A stretch of DNA of 42,367 nt from Litchfieldia sinesaloumensis (GTDB lineage Bacteria > Bacillota > Bacilli > Bacillales > Bacillaceae_L). The stretch covers positions 1,401,804 through 1,444,170 of the forward strand of contig NZ_LT732529.1 of the NCBI RefSeq assembly GCF_900156865.1, read 5' to 3'. The translations under genes were made by a program, and so were the position numbers. Below the pieces are notes generated by a model, which worked only from the letters and a program-made list of their open reading frames with translations, was not told the DNA's origin and searched no databases. Shown piece after piece: positions 1 to 42,367 of this stretch. How positions within the stretch are numbered: position 1 is the first letter of the stretch; each line of letters begins with the position of its first letter.

Positions 1-187
1 GCTTTTAAACTACCTATCTACTTAATTGCATGTGCAAATCTAATTTTCGCATGCTTTTATCGGTTTTTTGCTTTGAAAACATGCGCAAGTGGGCATTTTT
101 TACAAATATAGCAGCTTTACAACGAAAAAATTCCTTTTATTAGATCTTACGCATGCTTTTAAACTACCTAGCTACTTACATGTATGC
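1..187. repeat. 154-bp dispersed repeat, locus A (one full unit plus a partial one)
   Basis: Positions 34-187 form one full unit; 1-33 are the tail of a preceding unit cut by the window edge, and a new unit head (GCAAACC) starts at 188 and then diverges. The unit start motif GCAAA recurs exactly 154 bp apart (34 and 188). Shared landmarks with the other loci are the CGCATGC near unit position 15, an ATGCGCA core near the middle, GCATGCTTTTA near position 115, and a terminal ATGYRTGCGCAAA. This copy is the most diverged of the six, especially in its centre. The rest of 188-376 is AT-rich with no gene visible. Confidence 0.85.
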
Positions 188-376
188 GCAAACCTCTTAA
201 TACCAACTGAGTCAATGCAAACAAACAAAAAATCACCAATTTCCAACACTACCTAACCTCTATTTTTGTATTTCCCCCCGGTTTTCACGACTATTTATCC
301 AAATTAACTAGCCCTTTTTTCGTTTTTTGGTACAATTAGTTTTTAATTGGAAATTTTACTAAATGAGGGGCAAGCT

Positions 377-1603
377 ATGTATCAATTTAACCGAACGATT
401 TTCGTAACCTATTTAATTGCCGTGCTTTTGATCATCGGTGGATGTTCACAGCAGGAGGAAAAACCATCAAAGGAACACGAGAACATACCTGAAACCGTTG
501 AAAAAACAGAACCAATACAAGAGGTGGTACCTCCTCCCGTCGAAGAAGAGATTACAACAACCGACACACTATCAGAACTCACCGTTCATTACATCGATGT
601 GGGCCAAGCCGATTCGACGCTCCTCCACTATTCTTATGAAGGTGAGGAATACACCATCCTACTCGATGCTGGTGATTGGAACAGGAATGATGTCATCAAT
701 TACTTACAAGCTCAACAAATCTCTGAGATCGATATTGCAATTGGAACACACCCTGATGCAGATCATATCGGACAGCTTGATCAAGTTCTCGATACGTTTA
801 CAGTCGGAGAAGTATGGTTGTCAGGAAATACGAGTACCTCACAAACGTTTCAGCGGTTGCTTCAAGCGATCGAGCAGAACAACGTCGATTACTATGAACC
901 TAGACAGGGCGATGAATTTGAGGTTGGTCCGCTTGAAATCAACGTACTCTACCCTATTTCTATTTCTGAAAATGACAATGAAGAGTCGATTTCACTAAAA
1001 TTCACATACGGAGACGTTTCTTTTATTTTTACAGGTGATGCTAGTACGAAAGATGAACTACGAATGATCAGTGGGAATGTAGACGTAGATGCAGATATCC
1101 TCCATCTCGGTCATCACGGTTCGAACACCTCTACTCACCCTAGCTTTCTAAAAGAAGTAAGTCCATCAGTTGCCATCTATAGTGCTGGAAGAGACAACAG
1201 CTATGGGCATCCGCATAAGGAAGTCGTCGATTTAATTCAAGGTGCAAACATTCCACTTTACGGAACGGATGTACACGGAACCATTATTATTAAAACAAAT
1301 GGTAAAACCTACGAAGTACTAACCAAAAAGGATGGTACAGTTACACCCCCTTCTACGGGAAGTGGAGCTGCTCCAAAACCTGAAAAAGAAGAAAAACAAG
1401 TCCCAAGTGGTGCATGTATTAATATTAATACCGCGAGTTTAGAGGAACTACAAGAAATCATTCATATAGGGCCTGAACGTGCAGAGGATCTAATCAACTC
1501 AAGGCCGTTTTCATCGATAAATGAGTTAACACGAATAAATGGCATTGGTCCGTCAAGAATGGATGATATTAAATCGCAAAATCTAGCTTGTGTAGGAGGA
1601 TAA
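377..1603 (+). CDS. Secreted metallo-beta-lactamase-fold hydrolase with C-terminal helix-hairpin-helix (ComEC-like) lipoprotein
   Basis: 408 aa. I place the start at the ATG at 377 because GAGGGG lies 6 nt upstream; an upstream in-frame start would add 10 residues before the signal peptide. A hydrophobic signal ends at a lipobox-like IIGGC (Cys23), followed by a Glu/Pro-rich linker. An MBL domain follows with the metal motif THPDADH (about 124-130) and the later LGHHGS. The C-terminus from about residue 350 has two helix-hairpin-helix motifs (IHIGPERAEDL and INGIGPSRMDD), which usually bind DNA non-specifically. The arrangement matches the extracellular MBL domain of the competence protein ComEC without its channel. 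A nuclease or DNA-handling role outside the membrane is inferred. Confidence 0.85.
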   Translation: MYQFNRTIFVTYLIAVLLIIGGCSQQEEKPSKEHENIPETVEKTEPIQEVVPPPVEEEITTTDTLSELTVHYIDVGQADSTLLHYSYEGEEYTILLDAGDWNRNDVINYLQAQQISEIDIAIGTHPDADHIGQLDQVLDTFTVGEVWLSGNTSTSQTFQRLLQAIEQNNVDYYEPRQGDEFEVGPLEINVLYPISISENDNEESISLKFTYGDVSFIFTGDASTKDELRMISGNVDVDADILHLGHHGSNTSTHPSFLKEVSPSVAIYSAGRDNSYGHPHKEVVDLIQGANIPLYGTDVHGTIIIKTNGKTYEVLTKKDGTVTPPSTGSGAAPKPEKEEKQVPSGACININTASLEELQEIIHIGPERAEDLINSRPFSSINELTRINGIGPSRMDDIKSQNLACVGG

Positions 1604-1604
1604 C

Positions 1605-1871
1605 ATGAAAGGTTATGTAGATCGAATTGAAGACAATCAGCATGCTGTTATATTAGTAGAAGAAATCAACAAGGAATTTATTATCCCTATCAACAAATTG
1701 CCAGCAGATATATCACCAGGCGCATACGTGGACCTTACGATTGAAAATGAAACAATCACATCGATTAAAAAAAATGAAGATGAAACCAACTCACAACAAC
1801 AAAAAGTCGAAGATATGATGTCAAAACTCCGTAAAAAGAGTTCAGGAAGTAAATTTAAGAAAAAAAAGTAA
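1605..1871 (+). CDS. DUF3006 family small protein
   Basis: 88 aa starting one base after the stop of the MBL gene, with GGAGG about 6 nt upstream inside the previous gene, so the two are almost certainly co-transcribed and translationally coupled. The N-terminal half looks like a small beta-barrel (KGYVDRIEDNQHAVILVEE), the pattern of DUF3006 proteins, which commonly sit beside ComEC-type MBL genes in Bacillaceae. The C-terminus is a very basic tail (KLRKKSSGSKFKKKK), suggesting nucleic acid or membrane-surface contact. Function unknown. Confidence 0.75.
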   Translation: MKGYVDRIEDNQHAVILVEEINKEFIIPINKLPADISPGAYVDLTIENETITSIKKNEDETNSQQQKVEDMMSKLRKKSSGSKFKKKK

Positions 1872-2029
1872 TAAACAATACCTCATACAAAAAAGGAATA
1901 TATTACATGTGATAAATACATTTTACGAAACACGAAAAATACGGTATTGTTAATATGTCATAATTATTGTCACATAGATTTAACGTTTTAGGGGAACTAC
2001 ATGGCTTGCGTAACAGGAATACATAACTT

Positions 2030-2078
2030 TTGACATGTCTTCCCCTTTTACTTGCAATTATGTGAACATTTATACACA
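2030..2078 (+). promoter_or_regulatory. Putative promoter with Rex-like operator upstream of yjlC-ndh
   Basis: TTGACA at 2030-2035 is a good -35; the -10 is weak (TGCAAT at 2053-2058). Overlapping the expected start of transcription is TGTGAA-CATTTA-TACACA at 2061-2078, matching 11 of 12 fixed bases of the Rex core TGTGAA-N6-TTCACA. Rex is the NADH-sensing repressor known to control yjlC-ndh in B. subtilis. The rest of 1872-2140 shows no gene. Confidence 0.6.
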
Positions 2079-2140
2079 CTCTACCAGCATTTCAATCTAG
2101 ATAATGTTTGTGGAAATTCAACAATGAAGGAGAATTGGAA

Positions 2141-2557
2141 ATGTCAGAAGTATTGACTCAAGAAAAAGAGGCTGTAGGCACAGAGAAAACAGAATTACTT
2201 GATCAATTGTTAAAACCTGAAGTTCAGGAATCACTTACAACTTTAGTGGAGCAGTTACCTAAGTTAACAGAGGCTGTTAATCTCTTAACTAAGACGTATG
2301 ACTTAGCTCAACTAGTAGCGACGGACGAAGTCCTCAAAAACGATACAGTAAGCGCAATCAAAGAGATTTCTGAACCTGTTATTGGCTCAGTTAAATCAAT
2401 TGCTGCAACGGCTATCGAAGCGAAAGATCGTGCTGATGCTTCAGATGAAGTAATCGGTCTTTTTGGTGTTCTAAAATTATTGAAAGATCCAGAAGCACAA
2501 AAAATGCTACGCTTTGTAAGCGCGTTTTTAGAAGTTCAAGCTGAACGTAAATCTTAA
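2141..2557 (+). CDS. yjlC: DUF1641 family protein YjlC
   Basis: 138 aa. The start at 2141 is chosen because AAGGAG lies 8 nt upstream. The sequence is helical, with LLDQLLKPEVQESLTTLVEQ near the N-terminus and the conserved GLFGVLKLLKDPEAQKMLRF near the C-terminus, typical of DUF1641. In B. subtilis the homologue precedes ndh in one operon, as here with a 45-bp gap. Its biochemical role is not established; DUF1641 proteins also occur next to formate dehydrogenases, suggesting an accessory role for redox enzymes. Confidence 0.85.
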   Translation: MSEVLTQEKEAVGTEKTELLDQLLKPEVQESLTTLVEQLPKLTEAVNLLTKTYDLAQLVATDEVLKNDTVSAIKEISEPVIGSVKSIAATAIEAKDRADASDEVIGLFGVLKLLKDPEAQKMLRFVSAFLEVQAERKS

Positions 2558-2602
2558 TTTCTAGTACTCTATTTATTATTTAGTAAGGACGGAGGATAAA
2601 TC

Positions 2603-3787
2603 ATGTCAAGAAAAATCGTCATCTTAGGTGCAGGTTATGGTGGTCTATTAACTGCTCTAACATTACGTAAATATACAAGTAACGAAGAAGCTCAAATCAC
2701 AGTGGTAAATAAGTACCCTACTCACCAACTTATTACGGAATTACACCGCCTTGCGGGTGGTACTACAACCGAAAAAGCAATATCTTTCCCATTAACAAAG
2801 CTATTTAAAAATAAAGATATCAACGTGGTAATCAGTGAAGTAACCTCTTTCTCAGTGGACGATAGAGAAATTCACCTTGCTGATGGTGCGGTATTGGATT
2901 ATGACAACTTAGTTGTTGCACTTGGTAGCCAAACGGGTTATTTTGGTATCCCAGGTCTTGAAGAGAACAGTTTCGTTTTAAAATCAGTTGAAGATGCAAA
3001 CCGCATTTACCAACACATTGAAAGCAAAATCGCTGCTTATGCAGAATCTAAGAATCCAGCAGATGCAACGATTGTAATCGGTGGTGGCGGATTAACGGGT
3101 GTTGAACTAGTTGGTGAAATTGTTGACCACTTCCCTAAAATTGCTAGACAATACGGTGTAGACTTCAATGATTTAGACATCAAATTAATTGAAGCAGGTC
3201 CTAAAATCTTACCAGTTCTCCCTGATGACCTAATCGGACGTGCTACTGAGAGCTTAGCAAAGCGTGGCGTTGATTTCTTAACAGGCCTACCTGTTACAGG
3301 TGTTGAAGGAAATAAAATTTCCCTCAAAGATGGTTCTACCATCGAAGCAAACACATTTGTATGGACCGGTGGAGTTGCAGCACTTCCAATTGTTCAAGAA
3401 TCTGGTCTTGAATGTGATCGTGGAAAAGCTGTTATTGACGAATACTTACGCTCTAAATCACACCCAGACGTATTTGTGGTTGGTGATGCGTCTGTGGCAC
3501 TTCCATCTGATGGAGGTCGTCCACTATATGCTCCAACTGCTCAAGTTGCATGGCAAATGGGTGAAACATGTGGGTACAACCTCTTCGCTATCCTAAAAGG
3601 TCAAAAGCTTGAAGAATTTAGCCCTATCAACTCTGGTACTTTAGCAAGTCTTGGACGTAAGGACGGCGTAGCATCTGTTGGTAGCAATAATATTCCATTA
3701 AAAGGTCTTCCAGCAAGCTTAATGAAAGAAGCAAGTCATGTTCGTTACCTATCACATATCAAAGCCCTTTACGGCTTAGCATATTAA
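2603..3787 (+). CDS. ndh: Type II NADH dehydrogenase (NADH:menaquinone oxidoreductase)
   Basis: 394 aa, the usual length. It is a non-proton-pumping, membrane-surface FAD enzyme that passes electrons from NADH to menaquinone. Visible features are the N-terminal FAD-binding GAGYGG (residues 9-14), the NADH-binding IGGGGLTGVELVGE near 155-170, and the FAD-contacting VFVVGDAS near 290, followed by the APTAQVAWQMGE motif of NDH-2. A GGACGGAGG ribosome binding site precedes the ATG. With yjlC upstream and a Rex-like site before both, expression is probably tied to the NADH/NAD ratio. It ends at a strong terminator facing the convergent operon. Confidence 0.93.
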   Translation: MSRKIVILGAGYGGLLTALTLRKYTSNEEAQITVVNKYPTHQLITELHRLAGGTTTEKAISFPLTKLFKNKDINVVISEVTSFSVDDREIHLADGAVLDYDNLVVALGSQTGYFGIPGLEENSFVLKSVEDANRIYQHIESKIAAYAESKNPADATIVIGGGGLTGVELVGEIVDHFPKIARQYGVDFNDLDIKLIEAGPKILPVLPDDLIGRATESLAKRGVDFLTGLPVTGVEGNKISLKDGSTIEANTFVWTGGVAALPIVQESGLECDRGKAVIDEYLRSKSHPDVFVVGDASVALPSDGGRPLYAPTAQVAWQMGETCGYNLFAILKGQKLEEFSPINSGTLASLGRKDGVASVGSNNIPLKGLPASLMKEASHVRYLSHIKALYGLAY

Positions 3788-3805
3788 AATTTAAAATTCA
3801 GAAAG

Positions 3806-3838
3806 GCCGATTTCCGTAAATGAAAATCGGCTTTTTTT
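3806..3838 (+). terminator. Rho-independent terminator after ndh
   Basis: GCCGATTT (3806-3813) pairs with AAATCGGC (3824-3831), followed by seven T (3832-3838). It separates ndh from the convergent aldo/keto reductase gene that ends at 3845 and could partly serve both strands. Confidence 0.9.
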
Positions 3839-3844
3839 ATCATC

Positions 3845-4828
3845 TTACCTTTTCGCTATTCCTTCTGATTCATTATGGTCTGTAGCTAAGGGTGGCGTGC
3901 TAGACAAGGAAGCTATCTCTTCCCATTGCCCCTTTTCTAGCTTTATATCAATAGACGCAAGTGACGGTTCTAATTGTTCTAGATTTCTCGCACCAATGAT
4001 TGGCGCTGTGATACTTGGGTGATGTCTTACCCACGCAACTGCAAGAGCTGCTGGATCATAGCCGTTTACGTTCGCATAGTGAGTGAATCTCTCCGCTGTT
4101 TCGTAATAATGCTCTTGGCCATATCTCAGTTGATAATTTCGTTGTTCGATTAGCCTGCCTTCATTCGGTCTTTTTGTTCTTCCATATTTACCGGTTAAAA
4201 GACCCCCACCTAATGGGCTGTAACTGATTACCCCAAGTTGTTCTGATTTAGCTAGCGGCAGTATCTCAACCTCGGCTTGTCGTTTCACTAGATTATACAT
4301 CGGTTGGATGAGTTTGAATTTTGCTAAAGCCTTCCGTTCTGAAATCCCTAGTGCTTTTGCAATTTGCCATGCTGCCCAATTGCTAACCGCAGGATAGAGT
4401 ATCTTCCCTTGCCTCTGTAAATCATCCAAAGCAATGAGTGTTTCCTCGATATCCGTTTTATCATCAAATCGATGAAGGAAGTAAAATTCAATTCGATCGG
4501 TTCCCAACCGTTTAAGGCTTTGTTCGATTGATAGAAAAATATGTCGTCTTGACGTTCCCCCTTCATTAGGACCATTCCCAGCAGGAAAACCAACCTTGGA
4601 CGTTAAAACAATGTCGTCACGGCAGCTTGAAATCAACTTTCCGAGTATCTCTTCTGCCCTTCCTTGATTATAAATATTGGCTGTATCAAAAAAGTTAATG
4701 CCAACTTCTCTACTCCGATTAAACATCGCCTCGGAAGTCTTTTCATCTGCAATCCCACCAAAGGACATAGTTCCAAAGCACAGCTCTGACACGTTAATTC
4801 CGGTATCAGCTATTGTTTTATATTCCAT
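3845..4828 (-). CDS. Aldo/keto reductase (last gene of the SAM-riboswitch operon)
   Basis: 327 aa NAD(P)H-dependent oxidoreductase of the TIM-barrel AKR superfamily. The catalytic tetrad is visible: Asp48 and Tyr53 in FDTANIY, Lys78 in LTSKVG, His119 in FYFLHRFD. The cofactor-side motif SPLGGGLLTGKYG is present. It lies 31 bp downstream of the monooxygenase with no terminator between them, so it is probably the final gene of the metNPQ transcript. A role in reducing an aldehyde or ketone released by the upstream monooxygenase is inference from position. Confidence 0.9.
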   Translation of the reverse strand: MEYKTIADTGINVSELCFGTMSFGGIADEKTSEAMFNRSREVGINFFDTANIYNQGRAEEILGKLISSCRDDIVLTSKVGFPAGNGPNEGGTSRRHIFLSIEQSLKRLGTDRIEFYFLHRFDDKTDIEETLIALDDLQRQGKILYPAVSNWAAWQIAKALGISERKALAKFKLIQPMYNLVKRQAEVEILPLAKSEQLGVISYSPLGGGLLTGKYGRTKRPNEGRLIEQRNYQLRYGQEHYYETAERFTHYANVNGYDPAALAVAWVRHHPSITAPIIGARNLEQLEPSLASIDIKLEKGQWEEIASLSSTPPLATDHNESEGIAKR

Positions 4829-4859
4829 AAGGACCCCCTGTTTTTCTATTAGTCTATGA

Positions 4860-6245
4860 CTACTTTCCTTCTACTATTGCAACCTTTCGATATTGGCTAC
4901 CCGGATGCGTATTAGGTAATAAGTTTCTACCAGTACCAAATAACTTTTCTCTAAAGGTTCCCTTTTCATATTCTGTTTTATAAATTCCACGACTCTGCAG
5001 CTCAGGAATGACCAACTCTACAAATTCCTTTAGGTTTTCTGGTGTGACAAGATGCGCTAGGTTAAAGCCATCCACACCACTTTCTTCAAATTGAAATTGA
5101 ATCGCATCCGCCACTTCTTGAGGATTTCCGACTAGCACATGATTCCGATCGATTGTTTCAAATCGATTTAATACCTCTCTAACGGTTAATTTTTTCGGTG
5201 CATCTTTTGTAAGGGATGCAGCTCTTGATTGGCCATGCTCAGTATGTTTATATTCAAAAGGCTGATCTAAATCTGTATACTGTGATAAATCGTACCCGCT
5301 TGATCCACCATATTGAGCTTTTGCTGCATTAGCACTCCAATAACGAGCTAATTCCTGGTACTTTTCCTCTGCCTGTTCAGTTGTCTCTCCAACAATCACA
5401 TTCAAAAATGTAAATGCCTTAATATCTTCAGGGTTTCGGCCATATTTTTGGGCTCGTTGACGGATATCATCAATAGACGATTTAATTTTTTCGACTGACC
5501 CGCCAACAAAAACACATTCCGCGTGTTTGGCTGCAAACTCTTTGCCGCGTTCTGATGTACCTGCTTGATAGAGAACAGGGGTACGTTGTAGGGATGGCTC
5601 ACTTAAATGAGGACCCTCTACAGAGAAATACTCACCCTGATGATTGATTTCATGAACCTTATTTGGATCTACCAAGACTTCTTTAGCAACATCCCCGATT
5701 ACTGCATCGTCCTCCCAGCTCCCTTCCCACAGCTTATACGTGACTTCCAAAAACTCGTCAGCCAATTCATAACGTGCATCATGCTTCAACATTTCGGGTA
5801 AACCAAAGTTCCTTGCTGCATTAGGAAGATAGGAGGTCACGATATTCCACGCAATTCTTCCTTTTGTCAGATGGTCGAGGGTCGAAAAGCGTCTTGCATG
5901 ACCAAACGGATGCTCATAGGTCGTACTGACGGTCACGGCAAACGAAAGATGCTCGGTTACACTTGCCATAGCTGGGACTACAAAAGCTGGATCATTTAGT
6001 GGCACCTGAACTCCATCACGAATGGAAGGAGCTTTACTTCCCTGATAGACATCATAAATTCCTAGCACATCTGCAAAAAATACAGCATCAAACTTCCCTT
6101 GCTCTAATAGTTTGGCTAGCTCAATCCAATAATCCAAATCCTTATATCGAACATGTCGCTCACTCTTTGGATGCTTCCAAAGCCCGTGTGAATTATGCAT
6201 CGCACTTGTCATATCAAATACATTTAATCGTATTTGCTTCGTCAA
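4860..6245 (-). CDS. NtaA/SnaA/DszA-family FMN-dependent monooxygenase
   Basis: 461 aa bacterial luciferase-like (LLM) flavin monooxygenase. Markers include RIAWNIVTSYLPNAARNFG, YELADEFLEVTYKLWEGSW and VLYQAGTSERGKEFAAKHAE, characteristic of the NtaA/SnaA/DszA subfamily, which needs FMNH2 from a separate reductase. I take the start as the TTG at 6245: AAGGAG lies 9 nt before it but directly abuts the ATG at 6254. The gene follows metQ by 25 bp. In B. subtilis relatives of this family (ytnJ/moxC) sit in sulfur-compound operons, so an organosulfur or thioether-amino-acid-derived substrate is likely. The actual substrate cannot be read from sequence. Confidence 0.88.
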   Translation of the reverse strand: MTKQIRLNVFDMTSAMHNSHGLWKHPKSERHVRYKDLDYWIELAKLLEQGKFDAVFFADVLGIYDVYQGSKAPSIRDGVQVPLNDPAFVVPAMASVTEHLSFAVTVSTTYEHPFGHARRFSTLDHLTKGRIAWNIVTSYLPNAARNFGLPEMLKHDARYELADEFLEVTYKLWEGSWEDDAVIGDVAKEVLVDPNKVHEINHQGEYFSVEGPHLSEPSLQRTPVLYQAGTSERGKEFAAKHAECVFVGGSVEKIKSSIDDIRQRAQKYGRNPEDIKAFTFLNVIVGETTEQAEEKYQELARYWSANAAKAQYGGSSGYDLSQYTDLDQPFEYKHTEHGQSRAASLTKDAPKKLTVREVLNRFETIDRNHVLVGNPQEVADAIQFQFEESGVDGFNLAHLVTPENLKEFVELVIPELQSRGIYKTEYEKGTFREKLFGTGRNLLPNTHPGSQYRKVAIVEGK

Positions 6246-6270
6246 AATATCCATCTCCTTACTGATCTAT

Positions 6271-7146
6271 TTATTGTTTATTTTTAATGCTTTCCTCTAA
6301 TTGCTTTAGTGTCTTTTGAAGATCTTCAGCTGGGATATCAACGACAATACTTCCTCCGTTTGTTTCTTTTTTAACAGCTTCTATCACATCAGCTTCTTGG
6401 TATAGCTTGGCAATCGTTTTGTATGTTTCATTGTCTTTATCCTCTTCTCGAACTGCAAATACACCTACATAGGGTCTTGCTTCCTCACTTTTGGGGTCAT
6501 CATATAAAAGCGAATCCTTAAAATTCAATCCGGCTTGACCAGCAATCCCGTTATTGATGAGAGATGCGGCAACGTCCTGAAGCGCCTGTGCTGTTTGTTG
6601 CGAAACAACTGGAATGAATTCTAGGTTTTTCGGGTTCTTTTCAATATCATCTAACGTACCGTAAATACCAACACCCTCTTTTAACTCAATCAGACCAGCA
6701 GTTTCTACTAAACTTAATCCTCGACCAAGGTTTGCAGGGTCATTAGAAATCGCGATTTGCGAACCATCAGGAATCTCAGATAGATCCTCATATTTTTGAG
6801 AATAAATCCCTGTCGGAGTAATGGTCGTAGAGGCAATCGGAACAATTGTAAAACCATTCTCTACATTCGCAGGAGCTAGAAAGGCAATATGTTGGAATGA
6901 ATTCATGTCAATCTCTCCGTTTGCTAATGCCGTGTTAGGCTGAATGTAATCGGAAAACTCAACCAACTCAATCGTGATCCCTTTTGCCTTTGCTTTGTCT
7001 TCGATTAGCTTCCAATAAGGCCCATCAGCACCAGTCACACCGATCTTTACTACCTCTTTGGATTTTCCAGAGGTACTATTGTTGCATGCTGTAACGATTG
7101 AAACTAAAAACACCATTGATAATAAGATAAGTAAACGTTTTTTCAT
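6271..7146 (-). CDS. metQ: Methionine (or related sulfur compound) ABC transporter substrate-binding lipoprotein
   Basis: 291 aa NlpA/MetQ family. A signal peptide ends in a lipobox with acylated Cys21 (SIVTAC). Then come IGVTGADGPYWKLIE, the NGEIDMNSFQH segment, AISNDPANLGRGLSLVE and NNGIAGQAGLN, all typical MetQ landmarks. It follows metP by 24 bp and has AAAGGGAG upstream. The SAM riboswitch and neighbours metN and metP support methionine, methionine sulfoxide or a related ligand; the accompanying monooxygenase leaves room for a modified sulfur ligand. Confidence 0.92.
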   Translation of the reverse strand: MKKRLLILLSMVFLVSIVTACNNSTSGKSKEVVKIGVTGADGPYWKLIEDKAKAKGITIELVEFSDYIQPNTALANGEIDMNSFQHIAFLAPANVENGFTIVPIASTTITPTGIYSQKYEDLSEIPDGSQIAISNDPANLGRGLSLVETAGLIELKEGVGIYGTLDDIEKNPKNLEFIPVVSQQTAQALQDVAASLINNGIAGQAGLNFKDSLLYDDPKSEEARPYVGVFAVREEDKDNETYKTIAKLYQEADVIEAVKKETNGGSIVVDIPAEDLQKTLKQLEESIKNKQ

Positions 7147-7170
7147 TTTGTGTCTCTCCCTTTGTTAAAA

Positions 7171-7833
7171 TTATCTTCGTAAAAAGAATCGTGATAAAAA
7201 GTTCCCCAAAAACTGTGCGATTTGAACAAGTAGTATTAAAATAACTACTGTGACAATCATGACGGAGGTATCAAATCGCTGGTATCCGTATGTCATGGCA
7301 AGGTCTCCTAAACCTCCGCCACCAACTGTTCCGGCCATTGCAGAGAAGTCAACAAGCCCAACCGTAACAAAGGTGAGACCCAGAATAAGTGGACCCAACG
7401 CTTCCGGTATAAGTACGCCAAATATAATTCGTAACGGACTTGCACCCATCGCCTGTGCTGCTTCAATAATTCCCGGTTCAATTGATACAAGGTTATTCTC
7501 TACAATCCTAGCTACCGCAAAGCATGCCGCTATTGTCATCGGAAAGATAGCAGCAGCCGTTCCAATCGTCGTCCCCATAACGGCACGAGTTAATGGACTA
7601 AGTGCAACAAGTAAAATAATAAATGGTATGGGTCGAACGATGTTCACAAGTAAATTGAGTACGAAAAATATGTACTTGTTCTCCAGGATGTTGCCTTTAC
7701 GTGTAACGAAAAAGAGTACGCCCATCGATATCCCAATAATGCTTGAGAAAATTAAAGTAAAGAGTACCATCAAAATGGTTTCACCAGTTGCTTCAACAAT
7801 ACGAGGCCAAAATGTAGTCCAATCAACTCTCAT
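7171..7833 (-). CDS. metP: Methionine ABC transporter permease
   Basis: 220 aa integral membrane protein with about five transmembrane helices. The EAA loop that contacts the ATPase is visible as EAAQAMGASPLRIIFGVLIP near 140-160. The N-terminal DWTTFWPRIVEATGETILMV is the usual MetI/MetP opening. It overlaps the end of metN by 11 bp, with GGGAGGTGAT before its ATG, indicating tight coupling. Confidence 0.93.
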   Translation of the reverse strand: MRVDWTTFWPRIVEATGETILMVLFTLIFSSIIGISMGVLFFVTRKGNILENKYIFFVLNLLVNIVRPIPFIILLVALSPLTRAVMGTTIGTAAAIFPMTIAACFAVARIVENNLVSIEPGIIEAAQAMGASPLRIIFGVLIPEALGPLILGLTFVTVGLVDFSAMAGTVGGGGLGDLAMTYGYQRFDTSVMIVTVVILILLVQIAQFLGNFLSRFFLRR

Positions 7834-8848
7834 GGTTAATCACCTCCCTTACTTCAACAATTTGTTGGAGATCATTTATCACTTGCTGCACGAGTTGATC
7901 AGAACCCTGAAATTCAACTATCAGACTACCAAATAACTGATCTTGTAATTCATTAATACTTCCATAAATAATGTTAAAATCAATTCCATGCTTCCTTGTG
8001 ACCCGAGACAGAAGTGGCTCACTAGCAGCCCCGCCTGTGAAAATGACGCGATATAATTGACCTGAATGATTTTTACGAAGCCTTTCTAAAAGTTTGCTAG
8101 ATAACTTATCGTTGAGTACGGAACTAATAAAGTTCTTCGTCGTTTTCGATTGTGGGTTCGAAAAGATCTCATACACATTTCCTTCTTCGATGACAGCACC
8201 CTTCTCCATTACAGCCATTCGGTGACAAATACTACGGATGACATGCATCTCATGTGTAATTAGCAAAATGGTAATATTATACTCTTCATTCACCTTGCGT
8301 AGTAAATGAAGGATTTCACCTGTTGTTTCCGGGTCCAACGCCGAGGTTGCTTCATCACAAATCAGAATGTCAGGTGAAGTCGCCAGTGCTCTTGCGATCC
8401 CAACCCTCTGCTTTTGTCCACCTGAGAGCTGTTCTGGATATTGTTCGGCCTTATCCTCCAATCCCACAAATTGCAGTAATTCATTAACACGAGTTTCAAT
8501 TTCCTGCTTTGGCACCTTTGCTAGTTTCAGCGGATAGGCGATATTTCCATAAACCGTACGTGAGTTAAACAGATTAAACGATTGAAAGATCATCCCTATT
8601 TTTCTACGTACCTTCCGCAGATTTACTTGTGATAGACTTGATACATCGGTATCGTTCACCAATACCCTTCCTGATGTTGGGCGTTCAAGCAAATTTACAA
8701 GTCGTAGCAATGTACTTTTACCAGCCCCGCTAAAACCAACCACCCCAAAGATTTCACCTTTTGAAATGGTTAAAGAAACATTTTGTAACGCTTGAACCTC
8801 CTTTCCACCTGAACTAAAAACCTTACTAACTTCGTCAAACGTAATCAC
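7823..8848 (-). CDS. metN: Methionine ABC transporter ATP-binding protein
   Basis: 341 aa. I choose the GTG at 8848 because GAGGGGG lies 8 nt upstream and the resulting length equals that of typical MetN; the longer reading from 8914 adds 22 residues with no family similarity. Walker A is GFSGAGKST (38-46), the signature LSGGQKQRVGIARAL, and Walker B ILICDEATSALD. The last 90 residues form the NIL domain, which in MetN binds substrate amino acid and inhibits transport when cytoplasmic methionine is high. First gene after the riboswitch. Confidence 0.95.
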   Translation of the reverse strand: MITFDEVSKVFSSGGKEVQALQNVSLTISKGEIFGVVGFSGAGKSTLLRLVNLLERPTSGRVLVNDTDVSSLSQVNLRKVRRKIGMIFQSFNLFNSRTVYGNIAYPLKLAKVPKQEIETRVNELLQFVGLEDKAEQYPEQLSGGQKQRVGIARALATSPDILICDEATSALDPETTGEILHLLRKVNEEYNITILLITHEMHVIRSICHRMAVMEKGAVIEEGNVYEIFSNPQSKTTKNFISSVLNDKLSSKLLERLRKNHSGQLYRVIFTGGAASEPLLSRVTRKHGIDFNIIYGSINELQDQLFGSLIVEFQGSDQLVQQVINDLQQIVEVREVINHES

Positions 8849-9064
8849 TTTGCAATCCCCCTCGAATGTAGTGCTTTTTATTACACTTTTAAAAAATCCA
8901 TGAAAAAAAGACATCTCTATTCCAATGTCATCAAAGAATCAATTGGATAAAGATGCCTTTAGTTGTCTAATCGGCAATAGATATTATTTTTACAAGGTAA
9001 CGCTTAATTTACATCCCCCTCTCAAAACCTTCCGTGTCCTGGTTGACCAATAAACACATTATTT

Positions 9065-9104
9065 TAGCAAAAAATAAAACCCTCTTCAGATAAGAAGAGA
9101 GTTT
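9065..9104 (-). terminator. Riboswitch-controlled terminator of the met operon
   Basis: On the minus strand AAACTCTCTTC (9104-9094) pairs with GAAGAGGGTTT (9087-9077) around a TTATCT loop, followed by a U-rich tract at 9076-9065. The competing antiterminator is a perfect 13-bp pairing of AGATAAGAAGAGA upstream with TCTCTTCTTATCT, which captures the 5' arm of the terminator. This is the classic mutually exclusive expression platform. Confidence 0.93.
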
Positions 9105-9126
9105 AAAAGGCACATTCATTCATCTC

Positions 9127-9230
9127 TTCTTATCTATCAAGCTCGTCGCTTGCAGGATTTGGCACAGTACTATATAGTCTGTTGCCGAGGCTTCAAAGGG
9201 CCAGTCCCTCCACCTCTCTGGATAAGAATT
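9127..9230 (-). promoter_or_regulatory. SAM-I (S-box) riboswitch aptamer
   Basis: The minus strand shows the S-box core GAGGTGGAGGGACTGGCCC, then GAAGCCTCGGCAACAG, GTGCCAAATCCTGC and the closing GATAAGAA. P1 pairs TTCTTATC (9228-9221) with GATAAGAA (9134-9127). SAM binding stabilises P1, which uses part of the antiterminator strand, and so allows the downstream terminator to form. Methionine/SAM starvation should therefore turn on metNPQ and the two attached oxidoreductase genes. Confidence 0.95.
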
Positions 9231-9255
9231 CATCGCTAATTAAATTGTAATTAGT

Positions 9256-9284
9256 AATTTACATGGAAAAACCTTACTTGTCAA
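9256..9284 (-). promoter_or_regulatory. SigA promoter of the met operon
   Basis: TTGACA (9284-9279), a 17-bp spacer and TAAATT (9261-9256) on the minus strand, about 26 bp before the riboswitch P1. A near-consensus housekeeping promoter, placing all specific control in the riboswitch. Confidence 0.85.
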
Positions 9285-9382
9285 CAAGTATTTTTAAAAT
9301 TCATTTTATTGGACTTTTTCATGATAATGATTTTGCCATTCTGATTATCTATTGTCTTCTCATTCGAAATTATGACGAAATA

Positions 9383-9781
9383 TTATTTCATTAAATCTTT
9401 ATACTCCTCGACATCATCAAATTCTGTCCCAATATAGATTGGGGTATCATCGATATTTTTCAGTTGAATGGGTATACCTTGATTTAGTTTTTTTATAACG
9501 ATTTCAAAGGAGTTATCACGATTTAAGTTAATTTCAATTTCTTGCACTTCACCGTTTATTTTATACAAACCCTTTTTTATTTCTTCATAGGTTCCCTTAT
9601 CCACTTGTCTGTTATCAATGTATTCTACAAAACTATTATCTCTAGGTTGGAACGTCATTTGAATCATATATCCGTCGACATGTTCGCTTTGATAAGATCC
9701 TGCTAGAGATGGTGATCCAATAGAAGAACAACCGATTAACAGTAAACTAAATACACAAGCTAATAATATATTTTTTCTCAT
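9383..9781 (-). CDS. Small lipoprotein of unknown function
   Basis: 132 aa. The ATG at 9781 has AAGGGAG 8 nt upstream and gives a proper signal peptide (RKNILLACVFSLLLIGC, Cys18); a longer reading to 9838 would start inside the preceding terminator. The mature part looks like a small beta-rich domain (AGSYQSEHVDGYMIQMTFQP), resembling lipocalin-like or YxeA-type small lipoproteins, but I do not recognise the family. It follows the atoE-like terminator, so it either relies on read-through or has a promoter I did not identify. Confidence 0.75.
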   Translation of the reverse strand: MRKNILLACVFSLLLIGCSSIGSPSLAGSYQSEHVDGYMIQMTFQPRDNSFVEYIDNRQVDKGTYEEIKKGLYKINGEVQEIEINLNRDNSFEIVIKKLNQGIPIQLKNIDDTPIYIGTEFDDVEEYKDLMK

Positions 9782-9801
9782 ATTATGACTCCCTTTACTA
9801 C

Positions 9802-9831
9802 AAAAGGCAAACGGATATGCTCCCGTTTGCC
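9802..9831 (-). terminator. Terminator after the fatty acid transporter gene
   Basis: On the minus strand GGCAAACGG (9831-9823) pairs with CCGTTTGCC (9814-9806), followed by TTTT. It begins 8 bp after the transporter stop codon and lies in the leader of the downstream lipoprotein gene. Confidence 0.85.
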
Positions 9832-9838
9832 CTCTCAT

Positions 9839-11161
9839 TTAGAATAATAATAGACCAATCGCAATTGGAATGAAGCTATAGAAGAGAATCATGACACAGT
9901 AGCCCATGATATCGCGAATATGCAAACCGGCAATCGCTAGTGCAGGCAAGGCCCAGAATGGTTGAATCATGTTCGTCCAAGCATCTCCCCAGCCTACTCC
10001 CACGGCCGTTTTCGCAATATCTGCATTAATCGCTGCCGCTGCTTCAATCATAATCGGTCCTTGAACAGCCCACTGTCCACCACCTGATGGTACAAATACG
10101 TTAATCAGCCCACCACTGACGAATGAAAAGAATGGCAGCGTCTGTGCATTTGCAAATGAGACGAACCAAAGAGCAATCTCCTGTGAAAGCCCTGATAATG
10201 TAACCATTCCCATAATCCCAGCATAGAACGGAAATTGAATAATAATACCTCCTGCATTTTTCACTCCGTTCGTAACCGTATCTAGGAACTGTTTTGGTGT
10301 CTTATGCAACATAATACCTAAGAATAAGAAAATAAAGTTTACGATATTAATATTTAAATCAAAGCCTTTTGTAACAAAATGATAGACGATAAAAGCTAAA
10401 CCCATGATACCAATCAACATCGACACGACGACGCTGTTTTCGATTTTCTCTGCTGGTGTAGATGGATTGAACGATTTAGTTGTTGAAGGTGTATCATCTG
10501 GTAGCTTCCAACTAGTGCGATCTTGTTCGATTGCATTAGAGCTTTTCATCAAGAATCGATTAAAGATTGGTAATGTGATAACAAGTGCTGCCACAATAAA
10601 GAGATTGGCTGGACTAAACAAGGTTTCACTTACTGGAATAACTCCCATTTTATCTTCTAAAAAGTGACCAGGTGTTGCTACCGTCAACGGAATCGATCCT
10701 GAAAACCCACCATGCCATACCAGAAATCCACTATATGCTCCAGCTACTAAAATACGAAAATCTGCAGATGGTACTTGCCTAGCCACGTGGATAGCAAACA
10801 AAGCTCCCACTACTAAGCCGAATCCATAATTTATTAAACATGCAATCGCGGATACAAACGTGACAAGCATGACGGCATGAACTGGTGTTTTTGCCACTTT
10901 ACTCAATCTAGCTAGAAAATTCTTGATAACAGGTGCGTTTGCTAGCACATACCCAGTTACTACAACCAAAGCCATTTGCATTGTAAAGGCAAGTAAATCC
11001 CAAAATCCAGTTCCCCAATGTGTAACCATCTCGACAGGTCCACTATCCGTAAACAAGATGCCTATTACAAACACTAAAAACGTAAGAATAATAGCAAAGA
11101 TAAAGGCATCCGGAAGAAAACGCTGAACGAGTCGAACGAAGAAATTTGTTAACGCTTTCAT
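9839..11161 (-). CDS. atoE: Short-chain fatty acid transporter (AtoE family)
   Basis: 440 aa polytopic membrane protein with 10 to 12 hydrophobic segments. Typical AtoE landmarks are the N-terminal FVRLVQRFLPDAFIFAIIL, YGFGLVVGALFA, FLVWHGGFSGSIPL, and GGLINVFVPSGGGQWAVQGP followed by GVGWGDAWTNMIQPFWALP. The family takes up short-chain fatty acids such as butyrate or acetoacetate; no degradation genes (atoDAB-like) are adjacent, so the substrate here is uncertain. It is a single-gene unit ended by its own terminator. Confidence 0.9.
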   Translation of the reverse strand: MKALTNFFVRLVQRFLPDAFIFAIILTFLVFVIGILFTDSGPVEMVTHWGTGFWDLLAFTMQMALVVVTGYVLANAPVIKNFLARLSKVAKTPVHAVMLVTFVSAIACLINYGFGLVVGALFAIHVARQVPSADFRILVAGAYSGFLVWHGGFSGSIPLTVATPGHFLEDKMGVIPVSETLFSPANLFIVAALVITLPIFNRFLMKSSNAIEQDRTSWKLPDDTPSTTKSFNPSTPAEKIENSVVVSMLIGIMGLAFIVYHFVTKGFDLNINIVNFIFLFLGIMLHKTPKQFLDTVTNGVKNAGGIIIQFPFYAGIMGMVTLSGLSQEIALWFVSFANAQTLPFFSFVSGGLINVFVPSGGGQWAVQGPIMIEAAAAINADIAKTAVGVGWGDAWTNMIQPFWALPALAIAGLHIRDIMGYCVMILFYSFIPIAIGLLLF

Positions 11162-11339
11162 TTATACACTCCCTTTCAATGTATTTACTACATTCTATTC
11201 GGAGTAGTTGTTGATTATGAGACGAGTTAGTTTCTAAGCCTTTAGGTAAGAGAAATGATCCAGACTTTATATTTCAAAAATAGTCTAAAATGCCTATCTA
11301 AAGAATATAGTCAAGTAGATTCGTAAAGGAGTGAGGATT

Positions 11340-11642
11340 ATGGCAAAGATGATTATTATGTATGAGGAACCAAAGGATAAGGAGAAATTTGATAAACATT
11401 ATTTCGACGTTCATGTCCCACTAGGAAGAAAAATACCAAATATTATTAAAGATTCTGTTCATCGCGTCGTGCATTCTCAAGGAAGTCATTTAAACCTGTA
11501 TCTGGTAACCATCTTAGAATTCGAGAACTTAGAAAAATTAATGGAGGCATTTAACAGTCCCGAAGCAAAACGAGCAGAAGAAGACGGTGCAAACTTCTTT
11601 CACTACTTACATAAACCACCTATTATAACGATTGTAGAGTAG
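11340..11642 (+). CDS. EthD-domain family protein
   Basis: 100 aa, starting at the ATG at 11340 with AAGGAG 9 nt upstream. It shows the ferredoxin-like alpha+beta barrel pattern of EthD proteins: KMIIMYEEPKDKEKFDKHYF, then HVPLGRKIPNI, and a C-terminal segment with FNSPEAKRAEEDGANF. Such proteins are small dimers linked to degradation of ethers or other compounds, with no assigned catalytic mechanism. Single gene on the plus strand, flanked by oppositely directed genes. Confidence 0.8.
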   Translation: MAKMIIMYEEPKDKEKFDKHYFDVHVPLGRKIPNIIKDSVHRVVHSQGSHLNLYLVTILEFENLEKLMEAFNSPEAKRAEEDGANFFHYLHKPPIITIVE

Positions 11643-11787
11643 GAACAAAGGTACAGGTCCTGCCCTTTCGTTATCTATCATTCATAAAATCCCACTATTG
11701 ATAAATTTTATTAACAGCCAAAAGTAGTCTCATCAAACAATCATTCTGTCGAACTACTTGTAAAAATGCTCACCTCCACAATTCATA

Positions 11788-11796
11788 TGCTATAAT
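11788..11796 (+). promoter_or_regulatory. Extended -10 promoter of trmL
   Basis: TGC-TATAAT (11788-11796) is a consensus extended -10 element 35 bp before the trmL start; no good -35 is seen, which such promoters tolerate. The stretch 11643-11787 holds no gene. Confidence 0.6.
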
Positions 11797-11831
11797 TTGT
11801 AGAGTAAATTAGAACATAGAGGTGACCATTA

Positions 11832-12302
11832 TTGGCAATACATGTTGTACTTTATCAACCAGATATTCCAGCTAATACAGGAAATATAGCCCTTACTTGT
11901 GCCGCAACGGGTTCAGCCTTGCACTTGATCCGACCACTTGGATTTTCAACAGACCCGGAGATGCTACGACGTGCGGGTATTGATTTCTGGGATGATGTGA
12001 ACATTACGTATTATGATTCGTTGGATGATTTTTTCTTAAAAAACGAAGGTGACTTTTACTTTATTGAAACGTTTGGAGAAACAACACATACCGCTTTTGA
12101 TTTCAGCGATGCATCAAAGGAACATTATTTCATGTTCGGAAAAGAAACAACGGGTTTACCGAAAGACTTGCTAGAAAAAAATAAAAATCATTTCTTGCGG
12201 ATCCCGATGAATAATCATGTTCGTTCGCTAAATCTTTCGAGTACAGCTGCGATATTAGTGTATGAGGCATTAAGGCAGCAGGGATATCCTAGTTTAAAAT
12301 AA
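11832..12302 (+). CDS. trmL: tRNA (cytidine/uridine-2'-O-)-methyltransferase TrmL
   Basis: 156 aa SPOUT methyltransferase (YibK/CspR) that methylates the wobble ribose of certain leucine tRNAs. The trefoil-knot motifs are visible: QPDIPANTGNIALTCAATG near the start, FMFGKETTGLP in the middle and RIPMNNHVRSLNLSSTAAI near the end. The start is TTG at 11832, supported by GAGGTGA 6 nt upstream. Followed by a strong bidirectional terminator. Confidence 0.93.
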   Translation: MAIHVVLYQPDIPANTGNIALTCAATGSALHLIRPLGFSTDPEMLRRAGIDFWDDVNITYYDSLDDFFLKNEGDFYFIETFGETTHTAFDFSDASKEHYFMFGKETTGLPKDLLEKNKNHFLRIPMNNHVRSLNLSSTAAILVYEALRQQGYPSLK

Positions 12303-12335
12303 AATAAACGGGAGAATAGAAAGATAAATCTCATA

Positions 12336-12372
12336 CAAAAACACCGGACATATTTTAGTAACGGTGTTTTTG
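12336..12372 (+). terminator. Bidirectional terminator between trmL and a convergent membrane gene
   Basis: CAAAAACACCG (12336-12346) pairs perfectly with CGGTGTTTTTG (12362-12372). The A- and T-rich ends allow termination on both strands, fitting the convergent genes on either side. Confidence 0.88.
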
Positions 12373-12398
12373 TGTTTATCATTATTTAACCAAAACCC

Positions 12399-12635
12399 TT
12401 AACAGTCTATTTTCTTCACTCTCATCTTAGCTATTAAATTTATGAAAAACTCATAACCAAATGCTACAAACAATCCAATCCAAAAGATAACAAATGATGT
12501 TAATGGCTCACTTCCAAAAAGTAAAAAGTAAATATAATTAATAAATAAGAGCAGCATATAAGTATAAAAACCAAGGATTGCTCCATTTCTCCAATTATTT
12601 TGCTCTGTTTTAGACATTTTTCTAAAGAATTTCAT
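12399..12635 (-). CDS. Small two-helix membrane protein
   Basis: 78 aa. The ATG at 12635 has GGGAGG 6 nt upstream. Two hydrophobic helices (about 21-42 and 48-66) are flanked by basic segments (FFRKMSKTEQNNWR and KMRVKKIDC). I do not recognise the family. It shares orientation with three further small membrane proteins upstream. Confidence 0.65.
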   Translation of the reverse strand: MKFFRKMSKTEQNNWRNGAILGFYTYMLLLFINYIYFLLFGSEPLTSFVIFWIGLFVAFGYEFFINLIAKMRVKKIDC

Positions 12636-12739
12636 TATTTCCTCCCAAAACATAACTTTATTTGTGCGTTCTATAAAACTGCTTAATTTTCTTGGAACAA
12701 ACACTACTTTTACTTGAATTAGAAGGTCTTTTAAGTTTG

Positions 12740-12949
12740 TTAGTAGATGTAATCAAATATTCTTTGATAGCCAAAGGGTAATACCGAAGCTACAATAACA
12801 CCTATCCCCATTGAAAGAGTTGTATAAACAACGAATTTCCGAAGTGAAATTTCATTTCTCTTATAAGCTGTTATTATTGCTTTCATCATACAAAAGACAG
12901 TAATTATTATAACGATAGCTGAAAAAATACTTACTAAAATTACCTCCAT
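12740..12949 (-). CDS. Small two-helix membrane protein
   Basis: 69 aa, starting at the ATG at 12949 with GGAGG 6 nt upstream. Two hydrophobic helices (about 3-25 and 38-58) are linked by a short basic loop (TAYKRNEISLRK). No recognised domain. It is about 110 bp from each neighbour, so it may be an independent unit. Confidence 0.6.
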   Translation of the reverse strand: MEVILVSIFSAIVIIITVFCMMKAIITAYKRNEISLRKFVVYTTLSMGIGVIVASVLPFGYQRIFDYIY

Positions 12950-13060
12950 TGTGTACCTCCGATTCAAATATTATTCTCCTATTGATTGGCTTAGGTGGAA
13001 GTTTCTTACTACCATAGATAGCATCTATTCACATTACTTTAAGTACATTTATTCAGATTA

Positions 13061-13624
13061 TTAAAGGAATCTGCGAACATTATTACAATATTCTTCGTAT
13101 TTTTCACCGTAGAGTGTTTTCAAGGATGCCTCTTCAAGACGAATTTGTCGATTAAAAAGCCAAAATCCCGCAAGTACGTACAGTAACAATATCCAATTTG
13201 GTAAAATCAAAAATACACCTATTAGAATAATTCCAAATGCAGTATAAATGGGATTGCGGCTAATCGCAAAAACTCCTGTTGTTATAAGTTCACCAGGTTT
13301 TTCTTCATCAATTCCCACTCTAAAACTTTTCCCAAATGAAACTAAGCTAAACAAGAATAATAATAAACCAAGTGCGCATAAACCTACACCAACCCAACTA
13401 ATAATCTCATTTCTAAAAAGTTCATCGCCTAGTTTTGGCAAGTCGAAGACACCTGATAAAATTAGATAAAAAAATAGTAATGCAAATGGGATAATAACGA
13501 AATCCTTCTTATCTAGCTCACCAAACCTAAAAGCTTTTATTTCATTTTTCTTTAACTGTCTAACACGAATGATCACCATTGCTATTAGTAAAACAAATGT
13601 TAGGATTGCAAAGTATCCCTGCAT
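13061..13624 (-). CDS. Isoprenylcysteine carboxyl methyltransferase (ICMT/PEMT-like) family membrane protein
   Basis: 187 aa with four to five transmembrane helices. The C-terminal signature SRNPIYTAFGIILIGVF followed by RLEEASLKTLYGEKYEEYC matches the phospholipid/isoprenylcysteine methyltransferase family, which binds SAM between the last helices. The bacterial substrate is unknown; members are often mis-annotated as protein methyltransferases. The ATG at 13624 is preferred because AAAGGTGG lies about 7 nt upstream; a GTG two codons earlier would be too close. Confidence 0.85.
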   Translation of the reverse strand: MQGYFAILTFVLLIAMVIIRVRQLKKNEIKAFRFGELDKKDFVIIPFALLFFYLILSGVFDLPKLGDELFRNEIISWVGVGLCALGLLLFLFSLVSFGKSFRVGIDEEKPGELITTGVFAISRNPIYTAFGIILIGVFLILPNWILLLYVLAGFWLFNRQIRLEEASLKTLYGEKYEEYCNNVRRFL

Positions 13625-13762
13625 AAACACACCACCTTTTATATAATTCTACTCACATTCATGAGCGACTGTTCTCTTCAAATTATCGCACCCTTAAGTG
13701 AAGAAGGCCAATCCCCTTTTCTGTTTTTAACTAACTTTCACTATTAGTAGAATAAGTTCCAC

Positions 13763-13794
13763 AAAAAAAGGGATAATCCTTCTTGGACCATCCC
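13763..13794 (-). terminator. Terminator with shared AAGAA loop
   Basis: Minus strand GGGATGGTCC - AAGAA - GGATTATCCC followed by seven T. It lies 34 bp after the stop of the small membrane protein gene at 13828 and belongs to a family of similar terminators in this window. Confidence 0.85.
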
Positions 13795-13827
13795 AACCGT
13801 TTATTTAAGTACATATGAAACCAACAG

Positions 13828-14058
13828 CTATCCAAAGTGATTTTGAAACCACCAGACAATAAGAAGCATGCTCACTATTCCCCAAGCTGTGGTACACACT
13901 ATCCACCAAATTATAGATTGGGCTCTTTTTGAATTTTCCTCGTCTGTCATATTTACTTTTATAAAAGCGAGCTTACTTTCCATCCCTTTTTTCATAGAAA
14001 TAAGAACAACAAATCCAGTTATTATGAAACCAATCGTTATCCAGAGTAAAAGGTCCAC
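13828..14058 (-). CDS. Small two-helix membrane protein
   Basis: 76 aa, GTG start at 14058 with AGGGAGGT 8 nt upstream. Two hydrophobic helices (about 3-22 and 49-70) enclose a charged loop containing VNMTDEENSKRAQS. No recognised family. Own terminator directly downstream. Confidence 0.65.
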   Translation of the reverse strand: MDLLLWITIGFIITGFVVLISMKKGMESKLAFIKVNMTDEENSKRAQSIIWWIVCTTAWGIVSMLLIVWWFQNHFG

Positions 14059-14144
14059 GATTTTTACCTCCCTTTTTGTGTTTTACATTTTCTAAAAGCT
14101 GCTCTTCAAATATCGCTCGTTTAAATTTCATGGTTATGAAACAT

Positions 14145-14179
14145 CAAAATCCTAGCGATTTGGTTAATATCACTAGGAT
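14145..14179 (-). terminator. Terminator after the aldo/keto reductase gene
   Basis: Minus strand ATCCTAGTGAT pairs with ATCGCTAGGAT (one G-U) and is followed by a short T-run. It begins 14 bp after the stop at 14194. Confidence 0.75.
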
Positions 14180-14193
14180 GAAGGACTAACTAC

Positions 14194-15000
14194 TTATAAA
14201 TCTTCAATTTTTTCTATGTCTTCTGCAGATAAGACGAAATCGAAAAGATTTAAATTAGATGCTTGATTTTCACGGTTGTGAGACTTAGGAATAACAATCA
14301 CACCACGTTGGATTTGGTATTTTAATAAGACTTGTGCACCAGATTTATTATAGGCTTTACCGATTTCATCCAATACTTCTTTTTGTTGGACTTCGGCTTT
14401 CATAGGCCCCCACGCAACAGGTGTAATACCCTCGTCTTTTAATACAGCAAGGAGATCTTTATTAGGTTCTTTTAAGTTAACTTGTATTTGATTAACAGCT
14501 GGCTTCACATTAGCGAATGTTTTCAGTTCATCTAGATGATTTTTGCCGAAGTTTGAAACGCCGATTGCTTTTAGTTTGCCCGCTTCATAATATTCTTCAA
14601 AGACTTCCCAGGTGTTTTTAAGCTGCACTTTGTCTTCGATAGGGAAGTGAATAAGAAGCAGGTCTAGATAGTCTGTTTGAAAGTTTTTTAGACTGTTATC
14701 AATAGCCGCTCGAGTTGCTTCCTTTGAAGAGATATATTCTTCGTTGCCTGGAACTTTTGTCGTAATGAATAAATCTTCTCGAGGCACTGTGCTTTCTGCT
14801 AAAACTCTCCCGACAAGTTCTTCGTTTCGATAAATGATGGCCGCGTCTATTGAACGGTAACCCAACTCCAGGGCTGAAATGAGTTCAGGCATTTCATTTG
14901 TTAACGTCCCGTTATACTCATTATTTTCTTTTCCATACGTATTTGTGCCTGTACCTACAATTGGCATTCTTAACCCATTATTTAGTGTTATGTATTCCAT
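14194..15000 (-). CDS. Aldo/keto reductase (2,5-diketo-D-gluconate reductase type)
   Basis: 268 aa NADPH-dependent AKR of the shorter type. The catalytic tetrad is present: Asp52 and Tyr57 in SIDAAIIY, Lys82 in ITTKVP, His118 in LLIHFP. The C-terminus holds the cofactor-binding VIVIPKSHNRENQASNL. It is not closely related to the other AKR at 3845, which has a different spacing and length. Substrate unknown; such enzymes detoxify aldehydes such as methylglyoxal or reduce keto-sugars. Confidence 0.9.
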   Translation of the reverse strand: MEYITLNNGLRMPIVGTGTNTYGKENNEYNGTLTNEMPELISALELGYRSIDAAIIYRNEELVGRVLAESTVPREDLFITTKVPGNEEYISSKEATRAAIDNSLKNFQTDYLDLLLIHFPIEDKVQLKNTWEVFEEYYEAGKLKAIGVSNFGKNHLDELKTFANVKPAVNQIQVNLKEPNKDLLAVLKDEGITPVAWGPMKAEVQQKEVLDEIGKAYNKSGAQVLLKYQIQRGVIVIPKSHNRENQASNLNLFDFVLSAEDIEKIEDL

Positions 15001-15126
15001 ATTTTTAGCACTCCTCTGTATATTCTACTTAATTTTACTTACAAAGTGCATTATACCAAATTATAGAAAAAGCAACATGAGAGAAGTCGTAATTCTATTT
15101 TGAGCAAATCACCCACTAGCAAAATG

Positions 15127-15717
15127 TTAAAAGGGCATATACGTACCATCTTGATAAACCTTGTAATAACCTAAGTTTCCTGTTTTGCCAGATACACGCG
15201 TAGAGATTGAAACAAGTTGGATTGTATAGTATGAACCGTGATCATCTGATGCAAGTGTCTCGTCTACACCAAATGAAATATCGTCTTCTTTCCCCTCCGG
15301 AAGCTGCTTTTTTAAATGTTCGATTGCTTTTTCCCCACTTGAAATAACAATTTCCTGCTTTCCTTCACTACTATCGGTTTTCGATTTGCTATCGTTAGAC
15401 GAACCATTTGATTGAGTAGAATCTGATGTGTTGTCTGGTTTTGACTGATTTTTGGTTGATGTAGTGTTATCAGGTTTACTGGTATTCTGTGATGGCTTTC
15501 CTTCATCTTCTTTGGCAGATTTACTTCTATTCAGTTCACTATTTTGGGGACTGGCTGTGCTGTCAGCAGTAGTATCATCATTTGTGTTTTCTGTAATCTT
15601 ATCAGATTTCAATTCTTCTTTAGGAGACACTGTTTCATCTGATGATTTACTACAAGCAGTCATTCCTGCTACTAAAATCAATAAAGTTGCCACGATTAAA
15701 AGTTTTCTTTTTTTCAT
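15127..15717 (-). CDS. Lipoprotein with long Ser/Thr/Asn-rich linker
   Basis: 196 aa. The signal peptide ends at a lipobox AGMTAC (Cys22) and GGAGT precedes the ATG. Residues 23-120 are low-complexity Ser/Thr/Asn/Lys/Asp, a typical wall-spanning linker. The final 75 residues form a compact domain (EKAIEHLKKQLPEGKEDDISFGVDET ending in YYKVYQDGTYMPF, here quoted in parts). It starts 41 bp after the LCP-like gene, so it probably belongs to the sigma-factor operon and may be its envelope effector. The family is not recognised. Confidence 0.8.
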   Translation of the reverse strand: MKKRKLLIVATLLILVAGMTACSKSSDETVSPKEELKSDKITENTNDDTTADSTASPQNSELNRSKSAKEDEGKPSQNTSKPDNTTSTKNQSKPDNTSDSTQSNGSSNDSKSKTDSSEGKQEIVISSGEKAIEHLKKQLPEGKEDDISFGVDETLASDDHGSYYTIQLVSISTRVSGKTGNLGYYKVYQDGTYMPF

Positions 15718-15758
15718 TATTGGGACTCCTATCTTTTTTAAAAAACATTTCTAAAGAT

Positions 15759-16757
15759 TTAGTTAAATGTGGTTAACTCTTCAGAAATAGAATTCAAAAA
15801 TTCTTTTTCAAATTTAATATAGTATTTCTCATCTATCATTGTATCTGTCATTCCATCTACTAATGATACGGATTGTATCGAGGAAAGTTCCATTTTATTT
15901 TCTACCAATTGTTCAACTGGAAAATCCCCTTCAATTTTATTCGTATATTGATTTAATTGGCTTTGTGTTAATCCGGTTATTGTTTGATTTACTACTGCGT
16001 TAATGATCTTTAATAGGTTTTCTTCAGCCAATCTTCTACCCTCTGTAGCTGCCATCATTAATGCCACAATCTCTTCTCCATTTAAACGATTCGTCCCTTT
16101 TTTGAATTCAAATGACACTTGGGATATAGCTCTTACTTCAATATCTTCTTCCAGTTCGTAATCTACACCGTTCACTGAATCAATCAAACTTGAAAAGGTT
16201 TCTAAATCCATAACAGCATAATGATCAATAGGTAAATCAAATAGCTTAGAAACTGTAGTTTTAACACTTTCAGCTCCATCCGAACCGTACACATAGGCAA
16301 ATGTCAATTTATCATGAGTACTAGAACCATCATTCTTATCGATTGGAACATACGTATCACGAGGGAGCGATAGAACCTTCATCTTCTTTTTATCTTTACT
16401 ATAGGTAAGTAATAGGTTAATTGGAATTCGATCATTCTCATCCTTCACCATAAACAGAGCGGTGAAATACTCGTCTTCTTGAGCTACGACGCCACTTGCA
16501 TTATTTTCATTGTTCTCGTTATTCACATTTCCAAGAAATGAAGGAATAAACAAAACGATGCACAAGCCAACAACTAATAAAGAAGCTGTAAAAACGGAAA
16601 ATTGTTTTGAAATAGAAGAAAAAGATTTCTTTTGTGATTGATTACTATTTTCGTGATTATGAATCTGATCAAACACTTTTTTACGGTCTTCCTTCGTAAA
16701 TCTTAATTCGTCAAAAGAAATAGGAGTTAATTTACTTTTTAATTGTTTATCATCCAT
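15759..16757 (-). CDS. Membrane protein with anti-sigma-like N-terminus and degenerate LCP domain
   Basis: 332 aa. Residues 1-50 are cytoplasmic, containing FDELRFTKEDRKKVFDQIH, a pattern seen at the start of anti-sigma and related Bacillus membrane proteins. A single transmembrane helix spans about 53-75, and residues 95-260 resemble the LytR-CpsA-Psr domain (KVLSLPRDTYVPI, HDKLTFAYVYGSDGAESV, NGVDYELEEDI, RLNGEEIVALM). Key LCP residues appear changed: the usual Asp-Thr before the first strand is IPIN (111-114), and the usual YVR...DFGR...RQ block is replaced by MMAATEGRRLAEEN. It overlaps the ECF sigma gene by 8 bp, the normal position of a cognate anti-sigma factor. A non-catalytic sensing role is inferred. 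Confidence 0.8.
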   Translation of the reverse strand: MDDKQLKSKLTPISFDELRFTKEDRKKVFDQIHNHENSNQSQKKSFSSISKQFSVFTASLLVVGLCIVLFIPSFLGNVNNENNENNASGVVAQEDEYFTALFMVKDENDRIPINLLLTYSKDKKKMKVLSLPRDTYVPIDKNDGSSTHDKLTFAYVYGSDGAESVKTTVSKLFDLPIDHYAVMDLETFSSLIDSVNGVDYELEEDIEVRAISQVSFEFKKGTNRLNGEEIVALMMAATEGRRLAEENLLKIINAVVNQTITGLTQSQLNQYTNKIEGDFPVEQLVENKMELSSIQSVSLVDGMTDTMIDEKYYIKFEKEFLNSISEELTTFN

Positions 16758-17274
16758 AAAATTCAGCCTCCTTTATGATTGACTTTAATTTTTGTCTTGC
16801 TCTTCTTAATCGAGTTTTCACTGTATTAACAGAAATATCTAGTACATTAGCAATTTCCTCTGTCGATAATGATTCATAGTAATATAGATAAATCACTTCC
16901 CGATATATTTTCGGAAGAGAAAAGATATTCTCGATCATTTCTTCGTTATCATGTTTCGTAAGAACTGATTTCTCTGTTGATGGTAAAATTGATCTTGTTG
17001 TTTCATTAATAAAGCTTCTTACTTGTACCATTTTATAATTCCAACTTCTTAAATAATCTTTACACTCGTTAATTGTGATCCGATAGAGCCACGTTTTTAT
17101 TTGAGCGTCATATCGGAACGTATCAAGGTTTTTGTAGCATTTAATAAACGTATTTTGAACCATATCCTTTGCTAACTCTGCATCTTTCACATACGAAAAG
17201 GCCAATCGAACCAACTCATCACCATATTCAATCATCATTTTTTCTAGTATGTAATCTTTCTCTTCTCTGTCCAA
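16750..17274 (-). CDS. ECF-type RNA polymerase sigma factor
   Basis: 174 aa. Region 2 spans about 20-76 (LVRLAFSYVKDAELAKDMVQ, then TWLYRITINECKDYLR); region 4 spans about 119-165 (LPKIYREVIYLYYYESLS, TEEIANVLDISVNTVKTRL). There is no extra C-terminal domain, so this is a classic group 4 sigma. The start is TTG at 17274 with GGGAGGG 7 nt upstream. It overlaps the LCP-like gene. An ECF-type promoter lies directly upstream, implying autoregulation in response to cell-envelope stress. It resembles the SigV/SigX/SigM class, but I cannot assign it to one. Confidence 0.92.
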   Translation of the reverse strand: MDREEKDYILEKMMIEYGDELVRLAFSYVKDAELAKDMVQNTFIKCYKNLDTFRYDAQIKTWLYRITINECKDYLRSWNYKMVQVRSFINETTRSILPSTEKSVLTKHDNEEMIENIFSLPKIYREVIYLYYYESLSTEEIANVLDISVNTVKTRLRRARQKLKSIIKEAEFYG

Positions 17275-17314
17275 TCTACTACCCTCCCATTAAACCAACT
17301 TCCAGTTCTGCTAT

Positions 17315-17343
17315 TAGACGATTCACTACTCATAATAGGTTCA
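17315..17343 (-). promoter_or_regulatory. ECF-like autoregulatory promoter of the sigma operon
   Basis: Minus strand TGAACC (17343-17338), 17-bp spacer, CGTCTA (17320-17315), 40 bp before the sigma start codon. The -35 is close to the TGAAAC of Bacillus ECF promoters and the -10 CGTC matches those of SigV/SigX/SigM type. Confidence 0.75.
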
Positions 17344-17391
17344 CTTTTTCAAAAAAATATTTTTAATAATAGATCATTTAAAAAACACCAC

Positions 17392-17419
17392 AAAAAAAAG
17401 CATCCGGTAAAGGTGCTTT
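17392..17419 (-). terminator. Terminator downstream of a small membrane gene
   Basis: Minus strand AAAGCACC - TTTACC - GGATGCTTT followed by seven further T. It insulates the sigma operon from the genes upstream. Between it and the gene ending at 17566 I see nothing. Confidence 0.8.
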
Positions 17420-17565
17420 ACTTTGAAAATCTCTGACTTTATTATCTCATAAATATGTTTTAATAACTTAATATTAATAGAAATATACCTACCGCACGCT
17501 TCAACGATAGCCCCCCTAAAAACCAATATCGCAACAGTACCGTTGCAGTAATCAGAATCAAGGCT

Positions 17566-17736
17566 CTATGTTACAATTTGCCAGACGGCAAGGCCTAAAA
17601 AGAAAACGAGTATTATCAATGTGAACCAAGAGTAATAGTTTTTCTTGTCACTTATTATTTTGTAAATAAAGAATATCAAAACGCTTATTAACAACGCCAT
17701 TCCCGCTATTGCCAGCAGCATATAAAGTACAAACAT
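17566..17736 (-). CDS. 56-aa two-helix membrane peptide
   Basis: Short gene starting ATG at 17736 with GAGGTGA 6 nt upstream, ending TAG at 17566. The peptide begins MFVLYMLLAIAGMALLISVL, has a basic loop KIISDKKNYY, a second helix TLIILVFFLGLAVWQ and ends IVT. The good ribosome binding site and clear two-helix topology support a real gene, but the family is unknown. Confidence 0.6.
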   Translation of the reverse strand: MFVLYMLLAIAGMALLISVLIFFIYKIISDKKNYYSWFTLIILVFFLGLAVWQIVT

Positions 17737-17790
17737 AATAAATCACCTCACAAACTGCATTAACACCACATTAAACAAACTACTTTTACC

Positions 17791-18024
17791 TCAAGTTTTT
17801 CGTTCATTCCCTCTTTTGAAATTACCTGTTATCTTCGCCATTATTAATTGTGCTTCCGTTCTATTATCCGCAGCTCTAATTCTCTTTAGAAATTTCTCTG
17901 CGTCTCTACCTTTTATAATTTTGACTTGGCTACCATTATAATCCAAAAAGACTGTATTATCTTTCGTCACCCGATAATTAAAAGGTTCGTCACCTAAACG
18001 ATTTCTTTTATCGATATTGTCCAT
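17791..18024 (-). CDS. Conserved hypothetical small basic protein
   Basis: 77 aa, start ATG at 18024 preceded by AGGGTGAT; an alternative start at 18045 lacks such spacing. It begins MDNIDKRNRLGDEPFNYRV and ends with a Lys/Arg-rich tail after AQLIMAKITGNFKRGNE. It reads like a conserved small hypothetical seen in Bacillus genomes, with no known domain. The region 18025-18175 upstream of it holds no gene. Confidence 0.65.
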   Translation of the reverse strand: MDNIDKRNRLGDEPFNYRVTKDNTVFLDYNGSQVKIIKGRDAEKFLKRIRAADNRTEAQLIMAKITGNFKRGNERKT

Positions 18025-18175
18025 TATTTCGATCACCCTTTTCATATTAGTTGAAGATGAAGAGTCTTTCAGAATTAAAGATAGCCCATTAGATTTTGAT
18101 TGCTACGCTTTTTATAGATTCTTAAGTTAAACTGCTAATCTATTTTTATAAAAAAGATGGCGTATCCCACTTGAA

Positions 18176-18480
18176 TCAAAGCACACCTGAGTTCAACAAC
18201 TTCTTTAAATCAATTCTTGTATACGTTTTGTTATAAGTCGCACCATCCTCATGATAAAAAATGGCCTTTTTCAGATATGGTTCTGAAATTGGTTTGAACC
18301 CGTGTTTGCCAATTAATTTTATCATTTTGGGATTTTCTATCGGGTCAACACTCACAAATAACTCTGAATAACCCAGATCTATTGAAAGTTTTTCTCTATA
18401 CCTATCGCTTGCCCAACAATCCTTTCATTATTAACATGCTGCACCGTTATAACAATAGGAAAAAGCATTTCCAGTCGTTC
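18176..18480 (-). pseudogene. Decayed GNAT-like acetyltransferase fragment with frameshift
   Basis: On the minus strand two frames together give a coherent protein tail: NDAFPERLEMLFPIVITV...NNERIVGQA in one frame, then DRYREKLSIDLGYSELFVSV...NPKMIKLIGKHGFKPISEPY...TRIDLKKLLNSGVL in another, ending TGA at 18178. The switch is near 18410, where the first frame soon hits a stop. No start codon or N-terminal half exists, because the NUDIX gene ends at 18495 immediately upstream. The LIGKHGFKP segment is typical of GNAT C-termini. Family assignment is moderate; the frameshift is directly visible. Confidence 0.65.
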
Positions 18481-18494
18481 AGGAAACGCATCGT

Positions 18495-18887
18495 TTAATT
18501 GAATAAGGACAGAACTATTGCAGCAACTTCTTTAGGTTTAACATCAATTGACGATAATCTATCTATATCTACCCACATTGGCAAATAGGATCCTTTGTTC
18601 TTTTTGTCTTGGTACTCTTCACCTTTCCCAGTACCAAATGTTCCATTAATGATGTCGGATAAGAAAAAATATTTAATTCCGTTGAATTCAACTTTTGCTA
18701 TGCATTCATTGATTTTCACTTTTACTCCCAATTCTTCAAGCGCTTCTCTTTTCGCTGCTTCTTCTGGTGTTTCTCCATTCTCTATGCCACCACCAGGAAA
18801 AACATAATAAACGGTGCCATCTCTAATTCTTTGTATTAGCCCAACCTTATTATTTTTGATTAGCACCACTGAACCCCTATCTCGCAT
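18495..18887 (-). CDS. NUDIX hydrolase
   Basis: 130 aa. A complete Nudix box is present from Gly52: GGIENGETPEEAAK followed by REALEELGV, matching Gx5Ex7REUXEEXGU. AAGGGGAG lies 5 nt before the ATG. The enzyme should hydrolyse a nucleoside diphosphate linked to another moiety; the substrate cannot be deduced. Its stop codon abuts the decayed acetyltransferase fragment. Confidence 0.9.
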   Translation of the reverse strand: MRDRGSVVLIKNNKVGLIQRIRDGTVYYVFPGGGIENGETPEEAAKREALEELGVKVKINECIAKVEFNGIKYFFLSDIINGTFGTGKGEEYQDKKNKGSYLPMWVDIDRLSSIDVKPKEVAAIVLSLFN

Positions 18888-18920
18888 ACCCGCTCCCCTT
18901 AAACTACTAGACTTTATTAC

Positions 18921-19355
18921 TTAATAAATATTTAATTTAAGAAGCGTCTCAGCTTCCTTTATACCATCAACTAACCAAGAGGGAGCTTTAGGATGGTTCA
19001 CGATTTCATCAGTAGTCATCCAAAATACCGCGTCTACTTCATCAGGACTTTTTGCAAAAGGCTCACCAGCTTCAAACTCACAAAGAAAAACAATATCAAC
19101 AACTTCACTTCCATCATCTAAAGTGAAGGAGGTATTCCTTACATAAGAAACCTTTTCTTTTACCTTTATTCCAACTTCTTCAAACAGTTCTCTTCGCAAT
19201 GTTCTTTCTAGAATATTTATTGAATTACCCTCATTTTCAACAGTTCCTCCTACAAGCGAAAGTTGTCCACCTGCGTGTGCTTCTTTTACACTTCGACTAA
19301 TAATTAACCATTTATCTTCTCTATAAACGGCTCCTTCAACATTGATATAAAACAC
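18921..19355 (-). CDS. NUDIX hydrolase (second, different subfamily)
   Basis: 144 aa, GTG start at 19355 with AGGAGG upstream. The Nudix box is present with a five-residue insertion between its two halves: GGTVENEGNSINILERTL then RRELFEEVGI. The acidic/hydrophobic C-terminus (DEVDAVFWMTTDEIVNHP) is typical of small nucleotide-sanitising Nudix proteins. It lies 33 bp from the next NUDIX gene, and the two may be co-transcribed. Confidence 0.88.
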   Translation of the reverse strand: MFYINVEGAVYREDKWLIISRSVKEAHAGGQLSLVGGTVENEGNSINILERTLRRELFEEVGIKVKEKVSYVRNTSFTLDDGSEVVDIVFLCEFEAGEPFAKSPDEVDAVFWMTTDEIVNHPKAPSWLVDGIKEAETLLKLNIY

Positions 19356-19512
19356 AATAAACCTCCTAACTAGTTGACTTTCAATTACTGTATAGCCTTT
19401 TAAAAAATCTGCGAAGTTAGTTCATTTATTCTTTACAACAAAAATCGAATTCACTTATGTTCTGGCTCGTCCATTGAGGATACTCTCTTAAGTTGAAATT
19501 GCTAATACTCGT

Positions 19513-19998
19513 TTACTTCTTTTTTATCGGGAAATGCAATAAGAAGTCGGACAAGCGTCGTTCTAACGGAGAATGAACTGTCGAATACATTTCGAACCCG
19601 TAGGAACCAGCTTGTTCATACTCTGATTTAGTTATCCATTCATACAACTCCCCATAAGCACTACCAGCATTATCGATATCTCCTTTGTATTCTAAGACGG
19701 CATAGGTCGCTTTAGGAAGCTCATACGAGATCATACCTACTGGAGGTTCCACATTTGTATTAACTTCTACGCCAGCAATCCATGTAAAAAGGTCAGTATC
19801 TGGATTGTAATTGGGAGGGTCAATGAAAATCCCATAAGTTATTGGAAGACCAATTACACCCTGAATCTCATTCAGTCTCGCATTAAACGATTGTTGGAGT
19901 TTTGGGATTATCATTTGTTCTCTAGTATCTTGTAATAAAGTTTCTAGCTGCATTCCTATTATTCGAGTTTGTTTTCTTTCAATAACGTTAATCCTCAT
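19513..19998 (-). CDS. GyrI-like / AraC effector-binding domain protein
   Basis: 161 aa consisting only of a GyrI-like small-molecule-binding domain with two SHS2 modules: VIERKQTRIIGMQLET at the N-terminus, the central WIAGVEVNTNVEPPVGMISY, then LPKATYAVLEYKGDI and AYGELYEWITKSEYEQAG. There is no DNA-binding domain. Such stand-alone proteins bind or occasionally hydrolyse drug-like compounds. GGAGATGG precedes the ATG. Confidence 0.85.
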   Translation of the reverse strand: MRINVIERKQTRIIGMQLETLLQDTREQMIIPKLQQSFNARLNEIQGVIGLPITYGIFIDPPNYNPDTDLFTWIAGVEVNTNVEPPVGMISYELPKATYAVLEYKGDIDNAGSAYGELYEWITKSEYEQAGSYGFEMYSTVHSPLERRLSDFLLHFPIKKK

Positions 19999-20072
19999 CT
20001 GTCCATCTCCTTTTATTTAAAATTAACAAAACACTAGTTAAGGAACCAAAAAACAGATTGTTTTTCATTTTG

Positions 20073-20594
20073 TTAAGATTCCTTCTGAGTTTGATCAAAC
20101 CATTGGAGAGCTTTTTGTTCCAATTCCTGAACGAATGTTTTTTTTGCTGGACTATATTCACTCGTGTTTTCAAAACATTGAGCAAGATCCTCTTTAAATC
20201 TACTGTATCTTCCTACTTCTTCTGGATGTAAACGAAGATAGTCTCGCAATAGTAAATGCCGTTCAATCTGAGGGTTATCAAATTGATAGAAATGTATATG
20301 ATGAGTTCTGTTTTCTCCACCTTTTCGAAATAACCTTCTACCAGGTATGCCCCATTCTCCTGCAACATCATATCCAAGGGTTTTCATCTTTTCGTCATAC
20401 GTGTCAATTTTCTTAATATCTTTTACGATACACATCATATCAATTACAGGCTTTGCCTTCATACCGTAAACGGATGTACTACCGAAATGTTCGCACCTTA
20501 TTAGTTCCTCCCCAAAAATGGTTTCTAGAAATTGTGCTTCATTTTTAAACATGTGAACCCAATTTGCACTATATTCAGTAAGCCGGACTTTCAT
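20073..20594 (-). CDS. GrpB family protein (UPF0157)
   Basis: 173 aa. GrpB landmarks: VRLTEYSANWVHMFKNEA, IRCEHFGSTSVYGMKAKPVI, DMMCIVKDI, and HHIHFYQFDNPQIERHLLLR followed by DYLRLHPEE. The GSTS...K.V.D...V block is that of a nucleotidyltransferase fold, but no activity is established. GGGGGTG lies upstream of the ATG. Single-gene unit. Confidence 0.9.
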   Translation of the reverse strand: MKVRLTEYSANWVHMFKNEAQFLETIFGEELIRCEHFGSTSVYGMKAKPVIDMMCIVKDIKKIDTYDEKMKTLGYDVAGEWGIPGRRLFRKGGENRTHHIHFYQFDNPQIERHLLLRDYLRLHPEEVGRYSRFKEDLAQCFENTSEYSPAKKTFVQELEQKALQWFDQTQKES

Positions 20595-20657
20595 TTATAC
20601 ACCCCCATATTGACCTACGTTTTTACTCTTGCACCCATTAGCTCAATAAGAAAATCC

Positions 20658-21083
20658 TTAATCAAAGAACTCCATATGTGTTTTTTCTTGCTTATAGTAA
20701 TCTACTCTATCTTTTAAAGTACCTGTATGGAACTCAAATTTATGACCGTCTGGATCAGTAAAATAAATAGATTTTTTATCCCTTTTATCTCTCGGGCGAC
20801 TAGATACGATATTTACATTCAATTCCTTTAATCTATCGTATATTTTGTCAAACTCAGCTTCCTCTATTGAAAAGGCAATATGCGTGTACGAATGATGGAT
20901 TTCATTACGAGGGATGTCTTTTTCTACATTAAGAGCAAGCCACATCCCATTTAAATCGAAGTAAGCAGTTTCTCTACCCTTTACCAATAATTTCGCCTCA
21001 AAGACTTTTCGGTAAAAATTAATAGAGTTTTCTAAATCCGTAACTGAAAATAAAAAATGATTGAGTCCTTTTATCAACATCAT
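20658..21083 (-). CDS. fosB: Metallothiol transferase FosB (fosfomycin resistance)
   Basis: 141 aa vicinal-oxygen-chelate enzyme that opens the epoxide of fosfomycin with a thiol, bacillithiol in Bacillus. The three metal ligands are visible: His9 (GLNHF), His68 (SYTHIAF) and Glu117 (HKFEFHTGT). Other FosB marks are IPRNEIHHSYTHIAF and IYFTDPDGHKFEFHTGTL. The ATG has AGGAGGTGATGA upstream. It lies in an accessory-gene island, though fosB is commonly chromosomal in Bacillaceae. Confidence 0.92.
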   Translation of the reverse strand: MMLIKGLNHFLFSVTDLENSINFYRKVFEAKLLVKGRETAYFDLNGMWLALNVEKDIPRNEIHHSYTHIAFSIEEAEFDKIYDRLKELNVNIVSSRPRDKRDKKSIYFTDPDGHKFEFHTGTLKDRVDYYKQEKTHMEFFD

Positions 21084-21152
21084 TCATCACCTCCTAAGTA
21101 ATTTTATTATTTGAAGTAACCTGCCCATTACATTTTGTTTAATAACTTCAAC

Positions 21153-21188
21153 AAAAAAGTGCCTTAATCCTTCTTCGATCAACGCACT
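21153..21188 (-). terminator. Terminator with shared AAGAA loop
   Basis: Minus strand AGTGCGTTGATC, loop GAAGAAG, GATTAAGGCACT followed by TTTTT and GTTGAAG. It lies 18 bp after the stop of the gene ending at 21206. Same loop and arms as the terminators near 25 kb and 31.9 kb. Confidence 0.88.
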
Positions 21189-21205
21189 GTTTTCTTTTTA
21201 TTTAA

Positions 21206-21556
21206 TTAAACCTTTTCAAATTCTCCACGAACAACCCGACTCATATCAATAACATTAATCATTTCGTTATATAATTCTTCAATCCGCTGATCTGAGTCGA
21301 CTTTTTCCATGACGATATCGTGATGTTGCTTATTAGTAAATGTTGAAATTGAGCACATCAATGTTTCGTTTTCATGTAGCTCAACTGCCCCATTCATTCC
21401 CTTACATCCGTATATAGCATCGATGAAAGTGCTTTGGTAAGTTTCATCCTCAATAGCACCATATTCCTTGTATATAATAGAGGCTTTTTTGTTAATTTCT
21501 ACAAACCGCTCCTTTTCCTGTACTAAAACTGGATATAAATATATGACATTGTACAT
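21206..21556 (-). CDS. DUF1428-like small protein
   Basis: 116 aa. The pattern YLYPVLVQEKERFVEINKKA, YKEYGAIEDE, then ENETLMCSISTFTNKQHHD, DSDQRI and a final MSRVVRGEFEKV follows the layout and length of DUF1428 (YbaA-like) proteins, which have a dimeric ferredoxin-like fold and no known function. Identity is low by eye, so the family call is tentative. Own terminator downstream. Confidence 0.6.
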   Translation of the reverse strand: MYNVIYLYPVLVQEKERFVEINKKASIIYKEYGAIEDETYQSTFIDAIYGCKGMNGAVELHENETLMCSISTFTNKQHHDIVMEKVDSDQRIEELYNEMINVIDMSRVVRGEFEKV

Positions 21557-21698
21557 AGTATTCTCCTTTCTTCTTTGCTAATAGTTAGTCCAATCTTCAA
21601 CACTAGCACGCGTTCTCTTATAAAAATTCAAGTAAAACATTTCTAAAAAAGGATAATCAATACGTCATCTAGAATTAGAATAAAATAGGAGGGATAAT

Positions 21699-22061
21699 AT
21701 GGAAAATCAAGTTTGTGTTATTAGCATTTACGTGCCAAATTTAAAAGAAGCAATTGAATTTTATACGACTACTTTAGGTTTTGAATTAAACAAACAGTAT
21801 GGTCCCAAGATTGCATCACTTGTACACGGAGATTTACCACTTGTTTTAGAGGAGAACGAAATTGCAACCTCTAATCACGTTAGTTCAGGTGTTGTTTTAG
21901 GATTGCATACAAAAGATATCTATGAAAAAGCTACTTTCTTAAAACAGAAAGGAGTTAATTTGATCGTAGCTGAACCAACTAATTGTCCTCCAGGAAAATA
22001 TATTAGTTTTAGAGACCCGTTCGGAAATATAGTAGAGTATATTCAATTTCAAAATATTTAA
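21699..22061 (+). CDS. VOC (glyoxalase/bleomycin resistance) family protein
   Basis: 120 aa with two beta-alpha-beta-beta-beta modules: VISIYVPNLKEAIEFYTTTL then FELNKQYGP, and a C-terminal ISFRDPFGNIVEYIQF. GGAGGG precedes the ATG. It is the only plus-strand gene between 12.3 and 29.5 kb. Substrate unknown; members act as dioxygenases, isomerases or drug-binding proteins. Confidence 0.85.
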   Translation: MENQVCVISIYVPNLKEAIEFYTTTLGFELNKQYGPKIASLVHGDLPLVLEENEIATSNHVSSGVVLGLHTKDIYEKATFLKQKGVNLIVAEPTNCPPGKYISFRDPFGNIVEYIQFQNI

Positions 22062-22073
22062 CAAACGTAGTAT

Positions 22074-22101
22074 AGTTCAACATAACTGTTGGACTTTTTT
22101 T
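22074..22101 (+). terminator. Terminator after the VOC gene
   Basis: AGTTCAAC (22074-22081) pairs with GTTGGACT (22087-22094, one G-U), followed by a run of T to 22101. Confidence 0.8.
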
Positions 22102-22156
22102 GTCTTCTTTATTAACTAGACTGCTTCGTTATTCTTAGATCAACGCACTCTCTCGT

Positions 22157-22777
22157 TCAACAAGACTCAATATTTTGTTTGTTTAATGAATCTATAATTA
22201 CAGGTAACTCCGACAAATCATTAAGGATGGCATCTGCTTCCACATGGTCCCATTGAAAATCACGTTTCCAGATTCCTTTCATTCCAATGTTTTGAGCAGC
22301 TTTTACATCATTCATAGGATGATCTCCTATAAATATGCCTTCATGAGGTAAGATTTTAAGATTCTCTAACGCTCTGATAAATAGTTGAGGGTCTGGCTTT
22401 TTAATTCCTTCCCATTCAGATACTAAGATTGCATCAAAATATGCTTCAATACCCAAGGCCTTAATATTATCCATCTGAAACTGTCCGTAACCATTTGTAA
22501 TCATACCTAAAACAAAATCGTTCCTTTTCAATACTTCCAACATTTCAATAAGATTTGGAAAAGGAACACAGTGATTCTTAAATTCTCTTATATAATCTTG
22601 CAGTAACTCTTCCCAAGTTATATCGGTAATAGCAAATTCATCAACTAACTGTCGATAAACTTTATCTTTCCAAACATACCCATGGTTATCTAACTCAATA
22701 AATCGTGACACATACTTCCCTTTGGGAATAAGACCTACTATTTTATATAACCTGTCATACTGCCTTTCAATCCTCAT
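22157..22777 (-). pseudogene. HAD-superfamily hydrolase lacking its N-terminal catalytic motif
   Basis: 206-aa reading frame. HAD motif II (LGMITNGYGQFQ), motif III (KKPDPQLFIRAL) and motif IV (GIFIGDHPMNDVKAAQ) are intact. Motif I (DxDGT), which carries the nucleophilic Asp and normally begins at about residue 8, is absent: the frame opens at RIERQYDRLYKIVG, which corresponds to a point some 25-30 residues into such proteins. No ribosome binding site is seen before the ATG at 22777, and the 61 bp upstream contain only a terminator of the preceding gene. I infer a 5'-truncated, inactive gene. Confidence 0.7.
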
Positions 22778-22804
22778 CGTTAGTTCAATAATTTCACTAA
22801 AATA

Positions 22805-22829
22805 GGCGATAATCCTTCTTGGTTAAGCC
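22805..22829 (-). terminator. Terminator-like element with shared AAGAA loop
   Basis: Minus strand GGCTTAACC - AAGAA - GGATTATCGCC, a weaker stem than its relatives, followed by TATTTTAG. It begins 10 bp after the PspC gene and sits at the broken 5' end of the HAD gene. Confidence 0.6.
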
Positions 22830-22838
22830 AACTACTAC

Positions 22839-23012
22839 TTATTTATCTCGTAATACAGCAGCTAAAAAAAGATATACATATAGAGAAAATCCTACAGTTA
22901 CGAAAAAAATAGTCCTTACAATTAATGGAGAAACACCGAGAGACTCAGCAATTCCTGCACATACTCCAAATAGGTACCGATCAGTAGTAGATTTAGTGAA
23001 CTTTTGTAGCAT
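22839..23012 (-). CDS. PspC domain protein (small)
   Basis: 57 aa. The ATG at 23012 has AAGGGGG 8 nt upstream; a longer reading to 23048 is not needed. The whole protein is one PspC domain: DRYLFGVCAGIAESLGVSP then LIVRTIFFV and a membrane helix to the end. PspC proteins are envelope-stress sensors or regulators in other bacteria; in Bacillaceae these short versions are uncharacterised. Confidence 0.85.
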   Translation of the reverse strand: MLQKFTKSTTDRYLFGVCAGIAESLGVSPLIVRTIFFVTVGFSLYVYLFLAAVLRDK

Positions 23013-23124
23013 TTCAATCCCCCTTTTAAAGTCTTGCTTTATAGACATACGAAAAAGAGAATAAAAAGTTTCGAAATATTCAATCTCATAAAACTAATTT
23101 GGTACATTCGTTTAACTATATGTA

Positions 23125-23742
23125 TCAATCAAAATATACAGGTTCATCTGGATTATGCAGATGTTTAAATGCTAGGTGAATTTGTGATTCTGTATTTCTT
23201 GCTATCGATAGTTTTGGTAGTTCATTTTCTGCGAAAAATTCAACTGCATCTGTCTCAATGCTTTCTTTTGGTTGCCCACCAGTGATTTCACATAGTATGA
23301 ATATTTTATAAACGTGATATGGAGAAGGTGGATGGGGATGGCATTTCTTGTCAAGTACGGCTATTAATTTTATCGGTTTAACATCAAAACCTGATTCTTC
23401 CTTTACTTCCTTGACTGCAACTTCACTTGGAGTTAATCCAATATCACCCCATCCTCCAGGTAACGACCAGTCACCATCGTTGGTTTCCCTCACCATTAGT
23501 ATCTTACCTTCCCTAAATACAACAGCCCTAATATCAACTTTTGGCGTTGCATACCCTGTTTCATTTGCAAATAGTTCTTTTATACTTGTTTGGTCTATAT
23601 TTGTATGCTTTGCCAAAATTTCAACACTAATATTGCGAATTAATTCAAATCTTTCTATATCATAAACATCTTTAGAATAGGTAAGTCCTGCCTGTGCAAT
23701 GGATTGAAGCTGTTTTGCCCATTCTAGCCATTTAGGTTCCAA
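23125..23742 (-). CDS. NUDIX hydrolase with N-terminal helical domain (YjhB-like)
   Basis: 205 aa. Residues 1-65 form the helical N-terminal domain of this subfamily (LEWAKQLQSIAQAGLTYSKD, YDIERFELIRNISVEILA). The Nudix box is the variant GGWGDIGLTPSEVAV followed by KEVKEESGF, in which the usual first Glu is missing, as is common in YjhB-type enzymes. Relatives act on ADP-ribose or CDP-choline; the substrate here is unknown. Confidence 0.87.
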   Translation of the reverse strand: MEPKWLEWAKQLQSIAQAGLTYSKDVYDIERFELIRNISVEILAKHTNIDQTSIKELFANETGYATPKVDIRAVVFREGKILMVRETNDGDWSLPGGWGDIGLTPSEVAVKEVKEESGFDVKPIKLIAVLDKKCHPHPPSPYHVYKIFILCEITGGQPKESIETDAVEFFAENELPKLSIARNTESQIHLAFKHLHNPDEPVYFD

Positions 23743-23846
23743 TTACTATTCACCACCAATTGCCATTTACCTAATTTTACCTTATTTCTATTGAAAACTA
23801 AACCTTTCCTTATTCTATTAATAAGATACACAACGCACCCGTTCAA

Positions 23847-24323
23847 TCAATAAGAATGAACAGATCTTAACTCTCGGCCAACAAAACTAGAGGATACAGG
23901 TTGTCGGTCCAATTCTCGCGACCATACTGAAAGTTGACCGATATGATGGATTTCGTGTGCAATGATATGGTGCAGTATATCATCCACCGTGTATTTCGCT
24001 TCATCCCATGGGACACTGACAACCTTTTCCCTTAAGTCATCAATATTTGTTTTTAAAAATTCAGCTATTTCATTCCGTAAATTAGTTGAAAGAGATTTAA
24101 CCTTTTCAAGTGTATTATATTCATCAAACTGAAATACAACATCCTCTTTCCCCTGAATGCCACGAATCCAACTATATTCCACATCAATAATATGAAAAAG
24201 TGTAAATAAAATAGTTCCTACTCCACCTCTACGCTCTTCTAACAACTCATCAATTGTTAGTTGGTTACACCAGTCAAACCATTCGTCTCTTACCTGCCAG
24301 TTATATTCAAAAAATTTAATCAC
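23847..24323 (-). CDS. DinB family protein
   Basis: 158 aa four-helix-bundle protein. The start is taken as the GTG at 24323 because TTGGAG lies 8 nt upstream; another GTG at 24332 overlaps that site. Metal-ligand histidines are seen at His44 (TLFHIIDVEYSWI) and in HHIIAHEIHHIGQLSVW near the C-terminus. DinB/YfiT-type proteins include thiol transferases using bacillithiol; function here unknown. The upstream GNAT gene ends 14 bp away, so the two are probably co-transcribed. Confidence 0.87.
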   Translation of the reverse strand: MIKFFEYNWQVRDEWFDWCNQLTIDELLEERRGGVGTILFTLFHIIDVEYSWIRGIQGKEDVVFQFDEYNTLEKVKSLSTNLRNEIAEFLKTNIDDLREKVVSVPWDEAKYTVDDILHHIIAHEIHHIGQLSVWSRELDRQPVSSSFVGRELRSVHSY

Positions 24324-24337
24324 TGAAAACACTCCAA

Positions 24338-24871
24338 TTACAGATCATTTTTAAGCAATGAATAAACATTCGTATCATGTGCCATTCCATTTTGATACAT
24401 ATACTTCCTCAAAACTCCCTCTTTTTGAAAGCCAATTTTAAGAAGAAGATTATTCGACGCTTCATTTTCAAGAAACACAACTGCACCGATACGAGTTAAA
24501 TCCATAACATCAAAACCATATGAAAGAACTGTATTTACAGCTTCAGAGGTATAGCCCCTTCTCCAGTGTTCTGGATGAATCTCGTAACCTATTTCTGCTC
24601 TTCGATGTTTTGGCATCCAAGCATTGTAACCAACTGTTCCAATTAAACCTTTAGTGCCTTTGCGTTCAATTCCCCATCGTATTCCTTTGTTTTCGTTATA
24701 GTTTTTTGAAAATAACTCTATTAAATTCTCTGCTTGTTCTATGCTTTGAAAGGATTCTTGTCCATAAAAACGTGTTACATCGTTGTTTGAAAAACAAGCA
24801 AAAATATCAACTGAATCCTCCTTTGTTATTTTCCTTAATAGTAATCGTTCAGTCTCTAATACTGGAAACAT
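24338..24871 (-). CDS. GNAT acetyltransferase (RimJ/RimL-like)
   Basis: 177 aa. Opens with LETERLLLRKITKEDSVDIF, the RimJ-type start, and has the CoA-binding region YEIHPEHWRRGYTSEAVNTV and the GAVVFLENEASNNLLLKIGF motif. It likely acetylates an N-terminus or a small amine. Followed closely by the DinB gene. Confidence 0.9.
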   Translation of the reverse strand: MFPVLETERLLLRKITKEDSVDIFACFSNNDVTRFYGQESFQSIEQAENLIELFSKNYNENKGIRWGIERKGTKGLIGTVGYNAWMPKHRRAEIGYEIHPEHWRRGYTSEAVNTVLSYGFDVMDLTRIGAVVFLENEASNNLLLKIGFQKEGVLRKYMYQNGMAHDTNVYSLLKNDL

Positions 24872-24992
24872 CTAATCTCTTCTCTCCCTTATCGTTTCAT
24901 AGTTATCTATTCTTTTTTTACATATCAAATACCTTTAAATTTCAAACTCTTATTAATCAAAACTGCTTCGTTGCTTCAATAAAATTCAACAG

Positions 24993-25024
24993 AAAGAAGC
25001 GTTAATCCTTCTTGGATCAACGCT
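24993..25024 (-). terminator. Terminator with shared AAGAA loop
   Basis: Minus strand AGCGTTGATCC - AAGAA - GGATTAACGCT followed by TCTTTCTG. It is 34 bp after the GNAT stop at 25059. Flanking bases (CTGCTTCGTTGCTTCAAT at 24963-24980) recur at 31854-31871 and partly at 22121-22130, showing that the similarity extends beyond the stem. Confidence 0.85.
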
Positions 25025-25058
25025 ACACTTTAACTGAATAACATTTTTCTCTGATTAT

Positions 25059-25553
25059 TTATTCAAGCACATACTTATAGAATTTTTTATCTACCTGTAG
25101 CACTGGGAAATTTTCAGGCAAATCATCAAGACCTATACGTATAAACCCATTTTTTTCATAAAATCTATGCGCCGCTACAAATTGGGGAGTTGTCCCAAGA
25201 AATACTGCTTCGATAGTACGTTCTTTTGCCCATTTCATTGCAGCACCTAATAAAAGACTTGCAGTTTTATATGTTGCTCCTCGATATTCTTTATTTACAA
25301 ACATCTTCCTCAATGCTAACTGATTATTCCCTATGTCTAAAAGACTAATTGTGCCAACTACATCTTTATCATAGATAGCCACCCAGAAGTTACCATTCCC
25401 CGTTTGATAATACTCTTCTATGGTGAACAAATCGGGTTGATCATCCTTTGTTATACTTATATTGTATTCCTGTTGCTGAATTTGAAGAATTAAATCTACT
25501 ACTTGCGCTTGATTCTTATAAGAGTATTCTTTCACAATAGGACTGTTGTTCAT
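25059..25553 (-). CDS. GNAT acetyltransferase
   Basis: 164 aa from the ATG at 25553 (a TTG one codon earlier is possible). Acetyl-CoA-binding region: LALRKMFVNKEYRGATYKTA then LLLGAAMKWA; C-terminal HRFYEKNGFIRIGLDDLPENF. The substrate is unknown. Ribosome binding site is weak. It starts 25 bp after the PhzF gene ends and may share its transcript. Confidence 0.87.
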   Translation of the reverse strand: MNNSPIVKEYSYKNQAQVVDLILQIQQQEYNISITKDDQPDLFTIEEYYQTGNGNFWVAIYDKDVVGTISLLDIGNNQLALRKMFVNKEYRGATYKTASLLLGAAMKWAKERTIEAVFLGTTPQFVAAHRFYEKNGFIRIGLDDLPENFPVLQVDKKFYKYVLE

Positions 25554-25578
25554 CAATCACACCGCCACAATCAAATTT

Positions 25579-26460
25579 TTATAGAAACCATTCCCCTTGG
25601 GCAATTTTTTCTACTTTTCCTCCTACATATACTTTGATTTCGCCATTTTCTTCGCTTGCTTTTAAAAACAATAATGATGGTCTTTTTATTTCATATCCTT
25701 GTTCTACACGAATATTAATTTCACTTTTATCAAAATACCGATATTTAACTAAGTAAGAAGCTAAACAGCCATTAGAACTTCCTGTAGCTGCATCTTCTGG
25801 AATACCAAAGTAATCCGCAAAATCACGAACGTTTACATCATTATCAGAATGATAGGTTTCAGGAGAAAAAACCATTATTGCTTTTGCATCGGTAGTCTCA
25901 ATTAACTCATAGTATTTATCTTTATTTATTTTAACCTTCTTTACTGCCTCTAGTGATTTTAAAGGGACAATAATTACTGGGAGTCCTGTTGAAACCTCTT
26001 GGATTGGAAATCTATCATCTATGTATTCTTTATCAATATTTAATACTTCAGAAACCTTTATTGTATCTAAAATACGTCCAAATGTCGGGTTGTTTTGTTC
26101 CATCCACAGTAATTGTTCCTGATTATCGACCGATACAGGAATCTGTCCAGCTTTAACGTTTAAAATCAATTTTTCAATGGGTTCCCCAATTATTTCATTT
26201 TGAATGATATATGCCGTCCCCAAAGTCGGGTGTCCAGCAAATGGAACCTCTTCATTAGGTGTAAAAATTCGAACATCATAACCATTATCAGTTTTTGAAT
26301 CTGATAATATAAACGTAGTTTCCGAATAATTTATTTCCTTGGCTATTTGTTGCATGTGGCTACTCGAAATGTTTTGAGCATTCTTAAACACAGCAAGCTG
26401 ATTCCCTGTATATTTACCTTGTGAAAAAACATCTACTATTGAAAAATTAATTTTGCCCAT
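25579..26460 (-). CDS. PhzF family isomerase/epimerase
   Basis: 293 aa two-domain PhzF fold. The catalytic Glu47 lies in NYSETTFIL, and the conserved VPFAGHPTLGTAYI and DAATGSSNGCLASYL blocks line the active site. Relatives isomerise dihydro-hydroxyanthranilate in phenazine synthesis, but no phenazine genes are nearby, so this is one of the many PhzF proteins of unknown substrate. Confidence 0.9.
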   Translation of the reverse strand: MGKINFSIVDVFSQGKYTGNQLAVFKNAQNISSSHMQQIAKEINYSETTFILSDSKTDNGYDVRIFTPNEEVPFAGHPTLGTAYIIQNEIIGEPIEKLILNVKAGQIPVSVDNQEQLLWMEQNNPTFGRILDTIKVSEVLNIDKEYIDDRFPIQEVSTGLPVIIVPLKSLEAVKKVKINKDKYYELIETTDAKAIMVFSPETYHSDNDVNVRDFADYFGIPEDAATGSSNGCLASYLVKYRYFDKSEINIRVEQGYEIKRPSLLFLKASEENGEIKVYVGGKVEKIAQGEWFL

Positions 26461-26535
26461 AATACCTATTCCCCCCTACATATCTTCCAACTTATAGGAT
26501 TAACGCAGCAACCCGTTTCAGTGCAATAAGAGATT

Positions 26536-26922
26536 TTATATATCACTAATAATGTGACCTTCATTCTCTAATACGACTTTTGCCTTTTCGATAGAATGGC
26601 TTTTAATCAGTAAGTAATCGGTATTATATGTTGAAATTGCAAAGATACTGATATTATTTTCGGCTAATGGATTTGCTAATGAAGATAATATTCCAGTCAA
26701 GCTAAAGTCCAATACTCCCTCAACTTTTATACACTTCCAATCGTCTTCAACATCTATAAATGATTCATTCATAGGGATACATTCAGAGGAACACACAATA
26801 GACAATTCTTCATCTGTTCGGGTAATAGAAAATACATGGGAGTTTAATGCCCACAATGGTAATGTTTCAGTTGGGGGAAGTTTTACAACGGAAAAAGTTA
26901 AATCTAAAATCTTTAATTGCAT
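26536..26922 (-). CDS. ACT domain protein
   Basis: 128 aa built from two ACT-like modules; the C-terminal one is clear (DFSLTGILSSLANPLAENNI, SIFAISTYNTDYLLIKSHSI). This matches a stand-alone ACT family of amino-acid-binding proteins with no enzyme domain. AAAGGAG precedes the ATG. Role unknown; a ligand-binding regulator is the simplest guess. Confidence 0.8.
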   Translation of the reverse strand: MQLKILDLTFSVVKLPPTETLPLWALNSHVFSITRTDEELSIVCSSECIPMNESFIDVEDDWKCIKVEGVLDFSLTGILSSLANPLAENNISIFAISTYNTDYLLIKSHSIEKAKVVLENEGHIISDI

Positions 26923-27081
26923 ATTTTATTACACTCCTTTTAGAAATTATACCATTTATTCTATTAAATTCTTGTTTCACTACCTCCCTCGTTCGTAAAG
27001 TAAGACAAATCAAAAATAATGACATCAAACCTACCTTAGGACACCTCAAGTCAGTTAAAGTGAAACAATTTTTTGTCGACA

Positions 27082-27113
27082 AAAAAGGATTGGAATTTTC
27101 TCCAATCCTTTTT
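27082..27113. terminator. Strong bidirectional terminator
   Basis: AAAAAGGATTGGA (27082-27094) pairs perfectly over 13 bp with TCCAATCCTTTTT (27101-27113) around ATTTTC. It ends the large glycosidase-like gene on the minus strand, 41 bp after its stop. The interval 26923-27081 holds no gene. Confidence 0.9.
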
Positions 27114-27153
27114 CTAGTTTCTTGTTGTAGCCTGCTCAAGTAACTTTTATATT

Positions 27154-29049
27154 TTAATCCATATAGTCAAATATGAAGTATAGTCCCCAATCTTGATCGT
27201 TGGACCATGGGTCGTAGAAATCACCTTTTATTCCATTCACTGTATGAGGGGTAAGCTTTGCACATGAAGCACTACCATCTATTGAAAATAGATTTAACAC
27301 ACCACGAAGAGAAGACTCTGCTTTTTTATAGTATTCACGATCATTTGTTATTTTTGCTAGATTTAGAAATACACGTCCCGAATAAGCACTCCAATAATGC
27401 GGAAAAGTATCGCCATATAATCTATTCTTCCCGAACCAGTATCCATCCCAATGTCTTATTGCCGTTTCATAAAGGTGATAATCGGGTTGAAGTCCATTAA
27501 AAAGTTCTAAGATCTCCACATGTTTTTTTGCTTCAGTAAGAAACTTTTGATCGTTCGTTACTTTATACAATTCTAGTAAAAGATTTGCTGCAGGTGCTAC
27601 AATGGTCTGTTCAAAGTTCACTTCTGATTTAGGATAATTGATTCCATAAAGAATGATTGTATTCACATGTTCTTCAAAGTGGTGAAAAATCTCATCTCTT
27701 TCAACGTTTAATTTCGCATCTTCTAGTAAGTTAAGCATTTCAAACATTGGCAATTCAATCGGATAAAAATCTGCTCCACCTTGCTTGTAGTATGCCAATA
27801 AAACTTTGGACATGTCCTCTAAAAACCTAACGTCCTTCCATGTAAGATATAACTCCTTGAAAAGGACAGCCAACCAAGAATAGTTATATAACCGGTGAAT
27901 ATCGTTATTCCTTTTTACATCGTTAAATACGATGCCTGTCTTTTCATCATAAAGCTCTCTTCTGATGTACTTAATATACTTTTTTAAGCTTTCTTCCATT
28001 TGCACATTCTCATTGTTTCTTAGAAAACGAGCAAGTAATACGCCCATTCCAACCCTTTCCCTGCCCCCATTATGATCATGATAGTGAGAATAATAGATTT
28101 GTTGATCTTCATTATCGTATATAAGGTAGGCACCCTCTAAATGGCTATTCCTTTTATGATACTGTTGCTTATTTACAATAAAGTCACATCTATTTAGAGT
28201 AAGTTTTTTAAGATCAGGCAGTACAAGAATCTTTGCTTCAGTTGTAACACCATTAATACTTACAGAATAGCAATACTCACCAGGTAGCAAATCTACTTCT
28301 CTAATAGTCAACATATCGTTTTCTTTCTGATATTCAATTGGTTTTCCATCTCGCGAAATGTAAACTTCTTGGTTAATTAGACTTTCATGATAAGAAATTT
28401 GCACATGGATTTCTTCATGTTCAAATACGGTGTAATTTTCAGCATGTATATGTATGTAGGTAGGATATGTTAATAGTTTATTATAAAAATCTTTTTTACC
28501 TTCGTGCCAAAATAGTTCCCATTCTATACTATACGATTCGCCAGGTGCTAATTCGAAAGGAGCTACGTGTAATATAATGTCTCCCCGATCATTACTAATT
28601 AAAGATAAATCGCGCTCAATACTATATGATTTGATACTTCCCTTTGTTAGGATTAAACCTAAATGAGGAGCTTCCCCTCCCATTCTTAATCCCATAATAT
28701 AACTTACTTCACCACCACACCATATGTGAGCGTGACATTTTTTTACAGTAGAAACATCTGCTGACTCATAATTATCATTAAACGTTGTGTAGATGGATGT
28801 ATCCCCTGCTTTTGAAAAAATATCAAACTCCGTATTATTCGTAAACGTGTATACCTCTCTAAGGGTGTTATGTTTTGTTAAGCACCGATCAACTGTTGTA
28901 TCTATCCCTTTAGGTGCTTTAATCGTTCCCCAGAATTGTGTTCCTTCCACCCAATTCATCTTATAGGGATCATCCTTATGGGTTATTGAACTTATATACA
29001 TGTCTTCCTTGTATTCAATGTTAAAAGTACTTTCTATTATCTCATTCAT
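27154..29049 (-). CDS. Large protein with six-hairpin glycosidase-like C-terminal half
   Basis: 631 aa, ATG at 29049 with GGAGGG 7 nt upstream. Residues 1-200 look like a beta-sandwich, 210-290 like an Ig-type domain (HVQISYHESLINQEVYISRD), and 330-631 like an (alpha/alpha)6 barrel with repeated helix pairs and aromatic-rich loops (RHWDGYWFGKNRLYGDTFP, HYWSAYSGRVFLNLAKI, DPWSNDQDWGLYF). No signal peptide, so probably cytoplasmic. The layout is that of glycoside hydrolases or carbohydrate epimerases, but I cannot name the family or identify the catalytic acid. Single gene, own terminator. Confidence 0.65.
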   Translation of the reverse strand: MNEIIESTFNIEYKEDMYISSITHKDDPYKMNWVEGTQFWGTIKAPKGIDTTVDRCLTKHNTLREVYTFTNNTEFDIFSKAGDTSIYTTFNDNYESADVSTVKKCHAHIWCGGEVSYIMGLRMGGEAPHLGLILTKGSIKSYSIERDLSLISNDRGDIILHVAPFELAPGESYSIEWELFWHEGKKDFYNKLLTYPTYIHIHAENYTVFEHEEIHVQISYHESLINQEVYISRDGKPIEYQKENDMLTIREVDLLPGEYCYSVSINGVTTEAKILVLPDLKKLTLNRCDFIVNKQQYHKRNSHLEGAYLIYDNEDQQIYYSHYHDHNGGRERVGMGVLLARFLRNNENVQMEESLKKYIKYIRRELYDEKTGIVFNDVKRNNDIHRLYNYSWLAVLFKELYLTWKDVRFLEDMSKVLLAYYKQGGADFYPIELPMFEMLNLLEDAKLNVERDEIFHHFEEHVNTIILYGINYPKSEVNFEQTIVAPAANLLLELYKVTNDQKFLTEAKKHVEILELFNGLQPDYHLYETAIRHWDGYWFGKNRLYGDTFPHYWSAYSGRVFLNLAKITNDREYYKKAESSLRGVLNLFSIDGSASCAKLTPHTVNGIKGDFYDPWSNDQDWGLYFIFDYMD

Positions 29050-29583
29050 GGAACGTCCCTCCACTTATATTTATTCATCATTACCATTGCTTAATAGCTT
29101 GATTTGATTATATTAAAACCACATTCTCAATTGCATATAAAATTCAGTCTTTTTCAATTGAATTTCAGTCTAAATCAACCCATATATACAACCAAAGACC
29201 TAATATTAAATATGACTTAGATCTATTACAGAAATTCATTCATACTGTATGATATATATATAGAGAGGAAAGTAATGGAAATTATTAAAAAATAGCGGAG
29301 GCCTGATTATTTTTATTAATGCTGTTTTCGCAAACGTTGTTGATACTGACAAATTGATTTCCGCTCCAGCTGGACTCTTTCCATGGGTATGATTATCATA
29401 TAGCAACAATCTTTTTGGAAATGAGTCTTTATTAATGACGAAGAAAGGATGAGTATATGGAAATGCTATCGTTCTTGATGGATTAATTAAGATATTGAGA
29501 CAGCCCTCTTTGAAAAAGCTACTGCCCTGTAACTCAAAGACGACGGAAAATATTAATATAGATTTTTTTGAGGAGATGATTTT
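29050..29583. other. Gene-free interval with a degenerate Bacillaceae-type repeat remnant
   Basis: No credible reading frame on either strand. At 29354-29382 the plus strand reads TTGATTTCCGCTCCAGCTGG then ACTCTTTCC, resembling from memory the dispersed Bacillaceae repeat TTGATTTCCGYTCCAGGCGG-ACGCTTTCC. Its palindromic centre is CCAGCTGG. The rest is AT-rich, with the promoters of the divergent genes presumably at its two ends. Confidence 0.4.
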
Positions 29584-30009
29584 ATGAAAAAGAACATATT
29601 ACTAGGTTTAATTCTTTTTGCTGGTATTGCGTTATCCGGTTGTTCCGGTATAGTAGAAAATTCTTTAGACTCAAATGACAAAGCCGGTCTTGAAATTGCT
29701 ACTAAACAAGATACCGGAAACGGAAGTATGGAATTAGTAAACTCAACAATTACTACAAAAGATAATGAGTTGGAGATTATGACTGAGGGAATTGATGAAG
29801 ATAAAATAACTTTCATCTTCGTCGCCAATGAAAAAGTATTGGAACAAAGGATAAAAAATAATGAATCATACAAACTTAACATTAAAGATATCAAAGATGC
29901 TCATCGGACCGACTACAAGCCAAAAGTTCAACTTATTCAAACGAAAGATGATACTGTAGATGGAGACGTAGTAACCTTTAAACAGGTTAGGTATACAGTT
30001 AAAGACTAG
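29584..30009 (+). CDS. Small lipoprotein of unknown function
   Basis: 141 aa. Signal peptide with lipobox LSGC (Cys20); GAGGAGATG precedes the ATG. The mature part is beta-rich (KITFIFVANEKVLEQRIKNN, KPKVQLIQTKDD). No recognised domain. Single gene ended by a strong terminator. Confidence 0.75.
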   Translation: MKKNILLGLILFAGIALSGCSGIVENSLDSNDKAGLEIATKQDTGNGSMELVNSTITTKDNELEIMTEGIDEDKITFIFVANEKVLEQRIKNNESYKLNIKDIKDAHRTDYKPKVQLIQTKDDTVDGDVVTFKQVRYTVKD

Positions 30010-30079
30010 TTTATCGTGGTCGAAGTACAAAAGACCCTAAGCGGTGCAGGGTTCCAACTATTATAAGTAACCATATGAA

Positions 30080-30108
30080 AAACCCTCATTTTAATTGAAT
30101 GAGGGTTT
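30080..30108 (+). terminator. Terminator after the lipoprotein gene
   Basis: AAACCCTCATT (30080-30090) pairs perfectly with AATGAGGGTTT (30098-30108), followed by GTTGTATTTT. Confidence 0.88.
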
Positions 30109-30132
30109 GTTGTATTTTATGATTAGTAAAGG

Positions 30133-30190
30133 GTTCTTGTAATGGCTTTGGATAAGACATTAATACAAGTAAAGCCGGGTTTTGACCATG
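30133..30190 (-). pseudogene. 3' fragment of a GNAT gene, broken at a 154-bp repeat
   Basis: 30133-30184 aligns without gaps to 32009-32060, the 3' part of the intact GNAT gene in this window, with 46 of 52 bases identical by hand count. Both encode nearly the same peptide on the minus strand (QNPALLVLMSYPKPLQE here, QNPVSLVLMSYPKPLQE there). Similarity stops where the first 154-bp repeat begins (CATGCGC at 30187-30193). The rest of the paralogue is not found on the other side of the repeats. Confidence 0.85.
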
Positions 30191-30499
30191 CGCCAACTTA
30201 CTTTTCGCATGCTTTTATGCAATTTTTGCCTCAAAGCGATGCGTATGTGGATAATTTTTACAATTCATTCGACTTCCACACCTGTTTTTACCTTTTCCTG
30301 GATTTTGCGCATACTTTTAGATTATTAAACTAGCTGAATGCATGCGCAAATTTACTTTTCGCATGCTTTTATACAATTTTTGCCTCAAAACGATGCGTAT
30401 GTGGATATTTTTCACAATTCACTCGACTTTTACACCTGTTTTTACCTTTTTCTGGATGTTGCGCATACTTTTAGATTACTAATCTATTTAATTGCATGC
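30187..30499. repeat. 154-bp dispersed repeat, locus B (two tandem units)
   Basis: Units 30192-30345 and 30346-30499, each exactly 154 bp, with the next unit head GCAAA at 30500. They are very similar to each other and clearly related to locus C. Each has CGCATGC near unit position 15, GATGCGTATGTGG near 48, CCTGTTTTTACCTTTTYCTGG in the second half (21-base consensus split as CCTGTTTTTACC and TTTTYCTGG), GCGCATACTTTTAGATTA near 115 and GCATGC at the end. Downstream, GCTGAAGTAGC at 30513 and CTTAACC at 30539 also recur after locus C. Lies between convergent genes. Confidence 0.92.
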
Positions 30500-30589
30500 G
30501 CAAAACGCGTATGCTGAAGTAGCTGCTTAGCTTTTTTTCTTAACCTTATCTGTTAAATTTGTTATTTCCCTAAATACTAGAGTCAGTGA

Positions 30590-31546
30590 TTACTTTAAAG
30601 CATCAAACGGTAAAAAGGCATGAACTCCCTTTGAGGAATTAACAATTTGTGTTACGCGTAAATCCACAACCATTGTAGCGTAGGCATAGGCTTCTGTTCT
30701 AGAAATATTATAAACTTGTGCCATTAAATCTAACATATCACTTAATGCCAGCCACATTGCTTCATCTAGATCCTCATGAAACGCCATCGTGATCCAGCCG
30801 TTTTTCGTCTTTGCTCGTGGTCTATTGATTTTCATATCATTTCTAACTTGAAAAGTGAGACTCACCCGCTCCATCGGACATTCTAATGCAGGGCCAGCCA
30901 CTTCACCGTCACCCTGAACAGCATGGCCATCTCCGGTAGAAAAAAGGCCACCATGAACAAACACTGGTAAATATAAAGTACTTCCAGCTCGAAGCTCTTT
31001 ACAATCAATATTTCCTCCGGTATTTCGGGGAACGATGGTCGAGTGTTGTCCTTCTTCCTTTGGCGGCATCCCCATAATGCCCATGAATGGCTGTAATGCT
31101 ACGCTGTACTTAAAATTCCCAAATTGACTTGTTCCTACCATTTTTTCAACATCCAAATCAAAATCTAGATATACTTCCTTCTCCTTATCCAATCCAAGTT
31201 TTTTGTTCCAATAACTCGGAAATCCACCAGCTGAAGTCCACCCCCAAGTACCTGGCACAATTTCATTAATGTTAATTTCTAACGTATCTCCCGCTTTAGC
31301 ATCTTGAATATAAACGGGACCAACTAACGAATGACCGAATTGTTTAGTTTGTCGTTCCTGTCGCAGTTTAGTAAAACGCTTTCTTGGCGTTCCTAAGGTA
31401 GAACGTTTTTCTAATCCCCAAGCTGAATCTAAGGTTCGAAAAATAACTGTGTCTCCTGAACAAATGGTCAATGCAGGTTCTAAATCTTTGCTGAAAAATC
31501 CATGCAAAGTGTCGGGAGTCGGCTCCAACTTATAAATTTTAGCCAT
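30590..31546 (-). CDS. Acetamidase/formamidase family protein
   Basis: 318 aa, ATG at 31546 with GGAGG 8 nt upstream. Family landmarks: LEPTPDTLHGFFSKDLEPAL at the N-terminus, HSLVGPVYIQDAKAGDTLEI, PFMGIMGMPP, and VFVHGGLFSTGDGHAVQGDG followed by EVAG. These enzymes hydrolyse short amides to ammonia and acid. No amide transporter is adjacent. Single gene. Confidence 0.92.
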   Translation of the reverse strand: MAKIYKLEPTPDTLHGFFSKDLEPALTICSGDTVIFRTLDSAWGLEKRSTLGTPRKRFTKLRQERQTKQFGHSLVGPVYIQDAKAGDTLEININEIVPGTWGWTSAGGFPSYWNKKLGLDKEKEVYLDFDLDVEKMVGTSQFGNFKYSVALQPFMGIMGMPPKEEGQHSTIVPRNTGGNIDCKELRAGSTLYLPVFVHGGLFSTGDGHAVQGDGEVAGPALECPMERVSLTFQVRNDMKINRPRAKTKNGWITMAFHEDLDEAMWLALSDMLDLMAQVYNISRTEAYAYATMVVDLRVTQIVNSSKGVHAFLPFDALK

Positions 31547-31889
31547 AGCTCTAACCTCCAAAGTTTAAAGTGTTGTTGAATGAACGAATAGTTGAAACTA
31601 TTTCCTGGTCTAGACACATGTAATTGGCCTACTTAATAATCTACGCTTTCTGATTTAATTACAGAGTAACACATTTTACTCCAAAGAGTAAATTAGATTA
31701 TTTAAAAATATAAATTAACAATAAAATTAACCGTAATAAAATTTATCGAGGTTTTAGTTTATAGGATTAATCTATAATATAAGGGCTTATTTATTTTATA
31801 AAATAATCATCTATTTTTAAAAACGAAGCCTACATCTTCTATTTTACTTCTTACCTGCTCCGTTACTTCAATGGTGTTAAACATAAAGA
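31547..31889. other. Gene-free interval upstream of the amidase gene
   Basis: AT-rich, with no reading frame I can support. It should contain the amidase promoter (minus strand). From 31854 it carries the CTGCTCCGTTACTTCAAT sequence that also flanks the terminator near 25 kb. Confidence 0.5.
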
Positions 31890-31916
31890 AGCGTTGATCC
31901 ATTTTGGACCGACGCT
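31887..31916 (-). terminator. Terminator-like element of the shared family
   Basis: Minus strand AGCGTCGGTCC - AAAAT - GGATCAACGCT followed by TCTTTATG. It lies 43 bp after the GNAT stop at 31959. The arms match those of the element at 24993-25024. Confidence 0.8.
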
Positions 31917-31958
31917 ATCGATGGTTTAAGTGATACTAGAAATTTACAAAACAAAATC

Positions 31959-32468
31959 TTATGTATAGATATCATTAAACACCCAATTTTTAAAAGATTG
32001 ATATTCCTGTTCTTGTAATGGCTTCGGATAAGACATTAAGACAAGCGAAACCGGATTTTGCCCTTTTGCAAGTGCTGGTTGGACATACCCCCACTGACTA
32101 AGGTGAAAGCCATTTCGTTCATAAAAACGAGCACGTCTTTTTTCAATTTCCCCCTCTGGTGGTTCAATTTCAATCACGATAGGCTTTGCATGTAGCTTAA
32201 GAAATTCTTGGAGTAGCTTCGATCCTAAACCACCATTACGAAAGCTTTCTTTAACGGCAAAATGCTCAAGGAAGATAAAATGTGGTCCTTCCCATGTCGC
32301 AAAAAAGGCAGCGATTTCATGATTCTTTTCATAAACATAAATTTGATAATGAGGATTGGAAAGTAAGGCACGTTGTGTTTGGTAGGGCCTATATTCATCA
32401 CTTGGGAAAGAATCCTCAAACATTTGATACAGCTCTTCAAATCGATCCTCTTGTAAAATTGATAACAT
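31959..32468 (-). CDS. GNAT acetyltransferase (intact parent-like copy of the fragment at 30.1 kb)
   Basis: 169 aa. I choose the ATG at 32468, with GAAGGAG 6 nt upstream, over a start 27 residues earlier that has no ribosome binding site. Acetyl-CoA-binding region: LEHFAVKESFRNGGLGSKLL; C-terminal RRARFYERNGFHLSQWGYVQ. The last 20 residues include YPKPLQEQEYQSF, the section duplicated at 30133. Substrate unknown. Confidence 0.88.
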   Translation of the reverse strand: MLSILQEDRFEELYQMFEDSFPSDEYRPYQTQRALLSNPHYQIYVYEKNHEIAAFFATWEGPHFIFLEHFAVKESFRNGGLGSKLLQEFLKLHAKPIVIEIEPPEGEIEKRRARFYERNGFHLSQWGYVQPALAKGQNPVSLVLMSYPKPLQEQEYQSFKNWVFNDIYT

Positions 32469-32783
32469 ATGGTTCTCCTTCGTGATACTTGTGAAGACAA
32501 GATTATAAGGTGGTATTTCCCTATTGTAGTTGTTAATAGATAGTAACAATCCTGGGGATTTTCCTTCTTTCGTTTAGTTTTTCATGAATTATTACTCCTG
32601 CAGGATAATAAAGTATCCGTAAAAACATCATTCACTTAATATAACTATTGTACTTCTCTAATTAAGTAAATTCTTGAAGTTCATTTAATAATTCATTTTA
32701 CAACAATAACTCTACCCATCAATACATAAATGAATAATTTAAAGGAGATTTTAAAAAACTAAAAAAATAAAGGAGTGATCATC
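32469..32783. other. Gene-free interval between divergent genes
   Basis: AT-rich, about 315 bp. It must hold promoters for the GNAT gene (minus) and the CBO0543 gene (plus); I do not see a convincing consensus pair, RNA element or repeat. Confidence 0.5.
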
Positions 32784-33266
32784 ATGCTTGCCAATTTTTT
32801 CAGGATTTTTAACGCAGTAATCCTATGGTTAATCGTATTATTTTTTCTACCTAAACAGTCATTTAAGAGGTTTTTACCTGTCACTTTATTTTGCTCATTT
32901 TTATTACTAACTGTAGAAATGGTAAGCCCAATCTTTAAATGGTGGGTTGTAAAAGGTGGGTACAAATATAGGCTATTTGATGCATTAGCTTTTATTTTGG
33001 GTCCCTTTTTTACATTTAACTTATGGGTATTTCATTTTACATTCGGTAAATTCTCTTTATATGCCCTTATAAATCTAGTGATGGACTCTATTTTTGCGTA
33101 TCTATTAGTACCTATATTCGAGAAAATTGGACATTTCAAACTCAAAAATTTCACTCCAACGAAAATGTTTTTGCTTTACTACTCATTTTCTTTATTAAAT
33201 TATGGATTTCAAAAGTATTTCGAGAAACCCCTTTCCAAAGAAAATAAACCAATCATCTCAAAATAA
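32784..33266 (+). CDS. CBO0543 family membrane protein
   Basis: 160 aa. The ATG at 32784 has AAGGAG 8 nt upstream. About four transmembrane helices; the segment FKWWVVKGGYKYRLFDALAF followed by LGPFFTFNLWVFHFTFGKFSLY is the hallmark of this Firmicutes family. Function unknown. Confidence 0.8.
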   Translation: MLANFFRIFNAVILWLIVLFFLPKQSFKRFLPVTLFCSFLLLTVEMVSPIFKWWVVKGGYKYRLFDALAFILGPFFTFNLWVFHFTFGKFSLYALINLVMDSIFAYLLVPIFEKIGHFKLKNFTPTKMFLLYYSFSLLNYGFQKYFEKPLSKENKPIISK

Positions 33267-33295
33267 TTGCTTTGATACACCTAGAGTGTGGGCCA

Positions 33296-34162
33296 TTATT
33301 GACACTCCTGCGAACCTGAAGAATTGTTTTTGATTACGTTATGGAGTTCTTCGGTACTTTTCTTTTGCTCTGTAGAGCCATGCCTTGATTTCCGTTTTGT
33401 AATTTCCTTGTATGAAATCTGATTGGTATTCCCCCATTTCTTCCAGGGAACCTTATCGTATTTATGGTGCTGGTAATACTTCCATGGATGAATACTCCCC
33501 GGCGCAAAATTATACGTGCCCATGTTTACCGAATCCGTTACCTTCTGACCCGACTCAGCATGATAGACAACTTCAAACCGACCATTTGCCGATATAAATT
33601 TTACATTATAAGCAGCATCATAATCACTTACTTCATACCGGTGATATCGAGCACTAAACAGCTGCCATTTGCCGCATGCCACTTTTTCAATCATTTCATT
33701 TAATTGTTCAGGCGCTTCTCCATATTGATTCAGTTCATTGCGAAAGTAATGAATCTCTTCCGTGATAGATGGGAGTTGTTTAACATGTTGATCAAACGTC
33801 TCAAAATACAGATCAAATCGCTTGTGGCCGTTCAATAGCTGTGGGTTCTCCGTTAAATCAGCCATCATATGGGTAAGGATTGCATGCGATGATATGGCTT
33901 TCGCTTTTTCATATGTATAACCGTTTCGATGCTTAGAGCGAATTAGCTCATACTGCTCTGAGAGCTCAGTAAAGTATTCCGCTGATAAAAATTCAGCCTC
34001 GATTGCTATTGGCACAATCGGATAGACAAAATCTTTCTCGAATCGATGGTACCCATATAATGACAATAAAAACAGGAATAAAAGAATGATGGGAACCATT
34101 TTTAGCGAGCGACTTTTGGGTACAATCCTAATTTTTTCTTCCTCCTCTTCTCTATAATTCAA
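33296..34162 (-). CDS. Membrane-anchored protein of unknown function in an ABC/two-component operon
   Basis: 288 aa with a TTG start at 34162 (weak GAGAAAATG site). A cytoplasmic acidic/basic N-terminus (residues 1-22) precedes one transmembrane helix (about 22-40); the rest is extracytoplasmic. The middle is helical with ISSHAILTHMMADLTENPQ; residues 185-250 have a distinctive block: NGRFEVVYHAESGQKVTDSV, NMGTYNFAPGSIHPWKYYQ and VPWKKWGNT. The tail is Lys/Ser/Glu-rich. I do not recognise the family. It follows the histidine kinase by 45 bp, so it probably works with the transporter or kinase. Confidence 0.65.
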   Translation of the reverse strand: MNYREEEEEKIRIVPKSRSLKMVPIILLFLFLLSLYGYHRFEKDFVYPIVPIAIEAEFLSAEYFTELSEQYELIRSKHRNGYTYEKAKAISSHAILTHMMADLTENPQLLNGHKRFDLYFETFDQHVKQLPSITEEIHYFRNELNQYGEAPEQLNEMIEKVACGKWQLFSARYHRYEVSDYDAAYNVKFISANGRFEVVYHAESGQKVTDSVNMGTYNFAPGSIHPWKYYQHHKYDKVPWKKWGNTNQISYKEITKRKSRHGSTEQKKSTEELHNVIKNNSSGSQECQ

Positions 34163-34207
34163 TCATTTTCTCTAGGTTCATCATAACGTTTGAATTTTTT
34201 AAAACAA

Positions 34208-35122
34208 CTAATCCCACTTTCTAAATGACACTTCAATCATAAATTCATTTTCATGGACATTAGCCACTGCTTCTCCTCCTTGTTTGGTAACAAGTTGTTG
34301 TACAATATGAAGCCCTAATCCAAGATGAGTACCAGCTCGGCTAGAATCCAACCTGAATGTTCGATTAAAAATTTGTTGTAGTTTTGTTGCATTTATCTGC
34401 TCCACATCGTTAACTACCACTAACCATATATACCCTTCTTTTTCTACAAAACGAATGTTCAAATAACTTTTGGCATAGGTTAACGCATTTTGAATCAAGT
34501 TGATTACAATACGAACGGTTGCTTTGTTGTCCGCAAGAACAGCAGGAACTGAACTTTCTTCCATCTGTACCTTTATTTGTTCTTTCTCAAAATCTTCGTA
34601 GAACATTAGCATGGTTTCTACCACTATTTGATCTAGGAACTGCTTTTCCATTGTCAATTTCTTGTCCGAAGAATCATGTTGGGAGAGTTCATAAAATAAA
34701 TCAACAATCATGGTTAGATTGTCGATTTTCTTTTGAATAATAGCTAAAAACTCTTTCCTATCTGTCTCAGATATAGACGGATCTGTTAACAACTCTGAAA
34801 AGCCTTTAATCGATGTTAAAGGCGTTCGTAAATCATGGGAAATATTTGTTATTTCTTGTTTTAATTCCATTTCTCTTCTTTCAACAGACTGTTGGTTATG
34901 TTTGAATAACTGAATCAGCTGGTTGATTTTCGAAGCAAATAGGGCCAAGCTTTTATTATGAGTATTTGTACGAACTAATTCATTTGTCCCGAAATTTTCA
35001 CTGATTCTATCTAATTGTTTTGTCATCCTTTTGACATCCCAATGGAACAGCAAAAGCATGATGACAGCAACAATCAGTAGGAAAATTAGGATCATGATTA
35101 TCAACCAGCTGCTCACTTTCAT
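34208..35122 (-). CDS. Sensor histidine kinase
   Basis: 304 aa with one N-terminal transmembrane helix (about 5-27) and no extracytoplasmic domain, suggesting it senses within the membrane or through a partner protein. The phosphorylated residue is His96 in ITNISHDLRTPLTSIKGF. The N box is RIVINLIQNALTYA. The G1 box is NDVEQI instead of the usual DxGxGI, while the G2 box HLGLGLHIVQQL is intact. Its pairing with the ABC transporter follows the peptide-sensing/resistance arrangement of Bacillus. It starts 14 bp after the permease. Confidence 0.9.
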   Translation of the reverse strand: MKVSSWLIIMILIFLLIVAVIMLLLFHWDVKRMTKQLDRISENFGTNELVRTNTHNKSLALFASKINQLIQLFKHNQQSVERREMELKQEITNISHDLRTPLTSIKGFSELLTDPSISETDRKEFLAIIQKKIDNLTMIVDLFYELSQHDSSDKKLTMEKQFLDQIVVETMLMFYEDFEKEQIKVQMEESSVPAVLADNKATVRIVINLIQNALTYAKSYLNIRFVEKEGYIWLVVVNDVEQINATKLQQIFNRTFRLDSSRAGTHLGLGLHIVQQLVTKQGGEAVANVHENEFMIEVSFRKWD

Positions 35123-35136
35123 TCATCCCTTCACAA

Positions 35137-35883
35137 TCAATCGATGTTTTTATTTGCGAACCTTTTTGCTCCAATTAACAAAGAAATCACAGAAATTATG
35201 ATACCTACAGCCCAATATTTGAAATCGAATTGAACTGTATTATCCAGAAAACTCATTAAGTTATCATTTAACAATGTACTCGGTGCATATTCTCGTAACT
35301 CTCTTAAGCCTGAAAATGAACGAAAGACCCGCAACAAGCTATCCGAAAATCCAAAAATAAATGCAAGCACGAGAATAATGTAAACTTCTCCAACCTTTAG
35401 CATCTTCAACGAATGGGTTAAGAAAAATCCACTCAGTACAATTGGTGCCATATTAAGACACGCGATTAGAAAATTGCTCACCGACTGATTTTCACCTGTA
35501 AACAAACTCTCACCTAACACAATCATTACGATTATTCCAACAGCACAGAGTAGTAGAAAATAACTTAAAGTTAGGATTAACTTAGACCAGAAGATGGTGT
35601 TTCGAGAAATACCGAAAGATACGGATTGCTTTAGTAGAGATAAATCTTTACCAGTAAGAGAAATATTAAAGATGAGCCCTACGATTATAATAAGCAAACC
35701 TCCACTTATCACATTTGAATAGAAAAATTTACTAGTGGCGTATGGGAAATTAGGATCGAATTGATCAAAAAAATAAAGAGTCGCAGCAGCAGCGCTTATC
35801 AGTAGTAAACAAAGTAAACCTGTTACATGCGTCCCGTTTTTACGCAGTAGTCGATAACTTTCGCTTTTCATATAATTAATCAT
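35137..35883 (-). CDS. ABC-2 type transporter permease
   Basis: 248 aa with six predicted transmembrane helices. MKSESYRLLRKNGTHVTGLL opens the protein as in BcrB-like/YydJ-like permeases. The ATG at 35883 overlaps the end of the ATPase gene by 8 bp, with GGAGGAGGG upstream. With the adjacent ATPase it likely forms an exporter or remover of membrane-active peptides. Confidence 0.87.
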   Translation of the reverse strand: MINYMKSESYRLLRKNGTHVTGLLCLLLISAAAATLYFFDQFDPNFPYATSKFFYSNVISGGLLIIIVGLIFNISLTGKDLSLLKQSVSFGISRNTIFWSKLILTLSYFLLLCAVGIIVMIVLGESLFTGENQSVSNFLIACLNMAPIVLSGFFLTHSLKMLKVGEVYIILVLAFIFGFSDSLLRVFRSFSGLRELREYAPSTLLNDNLMSFLDNTVQFDFKYWAVGIIISVISLLIGAKRFANKNID

Positions 35884-36796
35884 TTTTATTTCCCTCCTCC
35901 ACTAATCCTAAGAAATATTCCTCTAGATTCAATGCCTCGATGCGAAACTCCTTCACCGTCACACCATTATCGACCAAGAGGCGATTAATATCTCCACTGT
36001 CCTCTACATGATTTTGGATAGAGATGACTTGATTAGGAAGGACCTTAAACTGGATATCTGCATATGCTCGTTCTACTAATTGTGCCACTTTCACTGCATC
36101 ATTCACCGTTATGAGAATTTGTTTCCTACTCTTTTCTTCCAGAGCCTCTTTACTTAAATCTTCAACAATTACACCATCTTTGATAAATACAAAACGTGTT
36201 GCTACCAATTTTAATTCGGTTAAGATATGACTAGAGATTAAGATCGTTATATGGTTTTCCTGATTAAGCTTCATCAATAATCTGCGGATTTCCATAATCC
36301 CTTCAACATCCAAACCATTGATTGGCTCATCAAGCACTAAACAATCGGGGTTGCTTAATAGACAGAGGGCTATGCCTAATCGCTGCTTCATCCCCATGGA
36401 ATAATCCCTAAAACGTTTTTTCTTTTGATTCGCTAGTCCTACAATTTCCAGTACTTCATAGATCCGCTTTTTGTCAACGACTCCCCGCTGAATCCGGAAA
36501 TATTCTAGATTTTGAACGGCAGTAAAATTCGGGAAAAATGTTGGAGTTTCAATCATAAACCCCATTCTCTTTTTCTCATGCTCTATCTCTTTACCAGATT
36601 TCCCAAAGAGATGAATCTCCCCAGTTGTTGGCATGAGTTGGCCTGAAAGAATTTTGAACAAAGTTGATTTCCCCGCACCATTTTTCCCAATTAGTGCACA
36701 GATTTCCCCTTTTTTCAATGTAAAATCAAGAGGTTTAAGGACTTCATCCTCCTTAAACTTTTTTGACAATTGATACGTCTGAATAATGGTTTCCAT
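35876..36796 (-). CDS. ABC transporter ATP-binding protein (BcrA-like)
   Basis: 306 aa. Walker A is GKNGAGKST (37-45), the signature YSMGMKQRLGIAL, Walker B CLVLDEPINGLD, and the H-loop ILISSHIL. The 80-residue C-terminal extension ends LNLEEYFLGLVEEG, as in BcrA-type bacitracin-resistance ATPases. AAGGAG lies 8 nt before the ATG. Substrate specificity cannot be read from sequence; antimicrobial peptide resistance is inferred from the gene order. Confidence 0.9.
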   Translation of the reverse strand: METIIQTYQLSKKFKEDEVLKPLDFTLKKGEICALIGKNGAGKSTLFKILSGQLMPTTGEIHLFGKSGKEIEHEKKRMGFMIETPTFFPNFTAVQNLEYFRIQRGVVDKKRIYEVLEIVGLANQKKKRFRDYSMGMKQRLGIALCLLSNPDCLVLDEPINGLDVEGIMEIRRLLMKLNQENHITILISSHILTELKLVATRFVFIKDGVIVEDLSKEALEEKSRKQILITVNDAVKVAQLVERAYADIQFKVLPNQVISIQNHVEDSGDINRLLVDNGVTVKEFRIEALNLEEYFLGLVEEGNKND

Positions 36797-36891
36797 CTTT
36801 TCGACTCCTTCACTGCATTTTGAGTTATTTCCAGTTTAGCTTAGAAGACTTTAAAATCCTTTAAGCAAAACATAAAGAAATCATAAAGAAG

Positions 36892-37572
36892 TCAGATAAG
36901 CATAAAACCTACTCCCCAAATGGTCTTAATATATTCTTCAGTTGTAATCTCAGAAATCTTCTTGCGGAGGTTAGAAACGTGGACACTGATTGTATTATCA
37001 TCACCATAATAGGTCCCTTTCCAGATACTTTCATAAATCTCCTTTTTTGATACAGCACGCTCAGGATTGTTAATGAAAAATGTTAAAATATCAAACTCTG
37101 CATTCGTCAGTTGTAGTTCGTTCCCTTTTAACGTAATAGTCCGTTTTTCGGTATTCATTTTCAAATCGCGCCATCCGATTTCCGCTGACTGTTCCGGGTG
37201 TGAGCTTGCTTTTCGTAATTGCACTTCCACACGGACCATCACTTCTTCCTGATGAAATGGTTTGGTTATATAATCATCTGCACCCATTTTCAAGACTTGC
37301 ACTTTATTTTCAATATCGACTTTGGCTGAAATGACAATGATCGGAATAGAACTCTTTTTTCTGATTTCCTTTAGCAGTTCTTCTCCACTTTTGCCCGGTA
37401 TCATCAAATCCAATAAAATCAAATCGAACGTATTAGTTTGCAGTTGCAATAATCCTTCTGTCCCCGAATAAGCTGCCACCGGAACCATCTGCGCTTTTTC
37501 CAAAATAAAACTCAGCAATCTACTAATCTCTTGATCGTCTTCAACGATTAAGACACGTTTACCTTCAAACAT
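36892..37572 (-). CDS. OmpR/PhoB-family response regulator
   Basis: 226 aa, ATG at 37572 with GGGTGAT upstream. Receiver domain with acidic pair Glu11/Asp12/Asp13, phosphoacceptor Asp55 (LILLDLMIPGKSG) and Lys in DYITKPF. Winged-helix domain from about 130 with FDILTFFINNPERAVSKKEI and ISVHVSNLRKKISE. First gene of the transporter/kinase cluster; the 95-bp gap to the ATPase gene may hold its target promoter. Confidence 0.93.
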   Translation of the reverse strand: MFEGKRVLIVEDDQEISRLLSFILEKAQMVPVAAYSGTEGLLQLQTNTFDLILLDLMIPGKSGEELLKEIRKKSSIPIIVISAKVDIENKVQVLKMGADDYITKPFHQEEVMVRVEVQLRKASSHPEQSAEIGWRDLKMNTEKRTITLKGNELQLTNAEFDILTFFINNPERAVSKKEIYESIWKGTYYGDDNTISVHVSNLRKKISEITTEEYIKTIWGVGFMLI

Positions 37573-37800
37573 AAGTATCACCCATTTTTTATATGTATCT
37601 TTTTGTACTAGTTCTAATGATTATAATTCATTATAACGTATTTCGTTTAGGAGAATATGGAAAATGTGGAGTGGAATATGAGTAGAAGGTAGAAAAGTAC
37701 TACTCTTATAAAAAATAAAAAGGTAAATTACTTTAGTAGTTTCTAAGAATGACCAAAGTAGAGGGTAAGTTGCTCTTAGAAATGAGTTTGGGTGCCACGC

Positions 37801-37847
37801 AAAAAACCTCCGAATTCGTACTTAATTGTACATATCGAAGGTTTTTT
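37801..37847. terminator. Bidirectional terminator-like hairpin
   Basis: AAAAAACCTCCGA (37801-37813) pairs with TCGAAGGTTTTTT (37835-37847), with one mismatch, around a 21-nt loop. It lies between the response regulator start and repeat locus C, with no gene ending next to it. Confidence 0.65.
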
Positions 37848-37877
37848 ATTGATTAATATTTCACTAGATTACTCATG

Positions 37878-38339
37878 GCAAATCTACTTTTCGCATGTTT
37901 TTAGCGAAATTTCGTCTCAAAAGGATGTGAATGTGGAGATTTTTTACAATTGTTATAGCTTCCATTCATGTTTTTACCTTTTTCTGGATGCTGCGCATGC
38001 TTTTAGGCTACTAATCTACATAAATGCATGCGCAAATCTACTTATCGCATGGTTTTAGCGTATTTTCGTCTCAAAAGGATGCACATGTGGAGATTTTTTA
38101 CAATTATTATAGCTTTTACACCTGTTTTTACCTTTTTCTGGATGCTGCGCATACTTTTAGGCTACTAATCTACATAAATGCATGCGCAAATCTACTTATC
38201 GCATGGTTTTAGCGAATTTTCGTCTCAAAAGGATGCGCATGTGGAAATCACTTACAATTATTACAACTTCCACACCTATTTTTACCTTTTCCTGGATATT
38301 ACGTATGCTTTTTGACTACTAATCTACTCGAATGCATGT
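37878..38339. repeat. 154-bp dispersed repeat, locus C (three tandem units)
   Basis: Units 37878-38031, 38032-38185 and 38186-38339 are each exactly 154 bp; a further unit head GCAAACCC starts at 38340. Units 1 and 2 are nearly identical and unit 3 diverges slightly. The consensus begins GCAAATCTACTTATCGCATG and continues GTTTTAGCGAATTTTCGTCT, then CAAAAGGATGCGCATGTGGA. At each junction TGCGCATGC (about 113-121) can pair with the next GCATGCGCA across a 25-nt loop, and GCATGCG with CGCATGC across 13 nt. GCTGAAATAGC at 38351 matches the sequence after locus B. No gene is seen in 37573-38392. Confidence 0.95.
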
Positions 38340-38392
38340 GCAAACCCTCAGCTGAAATAGCCACTTTATAACAAGTACCTTAACCTATCTTT

Positions 38393-38743
38393 TTATCTTC
38401 CCATCATTTTCATTACCAGTTTTTTAGGCAGTTCATAATGGGCTATTACAATAAGGATATACAATTCAAATAACCAAATATTTAAGCCTAAGTCGTAATC
38501 CTCATTATTTATTTTCTTTTCGAATTCATTCATTAATCCGATTATTAAAGCACAGACAAGAAAATATAAATATTGGGTTAATACATAAACCCACTCTTCT
38601 TTAGGTTCCCCTATTGCACCAATCGCTGAAAATAATGTCACGACGAAGAACCATACGCTCAAGACTATAGAAATAATCAAAATAACAAATCGAACAAACC
38701 CAAAAATATATAACACGAGCGTTTTGATTTTTATCACCACCAT
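38393..38743 (-). CDS. Small multi-helix membrane protein
   Basis: 116 aa with three hydrophobic segments (about 8-42, 50-70, 87-103) and a basic C-terminus (PKKLVMKMMGR). The start is uncertain: ATG at 38743 has no clear ribosome binding site. Family not recognised. It lies directly downstream, in map terms, of repeat locus C. Confidence 0.55.
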   Translation of the reverse strand: MVVIKIKTLVLYIFGFVRFVILIISIVLSVWFFVVTLFSAIGAIGEPKEEWVYVLTQYLYFLVCALIIGLMNEFEKKINNEDYDLGLNIWLFELYILIVIAHYELPKKLVMKMMGR

Positions 38744-38879
38744 ATGTATGTAAATATCCTTTGCAACGGCCCATAATTCAAATTATTTGTTTGTTGCTTA
38801 TTTTAGAACTCCTCTATTTTACACCACATTAAAAGAGGGTACTATAAGTCGTAATGTCTAAATTGGTATGAAAATGAAA

Positions 38880-39692
38880 TTACCTTTCAATCCATATTGC
38901 TTTTGTATATGCTATTTGCAATCCCGCTCTTTCCATATTATTTTGACTGGTAGAGCCGAACCTTGCTTGGCCAACAACTAAATTACATTCTTGTAAATAT
39001 GCTTGATACATACGCCTTTTTATTAGTGCATGGTGGATACCTTTATTTCGTAGATGGGGTAAGGTTGCTGCTGCAGCTAAAGTAGCGATACGATTTTTAA
39101 TAAATAAAACTCCAATTCCAGCAGGTTCATTATTATAACTAGCTAGATAAAATGTCCAATGTTTGTTTTTATGTAGGATTTGATTATTTTGGGCTACTCC
39201 ATTTTTTAAGAAGTGTGGCATTTGGAAACCATTTATATAAATCTCAGCAAAAATATCAAATTCATGTTCTTCTAGCTCACGGATGGTAATTTTTTTATTT
39301 AGGTCGCTACATTTTTCATTTGAAGTACAAGGAGTATAAAGAGTTGAATGGAAGTCATGATGATAAAAGCCAGCGTCTCTTAGGGAAGTAAGTAAATCTG
39401 GTGAGGTATGTGCTGGAGTTAACTCAAAGCGAGTAGGAATGTCTCTCTGCTTGTAAAAGTTTATGATGTGTTGTATTTGTTTTTCATCACCATCTTTCAA
39501 CCCTTTAACCGTATTAAAAGATGGACCAGGTATGTTCTTTGCAGAAAAAGCAGTTGCATTCCCAAACTTTTGGATTTCAACCTCCATTGGGTTTCCATCT
39601 CTTTTTTGAATTTCTGTTAACCTAGAACGTAAAGTATCTATCTCTGAAATCTCCAATTTCTCAGCTAGGTCCTTAGTCATAACTACAGTCAT
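38880..39692 (-). CDS. GNAT acetyltransferase with N-terminal extension
   Basis: 270 aa, GGGGG 6 nt before the ATG. The C-terminal half is the acetyltransferase domain: KKITIRELEEHEFDIFAEIY, LASYNNEPAGIGVLFIKNRI, and CoA-binding AAAATLPHLRNKGIHHALIK. The N-terminal half (residues 1-130) resembles a second, degenerate GNAT fold (IPTRFELTPAHTSPDLLTSL), as in tandem-GNAT Bacillus proteins. Substrate unknown. Confidence 0.85.
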   Translation of the reverse strand: MTVVMTKDLAEKLEISEIDTLRSRLTEIQKRDGNPMEVEIQKFGNATAFSAKNIPGPSFNTVKGLKDGDEKQIQHIINFYKQRDIPTRFELTPAHTSPDLLTSLRDAGFYHHDFHSTLYTPCTSNEKCSDLNKKITIRELEEHEFDIFAEIYINGFQMPHFLKNGVAQNNQILHKNKHWTFYLASYNNEPAGIGVLFIKNRIATLAAAATLPHLRNKGIHHALIKRRMYQAYLQECNLVVGQARFGSTSQNNMERAGLQIAYTKAIWIER

Positions 39693-39769
39693 TATATACC
39701 CCCGAATTATTCTACTTTGATATTCATATCGTTTATTACTGCATGTGCACTGTTCTGTTGTAGAACATT

Positions 39770-40306
39770 TTAATGATCTTTGGCATTCATTCGAAAGAGC
39801 ATTCCAGATGCTCTTATTACAAGAAAGCCTATCAATGTACCTAGAGTATTTAATATAATATCGTCAACATCCATATCCCTGATTGGCAACAGTAGTTGGA
39901 TGAACTCAATACATACAGAGATTAGTAAACCCACTAATCCAACTTTTAGTACACTATTTAATGTAGCGAATTTTAATGTAAGCATAGCCCCTAGCGGCAC
40001 AAATAATATTATATTTCCAGCAATATTTCTTAAGGGAACCATAAAATAAGAATGGTTCATTAAGTCTTTTATACTTGAAAATGGTACAAAATTATTAGAT
40101 GGTCCATATGTATGAGGAATACCAATCTCAATTGGGAAAATGGTCATTCCAATGATCCATAGTACACTTATCAAAAAAAGTAAATTTATTATTTCTTGCT
40201 TTAAATCAAATTCTATTTTCCTATACATAACGTTGATACCTTTGATAATAAACCATAAAACGATTATTACGATTGCTGGTAAAAGAAAGTATATCCTCAA
40301 TTTCAC
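39770..40306 (-). CDS. VanZ family membrane protein
   Basis: 178 aa, GTG start at 40306 with CGGAG upstream. Five transmembrane helices. VanZ landmarks: NNFVPFSSIKDL, NIAGNIILFVPLGAMLTL, and ICIEFIQLLLPIRDMDVDDI-type segment (here SVCIEFIQLLLPIRDMD) followed by NTLGTLIGF. VanZ proteins confer low-level teicoplanin or lipoglycopeptide resistance in some hosts; many are uncharacterised. Confidence 0.88.
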   Translation of the reverse strand: MKLRIYFLLPAIVIIVLWFIIKGINVMYRKIEFDLKQEIINLLFLISVLWIIGMTIFPIEIGIPHTYGPSNNFVPFSSIKDLMNHSYFMVPLRNIAGNIILFVPLGAMLTLKFATLNSVLKVGLVGLLISVCIEFIQLLLPIRDMDVDDIILNTLGTLIGFLVIRASGMLFRMNAKDH

Positions 40307-40393
40307 ATATCTCCGAATCTATTATTTTATGTATAAATGCGTCAATCATTTATTTAAGTTTGTATCAAGTTGCCCCGCTAGTGAAAATATCAC

Positions 40394-40852
40394 TTATAAC
40401 CTATCCATAAACGATAGTACATGTTCTTTCACTTTTTCCTTTTCTTCCTTTGTCATATTTTCTAATATAAAATGCTCTATATTTTCGTCTGGAATTAAGA
40501 TTGTTGAAGGTTTCTGAACTTCTTCCTTACGTTCTCTACCATCTTCGGCTTCGGTAAGGTGAGATTTATTATAGATTGAATGTTTGATTTCTGTTCGTAA
40601 ATAATTGCCTTCCTTATCATAAAAGTCCTCAATGGCTTTGATATCCGTTTCCACATGATTTTTACTTGCTTCTGTACTGGTAATTGCATTTACTTTCTTG
40701 AAACCAGTTGTTTCGAAAAAACCTTCATCGTTTTTTTCTGATGTTTCTGTAACAAATACCTCAATATGTTGAACTTTTTCCACATTGCCGCACGCACTTA
40801 AAAGGGATATACTTACAAAAAATAAACATATTGTTAGAAAATTCCCCTTCAA
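40394..40852 (-). CDS. Small lipoprotein of unknown function
   Basis: 152 aa, TTG start at 40852 with GGGGGAG upstream. Lipobox LLSAC (Cys21) after a hydrophobic signal. The mature part is charged and helical, ending EEKEKVKEHVLSFMDRL. No recognised domain. Confidence 0.75.
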   Translation of the reverse strand: MKGNFLTICLFFVSISLLSACGNVEKVQHIEVFVTETSEKNDEGFFETTGFKKVNAITSTEASKNHVETDIKAIEDFYDKEGNYLRTEIKHSIYNKSHLTEAEDGRERKEEVQKPSTILIPDENIEHFILENMTKEEKEKVKEHVLSFMDRL

Positions 40853-40913
40853 ATCTACTCCCCCTTGTTAAGTAATTTCAAATCGGATAAGCGAATAGAG
40901 GAATTTTAACCTA

Positions 40914-41282
40914 TTAATTTAAGATCCATTCGTCCAACGCCTCTTCAATAATGTTATCGGTAGTGGTAAATGGGAGCGTGTGATATTCCCAATCAAGGAA
41001 ACCGTTTTTAAATGCTTTAGTAAAAAAAATCATCTCAAGTCTGTCTTCTACATAAACTTGTGTTAGATAAATATGGTTTCCTGCATATTTCGTATCAGTG
41101 GTAATGTCCGTTTTTTCTAACAGACTTTGACCGTTTCTTTCTCTTTCAGCATTGACTTCAAAGATATAGTAATCTGAATGATTCCTATTATTTTCTTGTA
41201 ACTTCAAGTAAACTGAATCTGAGTTCACCAATATGATAACAACTGAGATTATAAGGACACAAGGTATAATAATTTTCTTCAT
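40914..41282 (-). CDS. Membrane-anchored or secreted small protein of unknown function
   Basis: 122 aa, ATG with GAGGG 6 nt upstream. One N-terminal hydrophobic segment (residues 3-20) with no lipobox or clear cleavage site, then a beta-rich extracytoplasmic domain (YYIFEVNAERERNGQSLLEK, HIYLTQVYVEDRLEMIFFTK). Family not recognised. It lies 61 bp upstream of the lipoprotein gene, possibly in one operon. Confidence 0.7.
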   Translation of the reverse strand: MKKIIIPCVLIISVVIILVNSDSVYLKLQENNRNHSDYYIFEVNAERERNGQSLLEKTDITTDTKYAGNHIYLTQVYVEDRLEMIFFTKAFKNGFLDWEYHTLPFTTTDNIIEEALDEWILN

Positions 41283-41461
41283 AGACTACCCTCTTCATTC
41301 ATTTTTGAATTCTTGTACTCTAGTGCTTCGTTACCATGATAATAGTAGAACGTTTACATAAAACTGAAATCAATATCATGACAAGTTTAACTTTTGATTT
41401 CATACATCGATCACCCTTTAGATTAATAGCAACTACAAAACCCAAGTTAGAAGAACTGAAA

Positions 41462-41602
41462 TTATAAAACTTTGAATGAAAACATTGTATATCCTTTTTT
41501 CTTATCTGCTTTTCCTTTTGATAAGTATCTATTTACTATAAAGCTGATTATAGAGACTACAAGGAATGTGAATATAAAGGTTAGTACAAATTCGTAACCC
41601 AT
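41462..41602 (-). CDS. 46-aa single-helix membrane peptide
   Basis: ATG at 41602 with TGGAG 8 nt upstream, stop TAA at 41462. The peptide starts MGYEFVLTFIFTFLVVSIIS, then FIVNRYLSKGKADKKKGY and a short tail. One helix plus a basic cytoplasmic end. Too short for family assignment; the ribosome binding site and topology make it plausible. Confidence 0.45.
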   Translation of the reverse strand: MGYEFVLTFIFTFLVVSIISFIVNRYLSKGKADKKKGYTMFSFKVL

Positions 41603-41743
41603 TTACCATTCTCCATTTATTTCATTTAACAGTATTCATTTACATTTACCTTAAATGAGTTATCGAACTAACCTGAACCGAAGTTTAATAGATTCGAACG
41701 TTAAAATTTCTAGAATCAGGTTTTTCATTTATTCCTTCTATGG

Positions 41744-41923
41744 TCAAATAGTTCCAGCAAAGCAGTACATTAGTGCAAAGATAAAAATAAATGTTAAGAC
41801 TGCTCCTAATATATTTTGGTTATGAGTGCTTTTTCCATTCTTTAAGTTCTTCAAAAAAGTAGTAAGATTTAAAAACCATAAAACTCCTAATATCGGTACG
41901 ACAAGTAAAAGTATTATTAACAT
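41744..41923 (-). CDS. 59-aa two-helix membrane peptide
   Basis: ATG at 41923, preceded by GGAGGAAGGAGAGG, stop TGA at 41744. The peptide starts MLIILLLVVPILGVLWFLNL, has a polar loop KNLKNGKSTHNQN and a second helix LGAVLTFIFIFALMYCF. It lies 41 bp after the VOC gene ends, so it may be co-transcribed. Family unknown. Confidence 0.6.
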   Translation of the reverse strand: MLIILLLVVPILGVLWFLNLTTFLKNLKNGKSTHNQNILGAVLTFIFIFALMYCFAGTI

Positions 41924-41964
41924 ATATTAGTCCTCTCCTTCCTCCCTATAAAAGATTGCCTATT

Positions 41965-42318
41965 TTACTCAATTTCTTCATAAAATGTAATTCTGTTTGA
42001 AAAAGGATCAACAACTGTTAATTCAATAGTATCCCAAGGTGTTTTTTCTATAGCTGGATTAGAGTAGGGATACTCTTTTTTTGATAAAGAAGAATGAAAA
42101 TTTACCAAATCCTTTATTTTAATTCGAATAGCACTACCTGGAGAAGAGTCGCCATGATGTTCGGATAGATGTAAAACAGCATCATTTAAAGAAACCTGAA
42201 AATACAAAGGCATATTTTTTTCAAATTGATGTTTCCAATCAATTTTAAAGCCTAAGTATTTAATGTAAAACGAAAGTGTTTTCTCCATATCAAAAATTCG
42301 AAAGATGGGTGTAATCAT
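41965..42318 (-). CDS. VOC / bleomycin-resistance-like protein
   Basis: 117 aa. It opens ITPIFRIFDMEKTLSFYIKY and LGFKIDWKHQFEKNMPLYFQ, with HLSEHHGDSSPGSAIRIKIK in the middle and TVVDPFSNRITFYEE at the end, the pattern of the bleomycin-resistance-like glyoxalase subfamily. Probably binds rather than modifies a ligand. GGAGTG lies before the ATG. Confidence 0.85.
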   Translation of the reverse strand: MITPIFRIFDMEKTLSFYIKYLGFKIDWKHQFEKNMPLYFQVSLNDAVLHLSEHHGDSSPGSAIRIKIKDLVNFHSSLSKKEYPYSNPAIEKTPWDTIELTVVDPFSNRITFYEEIE

Positions 42319-42367
42319 TTAAACAGCACTCCTGTACACATTTGGATTAGAGGATCCCATTATTAAC

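What the first reader, a model, noticed from the sequence alone, without database searches (positions are those of the whole stretch)
37878..38339. Dispersed intergenic repeat with a unit of exactly 154 bp in every complete copy
Six complete units at three loci (34-187; 30192-30345 and 30346-30499; 37878-38031, 38032-38185 and 38186-38339) are all 154 bp, although locus A has diverged a lot in sequence. Length held while sequence drifts suggests selection on spacing or structure, or a copying mechanism that preserves length. There is no transposase and no reading frame: 154 is not a multiple of 3. The B. cereus group bcr1 repeats are, as I recall, of similar size, but I see no basis to claim homology.
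Basis: seen in the sequence. Interest (0 to 1): 0.85.

Follow-up and report, generated by a model that had tools for sequence, protein, structure and literature searches.

The report
Fifteen-turn curved DNA repeat arrays
Some Bacillus relatives carry short tandem arrays of a 154-base non-coding DNA block whose length matches fifteen turns of the double helix, and which looks more like a bent-DNA platform read by an unknown protein than like an RNA, a gene or an ordinary junk repeat.

Summary
All six units are 154 bp. The family fills 17 host loci and recurs in three same-genus genomes. In fetched arrays 75 of 76 spacings are 153-155 bp, though 19 host units average 58% identity. Units carry 4.6 indels per 100 substitutions, flanks 23.0. 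A likely reason: AA/TT steps recur every 10.1-10.3 bp in 40 of 40 stretches, and 154/15 = 10.27, so a unit is 15 helical turns; two wedge models predict curvature. Each unit has four copies of one motif in alternating orientation. Only 4 of 154 columns differ almost completely between host and F. onubensis group, and they are one base of the four copies, which suggests a trans-acting DNA-binding factor. Arrays lie at gene 3' ends: 22 convergent, 15 tandem, 0 divergent. Rfam, RAYT-REP and bcr1 membership were not supported; a hairpin at unit junctions remains possible. Best reading: a curved-DNA architectural module working like BIME arrays. The protein and any cellular effect are inferred.

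The parts
1..33 (+). 3' part of a preceding repeat unit of array A, directly after an N run in the genome
   Evidence: nhmmer match window 1-32; N run ends at L014:16804
34..187 (+). repeat unit A, 154 bp, last complete unit of a long N-interrupted array (C3:1395143-1401990)
30192..30345 (+). repeat unit B1, 154 bp
30346..30499 (+). repeat unit B2, 154 bp; array B lies between convergent ORFs 29584-30009(+) and 30590-31561(-)
37878..38031 (+). repeat unit C1, 154 bp
38032..38185 (+). repeat unit C2, 154 bp
38186..38339 (+). repeat unit C3, 154 bp; array C lies between two minus-strand ORFs (36892-37581 and 38393-38743)
38046..38051 (+). motif copy F1 in unit C2 (unit positions 15-20)
   Evidence: conserved columns
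38079..38085 (-). motif copy R1 in unit C2 (unit positions 48-54)
38147..38153 (+). motif copy F2 in unit C2 (unit positions 116-122)
38180..38188 (-). motif copy R2 spanning the junction of units C2 and C3 (unit positions 149-154 and 1-3); with F1 of the next unit it forms the 13-pair inverted repeat with a 9-nt gap

Best explanation
This is a non-coding, DNA-level architectural module. Each 154-bp unit is 15 helical turns of DNA (10.27 bp per turn) with A/T tracts repeated in helical phase, so units join in phase and an array forms one long, intrinsically curved segment. Four copies of an asymmetric motif, about T-N-C-G-(C in the host; T or A in the F. onubensis group)-A-T-G-C-T-T-T-T, sit in alternating orientation at fixed places in each unit and are probably bound by a trans-acting DNA-binding protein. 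Arrays sit at the 3' ends of genes, above all between convergent genes, where transcription-driven supercoiling is expected to collect (general knowledge, not tested). They most likely bend or wrap DNA there and set local topology or nucleoid folding, in the way proposed for BIME arrays in enteric bacteria. SHOWN: fixed spacing, deficit of indels, phased AA/TT steps, concerted motif difference between clades, gene-end location, single-clade distribution in the genomes searched, array presence or absence at an orthologous site. PREDICTED BY MODEL: curvature. INFERRED: the protein, the wrapping, the topological role.
For: Spacing 153/154/155 in 19/44/12 of 76 neighbouring unit pairs, one at 149. 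Indels per 100 substitutions: 4.6 in units (identity 0.84) against 23.0 in flanks (identity 0.86) of nine pairs of positional orthologs. AA/TT spectral peak at 10.1-10.3 bp in 40 of 40 array stretches (one counted twice, one N-containing stretch left out); in 39 of 40 at most 10 of 200 dinucleotide shuffles reach the power at 10.27 bp; background windows have no such peak. Pooled AA/TT power 2.49 over 40 units against shuffle mean 0.29, sd 0.06 (60 shuffle rounds of 20 of the 40 units). AA/TT frequency falls from 0.60 to 0.05 with helical phase. Predicted end-to-end/contour ratio 0.76 in units, 0.92-0.94 in shuffles, 0.91-0.93 in 195 other intergenic windows, under two wedge models. Exactly 4 of 154 columns (17, 50, 119, 153) exceed a divergence of 0.5 between 19 host and 21 other units, and they are the same base of the four motif copies; identity among host units (0.58) equals identity between clades (0.58). 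The motif is rare outside arrays: 2 in 190 kb of host flanks against 63 in 7.5 kb of arrays; 4 in 126 kb against 100 in 8.8 kb for the other clade's form. Convergent 22 of 37 against 20 of 124 background gene pairs, divergent 0 of 37 against 27 of 124. Neighbours of host arrays share no evident function.
Against: No binding protein was identified; apart from one histone-fold search none was looked for. Phasing exceeds that of random substitutions at random positions in 39 of 40 units (means 2.59 and 1.22), but random letters at the actual changed positions keep nearly as much (26 of 40 above; mean 2.36), so selection for curvature cannot be separated from selection on conserved sites that are themselves phased. 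Units are homologous, so shared length and phase partly reflect descent. Wedge parameters were recalled from memory. The abstract of PMC7537859 argues that the core periodic dinucleotides of genomes do not impart bending. The family was not found in 5 of 9 genus genomes, so it is dispensable for the genus. Array L047 has weak phasing (28 of 200 shuffles). The 21 other-clade units include orthologous copies and are not independent. In the unit tree the host array L053 does not group with its positional orthologs.
Confidence: 0.5

Rival explanations
1. Neutral satellite: a founder unit spread and is homogenised by slippage and unequal crossing-over; length and phasing are inherited, not selected.
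For: Neighbouring units cluster by locus; copy number differs between positional orthologs (5, 7 and 4 unit matches, partial ones included, at the NERD-PotD locus); not found in 5 of 9 genus genomes; the same-position substitution null keeps most of the phasing.
Against: Fivefold indel deficit at matched divergence; 153-155 bp kept at 58% mean identity among host units; near-complete differences only at the four equivalent motif bases; strong bias to gene 3' ends.
Confidence: 0.18
2. MITE-like or REP/BIME-like mobile element: the inverted motifs are transposase sites and arrays are insertions.
For: Presence/absence at one orthologous convergent pair: gap of 36-71 bp in G000, G001, G003, G005, G008 against 750-903 bp with an array in G004, G006, G007, the extra DNA lying between the two arms of the bidirectional terminator. 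Inverted motif pairs at the unit junction.
Against: 14 of 21 fetched stretches of G004, G006, G007 fall into 6 groups of positional orthologs, and two host arrays match places in those genomes. Y1_Tnp genes occur in 4 of 4 repeat-bearing and 3 of 5 other genus genomes, and the host copies lie more than 50 kb from the nearest array. The extra DNA at the empty-site locus also carries non-repeat flanks. Array C has no match in plasmids or phages. Target-site duplications were not searched for systematically.
Confidence: 0.17
3. Hairpin element: the 13-pair inverted repeat at each unit junction acts as an RNA hairpin (terminator or stability element) or an extruded DNA cruciform.
For: Junction folds far better than mononucleotide shuffles: mean z -5.7 in 50 F. 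onubensis-group units, -3.9 in 47 host units; the F1-R1 and F2-R2 inverted pairs are weaker (mean z -1.4 to -2.3), and whole units average -1.5 to -2.1. 85.8% of cells paired against 83.0% in shuffles and at most 55.3% when slid; covariation score 0.135 against 0.087, 0 of 500 shuffles as high. Location at gene 3' ends.
Against: 15 of the 24 cells changed on both sides come from one pair, the clade-switch base; at pair 22:34, 25 of 39 cells are unpaired, at 15:41, 10 of 40. RNAalifold predicts no structure on the junction alignment. One whole unit folds no better than dinucleotide shuffles (z 0.56). Does not explain 154-bp spacing or 10.27-bp phasing. No Rfam hit on the window's copies.
Confidence: 0.1
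4. Sites for a known initiator or an effect of restriction-modification: DnaA titration arrays, or avoidance of TGCGCA.
For: DnaA-box-like words in host units: 10 of 47 units within one mismatch against 2.4 expected from mononucleotide shuffles. TGCGCA is under-represented in F. onubensis-group flanks (8 against 19 expected, each site counted on both strands).
Against: DnaA-like words are not enriched in the other clade: 4 of 50 against 2.6 expected. TGCGCA is low in repeat-free genus DNA too (2 against 9), so its rarity does not track the clade difference; GCGC is not avoided (O/E 1.03); counts are small. Neither idea explains phasing or unit length.
Confidence: 0.05

Closest known systems
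REP/BIME arrays (enteric bacteria and others; PMC3733652, passages read)
   Same: Intergenic inverted motifs that can cluster in tandem, mainly between convergent or unidirectional genes, unevenly distributed among species.
   Different: Fixed 154-bp unit matching 15 helical turns; no GTAG or CGTC tag conserved next to the stem; no linked RAYT gene; four motif copies per unit. Binding of BIMEs by gyrase, IHF and Pol I is recalled, not tested here.
B. cereus group repeats bcr1-bcr18 (PMC6542083 and PMC3446304, passages read)
   Same: Intergenic repeats of 100-400 bp in a Bacillaceae group; bcr1 averages 39 copies per strain.
   Different: Different host genus; tandem arrays are common here; helical phasing; TTTAT not consistently at array ends (B none within 40 bp, C on both sides 25-30 bp away). 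No sequence comparison was possible.
Curved intergenic DNA with AA/TT periodicity (PMC516772, passages; PMC3940949, abstract)
   Same: Periodic AA/TT steps near the helical repeat, linked to curvature, concentrated in intergenic DNA, with curvature peaks downstream of coding sequences.
   Different: Those are diffuse genome properties with a period near 11 bp in E. coli; here it is a discrete repeat family at 10.27 bp tied to the unit length.
Nucleosome-length eukaryotic satellites (PMC8122249, start of abstract in a search listing only)
   Same: Tandem units of nucleosome-like length.
   Different: Bacterial, short arrays at gene ends; no histone-fold match above the Pfam cut-off in 9 genus genomes, 4 sub-threshold ones.

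Membership tests
REP/BIME (GTAG- or CGTC-tagged REP) | 20-40 bp palindrome tagged by GTAG or CGTC next to the stem | tested here: not met
   By eye, the consensus has no such tag conserved beside the junction stem
REP/BIME (GTAG- or CGTC-tagged REP) | linked RAYT (Y1) transposase gene | tested here: not met
   Y1_Tnp in 4 of 4 repeat-bearing and 3 of 5 other genus genomes; host copies at 3.16-3.18 Mb, nearest array at 3.231 Mb
REP/BIME (GTAG- or CGTC-tagged REP) | mainly between convergent or unidirectional genes | tested here: met
   22 convergent, 15 tandem, 0 divergent of 37 placed
REP/BIME (GTAG- or CGTC-tagged REP) | binding by gyrase or IHF | not testable with these tools
   needs protein-DNA assays
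bcr1-bcr18 | restricted to the B. cereus group | tested here: not met
   Host genus is Ferdinandcohnia
bcr1-bcr18 | TTTAT motif at the element | tested here: inconclusive
   Array B none within 40 bp; array C on both sides 25-30 bp away; other arrays not examined
bcr1-bcr18 | sequence similarity to bcr consensus | not tested
   Consensus not available; founding paper not held
structured non-coding RNA | Rfam family match | tested here: not met
   No match in the window's repeats at gathering threshold; other loci not scanned
structured non-coding RNA | compensatory changes across a helix | tested here: inconclusive
   5 of 13 pairs have changes on both sides and the score exceeds 500 of 500 shuffles, but 15 of 24 such cells are the clade-switch base and other pairs are uncompensated; RNAalifold none
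intrinsically curved DNA | A/T tracts in phase with the helical repeat | tested here: met
   40 of 40 stretches peak at 10.1-10.3 bp
intrinsically curved DNA | measured anomalous mobility or cyclization | not testable with these tools
   only predicted, with recalled wedge parameters

The most novel reading that the evidence does not exclude
A bacterial, nucleosome-length, helically phased satellite: a fixed 15-turn DNA unit that wraps on a lineage-specific protein whose recognition base changed between two clades, carrying its sites (four per unit, so roughly 200 in the host by my estimate) with it, as a dedicated chromosome-architecture system placed at converging gene ends.
Probability: 0.35. 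Interest if true: 0.85.

Novelty: new variant of a known kind. Interest (0 to 1): 0.68.

Why it matters
Bacterial intergenic repeats are usually explained as mobile debris or RNA signals. Here the unit length itself has a physical reading, a whole number of helical turns, so the old idea that curved DNA at gene ends helps to organise bacterial chromosomes becomes testable on a natural set of arrays with natural copy-number and motif variants. The clade-specific base gives a direct handle for finding the protein.

Tried and rejected
Structured RNA on single units (z 0.56) was first taken as final; it missed an inverted repeat that spans the unit junction, which was then tested. DnaA boxes: enriched in host units, not in the other clade. 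Histone fold: PF00808 has no match above cut-off in 9 genomes, four sub-threshold matches. RAYT association: none. Restriction-site avoidance: weak, small counts, also seen in repeat-free genomes. Plasmid or phage origin: array C has no match. Degenerate DNA patterns for a whole-collection scan had poor recall and were not used; the one genome-contig scan went to a neighbouring protein, which named the genus. The first indel count (7-28 gaps per 100 mismatches between units of different loci) was set aside because its lenient gap scoring opens gaps in A/T-rich pairs; it had no flank control. The NERD protein gave only distant paralogs, about 36-43% identical at best, in the repeat-free genomes, and the six potD loci searched (G001, G002, G003, G005, G006, G008) have no repeat. 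Protein P0003 beside array B has no full-length counterpart in 8 genus genomes. At the L063 locus G002 has 835 bp without the repeat, and in G000, G001 and G008 the next gene was not found within the fetched flank. Two weak single hits in other families have no tandem repeat around them and are treated as chance, as are the single weak hits in G003 and G013. Two very weak host matches (C3:1363101 and 2374451) were fetched but not counted.

Full report
OBSERVATION. Tandem Repeats Finder reports period 154 with no indels for arrays B and C. Array A is cut by the window edge: the host genome has two N runs (3281 and 2668 bases) inside what looks like one array from C3:1395143 to 1401990, with similar units before, between and after them. 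The distance is about 44.5 unit lengths if the N lengths are right; they may be estimates, since units on either side are not a whole number of units apart.

EXTENT. A DNA search of the host genome gave 13 hits; a sequence-only profile from 13 units gave 73 matches at E<=1, some of them reverse-strand echoes of the same units (150 of 3611 candidates scored). I count 17 loci, taking the N-interrupted array as one and leaving out the weakest matches. In 100 related genomes the same profile hit 4, host included, all in one genus (30 candidates scored per genome). A second profile from 40 units gave 69, 39, 48 and 45 matches at E<=0.01 in G000, G004, G006 and G007, and nothing convincing in the other 5 genus genomes or 8 other family members (G003 and G013: one weak hit each, 150 candidates per genome). 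In 299 genomes of the order it hit the host and two others with one weak match each (stricter filters, 10 candidates per genome; G004, G006 and G007 are not among its hits and were presumably not drawn). Record titles of a neighbour-protein scan name G004 and G007 as Fredinandcohnia (in NCBI taxonomy Ferdinandcohnia) onubensis, by matching contig lengths. A tree of one region (2471 bp around potD, rooted by me on G008) groups the four repeat-bearing genomes with support 95.

LENGTH. I fetched the 17 host loci and 20 regions of the other three genomes (21 array stretches; not all their arrays). Among 41 stretches there are 76 neighbouring spacings: 153 (19), 154 (44), 155 (12), 149 (1). One single-unit stretch is listed twice (L014:16838 and window:34 are the same DNA); it adds no spacing, but it is also counted twice among the 40 stretches and the 97 units. 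Nineteen host units (three of them from array A) are on average 58% identical. For nine pairs of positionally orthologous arrays, with flanking proteins 93-99% identical, flanks have 392 substitutions and 90 indel events, and unit pairs 1575 and 72: 23.0 against 4.6 indels per 100 substitutions at similar identity. The unit pairs are not independent and some flanks hold decayed partial units, so the ratio is approximate. An earlier count with looser gap scoring and no flank control gave 7-28 gaps per 100 mismatches between units and was set aside.

WHY 154. AA and TT steps within units recur with a period of 10.2-10.3 bp: pooled power 2.49 over 40 units against a shuffle mean of 0.29 (sd 0.06, maximum 0.56, from 20 of the units). 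Array by array, 40 of 40 stretches peak at 10.1-10.3 bp, and in 39 of 40 at most 10 of 200 dinucleotide shuffles reach the observed power at 10.27 bp; the exception is L047 (28 of 200), which also has the 149-bp spacing; one stretch with N was left out. Windows outside arrays show no such peak (1111 host windows, 784 others); 195 other intergenic windows show a weak hump near 10.75 bp. Since 154/15 = 10.27, a unit holds 15 helical turns; arrays with mostly 153- or 155-bp spacing tend to peak slightly lower or higher (for example L054 at 10.2, L053 at 10.3). Across the alignment AA/TT frequency runs from 0.60 on one helical face to 0.05 on the other. Two dinucleotide wedge models (parameters recalled) predict an end-to-end/contour ratio of 0.76 for units against 0.92-0.94 for shuffles and 0.91-0.93 for other intergenic windows; 21 of 40 and 32 of 40 units lie below the fifth percentile of those windows. 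A stricter test is mixed: phasing exceeds that of random substitution at random positions in 39 of 40 units (means 2.59 and 1.22), but is close to random letters at the actual variable positions (26 of 40 above; mean 2.36). So the conserved columns carry the phasing, and selection on curvature cannot be told from selection on phased sites. The abstract of PMC7537859 also warns that core periodic dinucleotides in genomes need not bend DNA.

MOTIF AND ITS SWITCH. Each unit carries one motif four times in alternating orientation, at unit positions about 15-21, 47-54, 115-122 and 149-3. Comparing 19 host units with 21 units from the other three genomes, exactly 4 of 154 columns exceed a Jensen-Shannon divergence of 0.5, namely 17, 50, 119 and 153, with values 0.72-0.95; the next is 0.49 and the median 0.08. 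They are the same base of the four motif copies: C, G, C, G in 18, 18, 19 and 18 of 19 host units; T, A, A, A in 18, 19, 16 and 18 of 21 others. Identity among host units (0.58) is no higher than host-to-other identity (0.58). Arrays at two shared places differ at all four bases too: L053 against L059 and L075, and L050 against L074; in L059 and L075 the new base is not always the commonest one of the clade (T at 153 in both, T at 50 in L075). The simplest cause is a factor in trans that reads all four sites. A younger expansion from a changed founder in the other clade (identity 0.72 among its units) could have helped to fix it, but would not by itself pick out the equivalent base of all four copies. 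The 21 units include orthologous copies and are not independent.

INVERTED REPEAT. Motif R2 of one unit and F1 of the next form a 13-pair inverted repeat with a 9-nt gap. It folds better than mononucleotide shuffles (mean z -5.7 in 50 units, -3.9 in 47); the other two inverted pairs are weaker, and whole units average -1.5 to -2.1. It is paired in 85.8% of cells against 83.0% in shuffles, with a covariation score that no shuffle of 500 reaches. But 15 of the 24 cells changed on both sides are the switch base, and several variable pairs are not compensated (25 of 39 and 10 of 40 cells unpaired). RNAalifold predicts no structure. I read this as two protein sites in dyad arrangement rather than a conserved hairpin; a hairpin or cruciform is not excluded.

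PLACE AND HISTORY. Of 41 stretches, 37 could be placed by a simple longest-ORF rule: 22 between convergent genes, 15 between tandem genes, none between divergent genes; 4 could not be placed. Among 124 array-free gene pairs in the same DNA the counts are 20, 77 and 27 (convergent enrichment p 7e-7, divergent depletion p 7e-4; with orthologs collapsed 15 of 28, p 8e-5, and 0 of 28, p 0.005). Neighbours of host arrays share no evident function. At one convergent pair the gap is 36-71 bp in five genomes including the host, about 647 bp without a repeat match in G002, and 750-903 bp including an array in G004, G006 and G007, the extra DNA lying between the two arms of the bidirectional terminator. 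So arrays are gained over evolutionary time (loss elsewhere is less economical), then inherited in place with changing copy number. In the unit tree the host array L053 does not group with its positional orthologs, so deep relationships among units are blurred.

MECHANISM. I commit to a curved-DNA architectural module bound by a protein, at about even odds. Placement between converging transcription units suggests a role in topology or local folding, as proposed for BIMEs and curved gene-end DNA; this step is inference. The protein is unknown. Gyrase is a natural candidate because it wraps DNA of about this length (recalled), but nothing here tests it, and a universal enzyme does not explain the clade-specific base; a lineage-specific nucleoid protein would.

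PRIOR WORK. A search for '154 bp' with 'tandem', 'intergenic repeat' and 'Bacillus' found no paper; six 154-bp repeat phrases found two papers, both on Drosophila virilis by their titles; a search on tandem arrays, curved DNA, bacterial chromosome, satellite and nucleoid proteins listed one paper, off topic by its title; gyrase cleavage sites with wrapping and periodicity found none. The library holds only open-licence papers, so a description in a subscription journal could exist.

Noticed in passing
L014:10470-13750 and 14137-16804 (host C3:1395469-1398749 and 1399136-1401803): Two N runs lie inside a repeat array next to the window start; similar units before, between and after them suggest a long array of about 6.8 kb that the assembly did not resolve. 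N runs also occur elsewhere in fetched host DNA (L017, L054).
   Followed up: partly
L096:1285-1478 (G006): A different tandem repeat, 52-bp unit, 3.7 copies, next to potD in G006, where G004 and G007 have the NERD gene and a 154-bp array; 52 bp is close to five helical turns.
   Followed up: no
L016:9325-9660 (host C3:3235324-3235659): Tandem repeats with 21- and 42-bp units containing TATGGGACA, close to two and four helical turns.
   Followed up: no
L111 (G002), 3' flank of the gene for the 633-aa protein: About 600 bp without a match to the repeat sits inside the same bidirectional terminator that is split by an array in G004, G006 and G007; the terminator loop looks like a repeated insertion target.
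   Followed up: partly
window 9127-9228 (-): SAM riboswitch (RF00162, 93.6 bits), the only Rfam hit of the window at gathering threshold.
   Followed up: no
G004, G006, G007 flanks (125,570 bp) and repeat-free genus loci (39,759 bp): TGCGCA is under-represented outside arrays (O/E 0.42 and 0.22, small counts; host 0.84), a possible hint of a methyltransferase or nuclease in the genus.
   Followed up: partly
host C3:1395143-1440141: Arrays A, B and C lie within 45 kb of each other and form one subfamily in the unit tree, as if spread locally.
   Followed up: no
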